Shown here in pieces: positions 1 to 64,000 of a stretch of DNA of 64,000 bases. Position numbers and translations under genes: made by a program. The DNA is taken from positions 620,001 to 684,000 of the forward strand of contig CANNBV010000003.1 in the NCBI GenBank assembly GCA_947502975.1, in the 5' to 3' direction. The stretch is from an uncultured Flavobacteriaceae bacterium. GTDB lineage: Bacteria > Bacteroidota > Bacteroidia > Flavobacteriales > Flavobacteriaceae. Within the stretch, counting starts at the first letter, position 1. The number at the start of each line of letters is the position of its first letter. The notes under the pieces were generated by a model that was given only the letters and a program-made list of their open reading frames with translations, was not told the DNA's origin and made no database searches.

Positions 1-30
1 GGGTGGCTTCTTAGTGTATATTTTAAATTC

Positions 31-849
31 CTACTCTTCTCCAGTAAATGTACTCATAACAGCATCACTTACACCCATATTACTAAAACCACCGTCATTG
101 TAGAGGTTTTGTAATGTTACTCTTTTGGTTAGATCACTAAATAACGTAACGGTATAATTAGCACAGTCCATTGCTGTAGCATTACCAAGTGGCGACATTT
201 TTTCGGCATAAGAAATAAAGCCATCAAAACCTTTTACACCACTACCTGCCGTTGTTGGTGTAGGCGATTGCGAAATGGTATTTACACGAACTTTTTTATC
301 TCTTCCGAAGAAGTACCCAAAACTACGTGCTATACTCTCTAAATAGGCCTTATTATCTGCCATATCATTATAATCAGGAAATACACGTTGGGCCGCCATA
401 TACGTTAAAGCGACGATACTTCCCCACTCGTTCATTGCGTCAGCTTTATAAAGCGTTTGCATTACTTTATGAAACGACATTGCTGACACATCAGTACCTT
501 TTTGTGTCCATGCATAATTTTGATCCGTATAGTGTTTACCTTTTCTAACATTAATAGACATACCTATAGAATGCAAAACGAAATCAATTTTTCCTCCTAA
601 AATCTCCATAGATTTTTCAACCAAATTCTGCAAATCTTCTTCTGAAGTGGCATCAGCTGGAATAATTTGTGAACCTGTCTTTACAGCCAATTCATTAATT
701 TGCCCCATACGCATTGCTACTGGAGCGTTCGTCAGCACAAACTGCCCTCCTTCTTCATGTACACGTTCTGCCGTTTTCCAAGCGATAGAATTTGAATCTA
801 ACGCCCCAAAAATGATTCCTTTTTTTCCTTTTAATAAATTATAAGCCAT
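31..849 (-). CDS. fabI: Enoyl-[acyl-carrier-protein] reductase (NADH)
   Basis: This enzyme performs the last reductive step of each fatty-acid elongation cycle, reducing trans-2-enoyl-ACP with NADH in the cytoplasm. The 272-residue length fits FabI. The atypical short-chain-dehydrogenase N-terminus GIIFGALDSNSIAW binds the nucleotide. The catalytic set Tyr150, Tyr160 and Lys167 has FabI spacing (Tyr-x6-Lys). The start ATG is at 849 and a -7-like element lies 40 bases upstream. It is the distal gene of a same-strand run with recN, in the conserved flavobacterial order fabI-recN-DUF4835-coaBC-rpoZ-bamD. Nothing is missing, and the assignment is firm. Confidence 0.96.
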   Translation of the reverse strand: MAYNLLKGKKGIIFGALDSNSIAWKTAERVHEEGGQFVLTNAPVAMRMGQINELAVKTGSQIIPADATSEEDLQNLVEKSMEILGGKIDFVLHSIGMSINVRKGKHYTDQNYAWTQKGTDVSAMSFHKVMQTLYKADAMNEWGSIVALTYMAAQRVFPDYNDMADNKAYLESIARSFGYFFGRDKKVRVNTISQSPTPTTAGSGVKGFDGFISYAEKMSPLGNATAMDCANYTVTLFSDLTKRVTLQNLYNDGGFSNMGVSDAVMSTFTGEE

Positions 850-888
850 AATATTAGTCAGTTATATTTTTTATATAATATGATGCGC

Positions 889-896
889 CAAAAGTA
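889..896 (-). promoter_or_regulatory. Candidate Bacteroidota -7 element for fabI
   Basis: On the minus strand the octamer reads TACTTTTG, matching the Bacteroidota -7 consensus TAnnTTTG, 40 bases before the fabI ATG. I see no good TTTG -33 partner at the usual 19-21 base spacing, so this is only a candidate. Confidence 0.35.
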
Positions 897-924
897 CTAA
901 ACTTTCAACTTTATATCGAATGTT

Positions 925-2577
925 TTAATTAAGTAATTCCTTAGCGTGTGCTATTGCAGAAGTTGACAATTCTGAACCTCCCAGCATTTGAGCAATTTCT
1001 ACAATACGGTCATCGTGATTTAATTTAACCAAATTAGTTTGGGTAACATTATCCACATCTTCTTTGTAAACTTTAAAATGTGAATGTCCCTTAGCTGCAA
1101 TCTGGGGCAAATGCGTTATAGAAAATACTTGCATGTTTTTACTCATTTGCAACATTATATCTCCCATTTTATTTGAAATTTCACCAGACACACCTGTATC
1201 TATTTCATCAAACATAATGGTAGGCAGCTTTGTATATTTTGATAACACCAATTTAATTGCCAACATAATTCGAGATAATTCGCCTCCAGAAGCTGCTTTT
1301 TTAAGCTCATTAAAATTGCCTCCTTTATTTGCTGAGAACAAAAACAGCAATTCATCTTTTCCGTTCGAGAAATAATCCTCCGTTTTAGACAATTCTATGT
1401 TGAATTGTGCATTTGTCATTCCTAAATCTGATAAAATAGACTGCAGTTTATGTATCAAGTCAGGAATAGCTTTACTACGATTTGTGTGGATGATATCCGC
1501 AATATTATCAAGCAGTACTTCTGATTTAGAAACTTCATCCTGCTTATTTTGAATGGCGCTATCTAAATTCTCGGTTACCTCAACTTTTTTAGCTAAGTCT
1601 TCTCTAACGCCTATTAATTCTGAAATTGTAGCAACTTGATGTTTTTGTAATAAATTATTTAATATTTGAAGTTTTGAATTTACGGCTTCTAATCTGTTAG
1701 GATCTGCCTCTACTTCACCTTGCAGTGCATCAACTTCATTAAAAAGATCATCAATTTCAATTAAACAGCTATTTATTCTTTCATATAAATCTTGATATTT
1801 GGTAGAAACATCAGATAACTTCTGAAAGCTATTTTTCAAATTAGTAATTGTGGTAATGGCACCAACCTGATCATCACTCAACAAATGATATGCCTCAGAT
1901 AAACGCTCCTTAACATCTTCAACATTATTTAAGGTTTCATACTCTTCTTCTAAAGACTCTAATTCTCCATCAATTAATGCTGCTTCTTCCAATTCATTCA
2001 ACAAAAACGAATTATAGTCATGCTCCTTTATAGCTTCAGATTTTAAAGTTTGAAGTTCAATTAGCTCTTGCTTTAATTTTTTATACTTAAGTAGTTCATT
2101 ACTATAATCATTAACGCTTTTGTCATTTTTAGCCAATGCATCGATCACCTGAAATTGAAAATCATTATGTGTTAATTGCAAGGTTTGATGTTGAGAATGT
2201 ACATCAATTAACTGCTCTCCTAACACTTGCAAACTATTAAGATTCACTGGTGAATCATTTACAAATGCTCTTGATTTGCCAGATGGTAAAATTTCTCTTC
2301 TGATTATTGTTTGTGCTTCGTAATCTAAATCTTTAACTTTAAAAAGAGACTTTAAGTTATAATTTGAAATATTAAAAACAGCCTCAATGATACATTTAGT
2401 ATCTTTATTTTTTAAGCTACTTAAATCAGCACGTTTTCCAAGAATTAAAGATAATCCGCCAAGTAAAATAGATTTTCCTGCCCCAGTTTCTCCAGTAATA
2501 ATGGTAAACCCATCATTAAAATCTACATGAAGATGATCTATCAGTGCATAATTTTTTATGGTAAGGGATGTTAACAT
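925..2577 (-). CDS. recN: DNA repair protein RecN
   Basis: RecN is an SMC-like ATPase that acts at double-strand breaks during recombinational repair. The 550-residue protein has an N-terminal Walker A motif GETGAGKS near residues 29-36. A long central coiled coil (roughly 150-370) is rich in Leu, Glu and Lys. A C-terminal half carries the ABC signature ASGGELSRIMLAIKL and Walker B MFDEIDTGVSGEI. Length and motif order are normal for the family. It sits upstream of fabI and downstream of the DUF4835 gene on the same strand, with a gap of about 70 bases on each side. Confidence 0.95.
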   Translation of the reverse strand: MLTSLTIKNYALIDHLHVDFNDGFTIITGETGAGKSILLGGLSLILGKRADLSSLKNKDTKCIIEAVFNISNYNLKSLFKVKDLDYEAQTIIRREILPSGKSRAFVNDSPVNLNSLQVLGEQLIDVHSQHQTLQLTHNDFQFQVIDALAKNDKSVNDYSNELLKYKKLKQELIELQTLKSEAIKEHDYNSFLLNELEEAALIDGELESLEEEYETLNNVEDVKERLSEAYHLLSDDQVGAITTITNLKNSFQKLSDVSTKYQDLYERINSCLIEIDDLFNEVDALQGEVEADPNRLEAVNSKLQILNNLLQKHQVATISELIGVREDLAKKVEVTENLDSAIQNKQDEVSKSEVLLDNIADIIHTNRSKAIPDLIHKLQSILSDLGMTNAQFNIELSKTEDYFSNGKDELLFLFSANKGGNFNELKKAASGGELSRIMLAIKLVLSKYTKLPTIMFDEIDTGVSGEISNKMGDIMLQMSKNMQVFSITHLPQIAAKGHSHFKVYKEDVDNVTQTNLVKLNHDDRIVEIAQMLGGSELSTSAIAHAKELLN

Positions 2578-2646
2578 TTCAAGATTTAGTTAGCAGTAAA
2601 TTTAACTATAAAAAGGAAAACAAACAGGTATGTCTTAGCAAGAATT

Positions 2647-3534
2647 TTAAAACTTAATATCGCGCCATTTACTTGAATGCATAGGTGCAACTTTTTGCAA
2701 TACATCTTTGAGGTTTGCAATATTGACTTGTGGGCCATCAGTAAACACTTGCTGTATTTCATCGGCTTTGGCATCAAAAAATGTTCTGAGTAAAAAAGAG
2801 TTAGGTCTTCTACTATTCATAGCCTTAAATTTGGATAAGCTCGTCACTATTTGTTCTTTACCCTTCTTAAGGTCATTACTCATTTCATCAAGTCCAAGTC
2901 TATGATAATCGTATATTACATTTCTAAACTCCTTAAATGTTGTTGAAAGCACATTATCTATCAATATAAATCTACTTTGTAATCCGTCTTCTAATTTCCA
3001 GCCTTTAAAGTTTTCTTGTTGGGAATAATTTAATATAGTCTGGGCTTGCTTATAATAGTCCTGGCCACCATTTTGCTCATAAGAATCGCCATCTAAAGCC
3101 AAAATCATGTAGACATGAAAAGCCAAAACAGAAATTAAATTGGAGGTATATTGCGTTGGATTATAAATTAAATTTTGAAATTCTAAATATCGAAACGAAA
3201 AATCTTTATCATTAAAATTGTAGATAGGTGAACTATAAGAAGAGCCGTAAATTGGTCGAGATGATTGTATTTGCACAGTAGCTTTAAAAAATTCACCACT
3301 ATATTCTGCAATAATAATATTCATACTACAGTTAATCAACTCTTGAGGTGCAAATGTTCTATCTGTCCATTTAGTATTATTAATAAATTCTGTGAGTTGC
3401 TTTTCTAAATTTTTAAAAATTTGAAGGTTTTCATTTCCTGTTTGCTGTGCATTCACTACCACAGTACAGTTAAGCTCTTGAGCAAAACTCAGAGAACTTA
3501 CACTAAAAAGGAAAATAAATAAAAAATTACGCAT
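2647..3534 (-). CDS. porD: DUF4835 (PorD-like) protein, type IX secretion/gliding associated
   Basis: This is a 295-residue exported protein with a Sec signal peptide (MRNFLFIFLFSVSSLSFAQE, cleaved near residue 18). It is followed by the DUF4835 pattern beginning ELNCTVVVNAQQTGNENLQIFKNLEKQLTEF when read across its first 40 mature residues. In Porphyromonas gingivalis the homologue PorD is needed for type IX secretion, although its biochemical role is unclear. The start overlaps the end of coaBC by 8 bases, suggesting translational coupling. The neighbourhood recN-DUF4835-coaBC-rpoZ-bamD is typical of flavobacteria. The family call is confident. The secretion role is taken from the family and is not visible in the sequence. 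Confidence 0.85.
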   Translation of the reverse strand: MRNFLFIFLFSVSSLSFAQELNCTVVVNAQQTGNENLQIFKNLEKQLTEFINNTKWTDRTFAPQELINCSMNIIIAEYSGEFFKATVQIQSSRPIYGSSYSSPIYNFNDKDFSFRYLEFQNLIYNPTQYTSNLISVLAFHVYMILALDGDSYEQNGGQDYYKQAQTILNYSQQENFKGWKLEDGLQSRFILIDNVLSTTFKEFRNVIYDYHRLGLDEMSNDLKKGKEQIVTSLSKFKAMNSRRPNSFLLRTFFDAKADEIQQVFTDGPQVNIANLKDVLQKVAPMHSSKWRDIKF

Positions 3535-4738
3535 GAATTTGTTTTACAATTTCGTTTAATAAATCTTCTGCTACTTCAGCTTTAGACTTTAATTGAAACT
3601 CAGTTACTGTATTTTTATTATCTATAAACGTTACTTTATTAGTATCACCTTTAAAACCGGCGCCTTTATCTTGTAACGAATTTAAAACAATCAAATTTAA
3701 GTTTTTCTTTTTTAATTTTTGTTTTGCATTTTCTAACTCATTGTTCGTTTCTAATGCAAAACCCACTAAAAATTGATGTTTTTTTGACGCTCCTAAGGAT
3801 GCTAATATGTCTTTTGTACGTTCTAGTTCTATATTTAAAGTATCAGATTTCTTTTTTATTTTTTGAAGCGCAACTTCTTTTGGTTTAAAATCGGCAACGG
3901 CAGCAGATAGAATAGCAACATCAACATTGTCAAAATAATTATGTACATGTTGATACATCTCTTCTGCACTTGTCACAGCTATTATATTTATAAGACTGTG
4001 CGTAACATTTTGATGTGTAGGACCTGTGATTAAAATAACTTCTGCTCCTAAATTTGCAGATGCCTTAGCTATTTCAAAGCCCATTTTGCCACTAGAATGG
4101 TTTCCTATAAAACGTACAGGATCTATAGCTTCATAAGTCGGCCCTGCAGTAATCAGTACTTTTTTTCCTTTTAATGGTAATTTATCTAAAATATCATTTT
4201 CAATAAAAGTAACAATATCTTCAGGTTCTGCCATTCTCCCCTCACCTACTAAGCCACTTGCTAGTTCTCCGCTAGTTGCTGGAATCATAACATTTCCAAA
4301 AGATTGCAATGTTTCAAAAGATACTTTTGTCGATTCATGTTTATACATATCTAAATCCATAGCTGGCGCAAAATACACTGGACATTTTGCTGATAGATAT
4401 GTAGCTAATAACAAATTATCAGAGTTACCATTTGACATTTTAGACATTGTATTTGCCGTAGCTGGAGCGATTACAAACAAATCTGCCCAAAGCCCAAGTT
4501 CTACATGGTTATTCCACATAGCATTGTCATCTTCTTCATTGGTAAAAGAAGAAAACACAGGGTTTTTAGAAAGTGTAGAAAGCGTAAGAGGTGTTATAAA
4601 ATCCTTTGAATTTGGTGTCATCACAACTTTAACCTGTGCACCAGCTTTTATAAACAACCGTACTAATGATGCAGTTTTGTAAGCGGCAATACCTGCAGTA
4701 ATGCCTAACAGAATGTTTTTGCCGCTTAGTATGCTCAT
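3527..4738 (-). CDS. coaBC: Bifunctional phosphopantothenoylcysteine decarboxylase / phosphopantothenate-cysteine ligase
   Basis: CoaBC makes 4'-phosphopantetheine in coenzyme A synthesis: the ligase joins cysteine to phosphopantothenate and the FMN-dependent decarboxylase follows. Residues 1 to about 180 form the CoaC flavoprotein, with GITAGIAAYKTASLVR and the substrate region PAMDLDMY. The remainder is CoaB, with GPTYEAIDPVRFIGNHSSGKMG. I use ATG at 4738 rather than an in-frame TTG two codons upstream, because family members begin MSxLSGK. It shares the operon with rpoZ and bamD upstream and DUF4835 downstream. Confidence 0.95.
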   Translation of the reverse strand: MSILSGKNILLGITAGIAAYKTASLVRLFIKAGAQVKVVMTPNSKDFITPLTLSTLSKNPVFSSFTNEEDDNAMWNNHVELGLWADLFVIAPATANTMSKMSNGNSDNLLLATYLSAKCPVYFAPAMDLDMYKHESTKVSFETLQSFGNVMIPATSGELASGLVGEGRMAEPEDIVTFIENDILDKLPLKGKKVLITAGPTYEAIDPVRFIGNHSSGKMGFEIAKASANLGAEVILITGPTHQNVTHSLINIIAVTSAEEMYQHVHNYFDNVDVAILSAAVADFKPKEVALQKIKKKSDTLNIELERTKDILASLGASKKHQFLVGFALETNNELENAKQKLKKKNLNLIVLNSLQDKGAGFKGDTNKVTFIDNKNTVTEFQLKSKAEVAEDLLNEIVKQIHA

Positions 4739-4747
4739 ATACAAGGA

Positions 4748-5077
4748 TTACTGAGCGTCTTCCTCAGTATTTCTAAAGTAAATTTTATCAGTAAGCCATT
4801 CTTGAACAGCTAAAGCATGAGGTTTTGGTAATTTTTCGTAAAACTTTGACACCTCAATTTGTTCTTTGTTTTCAAAGATTTCTTCTAAACTATCGTTATA
4901 AGTTGCAAATTCTTCTAACTTATCAATTAGTTCTTTTTTAATCTCTGTGTTGATTTGCTCTGCTCTTCTAGATATAATAGAAATAGCTTCGTAAATGTTC
5001 TCTGTTGGCTCATCTACTTGATTTCTGTCATAAGTTACCGTATTTACGGGAGCAGTGGTTTTCTTTAAATCCATCAT
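4748..5077 (-). CDS. rpoZ: RNA polymerase omega subunit, Bacteroidota type
   Basis: This 109-residue protein is the small omega subunit that supports assembly of RNA polymerase. The segment NIYEAISIISRRAEQIN corresponds to the conserved omega helix, and the C-terminal extension KFYEKLPKPHALAVQEWL is characteristic of the Bacteroidota form. Two consecutive Met codons at the start leave one codon of uncertainty. It lies 6 bases after bamD and 9 bases before coaBC, so the three genes are almost certainly co-transcribed. Confidence 0.88.
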   Translation of the reverse strand: MMDLKKTTAPVNTVTYDRNQVDEPTENIYEAISIISRRAEQINTEIKKELIDKLEEFATYNDSLEEIFENKEQIEVSKFYEKLPKPHALAVQEWLTDKIYFRNTEEDAQ

Positions 5078-5083
5078 GTTATA

Positions 5084-5911
5084 TTAACTTTTTGCGCTAT
5101 AAGTTTCTAATTCTTCATTAATTGTTTCTACCATATCTTCAGCTTCTGCAATATACTTAGAATTTGCATAAGCTTTCTTAAAGACATTAAAATATTCCTT
5201 TGCTTGGAGTAATCTAACTTTTTTAAGTTTTATAATTCCCTCAGCTGTTTGTTTTAATTCAACACTATTAATTGCCAATTTGTAAGCTGCGTCTAATCTG
5301 TAAAATAGAGCATCCTCACGTAGTGCAGATCCAGGGAATTCAAAAATAAAATTATCAAATGACTTTATCGATGCTTTATAATCTGAAATATGATCATATT
5401 GTTTAGCTATTTCAAAAGCTTTTTTCTCTAATTTATAATCTAATTCTTTAATTAAAGTATTTGCTTCACTTACATATTGTGAATTTGGATATACATTTAT
5501 AAACTCTTGTAATTTCTCGATAGCATCCTTTGTTTCTGTTTGATCTTTACTGTATCTTGGAGACAACATATAATAACTCTTTGCACTTAAAAACGCTGCT
5601 TCTTCCTTTTTCTCACTTTTAGGATAACTAGACACAAAACGCTCAAATTGATATCCAGACACATAATAATCCTTCATTTCATAAAAAGATTTTGAGTACA
5701 AATACATTAATTTCTGCGCTTGTGGTTTACCCTTATATTTTGGTACAATTTGCGCAAATAATCTGTTTGCCTTTTCAAACTTACCTAGTTGAAATAAAGA
5801 ATCGCCAGCTTTGAATTTTAAAGCTATATCTTCAGATTTTAAAACTTTCTGATATTCGCTACAAGAACTTAAAACACAAGCTACTAGTAATATGCTAAAA
5901 AGGTATTTCAT
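5084..5911 (-). CDS. bamD: Outer membrane assembly lipoprotein BamD
   Basis: BamD is a TPR lipoprotein that works with BamA to insert beta-barrel proteins into the outer membrane. The 275-residue product has a signal peptide ending in the lipobox LSSC at about residues 14-17. It is followed by tetratricopeptide-like helical pairs with the BamD hallmarks KFKAGDSLFQLGKFEKANRLF and YYVSGYQFERFVSSYP. It appears to be the first gene of the bamD-rpoZ-coaBC-DUF4835 group. About 155 bases without a gene separate it from the channel gene. In that gap I see only AT-rich sequence with one -7-like octamer (CAAAATTA on the plus strand, 5976-5983). Confidence 0.93.
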   Translation of the reverse strand: MKYLFSILLVACVLSSCSEYQKVLKSEDIALKFKAGDSLFQLGKFEKANRLFAQIVPKYKGKPQAQKLMYLYSKSFYEMKDYYVSGYQFERFVSSYPKSEKKEEAAFLSAKSYYMLSPRYSKDQTETKDAIEKLQEFINVYPNSQYVSEANTLIKELDYKLEKKAFEIAKQYDHISDYKASIKSFDNFIFEFPGSALREDALFYRLDAAYKLAINSVELKQTAEGIIKLKKVRLLQAKEYFNVFKKAYANSKYIAEAEDMVETINEELETYSAKS

Positions 5912-6066
5912 TCGTTGTTTTGTATTGTGTATAAACCTATTAATGTTTTACAATTAATAGATTTTAAACAAGATGCAAAATTACACTTATTTAATGTAAT
6001 TTAAAAATATAATTTCATGGCTAAAATAAATCTTCAAATACAGTACCCATAAGGTTTAAGTTATAT

Positions 6067-6990
6067 TTAACTTTTAATGGATTCTATACAGTCAAAAAGC
6101 TTGTGATCTAGTACCATTTCTCCCTTTTCGTTGTAGTAATACGCTTGTACAAACTTATAATTCACCTTAACCTCACTCAACATATAAGAATACATTTGAT
6201 GTACCTCTTGGTTAAATGATTCGTCATAATAACTCACCATGACAATTAATTCACCTTGCTGTTTAACGAGTTCTTTTTCTGAAAAATTGTAAAGCGGGCT
6301 TTTTTTATCAATTTCATGAACAACAGTCCAAGTTGTTGGCAAATAATTTATTGTATCTCTTTCAAGCTCAAGATTATAAAATTCATTCACATATTCACCT
6401 TTTTTATGCTTTCTAGAAAGTGTAAGCGTTACTGCAACTTTAGGGTGAATCATAGTACTTTTTCTATTATTTTCAATCCTAAACATTATAGCTTTGTTTT
6501 CTCCAAAATTCTTTAAAATCAAATGTTTGGTAAAACGAATCGCTGCTTTTGGTTTTGAAAAACGCCCATAAAGTAAACCTGTAGCAAATGCAAAAAACAT
6601 AAGTCCAACAAATGCCTCGATAGAAGAAATAATGCCGCTAGCGATACCAGCTGGCGACATAGCGCCATAGCCTAAGGTTGTAAATGTTTGCGCTGAAAAG
6701 AAAAATGCATTTAAGAAATCTTGAAAAGTATTACCAGAGGCATTTGTTATTTGCTCAATACCAATTCCTACATAAACTAAAGCGAAAAAAATATTCGCAA
6801 TTACATAAGATATAAATGACAAACCAAAAAATTGCCACCAAGGAATACTAACTAAAAAATTATAAGCTTCAGAAAACCGACGTGATTTATTAAGATGCAC
6901 AACGTTAAAGTAACCATTATCGTTAATTAAACGTCCTACATATTGCGCAGACGAATTGCCAATTCCTGGATCTTTAATTTTTTTACCCAA
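6067..6990 (-). CDS. Inward-rectifier (KirBac-like) potassium channel
   Basis: This is a 307-residue inner-membrane ion channel of the prokaryotic inward-rectifier type. Two membrane segments (about 52-78 and 117-142) flank a pore helix and the selectivity filter TLGYGA at residues 105-110. After an interfacial region, a cytoplasmic immunoglobulin-like Kir domain fills residues 150-300, with NNRKSTMIHPKVAVTLTLSR and LPTTWTVVHEID. An amphipathic slide-helix-like stretch precedes the first segment. KirBac channels usually read TxGYGD at the filter exit, whereas this one has Ala at that place. Its ATG abuts the dapA stop region with no spacer, suggesting co-expression with dapA. Confidence 0.88.
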   Translation of the reverse strand: MGKKIKDPGIGNSSAQYVGRLINDNGYFNVVHLNKSRRFSEAYNFLVSIPWWQFFGLSFISYVIANIFFALVYVGIGIEQITNASGNTFQDFLNAFFFSAQTFTTLGYGAMSPAGIASGIISSIEAFVGLMFFAFATGLLYGRFSKPKAAIRFTKHLILKNFGENKAIMFRIENNRKSTMIHPKVAVTLTLSRKHKKGEYVNEFYNLELERDTINYLPTTWTVVHEIDKKSPLYNFSEKELVKQQGELIVMVSYYDESFNQEVHQMYSYMLSEVKVNYKFVQAYYYNEKGEMVLDHKLFDCIESIKS

Positions 6991-7869
6991 TTAAAATGCT
7001 TTTACAAAGTCTACTATTTTAGTTTTTAATGCTTCAGAAGCTTGTATCAGAGGCAATCGTACCTCAGAAGAGCATAAATCTAACGCTTCAAAAACCGCCT
7101 TTATGCCTGCTGGATTATTTTCTTCGAATATATAGTCAATAACATCCATTAAGCGATAATGAATTTTGTAAGCTGTTTTAGCATCACCTTTTAAACCTAA
7201 ACGTATCATTTCTGAAAATTCTTTTGGAAATGCTTGACCAATTACAGAAATAACACCTGAACCACCAGCTAGAGTGACTCCTAAAGCCAAATCGTCGTCA
7301 CCAGAAATCACTAAAAAATCTTCTGGTTTGTTTTTTATTAACTGTAAATATTGATATGTGCTATTTCCTGCTTCTTTTACACCAATGATATTATCAAAGT
7401 CATGCGCTAAACGAATAATCGTATCTGGTTCTACATTTTTAGAAGTTCGACCTGGGACATTATATAGCAAAATATCTATTGGGCTAACTTTAGAAATAGC
7501 TTTAAAATGCTCATAAATGCCTTCTTGAGTAGGTTTTGTATAATATGGTGACACAGAAAGAATAGCATCTATACCACTTAAATCTGTAGTTTTAATTTCT
7601 TCAATAATAGCAGCAGTGTTATTGCCTCCTATACCTAAAACTAAAGGCACACGACCTTTATTAACCTCAACTATATAAGCAGTAATATCTTTTTTCTCTT
7701 GTTTAGTAATTGTAACACTTTCGGCCGTTGTTCCAGATATAACCAAATATTCAACACCGTTTTCAATATTAAATTCCACTATATTTTTAAGCGCATCATA
7801 GTCTACACTCAAATCACTCTTAAATGGTGTAACTAATGCCACTCCAGTTCCTAAAAACTTACTATTCAT
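6991..7869 (-). CDS. dapA: 4-hydroxy-tetrahydrodipicolinate synthase
   Basis: DapA condenses pyruvate with aspartate semialdehyde, the first committed step to diaminopimelate and lysine. The 292-residue TIM-barrel protein shows GTTAESVTI near residue 47. Tyr of SPYYTKP is in the catalytic triad, YNVPGRTS is a family signature, and the Schiff-base Lys is in IIGVKEAGN at about residue 162. Length is standard. It lies between a DUF6913-like gene and the Kir channel, tightly packed on one strand. dapF, which acts later in the same pathway, is about 18 kb away in this window. Confidence 0.95.
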
Positions 7870-7871
7870 TT

Positions 7872-8390
7872 TTAAATTTTATTTAATACTGTTAAATACT
7901 TTACAACTTCATTGCTAAACACATCAATATCTTTAATTTTTGTTTTTATAATGATATCGTTTAGGCGCTCATCATTTTGCAAAATTCCGATTTTAATTTG
8001 AGATTTAGACTTAGCTGTCAATAATTTTAATTCTAACTGTGGTTCAGCATAGTAACTGATTAAAACATCGAAAGGCTCATCTAAAAACGTTTGCAATTCT
8101 ATATTTTTTATGTCTCCGTTCCAACCAAAATCTTTAGCATTAAAACATGAATCCCACGAGTTTCCATGGCTTTTTAAATCAGTAGTATATGCTATTACTT
8201 TTATTCTATTTCCATGAACTTTTAAGCGAGATGCTAAAACATTAAATGCATTAAAATCTTCAATCTCATCAAAATTTAAAATAACCCCTAAGCTTTTAAT
8301 TTTATTATCACCAACGTAGATTTTACGTTCAGATAATAATTTGTTCAAATACTTTTTATTTGATTTTTCCCTAAAAGCTTTAAAAATCAT
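7872..8390 (-). CDS. Conserved flavobacterial hypothetical protein (DUF6913-like)
   Basis: The 172-residue protein has no signal peptide or membrane helix and no catalytic motif that I recognise. It begins with a basic helix ([19 protein letters not shown]). It continues as an alpha/beta protein with [17 protein letters not shown]-like and [20 protein letters not shown] stretches. The pattern fits the DUF6913 family found upstream of dapA in many flavobacteria. The name is from memory and the function is unknown. It ends 2 bases before dapA begins and probably leads this operon. The divergent gene at 8451 starts 60 bases away. Confidence 0.65.
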
Positions 8391-8450
8391 TTAAATTTAC
8401 ACTTTGCGCAAAGGTAGCAAAAGTACATACAAAACATAACGAAATTTTAC

Positions 8451-9218
8451 ATGGTACGTTTCACCAAATTTAATCTGGTTTTTTTCTTCTCTATTTTATT
8501 GATTGCTTTTGGCTGCAAAAGCGAAAAACTTCATCTTAATAAGATTGAGGGGCAGCGATTGGATATTAATCAAACTGTGTCTCCTAATGCAGATATTGAA
8601 GCATTTATTGCGCCTTATAAAAATCGAATTGAGAGTGATTTAGACAGTGTTTTAGCATATGCCGTAGATACCTATTCCAAAAATGATGGTGAACTGAATA
8701 CGGCCATTGGTAATTTAATGGCTGATATTGTTCGCACCCAAGGCAACATTGTATTTAATAAAAGAACTGGACATACTATAGATGTTGTTATCTTAAATCA
8801 TGGTGGTATTCGCGCTGAAATTCCTAAAGGCCCTGTTAGTGCTAGAACCGCATATAATGTAATGCCTTTTGAAAATGAAATAGTTGTAACCGGGCTTAAA
8901 GGTGAAAAAATAGATGAAGCTATTGATTATTTAGTTAGTAGAAAAAGAGCAAATCCAATAGCTGGATTAAAAATAGTTGTAGACAAAAATTATAATCTCA
9001 TTAGCGCTACAATTAATGATGAAAAAATCAACCCAAATAAAATATATTATTTCGCCACAAGTGATTATTTGTATAACACGGGTGATAATATGACGTTTTT
9101 TCAGCCAAATGAAGAATTTTATGAAATAGATTATAAAATAAGAAATGCCATGATTGACTATTTTAAAAAAGCTGACACTATTGCCCCTGTAATTGATGAT
9201 AGATTTATCATAAAATAA
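8451..9218 (+). CDS. 5'-nucleotidase C-terminal domain lipoprotein
   Basis: The 255-residue product carries a lipobox signal peptide (LIAFGC, Cys22). It then holds only the substrate-binding C-terminal domain of UshA-like 5'-nucleotidases. Diagnostic segments are NTAIGNLMADIVR, the NHGGIRAEIP motif and VMPFENEIVVTGLKG. The metallophosphatase domain that normally precedes it is absent here and is encoded by the next gene, 4 bases downstream. The two products therefore probably act together on nucleotides or sugar nucleotides at the periplasmic side of a membrane. Domain identification is firm. Physical association of the two halves is inferred. Confidence 0.85.
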   Translation: MVRFTKFNLVFFFSILLIAFGCKSEKLHLNKIEGQRLDINQTVSPNADIEAFIAPYKNRIESDLDSVLAYAVDTYSKNDGELNTAIGNLMADIVRTQGNIVFNKRTGHTIDVVILNHGGIRAEIPKGPVSARTAYNVMPFENEIVVTGLKGEKIDEAIDYLVSRKRANPIAGLKIVVDKNYNLISATINDEKINPNKIYYFATSDYLYNTGDNMTFFQPNEEFYEIDYKIRNAMIDYFKKADTIAPVIDDRFIIK

Positions 9219-9222
9219 TATT

Positions 9223-10143
9223 ATGAAACGAAGAGATTTTATTCAAAAAGTATCTGCAGGAACAACTGCATTAGCGGCTGTTGGAAGTTTAGGCTTACAG
9301 TCTTTTTCTACGACTCCGCAAGCCACAAAAATTACAATACTACACACCAATGATGTGCATAGCCACATAGATACTTTTGGTCCTGATGAAGGACGAAATG
9401 CAAATAAAGGTGGGGTTGCAAGACGTGCATCCTTAATAGAAGCTATACGAACTAAAAATCCAAATACATTATTACTAGATGCTGGAGATATTTTTCAGGG
9501 CACACCCTATTTTAATTATTACGGAGGTGAATTAGAATTTAAATTAATGAGTAAGTTAAAATATGATTTGGCTACCATAGGTAATCATGATTTTGATAAT
9601 GGTATAGATGGTTTGTATTCACAATTACCACATGCGAAATTTGGGTTCGTTTCTGCTAACTACGATTTCTCTAACACCGTAATGAATACACATGTAAAGC
9701 CATATCAAATTTTCAAAAGAGATGGTGTTAAAATTGGTGTTTTTGGTCTAGGTATTGAATTGCGAGGTCTGGTTGGTGAAAAACTATATAAAGAAACAAA
9801 ATATCTTGATCCAATTGAGATCTCACAAGACATGACGCGCATTCTTAAAGATGAAGAAAATTGCGATTTAATTATATGTTTATCACATTTAGGCTACAAT
9901 TACAGAAATAATCCAGATAAAATAAGTGATTTAAAATTAGCTGCTGCTACTAAAGATATCGATTTAATTATTGGCGGTCATACACATACATTTTTACCTA
10001 AACCGACTGTAGTGAAAAATTCTGAAAACAGTAATGTATTGGTAAATCAAGTGGGCTGCTACGGACTTTATCTTGGGCAAATTGATTTTCATTTTGATGC
10101 CAATAAGAATAAATCTGCTAATGGTACTTCAATAATTGTATAG
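9223..10143 (+). CDS. 5'-nucleotidase N-terminal metallophosphatase domain, Tat-type signal
   Basis: This 306-residue protein is the catalytic calcineurin-like half of a 5'-nucleotidase. It has ILHTNDVHSH (metal ligands Asp and His), LLDAGDIFQG, TIGNHDFDNG and the late IIGGHTHTFLP motif, all in canonical order. The N-terminus, MKRRDFIQKVSAGTTALAAV, contains a twin-arginine (RRDFIQK) motif, so export in folded form by Tat is likely. No nucleotide-binding C-terminal domain follows. That domain is the separate lipoprotein encoded just upstream, so the usual domain order is reversed at gene level. Confidence 0.88.
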   Translation: MKRRDFIQKVSAGTTALAAVGSLGLQSFSTTPQATKITILHTNDVHSHIDTFGPDEGRNANKGGVARRASLIEAIRTKNPNTLLLDAGDIFQGTPYFNYYGGELEFKLMSKLKYDLATIGNHDFDNGIDGLYSQLPHAKFGFVSANYDFSNTVMNTHVKPYQIFKRDGVKIGVFGLGIELRGLVGEKLYKETKYLDPIEISQDMTRILKDEENCDLIICLSHLGYNYRNNPDKISDLKLAAATKDIDLIIGGHTHTFLPKPTVVKNSENSNVLVNQVGCYGLYLGQIDFHFDANKNKSANGTSIIV

Positions 10144-10209
10144 ATTTTATTTTGAATTTGATAAGTTTTTGATTCTGTTGCGTCTAAAACAACATCAAAC
10201 CAAATAGAT

Positions 10210-10587
10210 ATGAAAAAACACATTCCTTTAGCACTACGAATTATTGTAGCTGTAATCTTGATTCAAACTTTAAGATTTAAATTTTTAGCACACCCAGACA
10301 GTGTTTATATTTTTGAAACCGTTGGACTAGAACCCTATGGGAGAATAGGAATAGGTATTACAGAACTTATCGCTGGCATATTACTATTAATTAGAAAAAC
10401 GGCATGGGCTGGAGCATTACTAACACTGGGAGTGATTGGTGGGGCTATAATCATGCATCTTACTCAATTGGGAATAGATGTAAAAGGAGATGGTGGCTTG
10501 TTGTTTGCTACTGCAGTTATAACATTTGTTTTATCAGCTATTGTTGCTTTTATTTATAGGAAAGATATTCCTTTTCTTAAACTTTAG
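10210..10587 (+). CDS. DoxX-like small membrane protein
   Basis: A 125-residue protein with four hydrophobic helices, matching the DoxX/DoxD-like architecture. A conserved-looking first loop reads RFKFLAHPDSVYIFETVGLEPYGR, followed by GIGITELIAGILLL. DoxX-type proteins are linked to thiol and oxidative-stress functions in some bacteria, but this copy has no diagnostic Cys. It lies 66 bases after the nucleotidase gene. Its end overlaps the end of the convergent membrane-protein gene by 11 bases. The family call is good and the role unknown. Confidence 0.7.
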   Translation: MKKHIPLALRIIVAVILIQTLRFKFLAHPDSVYIFETVGLEPYGRIGIGITELIAGILLLIRKTAWAGALLTLGVIGGAIIMHLTQLGIDVKGDGGLLFATAVITFVLSAIVAFIYRKDIPFLKL

Positions 10588-11287
10588 TATACTGTTTATC
10601 TTCTTTTTTATGTTTTAATTTAGCCTGTTCATACAAGAAATAAAAACCTATGAGACCTAAAGAAATTGTAAAGAAATTAAGCAAGTTTTGCTGTGAAACG
10701 TATAAGTAAGCTATATTAATTACCTCTGCAAAAACGATGCATATAGCGCCAATTAATATATAAAATGATTTTCGGCTATCCTTATAAAAGTAATTTAAAA
10801 GCGCGAGAGATAATATCATTAACATAGAAATATTGTACACAATCTCTAAAATATATTCTGCACTTAATTGCAAATAGGGATGTACAACTTGTAAAAGAAC
10901 ATATGCAATGTAAGTATTCAAAACAAACAATACTATTATAGAAAATAAATAATTTTTAATGATATATTGAAACGATAAATTTCTACCAATTTCTATAATC
11001 AATGCTATGTAGGCCAATATGTATAATGAGTTACCTATGAAATAATCAAGTTTATACAATAATTTATCAGAAAATATAATCATTAAGTCTGACATTGAAT
11101 ATAATACCAAAAACAAAATAAAATATAAGGAGCGCTTTTTAACGTTACAAAAATAACCTAATGTTAAAACAGGCAAAATTAAGGAACTAGCGCTATCTGC
11201 ATAAAACAGATGGCCAGAGAACAAAAAATACACGAATAGCGCATAAATTAGTCCTATTAAAAATGCTAGTAGTTTGGGGCTACACAT
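10577..11287 (-). CDS. Integral membrane protein, possibly YhhN/TMEM86-like
   Basis: The 236-residue product is almost wholly hydrophobic, with about seven or eight predicted helices and short polar loops. It ends in a Lys-rich cytoplasmic tail (KLKHKKEDKQ). The helix count, the SDLMIIF segment and the late AEVINIAYLY segment resemble YhhN/lysoplasmalogenase proteins, but I cannot confirm the family. There is no signal peptide beyond the first helix. It is convergent with the DoxX-like gene and shares 11 bases with it. Treat the function as unknown. Confidence 0.5.
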   Translation of the reverse strand: MCSPKLLAFLIGLIYALFVYFLFSGHLFYADSASSLILPVLTLGYFCNVKKRSLYFILFLVLYSMSDLMIIFSDKLLYKLDYFIGNSLYILAYIALIIEIGRNLSFQYIIKNYLFSIIVLFVLNTYIAYVLLQVVHPYLQLSAEYILEIVYNISMLMILSLALLNYFYKDSRKSFYILIGAICIVFAEVINIAYLYVSQQNLLNFFTISLGLIGFYFLYEQAKLKHKKEDKQYTKV

Positions 11288-11370
11288 AATAGCGGTTAAT
11301 AGTTACAGGACAAATATATATAAAAAATGTAATTAATCGATAAAAAAATACATTTTATCGTGATTTTTTG

Positions 11371-14236
<2,866 letters not shown>

Positions 14237-14240
<4 letters not shown>

Positions 14241-14728
14241 AAATCTTTAATCATCCAAACTCCACATGAAAAATGCCCTGTATTCCCCAAAGGCCCATCT
14301 AAATGTGTGAACCCAAAACTTTCGTAAATATGAATCGCTGCTTTTAGTTGGGGTGCAGATTCTAAATAGCACTTTTCATAACCTAATGCTTTAGCTGCAT
14401 TCAAACATTTTTCAAACATTTGTTTACCAAAACCTTCACCTCTCACCTTCGGCGAAAAGTACATTTTTTGGAGTTCGCATATATTGCCTTCAAAATCTCT
14501 AAGTGGTTTTATGCCTGCTCCCCCTAAAATTTCGCCATCCTTATCTACAACATAATATACATCATTATCGTTTTGGTAGGCTTCAAACATCTGTTTGGTT
14601 TCTGGATCTTCATAAGCTGTACCTTCCAAAGGAATTTTAAATTCATGAAAACATCCTCGTATAACAGCCTCCAGTGGCGCATTATCTTCTGACTGTATTT
14701 CTCGAATAACTGTAGTATCTTTACTCAC
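14237..14728 (-). CDS. GNAT-family N-acetyltransferase
   Basis: The 163-residue protein is a single GNAT domain. The acetyl-CoA pyrophosphate loop is visible as FSPKVRGEGFGKQMFEK (Q/R-x-x-G-x-G/A pattern) near residues 92-108, preceded by ILGGAGIKPLRDFEG. The tail IHIYESFGFTHLDGPLGNTGH includes the conserved Tyr region. The substrate cannot be predicted. It is the first gene of the GNAT-prmC-ligA operon. Only 21 bases separate its ATG from the divergent gene at 14750, so both promoters must overlap neighbouring coding sequence. Confidence 0.8.
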
Positions 14729-14749
14729 TTAAATTAAAATTTTCCAAAA

Positions 14750-15235
14750 GTGAAGATACAGCAATTCTTAAAAAATGAGATAAAACGCTTTTTAATATTA
14801 TTAACAATAGTGGGTACTTTTTTCAACTGTAAAGTAAACGAGAAACCTCTTTTTGTGAATGTTGAAAATATTAAAGTGATTGAATCTACCTCTAAACATA
14901 TTATTTTGTCTGCCGATGCGCTTTTTATGAATCCTAATGATATTGGAGGGGAATTAAAAACTGATGAAATTAAAATTTTTGTAAATGATAATGAAGTGGG
15001 TTCTGTTTCAACAGAAAGTTTTGAAGTCCCAGCTAAAAATGAATTTACAATTCCGCTTAAAGCAACAATTCCTTTGGATAGCCTGATTAGCAATAAAAGC
15101 ATTGGAAGCCTGATTGGTAGTTTGTTTAGCAAAAAAATGAAAGTACAATATAAAGGAGATATCATTTATAAAACCTTAGGATTTTCTTATCGCTATGATG
15201 TTGATGAAACCGAAGATGTAAAAATTAAGCTCTAA
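14750..15235 (+). CDS. LEA type 2-like lipoprotein
   Basis: A 161-residue exported protein using GTG as start. The N-terminal hydrophobic segment ends in a lipobox-like TFFNC (Cys26). The remainder resembles late-embryogenesis-abundant type 2 domains: an all-beta repeat with ESTSKHIILSADALFMNPND and FEVPAKNEFTIPLKATIPLDS. Members in bacteria are small periplasmic proteins of unknown function. It is followed 2 bases later by ribD, with which it is probably co-transcribed. The start is slightly uncertain, since no ATG is available nearby in frame. Confidence 0.65.
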   Translation: MKIQQFLKNEIKRFLILLTIVGTFFNCKVNEKPLFVNVENIKVIESTSKHIILSADALFMNPNDIGGELKTDEIKIFVNDNEVGSVSTESFEVPAKNEFTIPLKATIPLDSLISNKSIGSLIGSLFSKKMKVQYKGDIIYKTLGFSYRYDVDETEDVKIKL

Positions 15236-15237
15236 AA

Positions 15238-16242
15238 TTGACTATTCACGAATTATATATAAAACGCTGTTTAGAAATTGCCAAAAACGGTTTGGGTTCT
15301 ACAAGACCAAATCCAATGGTAGGATGTGTTATCGTTATTAATAATAAAATTATCAGCGAAGGTTTTACCAGTGCTTACGGTGGCAATCATGCCGAAGTAA
15401 ATGCTATTAATAAAGTTACAGATAAATCAATTTTAAAACAAGCTACACTTTACGTTACCTTAGAACCGTGTTCACATTATGGTAAAACCCCGCCTTGTAG
15501 CGATCTAATCATTCAGTATAATATTCCTAACGTAGTAATTGGTTGCATTGATGATAATAAACAAGTAGCTGGTAAAGGCATAAAAAAACTTATTGAGGCT
15601 GGTGTTAATGTTTCAGTTGGTATTCTAGAAGATGAATGTAAACACCATCACAAACGTTTCTTTACCTTTCACAACAAAAAACGCCCATATATAGTTTTAA
15701 AATGGGCAGAAACCAAAGATGGATTTATTGCGCCTGAAAGCAAACAAATGAAAGCGCCAGTTTGGATTACAAATCAATATTCCAGACAATTAGTCCATAA
15801 ATGGCGTGCCGAAGAACAGGCAATTCTTGTTGGCACTAACACCGTTTTAGAAGACAACCCAAGTTTAACAGTTAGGGACTGGACTGGCGAAAACCCAATA
15901 AGAGTAGTAATTGATAAAGCGAATGCATTATCAAAAGACTTATCAATTTTTAACAATGCATCTGAAACACTAGTCATAGACAATAAAACCATAGATTTCA
16001 ACACATCTATACCACGTCAAATTTGTAGTATTCTATTTGAAAAAAATATCAATTCTATAATTATAGAAGGTGGCACAAAGACATTACAAATGTTTATTGA
16101 CGCAAATCTTTGGGATGAAGCAAGAGTATTCACTGGAAATTCCTTTTTTACAAATGGTGTTAAGGCACCTGAATTTAAAGGAACTTTAACTTCAGAAGAA
16201 CATATACTAAATGATATTTTAAAAACATATCAGAATGATTGA
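15238..16242 (+). CDS. ribD: Bifunctional riboflavin deaminase/reductase RibD
   Basis: RibD catalyses the deaminase and reductase steps after GTP cyclohydrolase II in riboflavin synthesis. The N-terminal deaminase has the zinc ligands in HAEVNAI (about residue 49) and PCSHYGKTPPCSDLI (about 77-90). The C-terminal half is the NADPH-dependent reductase, with LKWAETKDGFIAP and IIIEGGTKTLQMF. The start codon is TTG. The alignment of TIHELYIKRCLEIAKNG with family N-termini supports it. The 3' end overlaps the HAD gene by 8 bases. Confidence 0.93.
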   Translation: MTIHELYIKRCLEIAKNGLGSTRPNPMVGCVIVINNKIISEGFTSAYGGNHAEVNAINKVTDKSILKQATLYVTLEPCSHYGKTPPCSDLIIQYNIPNVVIGCIDDNKQVAGKGIKKLIEAGVNVSVGILEDECKHHHKRFFTFHNKKRPYIVLKWAETKDGFIAPESKQMKAPVWITNQYSRQLVHKWRAEEQAILVGTNTVLEDNPSLTVRDWTGENPIRVVIDKANALSKDLSIFNNASETLVIDNKTIDFNTSIPRQICSILFEKNINSIIIEGGTKTLQMFIDANLWDEARVFTGNSFFTNGVKAPEFKGTLTSEEHILNDILKTYQND

Positions 16243-16852
16243 CACCATTATTTTTGATTTTGGTAATGTATTTATCGATTTAGATATCGAAAACGGTTTT
16301 CGACAATGTTTAAACACTTTACGCATTCCGCATTTATCAGAAGATATCATTGAAATCAACAAACTATATGAAATTGGCGCTATTTCAACTGATGATTTTA
16401 TCAGTTTTTACGCTGAAAAGTTTCCACATTTAACCAAATCAGAATTAATTGATTTATGGAATATTATTTTGAAAGACTTTCCTGAATATCGTTTAGATTT
16501 TTTAAAAAACTTAAAAGCTCAGAATGCATATCGACTCATATTATTAAGTAATACAAATGAACTTCATATTGATTGGATAAAAGAACGTGTTCCTTTTTAC
16601 GAAGACTTCAAAAATTGTTTTGATGCTTTTTATTTGTCGCATGAAATTAACTTAAGAAAACCAAATGCTAATATTTTTGAATTTGTTTTAAACACCAATA
16701 ATTTAAAAGCGGAGCACTGTGTGTTTATAGATGACAATGCTGATAATATTGCAACAGCAAAACATTTAGATATTAAAACATGGCACATCACACCTTACAT
16801 GGAAGATATTGTAAACTTATTTTCATCTCAAAAAATGGTATTTAAAATTTGA
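16235..16852 (+). CDS. HAD-superfamily hydrolase, subclass IA
   Basis: This 205-residue protein is a haloacid-dehalogenase-like phosphatase. Motif I is DFGNVFIDLD near residue 8. A four-helix cap follows. Motif II is LILLSNTNELH, the motif III Lys is in NLRKPNANIF, and motif IV is VFIDDNADN. The first motif has Asn-Val rather than DxDGT, as in YihX-like members, which act on small phosphates. It overlaps ribD by 8 bases and the next gene by 4 bases (TTGA), so it is part of the LEA2-ribD-HAD-yigZ run. A link to riboflavin-intermediate dephosphorylation is possible but not shown. Confidence 0.85.
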   Translation: MIDTIIFDFGNVFIDLDIENGFRQCLNTLRIPHLSEDIIEINKLYEIGAISTDDFISFYAEKFPHLTKSELIDLWNIILKDFPEYRLDFLKNLKAQNAYRLILLSNTNELHIDWIKERVPFYEDFKNCFDAFYLSHEINLRKPNANIFEFVLNTNNLKAEHCVFIDDNADNIATAKHLDIKTWHITPYMEDIVNLFSSQKMVFKI

Positions 16853-17460
16853 CCACTCCAGACGACGTATATAAAACTATAGTGCGCTCTGCCGAAGGTA
16901 TTCTTTTTAAGGAAAAGAATAGTAAATTCTTTGGCTATACATATTATGTAACTAATGAAGAAGAGGCAAAAACATATTTAGAACAGGTAAAAAAAGAACA
17001 CCATTCTGCAAGACATTGGTGTTATGCTTATCAAATTGGCACTGAAAAAATATCATTTAGGGTTAATGATGATGGCGAACCTAGCAATTCAGCAGGAATG
17101 CCCATTTATGGGCAAATTCAGGCTTTTGGTGTTACAAATATTATAGTTATTGTAGTTCGGTATTTTGGAGGTGTGAAATTAGGTGTTGGAGGATTAATTC
17201 AAGCCTATAAAACAACTGCTCAGTTAGCTCTAGAGTCTAGTAAGATAACCGAAAAAACTATAAATATTGAATATTTACTTTCTTTTGAATACAAGGATAT
17301 GAATAAAGTTATGCGGATTACCAAAGAGAAGCAGTTGCAAATTACCAATCAGCAACTAGAACTGAGCTGCACCATTACCATTTCTATAAGAAAAAGTTTA
17401 GCTGATGATATTTTCAATATTTTTGATGCTATCTATGGTGTTACTATTAAAAAAAATTAA
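16849..17460 (+). CDS. yigZ: YigZ/IMPACT (UPF0029) family protein
   Basis: The 203-residue protein has an N-terminal UPF0029/Impact domain with the signature HHSARHWCYAY, DDGEPSNSAGMPI and VVRYFGGVKLGVGGLIQAY. A C-terminal DUF1949 ferredoxin-like part follows (FEYKDMNKVMRI). Family members bind ribosome-associated regulators in eukaryotes; the bacterial role is unresolved. Translation begins with TTG that overlaps the preceding stop (TTGA). Its own stop shares four bases with the stop of the convergent thioesterase gene. Confidence 0.88.
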   Translation: MTTPDDVYKTIVRSAEGILFKEKNSKFFGYTYYVTNEEEAKTYLEQVKKEHHSARHWCYAYQIGTEKISFRVNDDGEPSNSAGMPIYGQIQAFGVTNIIVIVVRYFGGVKLGVGGLIQAYKTTAQLALESSKITEKTINIEYLLSFEYKDMNKVMRITKEKQLQITNQQLELSCTITISIRKSLADDIFNIFDAIYGVTIKKN

Positions 17461-17852
17461 TCTATTAAGTCTAAAATATATTTAGGTGCACGTGTTGGCC
17501 TGTTAGTTTTCGTATCCATAAACACTAAAGTTGTACTAGCTGTAGTTAAAACTTCTCCAGCTTCATTAGTAATTTCGTACTCAAATTCAATTTTAGCCGT
17601 TGGCTTATTTTTTAGTTGAGTTTTTACATTAATTAGATCGTCATAACCTGCTGACTTTTTATAATTTATACTTAAAGAAACTACCGGTAACATGACACCA
17701 TCCTCTTCCATTTTTTTATAAGAAACACCAAGCTTCCGCAACCACTCAATTCTCCCCATTTCTAAGTATAATGCATAGTTGCCATGATATACTACACCCA
17801 TTTGATCTGTTTCACCATACCTCACCCTAATTTGTATTTCATCGAATTTCAT
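17457..17852 (-). CDS. Acyl-CoA thioesterase, YbgC/FadM (4HBT) type
   Basis: This 131-residue protein is a single hotdog-fold thioesterase. The family motif RYGETDQMGVVYHGNYALYLEMGRIEW carries the catalytic Asp (in ETDQMG) near residue 17, read here across residues 10-35. It most likely hydrolyses short or medium acyl-CoA esters in the cytoplasm. Stops of this gene and yigZ overlap, leaving no room for an intergenic terminator between these converging genes. The dnaA upstream region begins on its 5' side. Confidence 0.88.
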   Translation of the reverse strand: MKFDEIQIRVRYGETDQMGVVYHGNYALYLEMGRIEWLRKLGVSYKKMEEDGVMLPVVSLSINYKKSAGYDDLINVKTQLKNKPTAKIEFEYEITNEAGEVLTTASTTLVFMDTKTNRPTRAPKYILDLID

Positions 17853-18044
17853 AGCTTTATATCAATATTTTTTTGTAGTTTCGGCTAGTGTCTAAACATG
17901 AGGAAAAATTTCTAGAAATTCAACTCAATTTCATTTTTTTTTTTAGAATTTTGTTCACATATTTGCCACACATTAAAAGGGGGATTTAAAGAGTCACTTC
18001 TCTTTAGATAATTTACTAACTATAAAACCAAACATTTCGACTAA
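17853..18044. promoter_or_regulatory. Intergenic region upstream of dnaA with palindrome and weak DnaA-box-like 9-mers
   Basis: This 192-base AT-rich gap contains a perfect 14-base palindrome AATTTCTAGAAATT at 17907-17920 and a run of T residues at about 17937-17944. Two 9-mers, TTGTTCACA (17951-17959) and TTTGCCACA (17962-17970), each differ at two positions from the DnaA box TTATCCACA. It must hold the dnaA promoter. Autoregulation by DnaA is plausible but unproven, and I see no cluster dense enough to call an origin. Confidence 0.4.
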
Positions 18045-19472
18045 ATGGGTACAACTGCGCAATCGGTATGGAATAACTGTCTTAATTTTATAAAGGATAA
18101 TATCCAACCGCAAGCATATAAAACATGGTTTGAACCGATAGTTGCAGTGAAACTTCAAGATAATGCTTTAAGTATTCAAGTGCCAAGTAAATTCTTTTAC
18201 GAATGGCTTGAAGAACACTATGTAAAGATTCTAAAAGTTGCTTTAACTAAAGAGTTAGGAGAAACTGCCAAGCTAGTTTACATTATAAAAATGGAAAACA
18301 CTTATGGCAACAAACAACCTTTTACCGAAAAAATTCCAAGTTCTAATAGAACACCTGTTAAGTCTCAAGAAGTAGACATTCCACTAAATAATAAAAGTCC
18401 AGAATTAAAAAATCCTTTTGTAATTCCTGGAATTAGAAATGTTAAGATTGAATCCCAATTGAATCCAAACTATAGTTTTGAAAACTTTTTGGAAGGTGAT
18501 TCTAACAGATTAGCTAGAAGTGCAGGGTTAGCTGTAGCAGCAAAACCTGGAGGCACATCGTTTAATCCGTTATTAATTTTTGGTGGTGTTGGTTTAGGAA
18601 AAACACATTTAGCTCATGCTATAGGTGTTGATATAAAAGACAAATATCCTGAAAAGACTGTACTTTATATATCTGCTGAGAAGTTTACACAACAATACAT
18701 AGATTCTGTAAAAAAGAATAATCGTAATGATTTTATTCACTTTTATCAAATCATTGACGTATTGATTATTGATGATGTTCAATTTTTATCAGGAAAATCA
18801 GGAACTCAAGATGTATTCTTCCACATATTTAATCATTTACATCAAAATGGAAAGCAGGTCATTTTAACTAGTGACAAAGCACCAGTGGATATGCAAGATA
18901 TTGAACAACGCCTATTATCACGTTTTAAATGGGGATTGTCTGCTGAATTACAAAATCCTGATTTCGAAACTCGAGTTTCAATTTTGAAAAATAAATTGTA
19001 TCGAGATGGTGTTGAAATGCCTGATGAAATTGTGGATTATGTTGCAAAAAATATTAAAACTAACGTACGCGAACTTGAGGGCGCTATTATTTCTCTAATT
19101 GCACAATCCTCTTTCAATAGAAAAGAAATCACAATAGATCTTGCAAAACAAATTGTTGAAAAATTTGTTAAGAATACAAAACGAGAAGTATCTATTGATT
19201 ACATACAAAAAATAGTATCTGATTATTTCCAAATGGATGTAGATACATTGCAATCAAAAACTAGAAAACGTCACATTGTACAAGCAAGACAACTCGCTAT
19301 GTTTTTTGCGAAGAAGATGACTAAAGCATCTCTTGCTAGTATTGGTTCTCAAATTGGTAAACGCGACCACGCTACAGTATTGCATGCTTGCAAAACCGTA
19401 GATAACCTATCCTCTACTGATAAACAGTTTAGAAAATACGTTGAAGATATTGCAAAAAAACTTTCAGTTTAA
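18045..19472 (+). CDS. dnaA: Chromosomal replication initiator DnaA
   Basis: DnaA binds origin DnaA boxes and opens the replication origin with ATP. The 475-residue protein has domain I at 1-85 (SVWNNCLNFIKDNIQPQAYKTWF) and a variable linker to about 135. The AAA+ domain has Walker A GGVGLGKT at about 180-187 and Walker B VLIIDDVQF. The arginine-containing sensor regions follow. The C-terminal DNA-binding domain carries the DnaA signature GKRDHATVLHACKTV. Length is normal for Bacteroidota. It is followed after 11 bases by the phosphatase gene. Confidence 0.97.
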   Translation: MGTTAQSVWNNCLNFIKDNIQPQAYKTWFEPIVAVKLQDNALSIQVPSKFFYEWLEEHYVKILKVALTKELGETAKLVYIIKMENTYGNKQPFTEKIPSSNRTPVKSQEVDIPLNNKSPELKNPFVIPGIRNVKIESQLNPNYSFENFLEGDSNRLARSAGLAVAAKPGGTSFNPLLIFGGVGLGKTHLAHAIGVDIKDKYPEKTVLYISAEKFTQQYIDSVKKNNRNDFIHFYQIIDVLIIDDVQFLSGKSGTQDVFFHIFNHLHQNGKQVILTSDKAPVDMQDIEQRLLSRFKWGLSAELQNPDFETRVSILKNKLYRDGVEMPDEIVDYVAKNIKTNVRELEGAIISLIAQSSFNRKEITIDLAKQIVEKFVKNTKREVSIDYIQKIVSDYFQMDVDTLQSKTRKRHIVQARQLAMFFAKKMTKASLASIGSQIGKRDHATVLHACKTVDNLSSTDKQFRKYVEDIAKKLSV

Positions 19473-19483
19473 ATTCAATTAAA

Positions 19484-19936
19484 ATGACTAAAATTCTAAT
19501 GGTATGTTTAGGCAATATTTGTCGATCGCCATTAGCTGAAGGCATTCTAAAATCTAAACTCCCTCAAGACAAATTCATTATTGATTCTGCAGGAACAGCC
19601 GCGTATCATATTGGCAGTAAACCAGATATACGTTCTATAGCTGTAGCGAAAAAATACGGAATAGACATTACTAATCTAAGAGGACGCCAATTTACGCGAC
19701 AAGATTTTACTGATTTTGATCTCATATACGCTATGGATGAATCAAACTATCACCATATTCTAAAAATGTCAGAAAGTGAAGAGGACAAATCAAAAGTAAA
19801 ACTCATTCTAAACGAAATTACTCCTGGCGAAAACCTAAGTGTTCCAGACCCATATTATGGAGGCGACCAAGGTTTTGAAAACGTCTATCAAATGCTCGAC
19901 GAAGCGTCCGAAAAAATCAAAAACAATCTTATTTAA
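19484..19936 (+). CDS. Low-molecular-weight protein tyrosine phosphatase
   Basis: A 150-residue cysteine phosphatase. The P-loop CLGNICRS (Cys8, Arg14) matches CX5R at the N-terminus. The general-acid Asp lies in VPDPYYGGDQGFENVY near residue 122. In bacteria these enzymes often dephosphorylate tyrosine kinases that control exopolysaccharide, but in flavobacteria this gene sits beside dnaA without such partners, so the substrate is unknown. It is probably co-transcribed with dnaA, from which it is separated by 11 bases. Confidence 0.93.
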   Translation: MTKILMVCLGNICRSPLAEGILKSKLPQDKFIIDSAGTAAYHIGSKPDIRSIAVAKKYGIDITNLRGRQFTRQDFTDFDLIYAMDESNYHHILKMSESEEDKSKVKLILNEITPGENLSVPDPYYGGDQGFENVYQMLDEASEKIKNNLI

Positions 19937-19994
19937 ATCCCTAGCTATCAATTCATACGTATCTAATTTGTAACTTTATAAAAAAAGATGCGCC

Positions 19995-21413
19995 ATGAAA
20001 TCTTCTGTTTCTGTATTACTTATAATTCTATTTTTAAATTTTAGCTTTTCTCAAACCGTTAATTTATCAAATTTTGCGTCTGGTTTTTCTGGGGCTGTTG
20101 AAATCGTAAATGTTGGTGATGACCGCCTTTTTGTTGTAGAGCAAGCAGGTGTTATTAAAATTTTAAATTCAGATGGCTCTGCTAATAGTACTCCGTTTTT
20201 AGACATATCCTCTATTGTGGGATCTGGAGGAGAACGAGGGCTTTTAGGATTAGCTTTTGCGCCAGACTATACAATTTCAGGACGGTTTTATGTATACTAT
20301 ACTGATGATTCTAGTACTGACACACCTAATACCGTAATTTCTAGATATACTGTTAGTGGAGATCCAGATATTGCAAACGCTACAGGAACTGTATTACTAA
20401 CGTTTCAACAACCATTTAGCAATCATAATGGTGGAAAAATAGCCTTTGGTCAAGATGGCTTTTTGTACATAGCATCTGGTGATGGTGGCAGTGGCGGAGA
20501 TCCTGGAGACAGAGCACAGGATACCACAACCTTATTAGGGAAATTATTAAGAATTGATGTTAGTGGCACAACTTACAGCATACCAAGCACTAATCCATTT
20601 GCTACATCTGCAAATGGGTCAAACGACCCAAGACCAGAAATATATGCTATTGGGTTGAGAAACCCCTGGAAGTTTTCGTTTGACAAAACAAATGGAGATT
20701 TATGGATTGCAGATGTCGGTCAGAATGCTTTTGAAGAAATCAATAAGGTTGATGATTCTGGAAACCCAGGAGACAATTATGGATGGCGTTGTTATGAAGG
20801 TAGTAGCATATTTAGCACTAGTGGCAGTTGCCCATTATCTGGTGGATTTGCAAGTACTATTGCTCCCGTTTCAGAATATGCCCATGTTGGCAGTAGTTGT
20901 TCGGGCTCCATTACTGGAGGTTATGTATATAGAGGTACATTATACACAAATTTTATAGGAAAATATTTTTTTGCTGAGTTTTGCAAACAGACTATTGGTG
21001 TTATTACAGAGGCAAGCCCAGATAATTGGACTTTAGCTTTCCAAACACCAAACGTAACATCAAACTGGACTACCCTTGGAGAAGATCAAGACGGAGAACT
21101 TTACATTACTAATGGTTCTACTATTTATAAAATTGAAGATGCTAGTTTAAGCGTTGAGGATAATTCAAAGTTAAGTTTTAAGTTGTTCCCAAACCCAGCT
21201 GGCGATAAAGTTTTAATAGATTTAGGAAATACTCAAAATAAAGCAAACAGTATTTCTATTTTTAATATTTTTGGTCAGCTTATAGAAACTAGACATAATT
21301 TTACGGAAAACACGATTTCCATTCCTCTTATTAATTACAAAAGTGGTGTCTATTTCGTTGAAGTTACGCTTTCTGAAAATTCAAAAGCAGTAAAAAAACT
21401 ACTGGTAAATTAA
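19995..21413 (+). CDS. PQQ-type glucose/sorbosone dehydrogenase with T9SS sorting domain
   Basis: The 472-residue secreted protein has a Sec signal peptide (cleaved near residue 19, SFSQT). It then forms a six-bladed soluble sugar dehydrogenase propeller with ERGLLGLAFAPDY, SNHNGGKIAFGQDGFLYIASGDGG and YAIGLRNPWKFSFD. The final 80 residues form a type A type-IX sorting domain starting LFPNPAGDKVLID and ending KAVKKLLVN. The enzyme is therefore expected at the cell surface or released, oxidising sugars. Several Asn/His metal and PQQ-site motifs are present. Its stop overlaps the next ATG by one base (TAATG). Confidence 0.88.
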   Translation: MKSSVSVLLIILFLNFSFSQTVNLSNFASGFSGAVEIVNVGDDRLFVVEQAGVIKILNSDGSANSTPFLDISSIVGSGGERGLLGLAFAPDYTISGRFYVYYTDDSSTDTPNTVISRYTVSGDPDIANATGTVLLTFQQPFSNHNGGKIAFGQDGFLYIASGDGGSGGDPGDRAQDTTTLLGKLLRIDVSGTTYSIPSTNPFATSANGSNDPRPEIYAIGLRNPWKFSFDKTNGDLWIADVGQNAFEEINKVDDSGNPGDNYGWRCYEGSSIFSTSGSCPLSGGFASTIAPVSEYAHVGSSCSGSITGGYVYRGTLYTNFIGKYFFAEFCKQTIGVITEASPDNWTLAFQTPNVTSNWTTLGEDQDGELYITNGSTIYKIEDASLSVEDNSKLSFKLFPNPAGDKVLIDLGNTQNKANSISIFNIFGQLIETRHNFTENTISIPLINYKSGVYFVEVTLSENSKAVKKLLVN

Positions 21414-22123
21414 TGCATAAAGGAAAATTATATTTAATACCAACTACTCTAGGTGACAATGCGCCACTAGAAGTTTTACCTATGTCAGTGAAAAAAGTCA
21501 TAGAAGACGTTTCAATATTTATAGTTGAGAATGAAAAGTCTGCACGAAGATTCATTAAAAAAATTAGTCCGAAGAAATCACAACCGTCTTTGGAAATATT
21601 TCTTCTGAATAAATTTACCCAGGCTATAGAACTTCCAGAATTTTTAGAACCTTGTCTTCAAGGAAAGGATGTTGGACTCTTATCTGAAGCTGGCTGCCCT
21701 GGCGTAGCAGACCCCGGAGCAGATGTTGTGAAATTGGCTCATGAAAAAGGCATTCAAGTCATACCTTTAGTTGGCCCATCATCAATATTAATGGCTATTA
21801 TGAGTTCTGGGCTAAATGGACAAAGTTTTACTTTTAATGGGTATTTACCTATAGATAAAAATGAAAGAAAAAAAGAAATTAAGCGCCTAGAACGTCTGTC
21901 GTTTGATCAAAACCAATCACAAATATTTATTGAGACACCTTATCGCAATAATAATATGTTAGACGATATTTGTAAAACTGTTACACCAGACACTTCTATA
22001 TGTGTTGCGTGTGATATAACGCTTTCAACAGAATTTATTAAAACATTACCTGCCAAAGTTTGGCGTAAAAAAAATGTAGACCTCCACAAGAGGCCTACAA
22101 TTTTTATTATTCATAAAAGCTAA
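21413..22123 (+). CDS. SAM-dependent tetrapyrrole-methylase-fold methyltransferase (RsmI-like)
   Basis: The 236-residue protein has the tetrapyrrole methylase fold shared with the 16S rRNA 2'-O-methyltransferase RsmI. Segments include LYLIPTTLGD at the N-terminus, the SAM-binding SEAGCPGVADPGADVVKLAHEKG and VGPSSILMAIMSSGLNGQSFTFNGYLP. The pattern FIETPYRNNNMLDDI also matches RsmI. It lacks some of the N-terminal sequence of classical RsmI, and flavobacteria often carry a second RsmI paralogue. I therefore leave the symbol empty. It overlaps the sugar dehydrogenase gene by 1 base. Confidence 0.8.
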   Translation: MHKGKLYLIPTTLGDNAPLEVLPMSVKKVIEDVSIFIVENEKSARRFIKKISPKKSQPSLEIFLLNKFTQAIELPEFLEPCLQGKDVGLLSEAGCPGVADPGADVVKLAHEKGIQVIPLVGPSSILMAIMSSGLNGQSFTFNGYLPIDKNERKKEIKRLERLSFDQNQSQIFIETPYRNNNMLDDICKTVTPDTSICVACDITLSTEFIKTLPAKVWRKKNVDLHKRPTIFIIHKS

Positions 22124-22132
22124 ACTTTAATT

Positions 22133-22798
22133 CTAAAGTGTATTAACTTTTGCTTTCTTATTAGGTTTTAAAAACGATGTATCATAACCTGAAAATCGTT
22201 TCATGTAATTGGAAATGGTAGTACCATATCCATCAGCAAAGTTTATTAAACCATAACTTCTTAAATACGTCTTAACGCTACCTGGACCAGCTAAATGTGC
22301 TGCAGCTAAAATACCAGATTCAGTAACCAAAACACCATTAATGCGTTTTCCAACAAATCTGTTAATATCTCTACGTAAAATCCATTTATTACGTTGCGCA
22401 TTGGCTATAAAAGCCTTTTCTTGAAGTTTAGGATTACTCAAAAACTTTTGAACGTTTCTTACCCCAATAAGCTTTAAGGTTTCTTTTCCAAATTGATATT
22501 TACCTAAATAACCATACGTATTTATGGTTGCGTAATTACCACCAGATTCCTTAAAAGCAAGAGCTTCTTTAAATCCTACGAACGATTTCCCCAAAAATGG
22601 AGAAAAGGTTTCGTACCCGTCTTTTGATGCCTTAACATTTTCCCCAATGTTTGCATCTTGGCTAACCGTGTAATTTAACACTAAGCCATCGGTTGAATAC
22701 CTACCTAAATCTATCGCTTCATCATTTGAAAACGATATTTGTAACAGTATACATATTGTAAGTGCTAAAACTAGGTAACTTGCAATATTTTTCACCAT
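22133..22798 (-). CDS. Exported lysozyme-like (lytic transglycosylase-fold) protein
   Basis: The 221-residue protein begins, in my choice, at ATG 22798 rather than an in-frame TTG three codons upstream. The N-terminal segment MVKNIASYLVLALTICILLQ is a signal peptide or anchor. The C-terminal part shows a lysozyme-fold pattern. FKEALAFKESGGNY carries the probable catalytic Glu, and GYLGKYQFGKETL, AAAHLAGPGSVKTYL and DGYGTTISNYMKRFSGYD follow. It is likely to act on peptidoglycan in the periplasm. It converges with the methyltransferase gene, and mltG-dapF lie further upstream on the same strand. Confidence 0.7.
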   Translation of the reverse strand: MVKNIASYLVLALTICILLQISFSNDEAIDLGRYSTDGLVLNYTVSQDANIGENVKASKDGYETFSPFLGKSFVGFKEALAFKESGGNYATINTYGYLGKYQFGKETLKLIGVRNVQKFLSNPKLQEKAFIANAQRNKWILRRDINRFVGKRINGVLVTESGILAAAHLAGPGSVKTYLRSYGLINFADGYGTTISNYMKRFSGYDTSFLKPNKKAKVNTL

Positions 22799-22912
22799 AA
22801 AAAACAACTTTCTTCAGCAAAATTACAACGCAAAATTGCTTGAAAATTTGAGCGTGCAAAATTAGACATTTTTTTTATTATTTGAAAATTAATCGTTTAA
22901 GTGCAATTTTCA

Positions 22913-23818
22913 CTAATGGAATAGATGAAATACAGCCCCGTTTTTATTAATTTCTAGGGAAGGAAACGGTATTTTTATCATATTAAAAATGCTGAAAATT
23001 GACCTTAAAAGTGCCGAATTAGTTCTAATTTTAGTCAAATTTACATCTAAACTGAGAAAGTATTGCCTGTAACGCTGATTAGTTGTTAACAATTGATTGT
23101 CAGCAACTTCAATACCTGTAAGCATCCCTTCACCACTGTAACCTAAAGCAACATTTAACCATTTTGGAATTTTACTATCCTTAAAAAAAGAATGTAAGTT
23201 AAAACTGAGCCAATAGGTTTGCCCGTTATAATCTTTTAAAACCTGTTCAAAAAATGATTTTCCTAGTTTATCAGGACGTTGGGAAGCATAATTAGTTTGC
23301 TGAAAACTAAATTTTACGTCAATTCGCTGCTCATTCCACAATAATTCTTGCGAAACATAGAGTCCTGTTCCTAAGGCATTTGCACCAACATCTCCCCAGG
23401 AAAAACCCCATTCATTAGAATAGCCATCCAGCACTTCTACAGCTGTTAAAAAACCAAATCCCAAAGTCGCACCATAGATGAGTTGATCCTTTTTACGAAC
23501 ACCGCCCCAATTTAAAAGATTTGCACCATGCTTACCTAATTGATACGCGGTAAACACATGACCAACTTTATCCATTTGTAGCCATTCAGCATTGTCGTTT
23601 ATAGTTTGAAATTTTGAACGCTCAAAGTCTGCATACCATAATTCGTTTAAACCTATTAGTGCAGCACTAGATAATGCAACTTCAGAAATAACCACTGTAT
23701 TTCTACGAGCTTTATTTAAGGTGTCGCTTGGTTTTAAAAAAGTTTCTAAGCCAGATTGTGAATAAATACAGGTGGTAACGAATAGAAATAATACCAAACT
23801 ATACCTTTCTAGCCACAT
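22913..23818 (-). CDS. DUF2279 (YfiM-like) exported protein
   Basis: The 301-residue protein has an N-terminal signal peptide (MWLERYSLVLFLFVTTCIYS). It resembles DUF2279, with MDKVGHVFTAYQLGKHGANLL, GATLGFGFLTAVEVLDGYS and EWGFSWGDVGANALGTGLY. The His and Asp residues of DKxGHxxxAY and the GDxxAN motif suggest a metal or lipid-related site, but no activity is known. It starts 3 bases before mltG ends, consistent with the operon dapF-GNAT-mltG-DUF2279. Confidence 0.75.
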   Translation of the reverse strand: MWLERYSLVLFLFVTTCIYSQSGLETFLKPSDTLNKARRNTVVISEVALSSAALIGLNELWYADFERSKFQTINDNAEWLQMDKVGHVFTAYQLGKHGANLLNWGGVRKKDQLIYGATLGFGFLTAVEVLDGYSNEWGFSWGDVGANALGTGLYVSQELLWNEQRIDVKFSFQQTNYASQRPDKLGKSFFEQVLKDYNGQTYWLSFNLHSFFKDSKIPKWLNVALGYSGEGMLTGIEVADNQLLTTNQRYRQYFLSLDVNLTKIRTNSALLRSIFSIFNMIKIPFPSLEINKNGAVFHLFH

Positions 23819-23821
23819 ATA

Positions 23822-24865
23822 TTACTTTTTAATTCCTTGGGAATCTAGATAGTTATGGTAAGCCCTAGCATTAGCACCATGTTGCGCTATAGTCTTAGCA
23901 AACTTATGATATCCTAAGCGCTTGGCATCTGCACACATAAAAATATAATTATGCTTTTCATAATTTAAAACTGCATTAATAGCTGATAAATCTGGCATAG
24001 TTATAAGTCCTGGTGGCAATCCTAAATTTTTATATGTATTATAAGGTGAATCTATCTCTTTATGAATATTTAAAACTCTCTTTATAACCGTGTTTTTGTA
24101 CTTCGGTAACTGATATGCTGCATACTTGAGTGTAGGATCAGAATCTAAAGGCATTCTTCTTTTTAGTCTATTTATATATAAACCAGCTATTCTTGGTTGT
24201 TCTTCAGGCTGTTTGGATTCCTCATAGACTAAAGATGCTAGTGTAATTACTTGATTAGATGACAGACCAATTTTATGTGCTTTAGCAATACGATTATCAT
24301 TCCAAAATCGCTTATATTCTTTTAGCATTTTATTTCTAAAAGCTTCAGCAGTAGTATTCCAATAAATCTCATAACTATTGGGTAAATACATTCCAAGAGC
24401 AGTTTCAGGTTTAAAATCATTATCCTTCAAAAACTTTGTATCATTCATAGCTTTCACCAAAGAAGTACTATCTGCCTCTATTTGTTTAGAAATTCTTCCC
24501 GCTAACTTCTCTAAAGAATTTTGATTATTAAAGGATACCTTAATTGGTATATTTTTACTTCTTATAGAGTTGATAATATCATTATTACTCATGCCTTTTT
24601 TAATAGCATATTTACCAGGTTTTATATTGTTGTTATACTTTTTTTGTGCTGCTAATACATCAAACTTATCAATATCTTCTAGTAAAGGTTCTAATTGCTC
24701 CCTAACATCATTATAACTATCTGTAGTTTTTACATAAATATAAGCTTCGTCATTATTAAAACTTGTATTTGGCGCTAACATAGCACCGTACACATAATAT
24801 GCAAAAATTGCCGCAGCAACTAGTCCTATAATGGCTACCGCCCAAAGTATCTTTTTAATGTACAT
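23822..24865 (-). CDS. mltG: Endolytic murein transglycosylase MltG
   Basis: MltG cuts nascent glycan strands and so sets peptidoglycan strand length at the inner membrane. The 347-residue protein has one N-terminal membrane helix (LWAVAIIGLVAAAIFAYYVY). A LysM-like region follows. The YceG domain contains catalytic Glu in TLASLVYEESKQPEEQPRIA and the signature YINRLKRRMPLDSDPTLKYA. The C-terminal YNTYKNLGLPPGLITMP is typical. Genes for dapF and a GNAT protein lie immediately upstream, and its coding region adjoins the GNAT gene without a gap. Confidence 0.94.
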   Translation of the reverse strand: MYIKKILWAVAIIGLVAAAIFAYYVYGAMLAPNTSFNNDEAYIYVKTTDSYNDVREQLEPLLEDIDKFDVLAAQKKYNNNIKPGKYAIKKGMSNNDIINSIRSKNIPIKVSFNNQNSLEKLAGRISKQIEADSTSLVKAMNDTKFLKDNDFKPETALGMYLPNSYEIYWNTTAEAFRNKMLKEYKRFWNDNRIAKAHKIGLSSNQVITLASLVYEESKQPEEQPRIAGLYINRLKRRMPLDSDPTLKYAAYQLPKYKNTVIKRVLNIHKEIDSPYNTYKNLGLPPGLITMPDLSAINAVLNYEKHNYIFMCADAKRLGYHKFAKTIAQHGANARAYHNYLDSQGIKK

Positions 24866-25390
24866 CTATTGTTTTATTAGTTGTAATGAATATTCGTTAT
24901 GAAATATACCGTTATTAAAATTCCAATCTTTTTTTAATCCAATGGTTTTAAATCCTAGTTTACCAAATAGCTTAAGGCTAGCTGTGTTTTCTTCAGAAAT
25001 ATTACAATATAATTGATGTAGTCCTAAAAATTTAAAACTATAATCTACCAACAAAGTTAAAGCTTCATGACCATATCCCTTATCTCGGTTTGATTCCTCC
25101 TTAATGAGGATACCAACACCAGCTCTTTTATTCTTGAAATCAAAATTAAATAAATCTATTAAGCCTAATGGCGCTTCTTTTGTATCAGAAATTACTAAAC
25201 GTAACTGCTTTACCTCGAAAATATCTTTATGTGCATTTTCTAAATACTCTTTGATAACAAATCTTGAAAACGGTACCTGAGTATTACTTAAATGCCAAAT
25301 GCGCTCATCATTTTCAATAGCAAGAACAAACTCTAAATCTTCAGGTTCTAAAGCACGAAGTATTATATGTTCTCCCTTTAAAGTTTTCAT
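24866..25390 (-). CDS. RimJ/RimL-type GNAT acetyltransferase
   Basis: The 174-residue protein is a ribosomal-protein-type acetyltransferase fold. It starts TLKGEHIILRALEPEDLEFVLAIEND. It carries the CoA-binding stretch VGILIKEESNRDKGYGHEALTLL and the terminal NTASLKLFGKLGFKTIGLKKDW. The substrate is unknown; members acetylate N-termini, amino acids or drugs. It overlaps dapF by 4 bases and abuts mltG, placing it inside a peptidoglycan-related operon. Confidence 0.82.
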   Translation of the reverse strand: MKTLKGEHIILRALEPEDLEFVLAIENDERIWHLSNTQVPFSRFVIKEYLENAHKDIFEVKQLRLVISDTKEAPLGLIDLFNFDFKNKRAGVGILIKEESNRDKGYGHEALTLLVDYSFKFLGLHQLYCNISEENTASLKLFGKLGFKTIGLKKDWNFNNGIFHNEYSLQLIKQ

Positions 25391-26160
25391 ATGGTACCCT
25401 CAAACACAAATTTAGCAGGACCAATGAGCCAAACATTTTTATATATTCCATTTTCCACATCAAAAGACACCTGCAAATTGCCACCTTCAACTTTTAAATC
25501 AACTATATTGTTTGAAGTTTCATTTAAGGCATGCATAGCTATGGCTACCGCAGTAACCCCAGTACCACATGACAAAGTTTCATCTTCTACACCCCGCTCA
25601 TACGTTCTTACTCGAAATGCTTTATCAGATAATTTCTTTACAAAATTCACATTAGTCCCTTCTTCAAAATATGGTGCGCCATATCTTATTTTTGATCCAT
25701 CTACCTTAATATTAAAGCTTTCTATGTCATCTTCAAATTGTACATGATGTGGAGATCCTGTATCTAAAAATATATGACCATTAGCCTTGTTTATATCAGT
25801 CACATCTTGCATTTGTAATCTAACAATATCACCTTCAACGATAGCATGATGAATACCGTCAACAGCTTCAAATACAGCAGTGTTAGAAATGACACCTAAT
25901 TGCTTGGCAAATGCCACCAAACAACGTCCTCCATTTCCGCACATGGTACTTTCGTTTCCATCGGCGTTGTAATACACCATTTTAAAATCGTAATTACTAT
26001 GGTTTTCAAGAAGAATTAACCCATCTCCTCCTATGCCAAAACGTCTATCACAAAGGCTTGCCACCAGTTTGGTGTTATTTTTGTCAAAATTTTGTTGACG
26101 ATTATCAATCATTACAAAATCGTTCCCTGTTCCTTGGTATTTATAAAATTTATGTTGCAT
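25387..26160 (-). CDS. dapF: Diaminopimelate epimerase
   Basis: DapF converts LL- to meso-diaminopimelate for lysine and peptidoglycan. The catalytic cysteine pair is visible in TMCGNGGRCLVAFAK and LSCGTGVTAVAIAM, and the N-terminal signature is YQGTGNDFVMIDNR. I start at ATG 26160 (MQHKFYKYQGTGNDF). The longer in-frame start at 26214 would add 18 residues with no family counterpart. It is first in the operon dapF-GNAT-mltG-DUF2279. It lies opposite htrA across a gap of about 280 bases. Confidence 0.94.
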   Translation of the reverse strand: MQHKFYKYQGTGNDFVMIDNRQQNFDKNNTKLVASLCDRRFGIGGDGLILLENHSNYDFKMVYYNADGNESTMCGNGGRCLVAFAKQLGVISNTAVFEAVDGIHHAIVEGDIVRLQMQDVTDINKANGHIFLDTGSPHHVQFEDDIESFNIKVDGSKIRYGAPYFEEGTNVNFVKKLSDKAFRVRTYERGVEDETLSCGTGVTAVAIAMHALNETSNNIVDLKVEGGNLQVSFDVENGIYKNVWLIGPAKFVFEGTI

Positions 26161-26443
26161 AATTAAGTAACAAAAATACATGAATTTTTTCATTTGGAAG
26201 TTCATATAAGTCAAATGAAAAAAATTTATGTATTATCGAAGTAGCTGCTAAAGTGAAACTAAATTTTGCGGTTTTTTAGATACAATATTTAGTTTTTCAC
26301 TGAAGAAAGAATAAATATTAAACCGCTTTTTATAGTGTTAAATAGTCGTTAAAAAGGACGTTAAAAATCGTTAAAAGCAAATATAAAATTCAATAAATAA
26401 TTAATTTTAATCGTTGTAAATATATCTTATTAAACTGAAAATT
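26161..26443. promoter_or_regulatory. Divergent intergenic region between dapF and htrA with CGTTAAAA direct repeats
   Basis: This roughly 283-base gap must contain both promoters. On the plus strand CGTTAAAA occurs at 26347, 26359 and 26369, i.e. 12 and 10 bases apart, about 80-100 bases before the htrA ATG. A partial fourth copy (TCGTTGTAAA) begins near 26411. Spacing close to one helical turn suggests repeated binding of one regulator. I see no perfect TTTG / TAnnTTTG pair facing htrA. Confidence 0.4.
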
Positions 26444-27865
26444 ATGAAGAAGATTTTAACACTAGTATTTGTTTCAGCTCTTGGTGGTATGTTAACACTT
26501 GGAGCGTATAAGCTTTTTATAGAAGAAGATAAAGCATTAGTAGTAAATACGGTTGAAGAACAACCAGCCCTTATACCTACTAGCGTGTCAAACACTGTTT
26601 ACAAACCTTATGAAACACCTGATTTCACAAAAGCTGCAGAAAATACTGTTAATGCAGTGGTGCATGTAAAAAACATAACGATAAGCCGAGGGCAGATGAC
26701 ATTTGAGGACTTATTTATGGGGAGAAGTCCAAATCGTGCTCAATTGGGTACTGGCTCTGGGGTGATTATAACACCCGATGGATATATCATTACCAATAAT
26801 CATGTCATAGATAAGTCTCAAGAACTATCTGTAACACTCAACAACAATAAAACTTATGAAGCTGAAATAGTTGGCACAGACCCTAAAACTGATATTGCAC
26901 TTTTAAAAATTGAAGCGGATGAAGAACTACCTGTTGTAACTTTTGGAGACTCAGACAATGCCAAAATTGGTGAATGGGTACTAGCAGTTGGTAACCCGTT
27001 TAACTTAACTTCTACGGTTACTGCTGGAATTATTAGTGCTAAAGCGAGAGACTTATCAGGAAATGCATCACAATCTTTCATTCAAACTGATGCAGCAGTA
27101 AACCCAGGTAATTCAGGAGGTGCTTTAGTAAATACCAATGGCGAATTAATTGGCATTAATACTGCTATTTCATCTCAAACTGGTTCGTATATAGGATATT
27201 CATTTGCGGTACCTAGCAATATAGCTAGAAAGGTAGTTAATGACATCATGGAATATGGAACTGTTCAAAACGGTATTTTAGGTGTTTCAGGCACATCTCT
27301 TAGTAGCTCGATAGTAGAAAAAATAGAAGTTGAACAAAACATAAAAATAGGTGACACACAAGGCTTTTATGTAGGTAATGTAGAAGAAGATTCAGGAGCA
27401 GATGAAGCTGGGATTAAAGAAGGAGATATTATTAAAAAAATAGATAATGTAGAAATTATTAAATTTTCAGATCTAAAAGGACATCTCAATACAAAAGGGC
27501 CTGGAGATATTGTAAATGTTACCTACTCTCGTGATGGTAATATTAAAACTGCACCTGTTCGATTAGTAAAAAACATGACTGCAATACTTCCTTTGGTAGG
27601 TAGAATTAAAAACGCCAAACCAGAAGATTTAAAGAAATATAAAACTAAAAATGGTGTTAAAATTGCACAATTAGATAGTGATTATGCTGAATACTGGAAT
27701 AAAAATGGCATTAAAGAAGGATCTATAATAACGGCAGTTAATGATGTAGAAGTTAATAGTGTTGATGACGTCCAACAAGCCTTAAAAAATAAATCAACAC
27801 GTGAGTCTTTAAGAATTGAACTCATTAATGAGAAGGGTGAAAAAGAAAGATATAATTTCAGGTAA
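26444..27865 (+). CDS. HtrA/DegP-family periplasmic serine protease
   Basis: A 473-residue envelope protease/chaperone for misfolded proteins. It has an N-terminal membrane anchor or signal (KKILTLVFVSALGGMLTLGAY). The trypsin-like domain has catalytic His in ITNNHVIDKS, Asp in KTDIALLKIE and Ser in NPGNSGGALVNTNG. Two PDZ domains follow, about 280-375 (GFYVGNVEEDSGADEAGIKEGDII) and 385-473 (GSIITAVNDVEVNSVDDVQQAL). Its length and two PDZ domains match DegP/DegQ. A clear terminator hairpin follows. Repeats upstream may bind a stress regulator. Confidence 0.93.
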   Translation: MKKILTLVFVSALGGMLTLGAYKLFIEEDKALVVNTVEEQPALIPTSVSNTVYKPYETPDFTKAAENTVNAVVHVKNITISRGQMTFEDLFMGRSPNRAQLGTGSGVIITPDGYIITNNHVIDKSQELSVTLNNNKTYEAEIVGTDPKTDIALLKIEADEELPVVTFGDSDNAKIGEWVLAVGNPFNLTSTVTAGIISAKARDLSGNASQSFIQTDAAVNPGNSGGALVNTNGELIGINTAISSQTGSYIGYSFAVPSNIARKVVNDIMEYGTVQNGILGVSGTSLSSSIVEKIEVEQNIKIGDTQGFYVGNVEEDSGADEAGIKEGDIIKKIDNVEIIKFSDLKGHLNTKGPGDIVNVTYSRDGNIKTAPVRLVKNMTAILPLVGRIKNAKPEDLKKYKTKNGVKIAQLDSDYAEYWNKNGIKEGSIITAVNDVEVNSVDDVQQALKNKSTRESLRIELINEKGEKERYNFR

Positions 27866-27894
27866 TATACATTATAAATAACATTTTAAAAAAG

Positions 27895-27919
27895 TTCTCA
27901 ATATTGAGGACTTTTTTTT
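27895..27919 (+). terminator. Rho-independent terminator after htrA
   Basis: GTTCTCAA and TTGAGGAC can form a stem of 8 base pairs with one G-U pair, closed by a short AT loop and followed directly by seven T residues. It begins 29 bases after the htrA stop. Confidence 0.7.
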
Positions 27920-28045
27920 ATTGTAAACTTCAACTTATTAGTCATCATCAATGTTTCTTTTGTAAATATTAAATATCTAAAAACCATCAAGAAATCAACT
28001 TTAAATTAGCAGATTATTTTTTTATTAAAATAGCTTACGAAAACG

Positions 28046-28065
28046 TTTGAAATATGATACTTTTG
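28046..28065 (+). promoter_or_regulatory. Candidate -7 element upstream of gap
   Basis: TACTTTTG at 28058-28065 matches the Bacteroidota -7 consensus TAnnTTTG, 30 bases before the gap ATG. A TTTG at 28046-28049 is too close to be the -33 partner and I see no better one. This is a candidate only, although the gene is expected to be strongly expressed. Confidence 0.4.
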
Positions 28066-28095
28066 CAAAATTAAAAACCACTAAACTCAAAAAAA

Positions 28096-29544
28096 ATGTC
28101 TACAGATGCAACTTATGAAAAAGAGTTAGCGTTTCAAGCAGATCGTAGAAGAGCGACTGTTGAATTTATCAAAGTTGTTAGCGACCTTTGGTACGATAAC
28201 TCCATAGAGTTAATTCTCTTTAAAAACCAGCTTATAGATAAAAATGTAAGCGAAATTTTAAACCTACACGAATATGCTGGTAAGTTTGTTCAAAAACCGA
28301 TTTCAATTTTTGATTCTGTTGAAATTGCAAAAGCTATTAAACAACTTAATATAGCTCCTGCTAAATTAGATATTGGTAAACTTACTTATGAATTTCATCT
28401 TGAAGAAAACAAATTTGACGATGCTATTCATTTTGTAGCCAATAAAATAAAAGATGCCAGCAATGGTAATTCTATTGAACCAAAAGATGTTATACTTTAT
28501 GGTTTTGGTAGAATTGGCCGTTTAGTTGCCAGAGAGCTTATGGCTAAAACAGGAAAAGGTAGTCAATTACGATTAAGGGCAATTGTTACCAGAGGAGCCA
28601 TAACTAATGAAATATTAGAAAAAAGAGCTTCTTTGTTAAATAATGATTCGATTCACGGCGAATTTTCAGGTACTGTTTCAGTCAATGCTAACGACAATGC
28701 ACTGATTGTAAACGGAACTACCGTTAAAATAATTTCTGCGGATGCTCCTGAGAAAATTGATTATACAAAGTTTGGAATTAATAATGCTTTAGTTATTGAT
28801 AATACAGGTGCATTTAGATATAAAGAAGCCTTATCCAGACACTTAAAAGCAAAAGGTGTAGCTAAAGTTTTACTCACTGCTCCTGGAAAAGGAATCCCTA
28901 ACATTGTGCACGGTGTAAACCATAAAGACTATAGCCCAGATAAAATAGATATATTTTCAGCAGCTTCTTGCACCACAAACGCCATTACTCCTATTTTAAA
29001 AGCTATGGAAGACTCTTACGGTGTCAAAAGTGGACACTTAGAAACCATTCATGCTTACACAAACGATCAAAACTTGGTGGATAACTTTCATAATAAATAC
29101 CGCCGTGGTCGTGCAGCAGCGCTTAATATGGTAATTACCGAAACTGGTGCAGGAAAAGCCGTTGCTAAAGCGTTGCCAAGTTTAGAAGACAAATTAACTT
29201 CTAATGCTATTCGCGTGCCTGTGCCAAATGGGTCTCTAGCTATTTTAAATTTAGAATTAGATAGAAAAACTTCTTTAAATGGTATAAATTCAACTATAAA
29301 AAAATACGCATTAGAAGGGGATTTGGTAGAGCAAATAAAATATGAACTTAGTGATGAATTGGTTTCTAGTGATATTGTAGGATGTTCAGCACCATCAATT
29401 TATGATAGCAAAGCTACAATTGTACGCAAAGATGGCAAAAATGTAGTATTATATGTTTGGTACGATAACGAATATGGGTATAGCCATCAAGTCATTAGGT
29501 TAGCAAAATATATTTCTAAAGTAAGACGTTATACTTACTATTAA
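28096..29544 (+). CDS. gap: Glyceraldehyde-3-phosphate dehydrogenase, long Bacteroidota form
   Basis: GAPDH converts glyceraldehyde-3-phosphate to 1,3-bisphosphoglycerate in glycolysis. The catalytic Cys is in SAASCTTNAITPIL, and the NAD-binding glycine motif YGFGRIGRLVARELM begins near residue 135. At 482 residues it is about 145 longer than classical GAPDH. The additional N-terminal helical domain (1-130) is typical of a GAPDH class seen in Bacteroidota and some proteobacteria. The YDNEYGYSHQVIRL terminus is canonical. It stands alone, with its own promoter candidate and a terminator. Confidence 0.95.
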   Translation: MSTDATYEKELAFQADRRRATVEFIKVVSDLWYDNSIELILFKNQLIDKNVSEILNLHEYAGKFVQKPISIFDSVEIAKAIKQLNIAPAKLDIGKLTYEFHLEENKFDDAIHFVANKIKDASNGNSIEPKDVILYGFGRIGRLVARELMAKTGKGSQLRLRAIVTRGAITNEILEKRASLLNNDSIHGEFSGTVSVNANDNALIVNGTTVKIISADAPEKIDYTKFGINNALVIDNTGAFRYKEALSRHLKAKGVAKVLLTAPGKGIPNIVHGVNHKDYSPDKIDIFSAASCTTNAITPILKAMEDSYGVKSGHLETIHAYTNDQNLVDNFHNKYRRGRAAALNMVITETGAGKAVAKALPSLEDKLTSNAIRVPVPNGSLAILNLELDRKTSLNGINSTIKKYALEGDLVEQIKYELSDELVSSDIVGCSAPSIYDSKATIVRKDGKNVVLYVWYDNEYGYSHQVIRLAKYISKVRRYTYY

Positions 29545-29580
29545 AACATCTAAATTGTTTTAATAATCGTAAATCTATTC

Positions 29581-29610
29581 AAATAGCCTCAAAAAATTTT
29601 GGGGCTATTT
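29581..29610 (+). terminator. Rho-independent terminator after gap
   Basis: AAATAGCCTCAAAA and TTTTGGGGCTATTT form a 14-pair stem with one G-U pair and a minimal loop, followed by T-rich sequence. It starts 37 bases after the gap stop. Confidence 0.72.
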
Positions 29611-29682
29611 TACAAATAGCCGTTTTTTTAAACTTTATTTTATATTTTCGCAATAACAGTTAACCTATTTAAACACAACCAA

Positions 29683-30303
29683 ATGAATTCCTCAAAATAC
29701 CCTCTTACACTTGTTTTTCTATTTATTTTTTGTTTATCATTTTCTCAAACAACACAACAACCAGAAACACTTTCGTTGAATAGCGGATCCATTGATAGTC
29801 AATTTGAATATATTTTTAGAAAATCTGGAAACTTTAAAGGCACTAACGGTCAACCATACGAAGCTGTAAAAACAGCGTGGTTGCTTACATTAAGAAATCA
29901 TGTAAAAGATTCTTTAAAAGAAATCCGTAAAGATTTAAACGATACACAAGAAGTTGTAAAAACACAAGCCAAAGAAATTACTGAGCTAAAAGGCAACCTT
30001 ACTAAAACGCAATCAGATTTAGATAAAACAAATACTGAAAAAGACAGCATGTCTTTATTAGGTTTGCAAATGAGTAAAGTAGGTTATAATACGTTATTAT
30101 GGGCAATAATTGGAGGTCTGCTAGCTTTATTACTGTTCTTTATCTATAAATTCAAGAATAGTAATGCTATAACCAAACAAGCAAAACATAGTCTATCTGA
30201 AATTGAAGAAGAGTTTGAAGAGCATAGAAAAACAGCTTTAGAGCGCGAGCAAAAAGTAAGACGTCAATTACAAGACGAAATTAACAAACAAAAGAAAGCA
30301 TAA
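29683..30303 (+). CDS. Exported coiled-coil membrane protein of unknown function
   Basis: The 206-residue protein has a signal peptide (cleaved near SFSQT). A short conserved block follows (GSIDSQFEYIFRKSGNFKG, AWLLTLRNHVKDSL). Next comes a coiled coil of about 60 residues (LKEIRKDLNDTQEVVKTQAKEI). A transmembrane helix spans about 150-170 (TLLWAIIGGLLALLLFFIYKF), and a second charged coiled coil ends in KQKKA. From memory, database entries for this family are often labelled tRNA (guanine-N1)-methyltransferase. Nothing in the sequence supports a methyltransferase fold, so I call it unknown. Confidence 0.7.
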   Translation: MNSSKYPLTLVFLFIFCLSFSQTTQQPETLSLNSGSIDSQFEYIFRKSGNFKGTNGQPYEAVKTAWLLTLRNHVKDSLKEIRKDLNDTQEVVKTQAKEITELKGNLTKTQSDLDKTNTEKDSMSLLGLQMSKVGYNTLLWAIIGGLLALLLFFIYKFKNSNAITKQAKHSLSEIEEEFEEHRKTALEREQKVRRQLQDEINKQKKA

Positions 30304-30317
30304 ACGCTACAAAAAAT

Positions 30318-30357
30318 AAAAAAGCGCAATATTCAAATTGAATATTGCGCTTTTTTT
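30318..30357. terminator. Bidirectional terminator between convergent genes
   Basis: GCGCAATATTCAA and TTGAATATTGCGC (30324-30350) are perfect inverted repeats of 13 bases around one central base. A-rich sequence lies on the left and seven T residues on the right, so it can terminate both the coiled-coil gene and the transaldolase gene. Confidence 0.85.
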
Positions 30358-30380
30358 ATGTTGTTAACTAAAATTTAAAA

Positions 30381-31034
30381 TTAGTTACCCTTCTTATAGT
30401 CTGCTAAAAATTTAGCCAAACCTATATCAGTTAAAGGGTGTTTCAATAGACCTTCAATTGAACTTAACGGACCAGTCATCACATCCGATCCTATTTTAGC
30501 GCAATCAATAACATGCATTGTATGACGTACAGACGCCGATAAAATTTGAGTCTCAAAGCCATAATTATCATAAATATGGCGTATTTCAGAAATTAAATTT
30601 AAGCCATCAGTAGAAATATCATCTAAACGCCCTAAAAAAGGAGACACGTATGTAGCCCCAGCTTTTGCAGCTAATAATGCTTGCCCTGCAGAAAACACCA
30701 ACGTCACATTAGTTTTTATACCCTTAGTAGAAAAGTATTTACAAGCCTTAACACCATCTTTAATCATAGGTAACTTTACTACAATTTGCTCATGTAATTC
30801 TGCTAAAGCTTCACCTTCTTTAATCATACCATCAACATCAGTAGAAATCACCTCAGCACTCACATCACCATCTACAATATTACAAATATCTACATAGTGT
30901 TTCATGATATTATCGTGCCCAGTAATGCCTTCTTTAGCCATTAACGATGGGTTAGTTGTTACGCCATCTAAAACACCCATATCCTGGGCTTCTCTTATCT
31001 GGTCTAGGTTTGCAGTATCAATAAAAAATTTCAT
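30381..31034 (-). CDS. tal: Small-type transaldolase / fructose-6-phosphate aldolase-like
   Basis: The 217-residue TIM-barrel aldolase belongs to the short TalC/MipB subfamily. [16 protein letters not shown] is the N-terminal signature, [11 protein letters not shown] binds phosphate, and the Schiff-base Lys87 lies in [39 protein letters not shown] is also conserved. It probably performs transaldolase exchange in the nonoxidative pentose phosphate pathway. Fructose-6-phosphate aldolase activity cannot be excluded from sequence alone. It shares a bidirectional terminator with the gene on its 3' side. Confidence 0.9.
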
Positions 31035-31081
31035 TCGTTGTAATTATAAAGGTTTTACTTAATTTATATCATTTCGAGAAA

Positions 31082-31168
31082 TTGGGCGTTACCCACAAGG
31101 GGTCGGGCTATCCGCTATATCTTTTTCTCGTGCCTCAAAAAAGGATGCCGCTTCTATCCCTAACGCGG
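31082..31168. repeat. Flavobacterial REP-like palindromic intergenic element
   Basis: The segment has inverted ends (GCGTTA near 31086 and TAACGC near 31161). Between them are the characteristic phrases GTCGGGCTATCCGCTATATC and GGATGCCGCTTCTATCCC around a poly-A/T centre. It is more GC-rich than its surroundings. I recall very similar elements scattered in intergenic regions of many Flavobacteriaceae genomes. Only one copy is present here, between two minus-strand genes. No coding capacity is seen. Confidence 0.6.
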
Positions 31169-31269
31169 CGAATTTACAACATTATGGCTGTTACTTAAGT
31201 ACCTTTACGTAAAATCTATTAACAAGTTGCTAAAAGTTTTCGAACTAAGTTTTAGACATAAGATTTCAA

Positions 31270-31689
31270 TTAATTCACAGTTAAAATATAACTCCTATCT
31301 GTGCTTTCTTCGCAAAGTCCATCGCAATCATTTAAATCATTCTCACAATAATTATCAGCTTGTTCTACATCGAGTCTAATCGTAAATCGATATCTACCTC
31401 TTTCTAAAGGTCTCCCTTCTATAATTACATCTCTGTAATCAAAATAAACATCTATACCTCGAGGTAACTCTCCAATCACCGAAAAATAGTAGTAGTAATC
31501 GTTATCTCTAGGTTCATTTTTTATTTCGGCATTTATCTCTTCAAAATAATTTTGATTAACAAAGGCTGTAGCTAATCTATTATCAGATAAAATGGGTTTT
31601 CTGTTAATTACACATTCCAAAATATCTTGACAACCTGTAACAATAAAAAATAAAGAGAAAATTGAGGGGAAAATAATTTTTTTATACAT
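31270..31689 (-). CDS. Small lipoprotein of unknown function
   Basis: Starting at ATG 31689, the 139-residue product has a lipoprotein signal (IIFPSIFSLFFIVTGC). A beta-rich domain follows, with FSVIGELPRGIDVYFDYRDVIIEGRPLERGRYRFTIRL read across about residues 70-108. This looks like a putative-Ig (cadherin-like) fold. A Cys-rich end (CENDLNDCDGLCEE) could form disulfides. The longer TTG start at 31725 would put charged residues before the signal, so I reject it. Function unknown. A REP-like element lies downstream. Confidence 0.6.
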   Translation of the reverse strand: MYKKIIFPSIFSLFFIVTGCQDILECVINRKPILSDNRLATAFVNQNYFEEINAEIKNEPRDNDYYYYFSVIGELPRGIDVYFDYRDVIIEGRPLERGRYRFTIRLDVEQADNYCENDLNDCDGLCEESTDRSYILTVN

Positions 31690-31732
31690 CTGGTCTATTT
31701 TTCTGTGTAAAAACACAAATAGCATACCAAAC

Positions 31733-32536
31733 CTATAATTTGTAATGATTCATTAACATTTTTTCATAAACAGTATCAGGTAGAATGCGTTTTAATACCA
31801 CAGAAAATTTTTGCATAAAGTCCCCAACTTTATAGTGTATTTTTGGTTTTTTAGTATTTATAATTTTATAAACAGCTTTAGCCATCATTTCCGGGTCCTT
31901 ACCTGCATCTACATGTTCATCCATTAACTTTAAGGACTTTCCGTAACTTTCATTGTATGGAGAATCTTCCTTTAGTGGCGCATGATAACGTCCAGCAGCA
32001 ATATTAGTGGCAAAATCTCCAGGGGCTACATTAGTCATTTTAATATTAAATGGTTTCAACTCCATTCTAAACGTCTCTGTTAATATAGATAATGCACTTT
32101 TGCTAGCACTATAAATACCTCGATATGGTAACCCCATATAACCAGCAATAGAAGTCACATTAATAATTAATCCAGACTTTTGCACTCTCATTTGTGGTAA
32201 AACCGACTTAATTACATTTATAGGTCCAAATAAATTAGTTTCAAAATTGGCTTTCATCTCAGCATCAGGAATTTCTTCAAGAGGTCCAGTAATCCCAGCA
32301 CCTGCATTATTAATCAAAACATCTAAACGGCCTTCATTTTCAACAACCATACTAACAGCTTTAATTATTGAAGCTACATCTTTCACATCTAATTCTAATA
32401 AAGGGAACTTACTATCTATATAGCTTTTAGGATTTCTACTCGTACCATAAACCTTAAAACCTTTATTCTGAAGAAATTCTCCAGTGGATTTACCGATTCC
32501 TGATGAGCCGCCAGTGATTAAAACAACCTTAGACAT
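31733..32536 (-). CDS. Short-chain dehydrogenase/reductase
   Basis: The 267-residue protein is a classical SDR. The NAD(P)-binding motif is TGGSSGIGKSTG at residues 8-19, NNAG is at about 79-82, and the catalytic Ser and the YSASK motif (Tyr-x3-Lys) lie near 140-160. The end reads KRILPDTVYEKMLMNHYKL, as in SDRs resembling retinol or 17-beta-hydroxysteroid dehydrogenases. The substrate is unknown. It is transcribed toward the small lipoprotein gene and away from the SRP RNA gene. Confidence 0.87.
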   Translation of the reverse strand: MSKVVLITGGSSGIGKSTGEFLQNKGFKVYGTSRNPKSYIDSKFPLLELDVKDVASIIKAVSMVVENEGRLDVLINNAGAGITGPLEEIPDAEMKANFETNLFGPINVIKSVLPQMRVQKSGLIINVTSIAGYMGLPYRGIYSASKSALSILTETFRMELKPFNIKMTNVAPGDFATNIAAGRYHAPLKEDSPYNESYGKSLKLMDEHVDAGKDPEMMAKAVYKIINTKKPKIHYKVGDFMQKFSVVLKRILPDTVYEKMLMNHYKL

Positions 32537-32602
32537 ATTTTTAAATTTAAAATGCCAAATTACAACATCGAGAAGTGAATATAAAATTTAAATTTAGCGC
32601 AC

Positions 32603-32706
32603 AAAAAAAGGCAAGCTACCTACATCACACCGCTACAACCGTATACCTTTGCTGCGTTCCCGCCCTGGAGGATTCTACAGGAGCTGGTTGTGTAGGACTT
32701 GCCGGC
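32603..32706 (-). ncRNA. ffs: Signal recognition particle RNA (4.5S-type)
   Basis: On the minus strand the conserved apical domain at 32646-32668 contains CAGG-GCG-GGAA-CGC-AGCA: a GGAA tetraloop on a short stem flanked by the symmetric-loop bases that bind Ffh. The ends pair (GGCAAG...CCTACA with TGTAGG...CTTGCC), giving one long hairpin of about 95 bases (near 32610-32703). This is the size of the bacterial small SRP RNA. Seven T residues follow on the minus strand. The RNA guides nascent membrane proteins to the Sec translocon with Ffh and FtsY. Confidence 0.92.
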
Positions 32707-32793
32707 TGCAAAGATACAATCTTTTAAAATTTTCACAATGATTTTTTAAACCGATTTTAAATAAATATATTCGATCAAAATTAGCATTCATCA

Positions 32794-33828
32794 ATGAAAA
32801 CTTATAAACTACTTACACTCATCACGTTATTCCTTTTAGTGATGGCTTGTGGATCTAAATCTGGACAAAAACAAAACTATTTTAGCATTCAAACTAATGC
32901 AGAGAAAGGCAATATTTCTGTTGCCAATACTTTAAAACTTTCTCTAAAAAACAAAAAAAATTACAAAATAGATTCTGTAGTATATAAACTTGATGACAAA
33001 ATTATCACAGATAACTATAATCTTAAACATCATAAATTAGGAAAATATCACATAGAGGCTACTGTGTATTTTGAAGGTGATGAAAAACAAACGACTACCT
33101 CGTCTGTAACTATATTAAATGATAAGTCTCCAAAGATTTTTAAATTCAAGATACTCAATGAATATCCTCATGATATCACGTCTTATACCCAAGGTTTGGA
33201 ATTCCATGACGGAAATCTATATGAAAGTACTGGCCAGAAAAAAGAATCCAAACTCCGTCAAATAAATTATAAAACGGGAGAAGTTATTAAAAATATCGAC
33301 TTAGCTGACCAATATTTTGGAGAAGGATTAACAGTAATGAATGATAAAGTGTATCAACTAACCTGGAAAGCTGGTGTAGGTTTTGTTTATGATCTTAATA
33401 CTCTTGAAAGAACTGGTAGTTTCTCTTATAATAAAAGTAAAGAAGGTTGGGGGTTAACACATAATGACACGCATCTATATAAAAGTGATGGCACTGAATA
33501 TATCTGGCTATTAAACCCAGAAACATTAGCTGAAGAAAGCAAAATACAAGTATACACACATAAAGGAAAGATTAGACAGATTAATGAAATGGAGTGGATT
33601 GATAATAAAATTTATGCTAACCGTTACCAACTAAATGGTGTGGCTATTATTAATCCTAAAAATGGTGCCGTAGAAGGCGTTATAGATTTTACATCACTTA
33701 AGAACAAAGTCACGCAACACGACAAATTAGATGTTTTAAATGGTATTGCTTATAACCCAGAAACTAAAACTATTTTTGTAACAGGCAAACGTTGGGACAA
33801 GCTTTTTGAAGTAGAAATAATCGAATAA
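32794..33828 (+). CDS. Glutaminyl-peptide cyclotransferase, lipoprotein
   Basis: This 344-residue lipoprotein (lipobox LVMACG, Cys19) forms pyroglutamate at peptide N-termini. Residues 25 to about 110 are an Ig-like N-terminal region. The five-bladed propeller of plant-type glutamine cyclotransferases follows, with YTQGLEFHDGNLYESTGQ, LADQYFGEGLTV, GWGLTHNDTHLYKSDGTEYIWLLNP and LNGIAYNPETKTIFVTGKRW. Such enzymes occur widely in Bacteroidota, where exported proteins often have N-terminal Gln after signal cleavage. It starts after the SRP RNA gene on the opposite strand. Confidence 0.9.
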   Translation: MKTYKLLTLITLFLLVMACGSKSGQKQNYFSIQTNAEKGNISVANTLKLSLKNKKNYKIDSVVYKLDDKIITDNYNLKHHKLGKYHIEATVYFEGDEKQTTTSSVTILNDKSPKIFKFKILNEYPHDITSYTQGLEFHDGNLYESTGQKKESKLRQINYKTGEVIKNIDLADQYFGEGLTVMNDKVYQLTWKAGVGFVYDLNTLERTGSFSYNKSKEGWGLTHNDTHLYKSDGTEYIWLLNPETLAEESKIQVYTHKGKIRQINEMEWIDNKIYANRYQLNGVAIINPKNGAVEGVIDFTSLKNKVTQHDKLDVLNGIAYNPETKTIFVTGKRWDKLFEVEIIE

Positions 33829-33863
33829 TTTTTCTTTTAATTTTACTCAACATTTCATCTGTT

Positions 33864-33899
33864 TTTGATTAAAAAATAGAGCTTTAAAACGTATCTTTG
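33864..33899 (+). promoter_or_regulatory. Candidate promoter for cydAB
   Basis: TATCTTTG at 33892-33899 matches the -7 consensus TAnnTTTG and lies 26 bases before the cydA ATG. A TTTG at 33864-33867 could be the -33 box, though its spacing of 24 bases is a little longer than the usual 19-21. Confidence 0.45.
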
Positions 33900-33925
33900 T
33901 AATACACTTTTAAAGCTTGTTTTTT

Positions 33926-35230
33926 ATGGACAATCTTGATGCCGCTAGACTTCAAATGGCATTTACATTAATGTTTCACATTGTATTTGCATGTATTGGC
34001 ATGGTCATGCCATTTTTTATGGTCGTCGCCCATAAAAAATGGCTGAACACCAAAAATCCTATATATTTAAAATTAACAAAATCGTGGCAGAAAGGTGTCG
34101 CGATTTTTTTTGTTACAGGTGCAGTTTCTGGTACTGCTCTATCTTTTGAACTAGGTTTATTATGGCCCGAATTCATGAAACATGCTGGACCAATAATCGG
34201 TATGCCGTTTTCTTTAGAAGGTGCTGCATTTTTTGTTGAAGCAGTCGCTCTTGGTTTTTACCTATATGGTTGGAATAAAATACCAGAGAAATTTCATTGG
34301 TATACTGGACTTATTGTAGGTATCTCTGGCGTTGCATCTGGTATTTTAGTGGTTTCAGCCAATGGTTGGATGAATGCCCCCTCTGGATTTGAATACATTA
34401 ATGGTGAGTTTTTAAATATTGACCCAGTAAAAGCTTTATTAAATCCTGCATGGTTTACACAGGCATTACATATGACGTTGGCAGCATTTACCGCTACAGG
34501 TTTTGCCGTTGCTGGAATACATGCATTTCAAGTTTTGAGACAAAGGCAAATTGAACTTCACAAGAAAGCCTTTAAAATTGCTATTACTTTTGGAGCTATT
34601 GCTGCTATTTTACAACCGATAAGTGGAGATCTTTCTGCTAAAGATATTGCTAAAAGGCAACCAGTCAAACTAGCCGCAATGGAGGCACATTATGAAACAA
34701 AGGAAGGAGCACCTTTATATATCGGTGGTATTGTAGATACTGAAAATCGAGAAGTAAATTATAAAATTGAAATTCCTAATGCACTATCATTTTTGGCCTT
34801 TGGAGATTTTAATGCAGAGGTAAAAGGGTTAAATGATTTTCCAAAAGATGTACAGCCTAATGTTGCCATAACGCATTATGCGTTTCAAATTATGGTAGGA
34901 CTTGGCACCTTACTTTTATTGGTTGGTATATTATTTTTTATCAGCCTGAAACGAAAACACTGGTGGGATACTCACAAATTTTGGTTGATTTTTGTAGCTC
35001 TAGCTCCTATGGGATTTATCGCTTTAGAAGCTGGATGGGTAGTTACAGAAGTAGGAAGACAACCTTGGATTATCCACAATGTCATGAAAACTAAAGATGC
35101 AGTTACCCCAATGCCCGGTATGGTATATAGTTTCTACATGTATGTTGTATTATACTCAATATTAACCATTGCAGTAACGTGGTTGATGACTAGACAAATT
35201 AAAGCCTTAAACAATTCTGAATTAGTTTAA
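33926..35230 (+). CDS. cydA: Cytochrome bd ubiquinol oxidase subunit I
   Basis: CydA is the heme-bearing subunit of the high-affinity quinol oxidase in the inner membrane. I start at ATG 33926 (MDNLDAARLQMAFTLMFHIVF), not the TTG three codons upstream, because family members begin at this position. The 434-residue protein has about nine membrane helices. It has the heme-ligand His in FTLMFHIVF, QALHMTLAAF, and the quinol-site signature GWVVTEVGRQPW. The Q-loop is short, as in the cyanide-insensitive-type branch. cydB follows after 2 bases. Confidence 0.95.
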   Translation: MDNLDAARLQMAFTLMFHIVFACIGMVMPFFMVVAHKKWLNTKNPIYLKLTKSWQKGVAIFFVTGAVSGTALSFELGLLWPEFMKHAGPIIGMPFSLEGAAFFVEAVALGFYLYGWNKIPEKFHWYTGLIVGISGVASGILVVSANGWMNAPSGFEYINGEFLNIDPVKALLNPAWFTQALHMTLAAFTATGFAVAGIHAFQVLRQRQIELHKKAFKIAITFGAIAAILQPISGDLSAKDIAKRQPVKLAAMEAHYETKEGAPLYIGGIVDTENREVNYKIEIPNALSFLAFGDFNAEVKGLNDFPKDVQPNVAITHYAFQIMVGLGTLLLLVGILFFISLKRKHWWDTHKFWLIFVALAPMGFIALEAGWVVTEVGRQPWIIHNVMKTKDAVTPMPGMVYSFYMYVVLYSILTIAVTWLMTRQIKALNNSELV

Positions 35231-35232
35231 TT

Positions 35233-36243
35233 ATGTTATACGTCGTGCTTAGTTTCTTAATGGTCTCCTTATTACTATATGTGCTTCTAGCTGGCGCAGA
35301 TTTTGGAGCGGGAATTATTGAGTTTTTTTCATCAAAAAAGAGTCAACAACTCACAAAAAAAACGATTTATCGCGTTATAGGGCCAGTTTGGGAAGCCAAC
35401 CATATATGGATTATCATAGTAATTGTAATTCTTTGGGTTGGATTTCCAGAGTTTTATAATGTATTAATGGTATACTTACATATTCCCTTAACATTAGTAC
35501 TACTTGGTATTACATTACGTGGTGTATCTTTTGTATTTAGACACTATGATGCTTTTGTAGATAAATCTCAAATTTTGTATGATTGGATGTTTAGAATTTC
35601 AAGTCTAGTTACACCTATTTTTTTGGGTATGACCTTTGGAGCAATGGTTTCAGGGAAAATAATAACATCTACAAACTCTATATCTTTTTATGAGGCATTT
35701 ATACAACCTTGGTTGAATCCTTTTGCAATTTTAGTTGGTATGTTTTTTGCTGCGCTATGCGCATTTTTAGCTGCAGTTTTATTAATAGGTGAAGCTAATT
35801 CCGAAGAGCGTAAAATTTATGTAAGGAAAGCTAGGATAGCCAATATTGCTGTTATTCTTATAGGCTTTTTAGTGTTAAGTTATGGTATTATTAATGATTT
35901 AAAATTTGTAACGGGTTTTATAAATAACCCATACACAATAGGACTAGTAAGTCTTTCAGCTATTCTCATATTACCTTTAACTTACTGCATCAAAAGAGCC
36001 AAAAAAGTAAAAAGTAGATTTTTAGCTGGCTCACAAGTCGTTTTAATTTTGTTAGCCGCAATGGTTACTCATTATCCTGACGTAATAATTATTTCAGAAG
36101 GGTATATAAGTCTGACAGATACAGCAGCCTCTTCAGAAGTTATTAATGTATTAGCTATTACACTAATCATAGGAGGTGCAGTAATTTTACCTGGATTATT
36201 TCACTTATTAAAATCGTTTAAAATGATTAAAATTCTGGAATAA
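35233..36243 (+). CDS. cydB: Cytochrome bd ubiquinol oxidase subunit II
   Basis: CydB is the partner subunit of the bd oxidase. The 336-residue, strongly hydrophobic protein has about eight or nine helices. Conserved features are LLAGADFGAGIIEFF at the N-terminus, IGPVWEANHIWIIIVIVILWVGFPEFY and LGITLRGVSFVFRHYD. No small CydX-like reading frame is evident after it. Cytochrome bd supports respiration at low oxygen and under nitrosative stress. Its 3' end faces the convergent beta-barrel gene across a 13-base gap. Confidence 0.95.
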   Translation: MLYVVLSFLMVSLLLYVLLAGADFGAGIIEFFSSKKSQQLTKKTIYRVIGPVWEANHIWIIIVIVILWVGFPEFYNVLMVYLHIPLTLVLLGITLRGVSFVFRHYDAFVDKSQILYDWMFRISSLVTPIFLGMTFGAMVSGKIITSTNSISFYEAFIQPWLNPFAILVGMFFAALCAFLAAVLLIGEANSEERKIYVRKARIANIAVILIGFLVLSYGIINDLKFVTGFINNPYTIGLVSLSAILILPLTYCIKRAKKVKSRFLAGSQVVLILLAAMVTHYPDVIIISEGYISLTDTAASSEVINVLAITLIIGGAVILPGLFHLLKSFKMIKILE

Positions 36244-36256
36244 TTTTAATCAAGTA

Positions 36257-37156
36257 TTAGCGCTTACCCTTCAATTTATTCTTAAAATGAATGGTATATG
36301 TAAAATTAAATCCAAAATTTAAATTTGGGTTTTTAAAATTAAAATTATTTCTGGTTTGCGTGATAAATGCATCTTCTACTATGCTTACAGCATTGGTAAG
36401 CATAAACTGTAACATCACATCACTAAGCTCCCAATTTATACCCAGTGAAAATGGACCATAAGTATCAAATGATGTAATAGGGTTTGCCACGTAATAATAT
36501 TCTGAAACCAAGGATACATGACCTCCGAGTTTATATCTACCACCAAAACCTATAGCAAAATGATTTTGTGGATCATTTTCATTAAAAACTAACCCTCTAT
36601 GTACAAATGTTGGAGATATTTGTAGCGAAAAATCTGAAGTTATCTTTTTAGCTATCAGTACTTGAGATGTGAATGAAAATCTATTTGACAACATCATTCC
36701 TGGGCTAGAGTACGGCAACATATCATCAAAATAACTTACATTCTGAAATAAAGATATAGTTACAGGAGAACCACTATTAACGCCTTGTCTAAGTAGTTTA
36801 TATTTTATGAATCCATCAAATCTTTCATCAAAAGTACTACCTCCAACTCCTAACAATAATCTATCAGAAATACCATATTCTAAAGCAAAACGCGTATTTA
36901 ATCGATCTACAAAAAAGCTCTGAGAGCGTTCTTCTGGGGTATTCCAAAATCTAATATTAGCAGAAACATCTAATGTTCCACTCTTTCTTGTTTGTACAGA
37001 GTGCCCGTAGGTAATTCTGGAATATTTAAATGTAGCTTCAGCAAAACTTAAGGAGTCTTTATGCTCTTTATCTAAAAGATCTAGCAATTCCTGACCGTTA
37101 ACAAAACTTATTGCTAACAAAAAGGTTAAAACAGATACTATCTTTTTAATTTTCAT
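36257..37156 (-). CDS. DUF5777 outer-membrane beta-barrel protein (copy 1)
   Basis: Starting at ATG 37156, the product is about 299 residues with a signal peptide (IVSVLTFLLAISFVNGQE). Alternating amphipathic strands follow, typical of a small outer-membrane barrel, ending in aromatic-rich strands. ATFKYSRITYGHSV, RFALEYGISDRLLLGVGG, YKLLRQG and HFAIGFGGRYKL recur almost identically in the product of 39724-40572 (YGISDGINIGISRSSF, RLLRQ, YALGFGGRHKL). The two are clear paralogues of the DUF5777 family. It overlaps the preceding YceI gene by 11 bases, so the pair is coupled. Substrate unknown. Confidence 0.75.
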   Translation of the reverse strand: MKIKKIVSVLTFLLAISFVNGQELLDLLDKEHKDSLSFAEATFKYSRITYGHSVQTRKSGTLDVSANIRFWNTPEERSQSFFVDRLNTRFALEYGISDRLLLGVGGSTFDERFDGFIKYKLLRQGVNSGSPVTISLFQNVSYFDDMLPYSSPGMMLSNRFSFTSQVLIAKKITSDFSLQISPTFVHRGLVFNENDPQNHFAIGFGGRYKLGGHVSLVSEYYYVANPITSFDTYGPFSLGINWELSDVMLQFMLTNAVSIVEDAFITQTRNNFNFKNPNLNFGFNFTYTIHFKNKLKGKR

Positions 37157-37688
37157 AACCTTCATATTCAAACTTAAAATCAACATTAATAATTTTTGCT
37201 ATGTTCCCTCTTAAAAGCGGGGGTATCTTAATATTATAATCTTCTACCACTGCTTCAAATGACCCGCTAATTGCAAATACATTGTTTTTCTTTTCGATTT
37301 TTACTTTTATTTCTAATTCCTTATGAGATCCATGCATTGTAAAATTACCTTTTACCATACGTGTTTGAACACCCTCAATATTAGGATCAAAATCAATTAT
37401 TTTTCCTTCAAAGGTTGCCTTTGGATAAATATCAGATTCAATGTAACTTTCGTTAAAATGCTCTCGCATTAACGCCTTTTCAAATACAAAAGCATTCATT
37501 AAAATACTTACTGCAATTTCATTAGTTTCCAAATCCACAATACTTAAAACCTGATTGTTTTCGGCTTTAATATTTTCTACAGGTGTATAAGAAAAGAAGG
37601 AGACATTGCCCTGTCTCGCAATAATTTTTTCAGAGTTTTTCTGAATACTCAGAAAAGATATGATGATAACAAGAATAAATTTATGCAT
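37146..37688 (-). CDS. YceI-family exported lipocalin-like protein (copy 1)
   Basis: The 180-residue protein has an N-terminal hydrophobic export segment (MHKFILVIIISFLSIQ). The YceI all-beta domain follows, with FEKALMREHFNESYIESDIYPKATFEGKI and the internal GNFTMHGSHKELEI. YceI proteins bind polyisoprenoids or amphiphilic molecules in the periplasm, and some accompany cytochrome b561. It has the same layout as the copy at 40972-41538. Its 3' end overlaps the DUF5777 gene and its 5' end lies 3 bases after the OB-fold gene. Confidence 0.82.
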   Translation of the reverse strand: MHKFILVIIISFLSIQKNSEKIIARQGNVSFFSYTPVENIKAENNQVLSIVDLETNEIAVSILMNAFVFEKALMREHFNESYIESDIYPKATFEGKIIDFDPNIEGVQTRMVKGNFTMHGSHKELEIKVKIEKKNNVFAISGSFEAVVEDYNIKIPPLLRGNIAKIINVDFKFEYEGYEN

Positions 37689-37691
37689 AAA

Positions 37692-38117
37692 TTATTCGGA
37701 GATAATACAATTTAAAAAAATAGCATCCTCAAGGATACCTTTAAAAACGCCTTTTAACCTAATGGTATCATTAGCAGCAATCTTTGAAACTTTATTTGTT
37801 TGGTTACTTTCCATATCGCAAATTATAAATGCATTTTCTTTTCCATCTGCTCCTAATAAAATTGTAATTCGGTTATTTAAATAGCTTATTTTTTTCACAA
37901 CGCCTTCAACTTCTATAACTTGTTCTGCTTTTAAGTTATTTTCATCTTCATTTTGAATAAAATCTATAACTGTTTTAGCGTCTAATTTATAGACTGGTGT
38001 CTTTGCAGAAAGGTCTATAGCATCAGGCTTATCCCAAACTAAATGCTTTGTAATAAAAAATGCGAGCAACAGTACTGCAAGTAACAATCCTATATTTAAC
38101 AATGATTTTCTACTCAA
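37692..38117 (-). CDS. Membrane-anchored OB-fold (tRNA_anti-like) protein (copy 1)
   Basis: This 141-residue protein has one N-terminal helix (NIGLLLAVLLLAFFITKHL). A periplasmic OB-fold domain of the tRNA_anti-like type covers about residues 60-140, with VIEVEGVVKKISYLNNRITILLGADG and TIRLKGVFKGILEDAIFLN. It lacks nucleic-acid-binding evidence; members with this layout are exported. It is paralogous to the gene at 40583-40975 (VIKTEGVITSVEQNSVVL). It precedes the YceI copy by 3 bases. Confidence 0.7.
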   Translation of the reverse strand: MSRKSLLNIGLLLAVLLLAFFITKHLVWDKPDAIDLSAKTPVYKLDAKTVIDFIQNEDENNLKAEQVIEVEGVVKKISYLNNRITILLGADGKENAFIICDMESNQTNKVSKIAANDTIRLKGVFKGILEDAIFLNCIISE

Positions 38118-38163
38118 CCTTTTTTCTATTAGGCGTTAGCGTTTTTTGATTTTTAAGATTAAA

Positions 38164-38184
38164 CCTAGGGCATTACACCCTAGG
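38164..38184 (-). terminator. Hairpin, possible terminator of the upstream cassette
   Basis: CCTAGGG and CCCTAGG form a perfect 7-pair stem with a 7-base loop, about 30 bases after the lipoprotein stop on the minus strand. The following minus-strand sequence is only moderately T-rich, so it may be a weak terminator or an attenuating hairpin between the two cassettes. Confidence 0.45.
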
Positions 38185-38216
38185 CTCAAAATTACTAAAA
38201 ATTAAACTTCCCTTTT

Positions 38217-39395
38217 TCAATCAACTATATTAAAAGTGCCTTTCATAGATGCATGAAACTCACATATGTAAAATAAGGTGTTTGGAGCATTTGCTGGTAC
38301 GGTAAAAGATATAGTGCCTTGAGACGCGCCATTATTGGTTACACCATCATTAAAAGCATCACCTGTACCTGTAGTTTGAGCTGATTTTATAATAAATGGA
38401 TGACCCGGGGTATTTAAAACAAATTCATAAGTTTCACCTCTTTTTAAAGTAATATCAGGGTTAGAGGTATTGTTTAAACCTTCTCCACTAAATAAATATG
38501 CAGACGCACCTTGATTACCTATTGTATAGGTTATTGCGCTTGGAGCTTGTGCCTCTGGTGCCTCATCTATATTTTGATTTACAATAGGCCATAAACCAGC
38601 AACAGGAAACCCTACACCAAAATTATCACCTCTTTGTGTATCTTGACCAAAGAAATATAATGGCCATCCTTTATAAGTAATCTGGCTTCTTCCAAAAACA
38701 TTTATACTTCCAAAGTCCGAAGCTGTTAAAACACTTGGTATGTTTGCTAAAGTTGTTTCAAAAATTGGCCATACACCATTATTAGAGAAATCATCTTTTG
38801 TAAAACTATTTGCTCCATTGGTATCGTTTACAAAACTGTAAAGTGTATTGCCTTCGGCATCAACCATATAAAATGTTTCCTCGTCGCCTTCTGTATAATC
38901 GCTTTTAAGATTAGTTTCGTTTCCGTTGCTATCTTTTCCTACTAATTGAGCACTGACCATCATTACAGTATAATCTGGTTTTGCAACGTACCAAACGCCT
39001 CCAGAACCATCTCCATTAATATCTCCAGCTGATGCATCATTAGCAAATGTATATAATGGCCATCCTTTAAATGTGGTTTGTTTACTACCATCTCCTCTAG
39101 TTATAGTTCCAAAATCGGAAGTATTTAAACCATTATCTAAAGTTAAATCTTCTACGAAAAAAGCTGGCCAATTAGATATACAGCCCCCACTACAGTTAGA
39201 TGCGGCTTTACTATCTTTTGAGAAAAAATAAAGCGTAAAACCATTAGAATTTGTTAGTATGTTTCCAAAAGTCGCATTGGTTTTAAGTTGTACTGCGTTA
39301 TTTTGTACTGGTGGTATTGTAGTATCATCATCGTTATCGTTACTACAACTTGTTACCGTTAAAAGTGTGATTAAAATTAAAAATAAATGTTTCAT
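38217..39395 (-). CDS. Lipoprotein with two COG4315 repeats and a C-terminal cupredoxin domain
   Basis: The 392-residue lipoprotein (lipobox LLTVTSC, Cys17) contains two copies of the secreted repeat of unknown function. The first has GFTLYFFSKDSKAASNCSGGCISNWPAFF. The second has GNTLYSFVNDTNGANSFTKDDFSNNGVWPIF. Each is followed by a QTTFKGWPLYTF- or QITYKGWPLYFF-type strand. Residues about 290-392 form a blue-copper-like domain with ligand set His in GHPFIIKS and C-x2-H-x3-M in FYICEFHASMKG. It is therefore probably an outer-membrane electron carrier or copper-binding protein. It lies in the centre of the duplicated YceI/OB/DUF5777 locus. Confidence 0.8.
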   Translation of the reverse strand: MKHLFLILITLLTVTSCSNDNDDDTTIPPVQNNAVQLKTNATFGNILTNSNGFTLYFFSKDSKAASNCSGGCISNWPAFFVEDLTLDNGLNTSDFGTITRGDGSKQTTFKGWPLYTFANDASAGDINGDGSGGVWYVAKPDYTVMMVSAQLVGKDSNGNETNLKSDYTEGDEETFYMVDAEGNTLYSFVNDTNGANSFTKDDFSNNGVWPIFETTLANIPSVLTASDFGSINVFGRSQITYKGWPLYFFGQDTQRGDNFGVGFPVAGLWPIVNQNIDEAPEAQAPSAITYTIGNQGASAYLFSGEGLNNTSNPDITLKRGETYEFVLNTPGHPFIIKSAQTTGTGDAFNDGVTNNGASQGTISFTVPANAPNTLFYICEFHASMKGTFNIVD

Positions 39396-39440
39396 GATTT
39401 TTGAGTGTATTTAAATGACTATTTGATGTTTAAAATTGAT

Positions 39441-39713
39441 TTAATAAGATGTTTTAAAACATTTACACAATGTTTTATTTACATATTGTTGAGAAACACG
39501 ATCGCCTTTTGGTGGATATCCTAAAGCTGTGAGTGTGTTCAATACTTCTGAAATTTGGTTTGCACGATTAAAATTGAAAACCACTAAAGCATCCTCAGGA
39601 AATAACTTGACATTTTTTACATGCTCTACTTCCATAATTTTGTTTTTAATAGGAACAATACAATTTGTACAAAATGTATTTTGAACTACTATTCTAGCTA
39701 AACTTGTTGTCAT
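39441..39713 (-). CDS. Heavy-metal-associated-like domain protein
   Basis: With ATG at 39713 the product has 90 residues and no signal peptide. It resembles a small HMA/copper-chaperone fold. The metal-binding CxxC appears as NTFCTNCIVPIKNKI, followed by EHVKNVKLFPEDALVVFNF and ILNTLTALGYPPKGD. A second Cys pair occurs in the tail (TLCKCFK). It is 10 bases after the DUF5777 copy 2 gene and 45 bases before the COG4315-cupredoxin gene. A longer start at 39779 would overlap the barrel gene, and its extra residues look unlike the family. Confidence 0.65.
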   Translation of the reverse strand: MTTSLARIVVQNTFCTNCIVPIKNKIMEVEHVKNVKLFPEDALVVFNFNRANQISEVLNTLTALGYPPKGDRVSQQYVNKTLCKCFKTSY

Positions 39714-39723
39714 TGCTTTTGGT

Positions 39724-40572
39724 TTAAAAAATTCGTGAAAGGTTAAATCCGAAGAAAATATTACCATCTGTCCAATCACCCGTAGCTTGTCCCAAAAATG
39801 TATTCACATTCATGGGTTGGGCATTGGTAAAATGTAATTGAAAAACATGCCCGCCAGTTTCTAGGTCGAACCCAATTGAAAGCGGGTTTTTAAATGGTGA
39901 ATTTGATGCTCTATTTAGGTGTAAACCATAATCGAAGTTGATTGACCAACGTTTGCTTAATTTATGTCTACCTCCAAAACCAAGCGCATATTGTGTGTTG
40001 GTTTGTGAATCAAAAGCAACTAAATTATCATGAAATAGTGTCGGGATAAGTTCTAAGGAAAAATCCTTACTAAACTTTCTTGAAATTAAGGCCTGTACAG
40101 AATAGCCTAATCTGTGCTTAAACTCCAGACCTGGTAGCTCGTCTTTATCCAAAACTGTGTTTATAAGTAGACTATTAAATAGAACTACTGTAAAAGGCAT
40201 GCCTTCGTTCTTTTGTCTAAGTAAACGAAGTTTTAATGATGTTTCATAAGTCTTTTGAAATGAACTTCTAGAGATACCAATATTTATCCCATCTGAAATT
40301 CCATAAATAAAATTAAGTCGGGTTACTGCTTGGTCTAATCCAAAAAAGTCCTTAATCCCAGTTTCAATAGAACCAAATCTGTGCGATACTACAAAATATA
40401 GTTCTTGTTGAGATACCATTTTAGTAGATTCGAAATTTACGATTTTAAGCCCTTTAAATGCTGCTGATTCAAAAGTGTTTTCAGTTGTTTCGGTATCTAT
40501 CTCGTTGAATAATTCGTCTTGTCCATGTACAAAAACAGAAGCTAAGAATAATAGATATACTATTTTTTTCAT
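39724..40572 (-). CDS. DUF5777 outer-membrane beta-barrel protein (copy 2)
   Basis: The 282-residue product has a signal peptide (IVYLLFLASVFVHGQDE) and DUF5777 strands: ELYFVVSHRFGSIETG, RLNFIYGISDGINIG, YSVQALISRKFSKDFSLELIPT and QYALGFGGRHKL. It ends in GNIFFGFNLSRIF with a terminal Phe, as expected for barrel insertion by BamA. It is paralogous to the protein of 36257-37156. It lies between the OB-fold gene (10 bases upstream) and the HMA-like gene. The transported or bound ligand is unknown. Confidence 0.75.
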   Translation of the reverse strand: MKKIVYLLFLASVFVHGQDELFNEIDTETTENTFESAAFKGLKIVNFESTKMVSQQELYFVVSHRFGSIETGIKDFFGLDQAVTRLNFIYGISDGINIGISRSSFQKTYETSLKLRLLRQKNEGMPFTVVLFNSLLINTVLDKDELPGLEFKHRLGYSVQALISRKFSKDFSLELIPTLFHDNLVAFDSQTNTQYALGFGGRHKLSKRWSINFDYGLHLNRASNSPFKNPLSIGFDLETGGHVFQLHFTNAQPMNVNTFLGQATGDWTDGNIFFGFNLSRIF

Positions 40573-40582
40573 TTTTAATATT

Positions 40583-40975
40583 TTAGTGATTGGTTATTGT
40601 TGCTTGGTCTATTTTTACAAGTTCTAGTAGGTCATCATATCCTACACACCTACCCTTTACACTTAATGTTGTTTTAAGTTTTAGAATACTTACATCAGTA
40701 TTTATGAAGTTAACCTGTATAACATCATTTAGAACTACAGAGTTTTGTTCAACTGAAGTAATAACACCCTCTGTTTTTATCACCTTATCTATAAATTGAC
40801 TAGAAACAGAATCGGCACGCATTACATTTTTCAAATCGTTAGAACTTAAGCTATAATCTATATCCTCAGAAGAGATATCTCTATGTGGTTTGTACATGTA
40901 TCCATAAATAGCATAACCTGCAAAGCCTAATAAGACAATAGATATAGTAATAATGTAAATTATCTTTTTCTTCAT
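40583..40975 (-). CDS. Membrane-anchored OB-fold (tRNA_anti-like) protein (copy 2)
   Basis: The 130-residue protein has an N-terminal helix (IIYIITISIVLLGFAGYAIYGYMY) and a periplasmic OB fold from about 50 to 130 (VIKTEGVITSVEQNSVVLND, LSVKGRCVGYDDLLELV). It overlaps the upstream YceI gene by 4 bases (ATGA) and precedes the barrel gene by 10 bases, forming the cassette YceI-OB-DUF5777. Copy 1 has the order OB-YceI-DUF5777. Confidence 0.7.
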   Translation of the reverse strand: MKKKIIYIITISIVLLGFAGYAIYGYMYKPHRDISSEDIDYSLSSNDLKNVMRADSVSSQFIDKVIKTEGVITSVEQNSVVLNDVIQVNFINTDVSILKLKTTLSVKGRCVGYDDLLELVKIDQATITNH

Positions 40976-41538
40976 TTTTGTACTAGTTTAAAGTCAAGAC
41001 TTACATTAACTACTTTCGCTATTTTATTGCGTACAATTTTTGGGATTTCAATATCAAAGTCAGATGGCGAAACAGTAAAACTTCCTGTTATTGCTATTAT
41101 ATTATTGATCTTTTGTATGGTAAAAATCGCTTCAATAGTTTTCTGTTTACCATGTAATTCTAGAACACCCTTTACGTTTACTTCTACGGCTATTTCATTA
41201 AGGTTTTCTTTAGCATTGAAGTCAATTATTTTACCCTTAAAAATAGCTTTAGGATAGCTATCTGACTCCATATAGTTTTCGTTAAAATGCTCTTCCATTA
41301 AAGAGTTTTTAAACCGAAAACCTTTCATCAGTGCTAAGGCTGCTATCTCATTAGTTTCAATATTATATATGGCGGTGGTAGATTTGTTGGTGGCTTTAAC
41401 TTCTTCAAATAGTTTTTCTGAGGCTTCAAAAACTATAGTTCCGTTTTTATCAATGTATTTGTCTTGGCTAAAACTAACTGAGCATATTAACAAACACATA
41501 CAGATTAGCAATAGTTGATTTATTTTATAAGTTTTCAT
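40972..41538 (-). CDS. YceI-family exported lipocalin-like protein (copy 2)
   Basis: A 188-residue exported protein with a clear signal peptide (LLLICMCLLICSVSFSQD) and the YceI fold: FRFKNSLMEEHFNENYMESDSYPKAIFKGKI, VKGVLELHGKQKTIEAIF and ITGSFTVSPSDFDIEIP. The block MEEHFNENYMESDSYPKA is almost the same as MREHFNESYIESDIYPKA in copy 1, showing recent paralogy. It follows the cytochrome c gene by 16 bases and overlaps the OB-fold gene. Confidence 0.85.
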   Translation of the reverse strand: MKTYKINQLLLICMCLLICSVSFSQDKYIDKNGTIVFEASEKLFEEVKATNKSTTAIYNIETNEIAALALMKGFRFKNSLMEEHFNENYMESDSYPKAIFKGKIIDFNAKENLNEIAVEVNVKGVLELHGKQKTIEAIFTIQKINNIIAITGSFTVSPSDFDIEIPKIVRNKIAKVVNVSLDFKLVQK

Positions 41539-41554
41539 GTAACTAGTTTTTTTA

Positions 41555-41920
41555 TTAATTCTCTTTTATACCCTCTTCAATCCATAGCTCTACTAAATCT
41601 ATAGTCGCTTGAGGTAATCTACCAGAAGGAGGCATTGCTCTGGGCTCCCCTGTTTGCCTACTAATAGATCTTAACAGCTGTCCGTTATTTGCACGTGTAA
41701 ATACTTGATCAAAGTCTGTTAAAGGAAAAGGAGCTCCATTTTGAGGCGGATTTGAATGACACCCTACACAATTGTTATTGATAATAGACTGAATTGTGCT
41801 TGAATACGTAATTGAAGTTCCGGGATCTTGTTCTTCAATAAGGTCGCTTTGATTATCGCTACTACATCTAAATAGAAGTATTAGCGAAAAAATCAGAATG
41901 AGAAGGTTAATTGATTTCAT
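41555..41920 (-). CDS. Monoheme cytochrome c lipoprotein
   Basis: From ATG 41920 the product has 121 residues. The lipoprotein signal is INLLILIFSLILLFRC. The heme-attachment motif is NNCVGCHSNPP (CxxCH), and the likely axial Met is in RAMPPSGRLPQ. The terminal LVELWIEEGIKEN is typical of small c-type cytochromes. The earlier in-frame start at 41971 would place charged residues before the signal and is rejected. It is the first gene of the long minus-strand locus and faces the LytTR regulator. It could pass electrons to the cupredoxin or to YceI partners. Confidence 0.82.
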   Translation of the reverse strand: MKSINLLILIFSLILLFRCSSDNQSDLIEEQDPGTSITYSSTIQSIINNNCVGCHSNPPQNGAPFPLTDFDQVFTRANNGQLLRSISRQTGEPRAMPPSGRLPQATIDLVELWIEEGIKEN

Positions 41921-42164
41921 AAGTTTAATTTTTAATAATAAAATATTTGTAATGCCAGTAATAAAAGGCACTACAAAGGAATTACTAAAGCCAGCTATTT
42001 ACACTATAAACCTATGTGAGAGGGAAAAATTAGCTTTAAAAAGGAATATTTTAGGATGAATAATTGATTATAAATATGAAAAAGTGAATATTGGGTTTTG
42101 AATATAACAAAGAACTGTTCCAATATTCTAAATTCTTATATTAGCTTGAATTTTACGATTGCAA

Positions 42165-43265
42165 ATGAGAAAAGACAAACTTTACTTTTTAACATTTTTA
42201 TCTATTACTATTATTTATGGCCTAGTTGCAAGTTTAGCATTCCATTATCTTGTTAAAGAAAGCTCATTAAAATTACTAGAAACACATTTGGTATTTAGCA
42301 AGAAAGAAGCTAAATCGTTCTCTACACTTTTAAGTCATCAACTATCACAAAATATATCTAAAGACACTTTGATAACTAACATTCAAAAAAGTTTGAATGG
42401 CACCGATTTTGAAATGGGGTTTTTAAGCATATACGATTGGTCTGGAAAAGTTATAGCACACCCAGATATTAAAAATGTAGGACTAATGGCTAGTCCAAAT
42501 AATTCTTATGTATCTTCTGTAAATGATGATCTTACACCAAAAGCATTTTATGATTTATTGAATACTGAAAATGGAATTTCTAGTACAGAAATCATTGAAA
42601 AACAATCAAAAGTAATAGCGCTTAGCTCAATTCAAAACTCTGACTGGATACTAGCTGCGCATTTGAGAACGGATAATATAAAAAGTCAAGTTGAAGATTT
42701 CAAAAATCAATTTCTTATTGTTTTCCTTGTAATGGGCCTTTTTATAGTAATTGCTGCAGTTGTTATTCTTAGAATATTTGGAAGTTCTTATGAAAAGACA
42801 CTAGAGCTGAAAAATGAGAAGTTAGAGGACGAAGTGATTAATCTTTCCAAACTAAATCGTGCTGTTGGTGAGTACCAACAAAAGGTAAGCGAGGAAAAAA
42901 CTAATACAGAGGCTGAATCTAGCGCATCTAAAAAAAGACTTTTAACTTACATAAGGAATGAGTTAGTACCTGTCTCTACAAACGATATCGCATACATTTA
43001 TACAGAAAACACGATTACCTATGTTGTTTGCAATGACAAGAAACGTTCAACCTCAAATTTAAGTTTAGATGAATTATCTGCTCAATTAGATGAATCTTTT
43101 TTCTTTAGAGCGAATAGGCAATTCATCATTTCTATAGCAAGTATTGAGAAAATTGTTAAATATGGTAATAATCAGCTTAAAATTTTGGTAAGACCTGATT
43201 CTGAATCAAGCATAATTATCAGCAAAAACAAAGCTTCACAATTTAAGCAGTGGCTTAATATTTAA
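42165..43265 (+). CDS. Membrane-anchored one-component regulator: extracytoplasmic Cache-like sensor and LytTR domain
   Basis: The 366-residue protein (ATG 42165; a TTG lies two codons earlier) has a first membrane helix (LYFLTFLSITIIYGLVASLAF). A roughly 150-residue periplasmic sensor follows, with FLSIYDWSGKVIAHPDIKNVG as in Cache domains. A second helix (FLIVFLVMGLFIVIAAVVILRIF) and a cytoplasmic coiled coil follow. The C-terminal LytTR DNA-binding domain has NDIAYIYTENTITYVV, FFRANRQFIISIASIEKI and NNQLKILVRP. There is no kinase or receiver domain. It is divergent from the cytochrome/YceI locus, which it probably regulates. Confidence 0.8.
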   Translation: MRKDKLYFLTFLSITIIYGLVASLAFHYLVKESSLKLLETHLVFSKKEAKSFSTLLSHQLSQNISKDTLITNIQKSLNGTDFEMGFLSIYDWSGKVIAHPDIKNVGLMASPNNSYVSSVNDDLTPKAFYDLLNTENGISSTEIIEKQSKVIALSSIQNSDWILAAHLRTDNIKSQVEDFKNQFLIVFLVMGLFIVIAAVVILRIFGSSYEKTLELKNEKLEDEVINLSKLNRAVGEYQQKVSEEKTNTEAESSASKKRLLTYIRNELVPVSTNDIAYIYTENTITYVVCNDKKRSTSNLSLDELSAQLDESFFFRANRQFIISIASIEKIVKYGNNQLKILVRPDSESSIIISKNKASQFKQWLNI

Positions 43266-43322
43266 TTGTATTAACTTTCAAAAAAGACTTCATAAAACAA
43301 AACATAAAGATTATTATCTCTT

Positions 43323-43994
43323 TTATAATTCTAATATTTTAATTAAATCACTAAAGTTTCCTAAAGTAAACTGTGGCTTATACTTTTCTTCTAATCCAAA
43401 ATCTTGCTTGTGAATATTATTGCCGTTATCTAAAATACAAATAGAAGACCACCCTAATTTGTTGGGCGATAAAAAGTCTTTAGAAGTGTTATCTGCAACA
43501 TAGATATAATTGCCTTTCCCAAATAATTTTTCAAAATATAAATAATTAGATTCGTTTGGTTTTTCGCTACCAAATTCTTCAGAAATTACTATACCCTCAA
43601 AGTAATGTTCAATATTTAAAGCTTCAATTTTATTGCGTTGTTGTTCTGAACGACCATCAGTAAGCAATCCCATTTTACAACCTTTAGACTTTAAACTATC
43701 TAATATTTCCTTTCTATCACTCAATAACTCAATGTTTGGGACATGGTTTCGGTAAATACTTAATAAATTCGAAACAGTTAAGCTAACTTTAGAGAATTTG
43801 ATAATTTCTACAAACACATTCAACTTATTAAAATAGAAATCTAGCATTTTATCAAAAAGTAATGCATTATCTATATTAGCTTTTTCACTAATAAGGAAAG
43901 CAATCTCTAAAAAAGCAGATTTTAGATAATCTATTTCATTATAGAGTGTATCATCTAAATCAAAAATAACATGGACATTATTCTTTGTAGCCAT
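43323..43994 (-). CDS. HAD-superfamily phosphatase
   Basis: The 223-residue protein shows HAD motifs: DLDDTLYNE (I), GLLTDGRSEQQRNKIEAL (II), the Lys in EEFGSEKPNESNY (III) and YVADNTSKDFLSPNKLGWSSI (IV). An alpha-helical cap lies between motifs I and II. The 5' end overlaps the ATP-grasp gene by 17 bases. In surface-polysaccharide clusters this pair, ATP-grasp followed by HAD, is common, so a role in making a phosphorylated or aminoacylated glycan precursor is possible. The substrate is unknown. Confidence 0.82.
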   Translation of the reverse strand: MATKNNVHVIFDLDDTLYNEIDYLKSAFLEIAFLISEKANIDNALLFDKMLDFYFNKLNVFVEIIKFSKVSLTVSNLLSIYRNHVPNIELLSDRKEILDSLKSKGCKMGLLTDGRSEQQRNKIEALNIEHYFEGIVISEEFGSEKPNESNYLYFEKLFGKGNYIYVADNTSKDFLSPNKLGWSSICILDNGNNIHKQDFGLEEKYKPQFTLGNFSDLIKILEL

Positions 43995-44946
43995 GTACTA
44001 AAATTTCATCATCATATCTCAGCATAAGCAGATGCTCTTCCCAGTCGTTAAACTCATCAACCTGCTCCCCTACCAAGTACTCTTTTACAATCCATTTAGG
44101 AAAGTTTCCTCCCGCCAAATAAGATAATGGAAAACCACCGCCGAATCTAGGATTAACTTCAATACCTCTTATATCATTTTCAGTTTTATGTTTGAAAAAC
44201 TGAACCGTAATACATCCTCTCACGCCTTCTAAAAACTTTAATTTATCGATTATAAGTTGATGCACTTCGTTTTTCACTGTTAGTCCTTTGCTCACTTCTC
44301 CTCCCCTAACTTCAATTCTTTTTCTAGGTATAGCAGATTTTAAAACTCCTTCTTTATTATAAAATAAATCACAGGTATATTCATCATACAAATTATGATC
44401 TAGGTACTCGAAAAACACATATTTTTTATTTAGAAAATGTTTTTTGGCAAAATCACTTTCTGCCTTGATGATATAATTATCTATGCTGCTGCTACCATTA
44501 ATTGGTTTTATATATAAGGGCAGTTTATAATCGGAGTTCGAATATAGTTTAGCAACATTAATTCCAATCTTTTCGAAGAAATTTTGTGTTTTTACTTTAT
44601 TTTCAGAAATCTCTATAAAAGCCTCATCAGATACTAAAAGTGCAATGCCTTTTTCTTTAAAAGTTTTGATTTCTTTAGATAGTACGGATAGCTCAGTATC
44701 TAAAGTGGGAATAACAAGCTTAACATCATTTTCAACACAAATTTCCAATAATCGTTTCGTGTAATTTTTGTCTTGAATTTTGCAAATTTCAAAAGTACCA
44801 TCGGCTATTTGTGCAGCTGCTGACAATTGAGGAGTAGCATCAACAACGAACACTTTTGATTCAGGATATACCTTTTTCAATTCTGTTTTAAACGCTCTAA
44901 CTAGGGATACTCTTCTGCCTCCCGATGATATTAATATATTTTTCAT
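43978..44946 (-). CDS. ATP-grasp (CarB-like) enzyme
   Basis: The 322-residue product starts at ATG 44946. Its N-terminal Rossmann-like part (NILISSGGRRVSLVRAFK) and ATP-grasp core resemble the carbamoyl-phosphate synthase large-subunit family. LPLYIKPINGSSSIDNYII binds nucleotide. The Mg2+-binding stretch IRGIEVNPRFGGGFPLSYLAGGNFPKWIV matches the family signature, read across about residues 258-286. It probably joins an amino acid or carboxylate to an amine. It lies between a GT2 glycosyltransferase and a HAD phosphatase. Confidence 0.8.
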   Translation of the reverse strand: MKNILISSGGRRVSLVRAFKTELKKVYPESKVFVVDATPQLSAAAQIADGTFEICKIQDKNYTKRLLEICVENDVKLVIPTLDTELSVLSKEIKTFKEKGIALLVSDEAFIEISENKVKTQNFFEKIGINVAKLYSNSDYKLPLYIKPINGSSSIDNYIIKAESDFAKKHFLNKKYVFFEYLDHNLYDEYTCDLFYNKEGVLKSAIPRKRIEVRGGEVSKGLTVKNEVHQLIIDKLKFLEGVRGCITVQFFKHKTENDIRGIEVNPRFGGGFPLSYLAGGNFPKWIVKEYLVGEQVDEFNDWEEHLLMLRYDDEILVHGYKE

Positions 44947-44958
44947 ATACAATTTTTT

Positions 44959-45975
44959 CTATCCTGCAATACGTAATTTTTTAAACAAGCGATACGTATT
45001 GAATCCTAAATATAATGATGTTTTATTATTAAAAACTTTTACTAGAATTTTATAGGTTATGTTATTATAGGTTTTAAAAAAATAGTGGTTAAAAGGATAA
45101 ACACCTATTTGCTTCATACGGCTTAATATATCCTTAAGTTCTTTAAACTTTAAATTTGATTTTATAGTTCTAATAATCAAGAAAAACACAAAAGATGCTT
45201 GCCTTGACTTTAGTACCTCATACGCTTCTAAATACTCACTTTTATCAATATCTTTTAGTAGATTATTATAAACTATAGCGGCATTCTCATTATCATAAAT
45301 CACCTTTTTATAATGTTCAGGTTCTTTACTTGTCATTGCCGAATTGGGCACAATTACATGCCTATGAGTATCTATTGGTACAAAGCATACTTTTTTAGCT
45401 TTGATAAACAAAGTTGCAGTGAAAATGGCATCTTCCATCCATCTCCCTTTTATAAACTCAGTACCGGTAGATTGTAAAAAGTCTCTCTTGATTAAATACC
45501 ACCAAATTTCATTCTTAAACCCGTTATCCCCAATAAAACTTAAACCACTTCTCATATCGATCTCAAACTTGGAAGAATATTCTACAGGCATCAATTCATT
45601 ATAAGAAGTCGTAGTTTTTGTCTTAAACGTCAAAATATCTGGATCATATTTTATAACATAGTCTAAAAGTTTTGCCAAGGCATTAGTTGTCAAATAATCA
45701 TCAGGATCAATAAAATAAATATATTGTCCTTTAGCATATTTCATTCCATTATTCCTAGCGACACCAACACCTGTATTTTTTTGATGGTATACAGAAATAC
45801 AACTATATTTTTCGGCAAAACTTTCTGCTATTTTTGCACTATTATCTGGTGTTTCATCATTTATGATGATGATTTCATAATCATCTACATTAAGATTCTG
45901 ATTAACCAAACTTGTTAAACATTTCTCAATGTACTTTTCTACATTATAAACCGGTATAATAATGCTTAATAGCAT
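44959..45975 (-). CDS. Family 2 glycosyltransferase
   Basis: The 338-residue protein has the GT-A fold of family GT2: SIIIPVYNVEKYIEKCLTSL at the N-terminus, IIINDETPDNS, ARNNGMKYAKGQYIYFIDPDDYL (with DPDD as the metal-binding DxD-like motif), and a C-terminal helical part without obvious membrane helices. It probably adds a sugar to a surface glycan. It is followed 12 bases later by the ATP-grasp gene and starts 21 bases after the TonB receptor ends, so the three may share transcripts. Specificity cannot be predicted. Confidence 0.88.
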   Translation of the reverse strand: MLLSIIIPVYNVEKYIEKCLTSLVNQNLNVDDYEIIIINDETPDNSAKIAESFAEKYSCISVYHQKNTGVGVARNNGMKYAKGQYIYFIDPDDYLTTNALAKLLDYVIKYDPDILTFKTKTTTSYNELMPVEYSSKFEIDMRSGLSFIGDNGFKNEIWWYLIKRDFLQSTGTEFIKGRWMEDAIFTATLFIKAKKVCFVPIDTHRHVIVPNSAMTSKEPEHYKKVIYDNENAAIVYNNLLKDIDKSEYLEAYEVLKSRQASFVFFLIIRTIKSNLKFKELKDILSRMKQIGVYPFNHYFFKTYNNITYKILVKVFNNKTSLYLGFNTYRLFKKLRIAG

Positions 45976-45996
45976 AAAACTATATTATTAAAATAT

Positions 45997-48231
45997 TTAA
46001 AATGAAACCGACACTTTACCTCTTAAAAAGAATGGTGCTCCTGGTGTGAAATGAATTTCTTCAACAGGATTCGTTTCATTAAACAATCTACTTTCTGTAG
46101 CAAACTGTGTTTCATTCCAATCTACATCAAGAAGGTTTTCAACAATTAAACCGAAAGTCCAATTCTTATGATTGTAGTTAAGGTTTAAATCTGTTACAAA
46201 ATACCCTTCTGCTATAATAGAATTGTCTTCATTTGCTGGTCTATCTTTTATATATCTGTAACTAATACCTCCAGAAAAATTCCCTAAATCTTTAAAGCTA
46301 AACCCTCCTGCAGACGTCAGGTCTGGGGCAAGTGGTATATAATCTTGTCCATCTGGTTCTTCAGTACTTCTAGCTATTGTATAATTTACATCTGTATTGA
46401 AATATAACCAATCTGCAATTTGATATCTTAATCCAAAATCTAAACCATAACGTGCTGTCTTTCCGCTAGGCTCAACAATAGCAGCATCTCCTACATATAC
46501 AAATTCTTGTTGTAAAAACAACGACCAAAGTGCTGCATTAATCGCTAATTTATCCGTAGGTTTAAGTACGGTTCCTAAATCTGTACTAAATGCTGTTGGT
46601 AATATTTGCTCTCCACTTTGAGCTGTAACAACACGCGTATCATTTGAATGATACCCCAAACCTGTTTTTAAGAAAAACTGTGTATTAGGCGAGGCAGCAT
46701 AAATGAAATTTAATTTAGGGCTTAATAACGTTTTATTTTCACTTTTACTATCATAAGTTTCAGTAAGTAAGTCTACATAATCAAATGTAAAATAATCTAA
46801 TCGTAGACCTGGATTGATAGTCCAATTCCCAATTTTATAATTTAAATCTGCAAAAGAAAATGCATTAAGCTCGTCTACATTTCCAAATGCTAATCGTTCT
46901 AATAACTCCTTTCTATTTCTTGTTCTGGACAACTGGTTATCATTTACATCATCATATCTAAACCCTACTCCAACTCGATATTTTAATTGTTTATCATGAT
47001 CATCTAAATGAAAAGATTTTTCATAAACACTTTTAGCTCCAATAATAGTACGGTCTTCAAATTGACGAATTTGGTCAGCATTTACGGGGTCATCTAAAAA
47101 GAAAGTGAAATTTGAAAATAACTCAAAGTCATAATTAGACACATATGCAGATGATGTTAAACTAGAGTGCTCATCAAAATGCTTTATATGATTCATCCAG
47201 ATATTAGTTCTACTAGTATTACCTCCTTCTGTATCATCAATTGCCCCAAACCTACCTATTAAACCTTGATCTACTGCACGTTGTGGTATTTGCCCTGAAG
47301 CATCCCATTTACTTTGAAAATGCGAAAGTGAAAGGTTAAATTCTTGGTCTGAATAATTATTATAATTATATCGTGCCATGATATTTAAACGATTAAAATT
47401 TTGAGGAGAATCAAAAACACCATCAGTTAGATTCATCTCACTAGCTACGTAGGCATTACTATTTTCACCATCCCAAATTTTCAACATGGTTAAAGCACGA
47501 ACTGTATTAAACTGCCCCGTTTCAACAGAAATCACATTGTTATCTATAGTTCTTTTAGTTTGAATATCTACATATCCAGCCGTGTTAAAGTTTCCTTTAT
47601 CTGCATAATAAGAACCTTTTCCAAAATCAAGATTTTCAATGGTTTCTGGAATAATAAAGTGCATATCTGCATAGCCTTGACCATGTGCATGAGACACCAT
47701 ATTTACTGGCATACCATCAACATCTATAGCTATATCGGTACCATGGTCTATATCAAAACCTCTTAAGAATATTTGTTCTGCCTTACCTCCACCAGCATGC
47801 TGACCTATAATTAATCCAGGAATTTTTCTTAAAACTTCTTGAGAAGATTTCACTGGACTCGTTTTTAAATCCACATTAACTAAATTGCTCAGCACATTCA
47901 CTTTAGAAACTATAAGTACTTGATCTAAAGAGGCTGATGATATTTCCATGATAACCTGAATAGTGCTATCTAAATGAGATTCATCAATAGTAAGCTCATA
48001 GTTTTCGTAACCTAGTTGATAAAAATAAATAATATCTCCTACTGAAATATCATCTATTTCAAAATATCCAGAAACATTACTGTAGGTATACGTTCCTGTA
48101 CTTTTATTGTATACCCCTACACCTTGTAGTGGTTTTTCATTATCTTCTGATATTACTGTACCCTTAAGTTCATGAGCTAATACTGTCATGTTTAAACTTA
48201 AAAAAAGTAATACTAATATTTTTTTTAACAT
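45997..48231 (-). CDS. TonB-dependent outer-membrane receptor with CarboxypepD-like N-terminal domain
   Basis: This 744-residue receptor has a signal peptide (ending VLAHE). A carboxypeptidase-regulatory-like domain covers about 20-100 (GTVISEDNEKPLQGVGVYN), followed by a plug domain and a 22-strand barrel ending in VSVSF. In the plug, AEQIFLRGFDIDHGTDIAIDVDGMPVNMVSHAHGQGYADMHFIIPE is read across about residues 155-200; the His-rich stretch SHAHGQGYADMHF may contact a metal. It takes up a TonB-driven ligand. The His-rich small gene and the NRPS genes upstream suggest a metallophore or metal. An inverted repeat precedes its start. Confidence 0.88.
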   Translation of the reverse strand: MLKKILVLLFLSLNMTVLAHELKGTVISEDNEKPLQGVGVYNKSTGTYTYSNVSGYFEIDDISVGDIIYFYQLGYENYELTIDESHLDSTIQVIMEISSASLDQVLIVSKVNVLSNLVNVDLKTSPVKSSQEVLRKIPGLIIGQHAGGGKAEQIFLRGFDIDHGTDIAIDVDGMPVNMVSHAHGQGYADMHFIIPETIENLDFGKGSYYADKGNFNTAGYVDIQTKRTIDNNVISVETGQFNTVRALTMLKIWDGENSNAYVASEMNLTDGVFDSPQNFNRLNIMARYNYNNYSDQEFNLSLSHFQSKWDASGQIPQRAVDQGLIGRFGAIDDTEGGNTSRTNIWMNHIKHFDEHSSLTSSAYVSNYDFELFSNFTFFLDDPVNADQIRQFEDRTIIGAKSVYEKSFHLDDHDKQLKYRVGVGFRYDDVNDNQLSRTRNRKELLERLAFGNVDELNAFSFADLNYKIGNWTINPGLRLDYFTFDYVDLLTETYDSKSENKTLLSPKLNFIYAASPNTQFFLKTGLGYHSNDTRVVTAQSGEQILPTAFSTDLGTVLKPTDKLAINAALWSLFLQQEFVYVGDAAIVEPSGKTARYGLDFGLRYQIADWLYFNTDVNYTIARSTEEPDGQDYIPLAPDLTSAGGFSFKDLGNFSGGISYRYIKDRPANEDNSIIAEGYFVTDLNLNYNHKNWTFGLIVENLLDVDWNETQFATESRLFNETNPVEEIHFTPGAPFFLRGKVSVSF

Positions 48232-48264
48232 AATTCATTTTTTTAATTAATAAATTCTAATGTT

Positions 48265-48289
48265 TATCGTTTTTAATTTCAAAACGATA
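48265..48289. promoter_or_regulatory. Perfect inverted repeat upstream of the TonB receptor
   Basis: TATCGTTTT and AAAACGATA form 9-base inverted arms around a 7-base spacer, 34-58 bases before the receptor ATG on the minus strand. No T-run follows on the minus strand. This makes an operator for a dimeric regulator more likely than a terminator of the His-rich gene, though either is possible. Confidence 0.45.
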
Positions 48290-48300
48290 CGTTTATTTTA

Positions 48301-48762
48301 TTAATCAAAATACTGTGGTGGTTGAAAAACCTTAAATATATATCCTTCTAACATACATTCTTGTATAAAAAACCAGACGGACTTTGATTCAAAAGTTAAA
48401 CTATAAAATCTGCTCATCTTCTTTTTTATCCTGATGTGTTTATCTATCTTTTGCTTTATTGTATTTGGGTTCTCGTTATCACTTTCTGTATCAGAAACCT
48501 CAAGAAATTTATTAAGAAATTCCAAAAAACCATGATCATGCTTTGTCTGTGTTAATGCATAATGACCTCCTTCATTATGGCTATCAACTGAATTATCAGA
48601 ATGTGAAATAATAGTATCGGGCATTTCTAACTCATGCGACAAAAAATGAAGCATCTCATTTATTTGATTATGAAAAGGCCCAAGAATGTAGCACATAACC
48701 ATGACTATAGTAGTCATTTTTAAGATAAATAGCTTCAAGCTTTTTTGAGCAATATTATTCAT
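48301..48762 (-). CDS. His-rich small exported/membrane protein beside the TonB receptor
   Basis: The 153-residue protein has one N-terminal hydrophobic segment (LFILKMTTIVMVMCYILGPF), a likely signal anchor. His-rich blocks follow: EMLHFLSHELEMPDTIISHSDNSVDSHNEGGHY across about residues 37-68, and a TKHDHGFLEF stretch. The terminal region is basic (KIDKHIRIKKK) and ends PPQYFD. The layout resembles small metal-related proteins next to TonB receptors, but I do not recognise a named family. It probably acts in the periplasm and may bind a transition metal. It lies 69 bases upstream of the receptor. Confidence 0.55.
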   Translation of the reverse strand: MNNIAQKSLKLFILKMTTIVMVMCYILGPFHNQINEMLHFLSHELEMPDTIISHSDNSVDSHNEGGHYALTQTKHDHGFLEFLNKFLEVSDTESDNENPNTIKQKIDKHIRIKKKMSRFYSLTFESKSVWFFIQECMLEGYIFKVFQPPQYFD

Positions 48763-48949
48763 TTAACAATTTTGTAATAATCTTTTCAATATTTTTTGTG
48801 TACTCTAATTCTTTATAGAAGTTAATAATTCGCTTTAGATATTACTACTACATTGATTTCGTGTGCATGTGGAATACTAAATAATAATAAAATGGCAAAA
48901 TACTTTTTGAATGGTGTTTTGATTGTAGTTTTTTCATGACATTCTTTTT

Positions 48950-51900
48950 TTATAATAATTCTAAAATCGTTTTCTCTATATAATTTGCATAAGATGCTAT
49001 TGTAGGAAACTCAAATACTTTGTTGAGTGGAATTTCTAATTCTAATTCTTCTTTAATTCTTGACGTAATTCTTATAGCAGCAAGCGAATGTCCTCCAATA
49101 CCAACAAAATCGTCAAAAACACCTATATTATTCTGCTCTAAGACTTCACTCCAAATTTGCTCTACTAATTCTTCAAATTCATTTCTAGGACTTACAAATT
49201 CATTTAAATTTTTTGGGTTTGGTACATCTTCATATTTTGGAAGTTCCTTTCTATTTATTTTTCCGCTCGATAAAAACTCAAATTTTTCTACATAAACAAA
49301 AGCAGAAGGAATCATGTAGAGTGGCAAACTATTTTTTAATAGCTCTAAAACCTCAGTTTCTGGTACATTAGAGCCTGCGTAATATGCTATTAAATTATCT
49401 TTTTCTTCATGTTTTATAACTACAGCTTGTACTATTTCATGATGCTGCTCTAACGTTTTTTCTATCTCACCAAGTTCAATTCTTAAACCTCTAATTTTTA
49501 TTTGATTATCAATTCTTCCATGATACTCAATAACTCCATCATCTGAATATCTAGCTAAATCTCCCGTTTTATACATTAAATCCTCAGGCTTCTCAGAATA
49601 AATATTTTTAATAAATCGCTCTTGCGTTAGAGATGTTCTATTCAAATAACCGTTAGCAACTTGTACTCCTGCTATATATAATTCACCAGTTACACCTATA
49701 GGTTGCATTTGTAAAGCGTCATCTAGAATATATAATTGTGTATTGCTAACTGGTTTACCTATAGGAATGCTATCAGTTGATTCATTTCTTTTACAATGCC
49801 AGCTTGTAACATCTACAGATGCTTCTGTTGGCCCATATAAATTATGAATTTCTACATGATCCAATTTGGCGTATGTATTATCTACAATAGGTATGGATAA
49901 TGCTTCACCACTACAAAAAATACGTTTTAAACTTATACAACCTTCAATACCTTGCGTTTGATTGAAAATATTGAGCATTGATGGTACAAAATGAATATTG
50001 GTAACCTGATGCTTTTTTATTGTCTGTATAAGTTTGTCTGGGTTTTTATGGCCATCTGGGATTTCAATAACTAAGGTAGCTCCAACTTGAAGTGGCCAGA
50101 AAAGCTCCCATAACGAAACATCAAACGTAATAGGTGTTTTTTGTAAAAATATGTCTTGAAGTGTTATTGGGTAATCTGAATTCATCCAGTTTAAACGATT
50201 GCAGATACCTTTATGATGGCACTTAACGCCTTTTGGCTGCCCTGTACTTCCCGATGTATATATTATATAAGCTAAATCTTCGGGAGCAGTATTTATATTA
50301 TTATTGCTAGTGCTTAATAAAGAAATACGATCTTCTATAACATCAACATGAAGGTATTCAACTTCATTAGACCCATTTGCTTCAATAGCATCGTGATTAT
50401 AGAATAAGAATTTAGTTTTCGCATCATTTAGAATAAATTCCAATCGGTTAGTAGGTGTAGATGTATCTATAGGTAAATATGCTGCTCCAGACTTAATAAT
50501 TCCATAGATGTAAATCATCATTTCTATCGACCTATCTATGCTTATAGCCACAATATCATTTGGCTTAACTCCTTTATCAATTAAAAAACGAGCGACTTGG
50601 TTAGACTTTTCATCTAAACTTTTATACGAAATGTACCTTTCCTCAAATATTAATGCTTTTTTGTCTGGTGTATTTAATACTTGCGCTTCAAATTTTGTTA
50701 AAAGAGTTTCCCATTTTGGATATTCTATAGATGTATTATTCCATGAGTTAATTTTTACTATTTCTGCTTCGGTAATAAGATTTACCGTATGTATTGTTTG
50801 TGACTGATTCTCAATACATGCCTCTAATAGTTTTATAAAATGAAGAGAAGCCTCTCTTTGTTTTTCAATATCAAAAACACCAGAATTAAAATCAAGATTC
50901 AATTCAATTTTATTTAAATCACTAGTATTTTCTATACTTACAAGCAATTGATATTTAGAATTTTGGTGTTTAATTTTTTTATTATAGACGTCTGTGTTTT
51001 CTGTATAACTAAACACAGTATCAAATCCTTTTGTATTATTAGTACCCCTATCTGATTGTATCATCTTTGTGCTAGAGTACATTTCTTGACTTATACGTTG
51101 GGTTAATGATAAGAATGTTTCATTTTCTCTTAATTCAATTGTTAATGCACCTAGCTTATCATAATCAGCAACCTCACCTTTTTTAATGTTATTAGGAAAG
51201 TTTTTGAAAGGTGTACCAATAGTTAATCGGGTTTGTCTACTAATCCTATATAAAAAAGCAAAATAAACTGTCTTAAATAGATGGCTTAACGCTACACTAT
51301 TTGACAATTTTAAATCTTTCGCCATATGCAAAGACAAATCTTTTAATTTACTGTAATGAGTTGATGTTATAGAATGACTAATTCTATTGAATTTACCTGT
51401 AATACACTTTGCCGGATTTATACCATAAAGCTTCAGAAAATCGATATTAGGAATTTCTTCCTTCTTTTGATATTTATTTTCTTTTAAACATTTTTTATCT
51501 ATTTTTCCATTTGATGTTAATGGTAATTCATCTAAATGAATAAAAGTATCCGGCACCATATATGATGGCATTTTATTTACCAAATTCTTCCTAAAATCTT
51601 TTGTTGAAATTGGTTTTTCACTTGTATAGTAAGCAATAAGTTGTTGTGTATTATCTGAGACTTCATTGCTAGATGTATCATTTTCTACAATACGCATCAA
51701 AACGGCACAATTATCAACACCCTCAAAGTTTAAAATATTGGATTCTATATCCGTTAATTCTACCCTGTGGCCTTTTATCTTGATTTGTTCATCAATTCTA
51801 CCAAAATATTCATAGTCTCCTTCTCTATTTATCCTAGCTAAATCACCAGTGCGATACATTTTTTCCCCAGAAACAAATGGGTTTTCTATAAACTTTGTAG

Positions 51901-54352
51901 AGGTTAAATCTGACAATTGTAAATAACCATCTGCCAAACTATTACCACTTAAATATAATTCACCAATAACGCCCTTAGGCATAAAATTCTTATACGCATC
52001 AAGTATGTAGGCGTGCATATTCGATATTGGTTTACCTATTGGAATGGAATTCCCCTGATGAGTATCTAACTTAAACTCGCTTACAATACATCCTACTGTA
52101 GCTTCTGTAGGACCATATTCATTATAAATTTTTACATTATTGCCAAATGCCTCAAGAATAGATTTACCCAGTTGAACTTTAAAATCTTCACCTCCTACAA
52201 TAATTTTTCTAATATTTGAATGGCTTAAATCTCTGCCTTGCAAAAACGTTAAATGCGATGGCGTTAACTTGATGGTATTTACAATATTTTCTCCTAACAG
52301 TTGTAATAATCCTAAGTCTGGAGCAAAAGGGTTTTCTTTGTATATCACAATTTTTCCACCAATTACTAAAGGTAAAATTGTGGAAGTAATCGTTAAATCA
52401 AACCCAATAGATGTAAATAAAGGAAATACTGAAGTATGGTCTGTTTTATAATAATCTTTTGCCCATAGTATATAATTACTGAGAGCCCCATGAGAAATTA
52501 AAACACCCTTTGGGTTTCCTGTGGAACCAGAGGTATAGAGAACATAAGCCAAATCATTTTTAAAAAGTTCCAACTTTAAATTTTCAGCAGATTCAATTTG
52601 GCTATCTTGAATTACTTCCTGTAATTCTAAAACTGGAATATTTGTGTTAGATAATTTACGTTTTAAATTAGTTTCTGTGAGAACTAAATCAGATCCAGAA
52701 TTAGAAATAATGTAATTAATTCGCTCTTCTGGTTGATCTGCAGCAATTGGAATAAATGCACACCTTAATTTCATTACTGCTAACAAAGCCAAAATATATT
52801 CTACACTTCTGTAAGTGTATATTGTTACTTTAGAGTTTTCAACAGCACCCTTTTTTCTTAAAAAATGAGCTATTCTATTGGATTTCTTGTTGACTTCAGA
52901 ATATGTTAAAACTACATCTCCAATTTGTAAGGCTACTTCATTTGGGTAATGTATTACAGTATTTTCAAAATTTTCTAGTACAGAATTGCGATATGGATCG
53001 TTTGTGATTTTTGGGTGTAAACAATCTTGAATCTCAGATATATTTGCCAATTTAGGTGCTTCAATAGGCTGATTGATATCCTGAATAAATGCATCAACAA
53101 TATTAGAGAAATGGCTTGGAATGCATTGAGATTGTTTTCTAGTTAAAACGCCATCATTAATATCAAAAATAAGCTGTGTGTTTCCTGTATCATCTAAATC
53201 ACAAACAATACACCGTAGCTGATGTCCTGGATCGTGATGATTTGGGTGAACCCATTCTGTTTTACTATTAAAACCTGCAAAATTCGAAAAACTAGAATTT
53301 ATATAGTTAAAAACAATGTTAAAGCCTCTATTTATTTCAGCTGAAGTAGCGCCAGTAACAGCATGTTTTAAATAAATACTAGTCTCTTTTTTTACATTTT
53401 GTAAGAGCTCGTAGAATGTTTCTCCTTTATTTATTTCCATTGTGATTGGAAACATTTCCATAAATAACCCAGCCGTTTTCTTAAACTTTGAAGTGGTTCT
53501 ATTATGCACTGGTGCCCCTACAATCAATTTTTTTTCTCCACTTACTCTGTTTAGGTATGCAATAAACAAAGTTGAAAAAATAGTGAATAGGGTAAACTCT
53601 TCTGTCCAAATTCTAATATCCTTATTACGAGATATCAGACGTAATTGTTCAGATTGCTTGGAGTCTAGATTTAAAACAACTCTGTGAGAATTAGAAGTAG
53701 TTATATTTTCATGCTTTTCTCCATAAAGCATAGGTTTTTGAGGAAAGTATTTTACTTTATCCTCCCAGTAGATACGATCTTCAGTGTTTAATTTTGCTTG
53801 ATTTGATTCATAAATAACATAATCTGAATACTTTAGTGGTTCTATATCTTTAGAAATTGAATTAGTATCACTCAATTCACTGTAAAACCTAGACATCCTA
53901 TCAAATATAATTACTGAGCTCGCTGCATCTGTAATGATATGATGTAAATTAAGATACCATATATGTTTTTCTTCTTCTACTTTTACTAAAACAGAATCAA
54001 ATAAAGGCTTTGATAAATCAAAGCATAATTCGCTTCTACTTTGTAACCAATCATTGATTGATTGCGAATTAGAATTCAATAAGAAATCCAAATACTCAAC
54101 TTTATAGTTATAAGTATCTAAAACTTTTTGATAAGGAATGTTATCTTTTTCAACAAATATAGTTCTTAAGACATCTGTACCATCTATTAAAACAGTAAAC
54201 GCCTTGCTAAATTTATCTTTATCTACTTTGCCATTAATATGAAACGCATAAGGCACATTATACAAGGGAGTATTAGGACTAAATTTTTGTCCTAGCCATA
54301 TCGAAAATTGACTTTGAGTTAATGATTTTAATGTTGCTTCGATTTGATGCAT
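48950..54352 (-). CDS. Nonribosomal peptide synthetase: C-A(Asn)-truncated C-A(Ser)-PCP
   Basis: The 1800-residue NRPS starts with a condensation domain (1-440; HHIITDA at 137-143, Ala for the usual Gly). Adenylation domain 1 (455-960) has LYTSGSTGNPKG at 605-616 and NGK Lys950. No carrier domain follows. Residues 965-1185 resemble only the C-terminal lobe of a condensation domain and lack HHxxxDG. Adenylation domain 2 (1205-1705) has IYTSGSTGQPKG at 1364-1375 and Lys1698. It is followed by a carrier domain (1720-1795; GGHSL, Ser1756). By manual alignment to GrsA the specificity codes are DLTKIGEVGK (near the Asn code DLTKLGEVGK) and DVWHFSLVDK (near the Ser code DVWHLSLIDK). Confidence 0.92.
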   Translation of the reverse strand: MHQIEATLKSLTQSQFSIWLGQKFSPNTPLYNVPYAFHINGKVDKDKFSKAFTVLIDGTDVLRTIFVEKDNIPYQKVLDTYNYKVEYLDFLLNSNSQSINDWLQSRSELCFDLSKPLFDSVLVKVEEEKHIWYLNLHHIITDAASSVIIFDRMSRFYSELSDTNSISKDIEPLKYSDYVIYESNQAKLNTEDRIYWEDKVKYFPQKPMLYGEKHENITTSNSHRVVLNLDSKQSEQLRLISRNKDIRIWTEEFTLFTIFSTLFIAYLNRVSGEKKLIVGAPVHNRTTSKFKKTAGLFMEMFPITMEINKGETFYELLQNVKKETSIYLKHAVTGATSAEINRGFNIVFNYINSSFSNFAGFNSKTEWVHPNHHDPGHQLRCIVCDLDDTGNTQLIFDINDGVLTRKQSQCIPSHFSNIVDAFIQDINQPIEAPKLANISEIQDCLHPKITNDPYRNSVLENFENTVIHYPNEVALQIGDVVLTYSEVNKKSNRIAHFLRKKGAVENSKVTIYTYRSVEYILALLAVMKLRCAFIPIAADQPEERINYIISNSGSDLVLTETNLKRKLSNTNIPVLELQEVIQDSQIESAENLKLELFKNDLAYVLYTSGSTGNPKGVLISHGALSNYILWAKDYYKTDHTSVFPLFTSIGFDLTITSTILPLVIGGKIVIYKENPFAPDLGLLQLLGENIVNTIKLTPSHLTFLQGRDLSHSNIRKIIVGGEDFKVQLGKSILEAFGNNVKIYNEYGPTEATVGCIVSEFKLDTHQGNSIPIGKPISNMHAYILDAYKNFMPKGVIGELYLSGNSLADGYLQLSDLTSTKFIENPFVSGEKMYRTGDLARINREGDYEYFGRIDEQIKIKGHRVELTDIESNILNFEGVDNCAVLMRIVENDTSSNEVSDNTQQLIAYYTSEKPISTKDFRKNLVNKMPSYMVPDTFIHLDELPLTSNGKIDKKCLKENKYQKKEEIPNIDFLKLYGINPAKCITGKFNRISHSITSTHYSKLKDLSLHMAKDLKLSNSVALSHLFKTVYFAFLYRISRQTRLTIGTPFKNFPNNIKKGEVADYDKLGALTIELRENETFLSLTQRISQEMYSSTKMIQSDRGTNNTKGFDTVFSYTENTDVYNKKIKHQNSKYQLLVSIENTSDLNKIELNLDFNSGVFDIEKQREASLHFIKLLEACIENQSQTIHTVNLITEAEIVKINSWNNTSIEYPKWETLLTKFEAQVLNTPDKKALIFEERYISYKSLDEKSNQVARFLIDKGVKPNDIVAISIDRSIEMMIYIYGIIKSGAAYLPIDTSTPTNRLEFILNDAKTKFLFYNHDAIEANGSNEVEYLHVDVIEDRISLLSTSNNNINTAPEDLAYIIYTSGSTGQPKGVKCHHKGICNRLNWMNSDYPITLQDIFLQKTPITFDVSLWELFWPLQVGATLVIEIPDGHKNPDKLIQTIKKHQVTNIHFVPSMLNIFNQTQGIEGCISLKRIFCSGEALSIPIVDNTYAKLDHVEIHNLYGPTEASVDVTSWHCKRNESTDSIPIGKPVSNTQLYILDDALQMQPIGVTGELYIAGVQVANGYLNRTSLTQERFIKNIYSEKPEDLMYKTGDLARYSDDGVIEYHGRIDNQIKIRGLRIELGEIEKTLEQHHEIVQAVVIKHEEKDNLIAYYAGSNVPETEVLELLKNSLPLYMIPSAFVYVEKFEFLSSGKINRKELPKYEDVPNPKNLNEFVSPRNEFEELVEQIWSEVLEQNNIGVFDDFVGIGGHSLAAIRITSRIKEELELEIPLNKVFEFPTIASYANYIEKTILELL

Positions 54353-54373
54353 AAATAGATTTTGGGAAACTAC

Positions 54374-54631
54374 CTAAACTAACTTACTGGAAATATAGTT
54401 TCCAATATTTTCAACAGTTACAAAGTTTTCAAAAGTCATATCTTCAAAAGGTACATCTATATTGTAGCTTTTTTCAATAAAGCGAATTATTCGCATCATA
54501 CCCATAGAATCAACAAGTCCAGCTTCAAACAAATTTTCATCAACTTTAATGTCGTTTACTTGTTCGTTAGAAATCTCATCTTTAATGAAATCTATGATAA
54601 CTTTGTATTCCAATATTTTAGGGCTTAGCAA
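54374..54631 (-). CDS. Stand-alone acyl/peptidyl carrier protein
   Basis: This 85-residue protein is a free carrier protein. The phosphopantetheine Ser is in FEAGLVDSMGMMRIIRFIE (motif DSMG, about residue 44), with helix IV TFENFVTVENIGNYISS. It lies 21 bases upstream of NRPS1 and is presumably co-transcribed. Because adenylation domain 1 of NRPS1 has no carrier domain after it, this protein is the natural candidate to accept that aminoacyl group (inference). Activation would need the Sfp-type transferase encoded at 60398-61117. The DSMG form also resembles ACPs of other ligase systems. Confidence 0.85.
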   Translation of the reverse strand: MLSPKILEYKVIIDFIKDEISNEQVNDIKVDENLFEAGLVDSMGMMRIIRFIEKSYNIDVPFEDMTFENFVTVENIGNYISSKLV

Positions 54632-54671
54632 TTATTTTTTATAGCACATTTTTATTAAAATGTACTGAAAA

Positions 54672-54704
54672 CAAATATAAATGAACATTATTGGTGCGAC
54701 CAAA
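54672..54704 (-). promoter_or_regulatory. Bacteroidota-type promoter for carrier protein-NRPS1 operon
   Basis: On the minus strand TTTG (54701-54704) is followed after 21 bases by TATATTTG (54672-54679), matching the -33 TTTG and -7 TAnnTTTG elements at the expected spacing. The -7 box ends 41 bases before the carrier protein ATG. It is the best-formed promoter I found in this window. Confidence 0.65.
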
Positions 54705-54873
54705 TCCAAATTATGCTCTTCAACTTAAAATACTATGGTTTTAACGAAATTTTCAGAAAATAGACGATAAATGCTGTGAATTTTTAAGATATTCACAAAA
54801 AATTGTTGAAATATTGAAAGAAGTATTGTCTGCTACTTTCCTATATAACCAACTTACTAAATTCACTTACGAT

Positions 54874-56133
54874 ATGAACAAAAGAATTGTTTATGTATTG
54901 TTGTTATTATTTATTGCAATACCACTAGTAAAAAGTTATGCTCACAATCCAAATAATAGTTTATTATATTTAAAGGTTTATGAGAATAGTAATATTGAAG
55001 GTCATTTTGATGTTAATATCAATGAATTAAATAATGTACTGGGGCTATCTTTTGAAAAAAAGCCAGATATTGAAAAAGTAAGACTTCATCAAGAGCTTAT
55101 TAAGGCATATATAATAAAAAACACAGAATTTAAGGCTGGTGGTAAAGTCTACAATATCATTTTTAACGACGAAATAGAATTCATTCCTACAACTTTTGGT
55201 TCTTTTATTGTATTTCATTTTGAATTAGAAGATTCTGCGAATATACCAGACGAGGTAGATATAACATATAAGGTTTTCATAGACGAAAATCCTAACCATA
55301 GCAATCTAATGGGTATGGAATATAATTGGAGAGCTGGTTTAATTAACAACGAATCCATAATCGCGTTAGATTTTGATAAAGATGGTTACACTAAAACCTT
55401 AGTTTTATCAGATAAAAACAGCTCTATATGGAAAGGTTTTATGGCTATGATAAACCAAGGTATATGGCACATATGGATTGGTATAGATCATATCTTCTTT
55501 TTGGTAGCCTTAATATTACCATCTGTAGTTAGAAGAAGAAAAGAGGAAGATTATGGCAACATAGAACCACGTAAATTCAACATATTTGGCTGGGAACCTG
55601 TTAAAAAATTTAAACCTGCTTTCTTATACATTCTTAAAGTAGTAACGTTCTTTACTATAGCGCACACAATCACATTGAGTTTAGCGTCGCTGAATATTAT
55701 TAATTTGCCTAGCCGTATTGTTGAAACTATAATCGCATTTTCAATTGGTTTAGCTGCATATCACAATATACGTCCTATATTCAAAGGTAAAGATTGGTTA
55801 ATTGCATTTATATTTGGTTTATTTCATGGTTTTGGATTTGCTAGTGTTTTATCCGAGTTAGGTTTTAAAGGAGAATATCTAAGCTTATCATTATTAGGAT
55901 TTAATGTAGGGGTTGAAATCGGGCAAGTTATAATTATCGCAATGATATTCCCTGTACTTTTCTTAATTAGAAAATTAAAACTTTACCCTAAATTACTTGT
56001 GTATCTTTCTGTTATTCTAATAATTATATCCTTATACTGGTCTATTGAACGTGGGTTTGATATTGATATTCCTATAGATGAACAATTAAGACGCTATGGT
56101 TATAAAGTGGCCGTTTGGTTAGGGTTAAAATAA
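54874..56133 (+). CDS. HupE/UreJ-like membrane protein (HupE_UreJ_2 type)
   Basis: Starting at ATG 54874 (the TTG at 54814 would precede the signal with polar residues), the product is 419 residues. It begins with a signal peptide (VYVLLLLFIAIPLVKSYAH). A roughly 190-residue extracytoplasmic domain follows. Six or so helices come next, with QGIWHIWIGIDHIFFLVALILP, FFTIAHTITLSLASL, PSRIVETIIAFSIGLAAYHN, FGLFHGFGFASVLSELGFKG and FNVGVEIGQVIII. The His-rich helices are typical of metal permease-like HupE/UreJ proteins. It starts the operon with NRPS2, NRPS3 and the transferase, 17 bases before NRPS2, suggesting metal transport linked to the peptide. Confidence 0.85.
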   Translation: MNKRIVYVLLLLFIAIPLVKSYAHNPNNSLLYLKVYENSNIEGHFDVNINELNNVLGLSFEKKPDIEKVRLHQELIKAYIIKNTEFKAGGKVYNIIFNDEIEFIPTTFGSFIVFHFELEDSANIPDEVDITYKVFIDENPNHSNLMGMEYNWRAGLINNESIIALDFDKDGYTKTLVLSDKNSSIWKGFMAMINQGIWHIWIGIDHIFFLVALILPSVVRRRKEEDYGNIEPRKFNIFGWEPVKKFKPAFLYILKVVTFFTIAHTITLSLASLNIINLPSRIVETIIAFSIGLAAYHNIRPIFKGKDWLIAFIFGLFHGFGFASVLSELGFKGEYLSLSLLGFNVGVEIGQVIIIAMIFPVLFLIRKLKLYPKLLVYLSVILIIISLYWSIERGFDIDIPIDEQLRRYGYKVAVWLGLK

Positions 56134-56150
56134 TAGGATAGTCTTAAAAG

Positions 56151-59027
56151 ATGGAAAAGGATTCTCTACTCAGTCAATGGAAAGCCAAAAAAAAGACTGG
56201 AATTTCAATACATCAAATTGAAAAAGCTCCAGAAGGTGAACCCATTCCACTATCGAATGGTCAGCAACGCTTATGGTTTTTACAACAACTATATCCAGAT
56301 AATACATTCTACAACCACTCAGAGTTCTACAATTTCGAAGGGGAATTACAAATATTAGCCTTAAAGAATAGCTTAAACATTATTTTTAATCAAAATGAAA
56401 TTTTAAAATCTTACTACCCTCTCGAAGATGGTAAACCAGTAATAAAATTAGTTGAAGAAGATCATCTAGATATTATAGAGTATAACTTTAGCAATTTAAG
56501 TTTTGAAAAAGCGCTTGATGCTAAAAAAGAAGTCTGTGATAAACAGGCACAAATACGGTTTAATCTTGCTAATGCACCACTTATTAAAGCGAGTCTAATA
56601 AAAGTTAGACCTAAAGAACACACCCTGTTTTTAACATTTCATCATATCATTACAGATATATGGACACTTGGTTTATTGAGAACACAACTGGCATCACATT
56701 ATCAAAATTTAATTTCTGGAAATAAGGTTGAAGTATTTGATCAAGATATAAATTATTTAGATTATGCATATTGGCAAACTAATACTGTTAATTATGATGA
56801 ACAGTTAAAATATTGGAAGAAAAAATTATCTGGAGAAGTTGGTGTATTAAATTTACCAACAGACTTTCAAAGACCTTCAGTCCCTACATATAAAGGGAAA
56901 CAGCATATCACTACATTTTCAAAAGAGTTGTCATCAAACGTTTTAAAATTTACAAAAAACAATGGTGTTACTCCTTATGTATTCCTTTTGTCTGTTTACA
57001 ACCTATTATTATTTAAATATACTAGACAAAATGATATATTGATAGGATCTCCAGTGTCTAATAGAAGTCAAAAGAAACTCGAAAATATTTTTGGTTTTTT
57101 TATTGATACAGTTGTGCTACGCAATAGTGTCAATAATTCTGATACTTTCATAAAATTTTTAGACAGTGTTAAAGAACAAACTATAAATGCTTTCGCCAAT
57201 AAAGATATGCCTTTTGACTTACTAGTTAAAGCGCTAAATATTGAAAGATCTTTATCTATAAATCCTTTTTTTCAGGTGATGTTTGTTTTCGACAAAGTAG
57301 AAGAACTACCTAAATTTGGATCGGAACTTGAACTTGTAAAAAATGCAGAATATGGTACTGGTGTCGCCAAATTTGATTTAACTCTTTTTATTTCTGAAGA
57401 AGAAGGAATTTTAACTTCTAAATTCGAATATTCTACCGATCTTTTTGAAGAAGAAACGATAGTGCAATTCCAAGAACATTTAAAGCTCTTAGCAAGAGAA
57501 ATTATTTTAAATCCAGAAATAAAAATTCAGGAACTATCAATACTAACTGAAAAAGAAAAAACTTTTTTTAATAATTCAAATCTCAACGTTGGTAAGAAAA
57601 AGCTAGAGACATCTCAGGGTATTCATGAGATTATTGAAAATATAGCTACTACTTATCCCCAAAAAATCGCCTTAAGTTTTAATACTTTAAGTATGACTTA
57701 TGGAGATTTAAATGTAAGAGCAAATTATTTAGCAAGCTTGATTTTAGAAAAAACCAATGGTAATAAAGAATTTATTGGTTTATCAATCGAAAGGTCTATG
57801 GATATGATTATTGGTATGTTAGCCATTCTAAAATCTGGTTGTGCCTATTTACCCATAGACCCAGAGTATCCAAAAGAAAGAATAGATTACATTATAGATG
57901 ATGCAAAAATAAATTTAATCTTAACACAGTCATCTTACTCATCTTTGTTTGATAATCGTATCACACAATTGCATATCAATACAGTAAAACACTCTGATAC
58001 TACTAATAAAATTAACCTTCCAAAGGTGAAAAATTCTGATATAGCATATATCATTTACACCTCTGGGAGTACTGGTAACCCAAAGGGTGTGCCTATTACT
58101 CACAAAAACATCATTAATTCGACCATTGGTCGTCAAGAATATTACCAAAATAACCCTGAGGCATTTCTATTAATGTCTTCTATTTCCTTTGATAGCTCAA
58201 AAGCCGGTATTTTTTGGACGCTCTGTTCAGGTGGAAACCTCGTTATTACTGAAAAACGTATTGAACAAGATATTAGCAAAATAGAAAACCTTATAAAAAC
58301 CCATAACATCAGTCATACTTTGATGTTACCATCATTATATAAGTTAATAATCGAACATACAGAACCGAATAACTTACAAAGCCTTAATGCAGCAATAGTA
58401 GCAGGAGAAGCATGTGGCAAAGATTTATGTGAGTTACATTTTAAAACTCTACCTCACACCTTATTGTACAACGAATATGGCCCTACAGAGGGTACTGTTT
58501 GGTGTACGGCACACAAAATAAGTCCTAAGGATTTTAAATACGATACAATTCCTATCGGGAAACCCGTTGCAAATGCTGAAATATATATTCTAGATGAAAA
58601 TCACAAATTAGTACCATTTGGTGCTATTGGGGAAATATATATTGGAGGTATTGGCCTCTCTGGAATTTATTTAAACAAACCCGATTTAACTAATTTAGCT
58701 TACGTTAAACACCCTTTTACCAAAGATAAAACTCAGAGATTATATAAGACAGGAGATTTAGGAAGGTTTAGAAATGATGGAGCTATTGAGTTTTTAGGCA
58801 GGGTTGACTATCAGGTAAAGATTAGAGGTTATAGGATTGAACTTGATGAAATTAAGACGGCTATTATTGAAAGTAAATTTGTAGAAGATGCAGTTGTGGT
58901 AACTGAAAACAGTAAAAACCCTAACCAGATACCTCAGAAATTTGAAGATGCAGAAGAATTAGTTGAGATTTTAGAAAAAAATCTTTCAAAAGAACAAATA
59001 AACCAACTTTTAAATTTGGTAGAATAA
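56151..59027 (+). CDS. NRPS: condensation domain plus adenylation core ending after A8 (split A domain, N-terminal part)
   Basis: The 958-residue protein has a short lead-in, a condensation domain (30-470; HHIITDI at 164-170) and adenylation motifs. These are IYTSGSTGNPKG (635-646), NEYGPTEGTVW (774-784), YKTGDLGR (865-872) and A8 GRVDYQVKIRGYRIELDEI (883-901). It stops at 958 after a charged helical tail (EDAEELVEILEKNLSKEQIN), before motifs A9 and A10. Those motifs occur near the start of the next protein. By manual alignment the specificity code is DSALIAEVWK including the Lys from the next protein, which I cannot assign. The stop overlaps the next ATG as TAATG. Confidence 0.93.
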   Translation: MEKDSLLSQWKAKKKTGISIHQIEKAPEGEPIPLSNGQQRLWFLQQLYPDNTFYNHSEFYNFEGELQILALKNSLNIIFNQNEILKSYYPLEDGKPVIKLVEEDHLDIIEYNFSNLSFEKALDAKKEVCDKQAQIRFNLANAPLIKASLIKVRPKEHTLFLTFHHIITDIWTLGLLRTQLASHYQNLISGNKVEVFDQDINYLDYAYWQTNTVNYDEQLKYWKKKLSGEVGVLNLPTDFQRPSVPTYKGKQHITTFSKELSSNVLKFTKNNGVTPYVFLLSVYNLLLFKYTRQNDILIGSPVSNRSQKKLENIFGFFIDTVVLRNSVNNSDTFIKFLDSVKEQTINAFANKDMPFDLLVKALNIERSLSINPFFQVMFVFDKVEELPKFGSELELVKNAEYGTGVAKFDLTLFISEEEGILTSKFEYSTDLFEEETIVQFQEHLKLLAREIILNPEIKIQELSILTEKEKTFFNNSNLNVGKKKLETSQGIHEIIENIATTYPQKIALSFNTLSMTYGDLNVRANYLASLILEKTNGNKEFIGLSIERSMDMIIGMLAILKSGCAYLPIDPEYPKERIDYIIDDAKINLILTQSSYSSLFDNRITQLHINTVKHSDTTNKINLPKVKNSDIAYIIYTSGSTGNPKGVPITHKNIINSTIGRQEYYQNNPEAFLLMSSISFDSSKAGIFWTLCSGGNLVITEKRIEQDISKIENLIKTHNISHTLMLPSLYKLIIEHTEPNNLQSLNAAIVAGEACGKDLCELHFKTLPHTLLYNEYGPTEGTVWCTAHKISPKDFKYDTIPIGKPVANAEIYILDENHKLVPFGAIGEIYIGGIGLSGIYLNKPDLTNLAYVKHPFTKDKTQRLYKTGDLGRFRNDGAIEFLGRVDYQVKIRGYRIELDEIKTAIIESKFVEDAVVVTENSKNPNQIPQKFEDAEELVEILEKNLSKEQINQLLNLVE

Positions 59028-60394
59028 TGGTTAGTCTTAAAGAAAAAATAAAAGCACTCTCTCCCAACGAGCAGGAATTATTGTTTTTAAGAATGAAACA
59101 GATGTTGGCAAAACAAGAGACATCAAAAACCAAAGACATTCAACGCGTAGTAGCTTACCTTAAGGTTAACGACCTATATAACAGAAATAAACTAAATAGT
59201 TTTCTAAAAGCTAAGATTCCAGATTATATGATACCATCTGCAATGGTAGAATTAGATAGCTTTCCGTTATTACCTAATGGCAAGGTTGATTTAAATAAAC
59301 TCCGTAAGGCTAAGCGTACAGAATCGAAATCTGCATCCCAAAAAGTTTTTAAATCACCATCAAATGAAATAGAAACTAAACTCGTAGAAATTTGGCAAAA
59401 TGTTTTAGGTATAGACGCCATAAGTGTTCAAGACAACTTCTTCGACATTGGTGGTGATTCAATTTTGAGTATACAAATTATTGCAAATGCTAGAAAGTTA
59501 GGAGTTAACCTTACTCCAAATCAGCTTTTTGAAAATCAGACTATAGAAGAACTTTCAAGGCTCATATCCGATAAAGATGCAACTAAACCAAACTCAAAAG
59601 CGTTATCAGAAGAATTCAAACATGTGGTTTCTGTAAAATCTGAAGGCTCTAAACCTCCCCTATTTTGTATTCATGGTGGAGGAGCTCATTTCTTTTTTTA
59701 CAACTTGTTAGGTAGTGTTATCAACAAAGATCGCCCTGTTTACGCTGTCCAAGCCTCTGGACTTGATGGTGAACTAATTCTTCATAAAAGTGTTCAAGAC
59801 ACCGCAATAGATTTCTTAAACGAAATAAAACAAGTACAAAAAGAAGGCCCATACCACATCATGGCCTATTGTTTTAGTACAGCAGTTGGCCTCGAAATTT
59901 CTCAAATCTTAAAAAGAGATGGTGAAAAAGTAAATCTAATAATTGTAGACACTGTTGCAAAAAATCAAGATAGATTTGCTGCAGATAGAACACAACATCG
60001 GGCTAAGGAATTTTTTCAACGTTTATCCAAAAATCCATTTAGAGCTTTATATATATTAGTAAAATCTAGAATTAATCGTTTTATCAAACCCGTAATACAA
60101 ACACTTGTAGGTAGTGAAAACCAGAGAAAAATTGCTATTCTACGAAATCATCAGGTGAAAACGTATTTAGACTATAAATGGAATACTTACAACAATACTA
60201 TAAACGTTTTAATTACCGAGAAAGATGATTCGACCTTAAATAGAGATATTAAAAACACTTGGAATGAAATTTCAGCAGATAAAGTAATTTTAACTTATAC
60301 TGAAGGTCACCATGATACATTATTTAAAGAACCTATAGTAAAACATACTGCTAAGACTTTAGAAAATTGTATGTTAAGTTTTGAAAATCAATAG
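59027..60394 (+). CDS. NRPS: adenylation C-terminal subdomain (A9/A10), PCP and thioesterase
   Basis: The 455-residue protein begins with a helical segment LKEKIKALSPNEQELLFLRMK. Residues 40-95 form the missing adenylation C-terminal subdomain: VVAYLKVND, motif A9 IPDYMIPSAMVELDSFPLL and A10 PNGKVDLNKLR with the catalytic Lys86. Carrier domain: 110-180, DNFFDIGGDSIL, Ser145. Thioesterase: about 205-455, FCIHGGGAHFFFYNLLG. At the nucleophile elbow AYCFS (280-284) Cys282 replaces the usual Ser. Asp308 (IIVDTV) and a His in EGHHDTLF complete the triad. It is expected to release or cyclise the peptide. Confidence 0.92.
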   Translation: MVSLKEKIKALSPNEQELLFLRMKQMLAKQETSKTKDIQRVVAYLKVNDLYNRNKLNSFLKAKIPDYMIPSAMVELDSFPLLPNGKVDLNKLRKAKRTESKSASQKVFKSPSNEIETKLVEIWQNVLGIDAISVQDNFFDIGGDSILSIQIIANARKLGVNLTPNQLFENQTIEELSRLISDKDATKPNSKALSEEFKHVVSVKSEGSKPPLFCIHGGGAHFFFYNLLGSVINKDRPVYAVQASGLDGELILHKSVQDTAIDFLNEIKQVQKEGPYHIMAYCFSTAVGLEISQILKRDGEKVNLIIVDTVAKNQDRFAADRTQHRAKEFFQRLSKNPFRALYILVKSRINRFIKPVIQTLVGSENQRKIAILRNHQVKTYLDYKWNTYNNTINVLITEKDDSTLNRDIKNTWNEISADKVILTYTEGHHDTLFKEPIVKHTAKTLENCMLSFENQ

Positions 60395-60397
60395 TGT

Positions 60398-61117
60398 TTG
60401 CTTGCTAATACAAAAAACGAATTAAGCGTTTTGGACAAGAATAAGGTAGAGGTCTATCATACTAACTTTTCAGATCATTTTAAAAACATAAATACGTTTT
60501 TAAACATTTTATCAGTAGATGAAATCGAAAAATCCAATAAATATCGGTTTCAAATCGACAGAAAAAAATCAATTGTTTCCAGAGGTATTTTAAGGAATTT
60601 ACTGGGAAAACTGCTAAAGGAAAATGCTAAGCATATAAAGTTTAATTACGGCCCTTATGGCAAACCAGACTATTCGCATAAGGCAAACATAAAATTTAAT
60701 GTATCACATTCTAATGATATGTTAGTTATAGCATTTGCTAAAGACTTTGAAATAGGAGTAGATATAGAAAATATTAAATCCAATTTTGATGTTATGGATA
60801 TTGCATCAAATTTTTTTTCAAAAATCGAAATCAATGCTTTAGAAGAAATACCGCCTTTAAAACAAGTTGATGCCTTTTACAGGTGCTGGACGAGAAAAGA
60901 ATCTTTTATAAAAGCAAAAGCTCAGGGTCTTTCTTTTCCGTTAGATGCTTTCTCTGTTTCAATTGATGATGCAACCAAAGTAAAATTATTAGAAACGCAA
61001 TGGGATATACACGAAAGAGACCAATGGAGTTTATTCTCTTTTAGACCTCAATACAAGTACGTGGGAGCTATTTCTATTCATGGTAAAATAAATGCATTTA
61101 ATTTGATAAAATATTGA
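60398..61117 (+). CDS. 4'-phosphopantetheinyl transferase (Sfp type)
   Basis: The 239-residue enzyme activates carrier proteins by adding phosphopantetheine from CoA. Motifs are GPYGKPDYSHKANIKFNVSHS (about 90-110, P1/P2), FEIGVDIENIK (the Mg2+ Asp and Glu) and FYRCWTRKESFIKAKAQGLSFPL (W/KE-x-x-x-K). It is the last gene of the HupE-NRPS2-NRPS3 operon, with a 3-base gap. The start is TTG at 60398; another in-frame TTG lies at 60431, so the exact N-terminus is uncertain. It should modify both the NRPS carrier domains and the free carrier protein. Confidence 0.9.
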   Translation: MLANTKNELSVLDKNKVEVYHTNFSDHFKNINTFLNILSVDEIEKSNKYRFQIDRKKSIVSRGILRNLLGKLLKENAKHIKFNYGPYGKPDYSHKANIKFNVSHSNDMLVIAFAKDFEIGVDIENIKSNFDVMDIASNFFSKIEINALEEIPPLKQVDAFYRCWTRKESFIKAKAQGLSFPLDAFSVSIDDATKVKLLETQWDIHERDQWSLFSFRPQYKYVGAISIHGKINAFNLIKY

Positions 61118-61134
61118 TCTCAACTTATACAGAA

Positions 61135-63468
61135 TCAATAATCAGAAAAATCACTTATAAAACCAATATCATCAAACATTACAGTACCTTTTGGTGTTTT
61201 GTCAAAAACAAAGTGAATACTTTTAATTCGTGATCTATCAAATTTAAAGTTCTTCTTATCAATTTTTGATAATGGAAACATAAATGTTTGAAATATCTTT
61301 TCAGATTCAGTAATGCCTTTAACAAAATCTGTTTTGGAGATGCTTACCTTAATTTCATCTTGAAGATAGGAATAATCACTTAAACTAAAACGAATAAACT
61401 CTTCATTATCATCTATAAATACTATAGAAAAGTCTATGAATGTATTCGTTGCGCTGTTAGATTTAGCCTTATAACTACTTCTAGAAAAATCACTTAGTAT
61501 ATCATTTTTAGTATTAAAAGCTATTTTTTCTTTGGGTATTAATTTACCAATCTCATTTAGTTTAGCTGCAGAAAAAACAAATACTGAATTAGAATCTACT
61601 AGAGAAACAGGATTTGAAAATTCGATAGAATATACTGGAACGCCTTTCTTATTTTCTTCTAGCATGTTCCAACCTATAACACAGGCCTTACTGCCTTTTT
61701 TTCCACTTTTTAACCCTATAGATTCTTCCCTCCAAATTGATACGTTTTCTGAAGAAATCTTACCTTCTTCGATTGATGAAGTATTAACATCAAAATCTTC
61801 CTCAAATGTGCATATATAATTCGTGTTCGAATCTTCAAATTGACTTAAATAAATTGTATTTGGCAGCCAATTATTCCCATATCTGTAGTCATAAAAGAGT
61901 GGTAAATAGCGTTTATCATCCTTTAAGGTAGCATCTAAAAAAGCAGATATATAAACTTTTGCTATTTTCCTTTGGTCCTCTTCTGATAATAAATTTTCAA
62001 GGTTTAATAAACCTTGAAAAGGACTAAAAGAATCTTTTTGTCCCCAAGTAGTATTAAATTGTCCATGGTTAGCACCATAAATATAAACCCCAGATTTAAA
62101 ATTATAAACACTGTCTTGAAACGAAATGCGCTGATATTGCTTAATCCCATCAAATGACCTTACTTCTCCATCGTGAGATCCATGTAGAGATAAATAATTG
62201 ATATCTCTTAATGTTGTTTTAGTCTTAGAGGGCTGGTACTGACCATCGACAGGGGCAAGACTTATCAAAGATTTTATATTATAATTATAATCTAATTTAA
62301 TACTTGCATCATCAGGGTAATGATTTAACTTATTAAATAAGGCTGCATGAGCAATAGCCTCTCCTCCTCGAGAATGACCGATAAGTGCTATATTATCACT
62401 ATCTATTTTATTGTAAAATACACTTTTAGGGTTTTGATTCCAATTATGCCAAAGTTGTAGATGTTCTAACAACAACATTGCTCTGGCATCATTTTCTTTA
62501 TAAAGGCTTCCCCAGGCATAAGTCCACATTACATTTAAAAAGTTTTGATCAACTGAAACAAAGATATACCCTCGAGACGCTAGTAATTCCCCGAGGTAGG
62601 CATATCCTTCATCTGAAAAATCTTGCATTGGATGATCTCCATGTACTATGAGCACCAAAGGAAAACTACCTTCAGCATCTGGATACCAAACTCTAGCGTT
62701 TAAAGGAATTGAACTTGGACTAAAATCCCAATATTTAGTTCTCCACCAACCACTAATTCCACTCCATCCATCAATAAATTTCTCAGAATTGAATTGCTGT
62801 GTTTTTATATCAGTTTCCTCACCAAACGCATCTCTATGCTTATCTAATCCACTACCATAATTCAGGGTTTTAATATTATATCTCCCAGTATTGGCGGGAG
62901 AATTTAATTCTGAAGACGTTATAGCTATTGGTGATAGTTGTGCAGCATTTTTTAATTTTAGAGAAGTAAAACCTGGAATTAAATAGAAATAGATTGCTCC
63001 AGATAATACAATTATAAAACTTAAAAGACCTAGATAGAAAAACCCTTTTTTTATCCGTGAAGCACCAGATAAGTTATTATTTAAAAAAATATTTAATAAA
63101 AAAGAAGCTAAAACTATTAGCCCAAACACTAGAGCTAATATAAGTTTGTTATAGTTAACTACTATATATAAGATTGGAATGGTAATTAATAATGAGAATC
63201 TAAAAAAGCTAGGAAAATATTTCGCTTTACTTAAAACAAGATTAAATAAAACTCCTTTAATAAAAATAGAGAAGCAAATTATTCCAATAATAAGAAATAC
63301 CCATATTGCATTAATTTGATATGCTAAAATGAATATATATGCTAACAGTATTAAACCTGTAATAAGCAATACTATTTTTGCTAATGAGTTAAGGTTTTTT
63401 AAGTGTATTTTTAAATAATCTGATAAATCAATCACTTTTTCTCTTAAAGATTTTAGAGTCTTAGCCAT
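61135..63468 (-). CDS. Membrane-anchored alpha/beta hydrolase
   Basis: The 777-residue protein has four to six N-terminal membrane helices (about 30-170). A periplasmic region follows, then an alpha/beta-hydrolase domain. FPLVLIVHGDHPMQDF supplies the oxyanion region, IALIGHSRGGEAIAHAALF contains the nucleophile Ser (GHSRGG), and HGSHDGEVRSFDG probably carries the acidic residue with a later His in YGANHGQFNTTWG. A C-terminal beta-rich domain (about 560-777) ends in FVFDKTPKGTVMFDDIGFISD. Its ester or lactone substrate is unknown. It converges on the transferase gene across 17 bases. Confidence 0.78.
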   Translation of the reverse strand: MAKTLKSLREKVIDLSDYLKIHLKNLNSLAKIVLLITGLILLAYIFILAYQINAIWVFLIIGIICFSIFIKGVLFNLVLSKAKYFPSFFRFSLLITIPILYIVVNYNKLILALVFGLIVLASFLLNIFLNNNLSGASRIKKGFFYLGLLSFIIVLSGAIYFYLIPGFTSLKLKNAAQLSPIAITSSELNSPANTGRYNIKTLNYGSGLDKHRDAFGEETDIKTQQFNSEKFIDGWSGISGWWRTKYWDFSPSSIPLNARVWYPDAEGSFPLVLIVHGDHPMQDFSDEGYAYLGELLASRGYIFVSVDQNFLNVMWTYAWGSLYKENDARAMLLLEHLQLWHNWNQNPKSVFYNKIDSDNIALIGHSRGGEAIAHAALFNKLNHYPDDASIKLDYNYNIKSLISLAPVDGQYQPSKTKTTLRDINYLSLHGSHDGEVRSFDGIKQYQRISFQDSVYNFKSGVYIYGANHGQFNTTWGQKDSFSPFQGLLNLENLLSEEDQRKIAKVYISAFLDATLKDDKRYLPLFYDYRYGNNWLPNTIYLSQFEDSNTNYICTFEEDFDVNTSSIEEGKISSENVSIWREESIGLKSGKKGSKACVIGWNMLEENKKGVPVYSIEFSNPVSLVDSNSVFVFSAAKLNEIGKLIPKEKIAFNTKNDILSDFSRSSYKAKSNSATNTFIDFSIVFIDDNEEFIRFSLSDYSYLQDEIKVSISKTDFVKGITESEKIFQTFMFPLSKIDKKNFKFDRSRIKSIHFVFDKTPKGTVMFDDIGFISDFSDY

Positions 63469-63499
63469 AAGCTTAATTCATAAATAATTAAAATTCAAA

Positions 63500-63507
63500 C
63501 AAAAATA
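63500..63507 (-). promoter_or_regulatory. Candidate -7 element for the alpha/beta hydrolase gene
   Basis: The minus-strand octamer TATTTTTG fits TAnnTTTG and lies 31 bases before the hydrolase ATG. A TTTG at 63535-63538 (minus strand) could be the upstream box, but the 27-base spacing is long. This is weak evidence. Confidence 0.3.
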
Positions 63508-63592
63508 CTTCATTACATGATAACTGGTTATCTCCAAAATTAGAATTAGCTAAAAGCTAACAAATGTCATGTTTTTTGCATAATATAATGAA

Positions 63593-63600
63593 TATTTTTG
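63593..63600 (+). promoter_or_regulatory. Candidate -7 element for the partial acetyltransferase gene
   Basis: TATTTTTG matches TAnnTTTG and ends 44 bases before the ATG at 63645. A TTTG at 63575-63578 is rather close for a -33 box, so this is weak evidence. Confidence 0.3.
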
Positions 63601-63644
63601 CAACACTACCCTCTTATCAAACCAAGCTCAAACAAAACGGATAT

Positions 63645-64000
63645 ATGGAAAAAAAAGAGAACATAAGGTTATATGGAGCTGGCGGACATTCGCAGATTAT
63701 CTATTCTGTTTTAAAAAGAAATGGAGTTATGATTTCCGAAATTTATGATGATGACCCATCAAATTGTCACTGGGGTTATAAAGATGTTTTAGTTAAAACT
63801 AGATCTACGGCAGGTAACCTTCTAAATTCAAAAGACCCTTTTATTATTGCAATTGGAGATAACTTCTATAGAAAGCGAATTGCCCGTTTCTTAAAAAGTA
63901 AATACGCTAAAGTAATTCATGAATCTGCAATAATTGATGAGAGTGTTTCTATCGGAAATGGCACTGTAATTTATGCAGGAAGCATAGTACAACCAAATAC
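63645..64000 (+). CDS. PglD/NeuD-like sugar O/N-acetyltransferase, 5' part only
   Basis: The reading frame opens at ATG 63645 and runs off the window end, giving at least 118 residues. The N-terminal Rossmann-like part begins with IRLYGAGGHSQIIYSVLKRNG. IIAIGDNFYRKRIARFLKSKY comes next. The left-handed beta-helix hexapeptide repeats start at the end (IDESVSIGNGTVIYAGSIVQPN). This matches PglD/NeuD acetyltransferases, which acetylate UDP-amino sugars or sialic acids for surface glycans. The rest of a glycan cluster probably continues to the right. Confidence 0.82.
   Translation, partial: MEKKENIRLYGAGGHSQIIYSVLKRNGVMISEIYDDDPSNCHWGYKDVLVKTRSTAGNLLNSKDPFIIAIGDNFYRKRIARFLKSKYAKVIHESAIIDESVSIGNGTVIYAGSIVQPN

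Follow-up and report, generated by a model that had tools for sequence, protein, structure and literature searches.

An adenylation domain split over two genes in an NRPS cluster of an uncultured Flavobacteriaceae bacterium and in its relatives

An adenylation (A) domain was found to be split over two genes in the window, i.e., the whole stretch of 64,000 nucleotides from an uncultured Flavobacteriaceae bacterium that was analysed here, and this split is genuine. The two ORFs, designated P1 (56151-59027, forward strand, 958 aa) and P2 (59027-60394, forward strand, 455 aa), overlap by one base at TAATG, and judging from their sequences they probably encode two partner chains which assemble in trans into a single adenylation enzyme. 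This kind of split was first shown experimentally in 2024, and the window holds a variant of it without methyltransferase. Related versions of this one gene cluster yield a natural series of whole, two-piece and three-gene A domains, an indication that the corallorazine split of the literature is no isolated oddity. For the engineering of NRPS by cutting and rejoining, this series could indicate at which points a chain tolerates interruption and repair, and which short helices might be enough to keep the two halves in contact.

P1 comprises a condensation (C) domain and the A domain up to motif A8, and P2 comprises a helical head, the remainder of the A subdomain with A9 and A10, a carrier protein and a thioesterase. 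These assignments were made from the ORFs, from Pfam (Condensation and AMP-binding in P1, PP-binding and Thioesterase in P2) and from a motif scan, which located HHIITD at P1 residue 164, A3 at 636, A5 at 774, A7 at 865 and A8 at 890, as well as A10 (NGKVD) at P2 residues 84-88 and the carrier motif GGDS at 142; the names A3, A5, A7, A8 and A10 are those which we take to apply to these matches. Motif A8 (KIRGYRIE, residues 890-897) is encoded at 58818-58841 and A10 at 59276-59290, with the codon of the catalytic Lys86 at 59282-59284. Between the first residue of A8 and the C-terminus of P1 there are 69 residues, ending in a tail (58941-59024) with two helices in a low-confidence model and without the further segment of the methyltransferase-bearing relatives. 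The P2 head (59027-59119), modelled with low confidence as helices 2-9 and 13-31, is conserved among split relatives and recurs within the insert of L032, a fused homologue. The carrier domain (59378-59566) corresponds to PF00550, and the thioesterase region (59612-60391) matches PF00975 over P2 residues 211-333, its extent being set at residues 196-455 because relatives match over about that length. The ORFs and the motif scan bear out the initial annotation, in which the first protein stopped after A8 and the next one carried a helical segment, A9, A10 and Lys86, the helices being those of low-confidence models. On the same strand, the HupE/UreJ_2-like membrane protein gene (54814-56133) precedes the split module, as it does in relatives, and a 4'-phosphopantetheinyl transferase gene (60398-61117), present in most related loci, follows as the next gene; the second NRPS of the cluster (48950-54352) is located on the opposite strand.

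The A8 motif and the following strand DAVVVTEN are encoded in P1, and the strand RVVAYLKV together with A9/A10 in P2. The break thus presumably lies inside the C-terminal A subdomain and not at the hinge, as we understand known A-domain structures. Since the strand after A8 belongs to P1 and the next strand opens P2, a single small fold would need both chains for its completion. The residues of P1 at the specificity-conferring positions, as far as these positions are known to us, fit no specificity code that we know of.

A search on split A domains in mostly open-access literature yielded one described natural case, corallorazine Crz1/Crz2 (PMC11342130), so that the view of the initial annotation that no NRPS with such a split had been described had to be abandoned. 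According to the available part of that paper, Crz1 ends after A8 and an N-methyltransferase, and A9/A10 open the next ORF, Crz2; no turnover was obtained with the first half alone and near-complete turnover when the halves were mixed 1:1. Its authors call this, to their knowledge, the first experimental report of a split A domain, and they placed the crz cluster in a group with 146 other clusters, part of which do not contain both genes. The window resembles the split A2 domain of Crz1/Crz2 in that the first chain stops after A8 and A9/A10 begin the next ORF before the carrier domain. It differs in that no methyltransferase is attached to P1 after A8, since the chain has only 69 residues from A8 to its end and Pfam gives Condensation and AMP-binding as the only domains of P1, and in that P2 ends in a thioesterase whereas Crz2, in the available text, ends in a reductase. 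Moreover, the Crz1 methyltransferase is part of the same chain, whereas the guanidinoacetate-methyltransferase-like (GAMT-like) one of the window's relatives is free-standing, and the two are likened here by description only. The position of the break is also the one at which other A domains are interrupted by methyltransferases, as had been stated initially; the available part of PMC9872161 describes methyltransferases inserted between A8 and A9, e.g., in the RXP synthetases. Those interrupted A domains are single chains that embed the extra domain, whereas the window has two ORFs without auxiliary domain and the methyltransferase of its relatives is a gene of its own. Split modules are mentioned in PMC10127204 and PMC8949500, and an A domain split over two genes was not seen in the available parts of either. 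In mostly open-access literature, no report was found of a free-standing GAMT-like gene in the gap, of a methyltransferase-free two-chain form or of repeated joining and breaking. Titles and abstracts held, among the matches listed, nothing on this cluster with regard to a possible product.

For the comparison with related clusters, the first 208 residues of P2 were used as query against 99 relatives (matches in 22 genomes, E <= 0.001) and a profile search was performed in 397 genomes of the family (matches in 65, E <= 1e-20); many of the loci matched in the family searches are ordinary NRPS modules. Regions around the better matches, 12 and then 27, were taken and gave 40 loci together with the window: 14 are split with a methyltransferase gene between the halves, 8 are split without one and 16 are unbroken without insert, the remaining two being L032, the sole unbroken locus with an insert, and L092, in which the A domain is unbroken and the C domain separate. 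Within the group of 14, L072 contains a stub only and L079 is a fragmented locus. The matched place was checked in 80 further loci, in a few of which the reading frame runs off the contig, and second modules were inspected in part of them; four loci (L093-L096) were split, and L146 was flagged as split but has A8 in the same frame. L093, L094, L097 and L100 appear to repeat genomes already counted. Beyond the 40 loci, split halves with a methyltransferase were present in L095 (Algibacter MAG), L096 (Flavisolibacter longurius), L119 (Verrucomicrobia MAG; in the second module of the locus) and L178, whose genome belongs to the same phylum outside the window's family, and six more unbroken loci had the HupE neighbour (L099, L105, L108, L128, L145 and G633).

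Altogether, the same gene break was found in 26 of 50 related clusters, the other 24 being unbroken, and these proportions are not an unbiased frequency because the regions were picked around the better matches. A methyltransferase gene or stub lies between the halves in 18 split clusters, and the other 8, the window included, are without it. The split loci within the family span 14 genus codes, their contigs including Aurantibacter crassamenti and Pseudozobellia. Unbroken homologues (L028-L031, L033-L035, L083-L091) share the gene neighbourhood, and their A core is 54-61% identical to that of the window; they are single chains without extra helical segment between A8 and A9, whereas the window has two chains. 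A fused homologue with a conserved linker had been named initially as evidence against the split: one homologue, L032, fits this description, but from the split homologues it is clear that either state occurs naturally. The coupled synthesis that had been proposed from the TAATG overlap did not prove general, the nominal gap between P1 and P2 being 4 to 90 nt in the other seven splits without methyltransferase.

The intact gap gene of the relatives encodes 261-263 aa. A profile built from 10 rows matches the GAMT structure 3orh (E 7.7e-26, profile positions 76-212), by which the gap gene is classed as putatively GAMT-like. In the 40 whole genomes, a GAMT-like gene was detected in 14, exactly those with the 14 loci that are split with methyltransferase, and the profile gave no match in the remaining 26, the window's genome included; in G295 the match covers methyltransferase residues 1-55 only. 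Relocation of the methyltransferase to another place in the window's genome was ruled out with this GAMT-like profile, which was the scope of the genome-wide search. In terms of descent, a free-standing methyltransferase gene most likely once lay at the break; relatives still have it, and the window's genome would have lost it. Among 395 genomes of the phylum, two contain a GAMT-like gene (E <= 1e-15). In one of them, G648, it is again located between split halves. In the other, G633, it lies beside the second NRPS and the A domain forms a continuous chain with no insert, so that the G633 methyltransferase does not need the split; a rule by which methyltransferase always means split is thereby ruled out.

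In 17 of 17 aligned rows that are split with methyltransferase, P1 ends in two helical-looking segments, the last roughly LSxEEKxYLLxQL; the P1 of L178 is without this last segment although the methyltransferase is present. In the 8 split rows without methyltransferase it is kept in L073 and L080, altered in L077 and mostly or wholly lost in the window, L024, L070, L071 and L082. The P2 head has a broadly similar pattern in every row read (24 rows and L178; L119 was left out, as another ORF was picked there), and L032 carries both the tail and the head segments within one chain. The pattern would fit a last tail segment that served the methyltransferase and remaining segments that serve the two halves. 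AF2 models from five-row alignments contained helices in the P1 tail and the P2 head at low confidence (mean pLDDT 54 and 61), and they were used for secondary structure only because they are too uncertain. The initial annotation had proposed that charged facing helices could dock the chains. The ends do look helical in these low-confidence models, and the P1 tail carries a net negative charge in 23 of 24 rows (mean over the tails -7.5), but the P2 heads are near neutral (mean +1.2) and an acidic tail is paired with a basic head in only 13 of 24 rows. Two tails and three heads searched against Pfam gave only unrelated matches below the cut-off; with no Pfam docking family matched, a known NRPS docking domain was ruled out as the identity of the tails.

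From these parts we infer the following mode of action. P1 would contribute the C domain and the A core together with the start of the A subdomain, which P2 would complete with the part that contains the catalytic Lys86; P2 would also bring the carrier and the thioesterase. The two chains would assemble, probably aided by the P1 tail and the P2 head, the assembled enzyme would adenylate one amino acid and load it onto the P2 carrier, and the P1 C domain would condense the loaded amino acid before the product is released. Reassembly in trans appears likeliest because the halves co-vary and the motifs are kept. The A10 lysine is invariant in all of the 40 rows compared, a set from which L079, L092 and L119 were left out and which also served for co-variation. 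The distances of P1 and of the subdomain plus carrier are correlated in split rows (r 0.47, n=23) as well as in fused rows (r 0.58, n=17), in both cases above all of 2000 shuffles; common ancestry by itself would also lead to such a correlation, and what matters here is that the partners of split pairs have kept step with each other. For one close split pair, L070/L071, dN/dS was below 1 in both halves and in both facing ends (P1 0.056/0.288; P2 0.048/0.266; head 0.035/0.240, 37 codons; tail 0.096/0.210, 46 codons).

The same data bear on the possibility that the split is decay, the module being lost and its A domain no longer working. It would agree with the lack of a methyltransferase of the GAMT-like kind in the window's genome and with the mere stub in G295, but the motifs of P1 and P2 are intact, the A10 lysine is invariant, the halves co-vary, dN/dS is below 1 in both halves of the close split pair and the split state is common to many genera, which makes decay unlikely. 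A fused chain might instead be made by the ribosome through a -1 frameshift near the P1 stop. The P2 frame is indeed the -1 frame of P1 and open from 58967, the overlap contains two slippery-type heptamers (58976 and 59009) where 0.2 to 0.3 are expected from the rates in the window ORFs and P1, and L032 is a fused relative with both segments. However, no stable downstream structure was found (z +0.93), none of the seven other split pairs without methyltransferase has such a heptamer in an overlap, though only two of them overlap by more than 4 nt, and in three P2 shares the frame of P1 itself, behind a stop; frameshift fusion is therefore a weak proposal and very improbable. No better founded is the idea that the halves are independent, with another A domain loading P2 and P1 working alone or not at all. 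P2 by itself does have a carrier and a thioesterase, but in the split loci read it starts, after the head, with the very part that is missing from the A domain of P1, the two halves co-vary, and the first half of the corallorazine enzyme was inactive alone according to the available part of PMC11342130, so that independence can hardly be expected. Least credible of all is a sequencing or assembly error that broke a single gene, for, in spite of the unbroken homologues in 24 of 50 clusters, the P1 frame is closed by stops past its end and the P2 frame is open upstream only to 58967, which leaves a stretch of only about 60 nt in which a one-base error could join the two, and such an error as the cause is ruled out by the relatives, in which the break is repeated at 25 other loci, one of them (L071) in the single-contig 4.76 Mb genome G276, and in which an extra gene, whole or nearly so, sits in the gap of 17 of the 26 split clusters.

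The history of the split was reconstructed from trees of P1 and of the subdomain plus carrier. L079 was left out of all trees and L092 out of all but an early P1 tree; L103 and L112 were left out of a 45-row P1 tree, and L079, L092 and L119 out of the subdomain plus carrier tree. A 50-row P1 tree was rooted with two remote synthetases, whose long branches drew a warning from the program; L119 and L178, which branch off deepest in it, both have split halves with methyltransferase. Fitch parsimony on this tree required 11 changes and left undecided whether the root was split or fused; if the split is old, 13 unbroken groups would each represent a rejoining, or fewer if weak branches are wrong. 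For a second P1 set (24 split and 21 unbroken rows) 12 changes are needed on the best tree and 6 are forced by strongly supported branches, and the shorter subdomain plus carrier tree needs 8, of which 4 are forced. A tree in which one branch separates all split rows from the others was rejected for P1 (p-AU 6.6e-35; 24 split against 21 unbroken rows), as was a tree in which one branch sets apart all fused rows for the subdomain plus carrier (p-AU 0.0006; 17 against 23 rows), with groups that were set by gene structure but after an earlier tree had been seen. L032 falls among split rows on the P1 trees (99/96; 100/96 in the earlier tree), which makes a rejoining with retention of both segments the best interpretation of this locus; in the subdomain plus carrier tree it lies within an unresolved group of split and fused rows.

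Several lineages seem to have rejoined the halves, and an old split is favoured because one and the same gap gene, accompanied by matching tails in most of the loci that carry it, would not easily evolve a second time. As a tentative reading, less probable than not, the break would be a natural and reversible one: an old three-gene enzyme consisting of core, free GAMT-like methyltransferase and subdomain, docked by helices at the A8/A9 site, might have acted like an interrupted A domain in three chains, and after loss of the methyltransferase the halves would have stayed split, as in the window, and then rejoined repeatedly, usually without a scar, L032 being the one case that keeps both docking helices. 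The window P1 is sister to six unbroken rows in the 50-row tree (96/80), a position not so resolved in the other P1 trees, and the window P2 groups weakly with the split L024 in the subdomain plus carrier tree (94/77). From this differing placement of P1 and P2, a half could have been exchanged at the gene border.

In the relatives' second NRPS, the other NRPS of the cluster, an insert of about 340 aa was observed between A8 and the A9 part, as exemplified by L026:3597-7739 (-). This insert resembles the N-acetyl sugar amidotransferase WbuX (TIGR03573, 9e-40, under the curated cut-off) and contains an SGGKDS PP-loop. The WbuX-like insert was detected in the related loci L024, L026, L027, L031-L035, L096, L119 and L177. 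Among the 13 loci of the 40-locus set (window and relatives) in which the second NRPS is fully or largely visible, it is present in eight and absent from the window, L025, L028, L029 and L030. A literature search returned no paper describing a WbuX-like insert between A8 and A9, and its novelty may exceed that of the split between P1 and P2. The second NRPS of the window (48950-54352, -) is unlike that of the relatives: its domains run from a C-A pair that lacks a carrier, through a second and shorter C-like match, to an A domain and a carrier, and no PP-loop insert was found in it.

For the two halves of the split adenylation enzyme in the window, P1 (56151-59027) and P2 (59027-60394), the nearest relatives differ between the two trees, with modest support, P2 grouping weakly with the P2 of L024; one half of the pair was perhaps exchanged at the gene border. 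Two slippery-type heptamers are located in the P1 frame at 58976 and 59009, inside the overlap where the P2 frame stays open. No such heptamer was found in an overlap of the other seven split pairs without the methyltransferase, only two of which have an overlap of more than 4 nt. In L072, an 87 aa methyltransferase stub lies between the split halves (L072:5638-5901), possibly a step in the loss of this gene.

The thioesterase motif in P2 of the window and its relatives reads YCFSxxVG, which suggests cysteine rather than serine as the putative nucleophile. A scan of 48 loci with one narrow pattern, open to either residue, matched 24, all with cysteine (23 with YC[FW]S, and L099 with CFGN). Two tandem carrier domains were observed in P2 of L025 (16234-18456) and L026 (13273-14859).

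Moreover, a TonB-type receptor (45997-48231), a small protein of no assigned family (48301-48762) and a HupE-like gene (54814-56133) accompany the cluster both in the window and among its relatives, a hint that the product binds metal.
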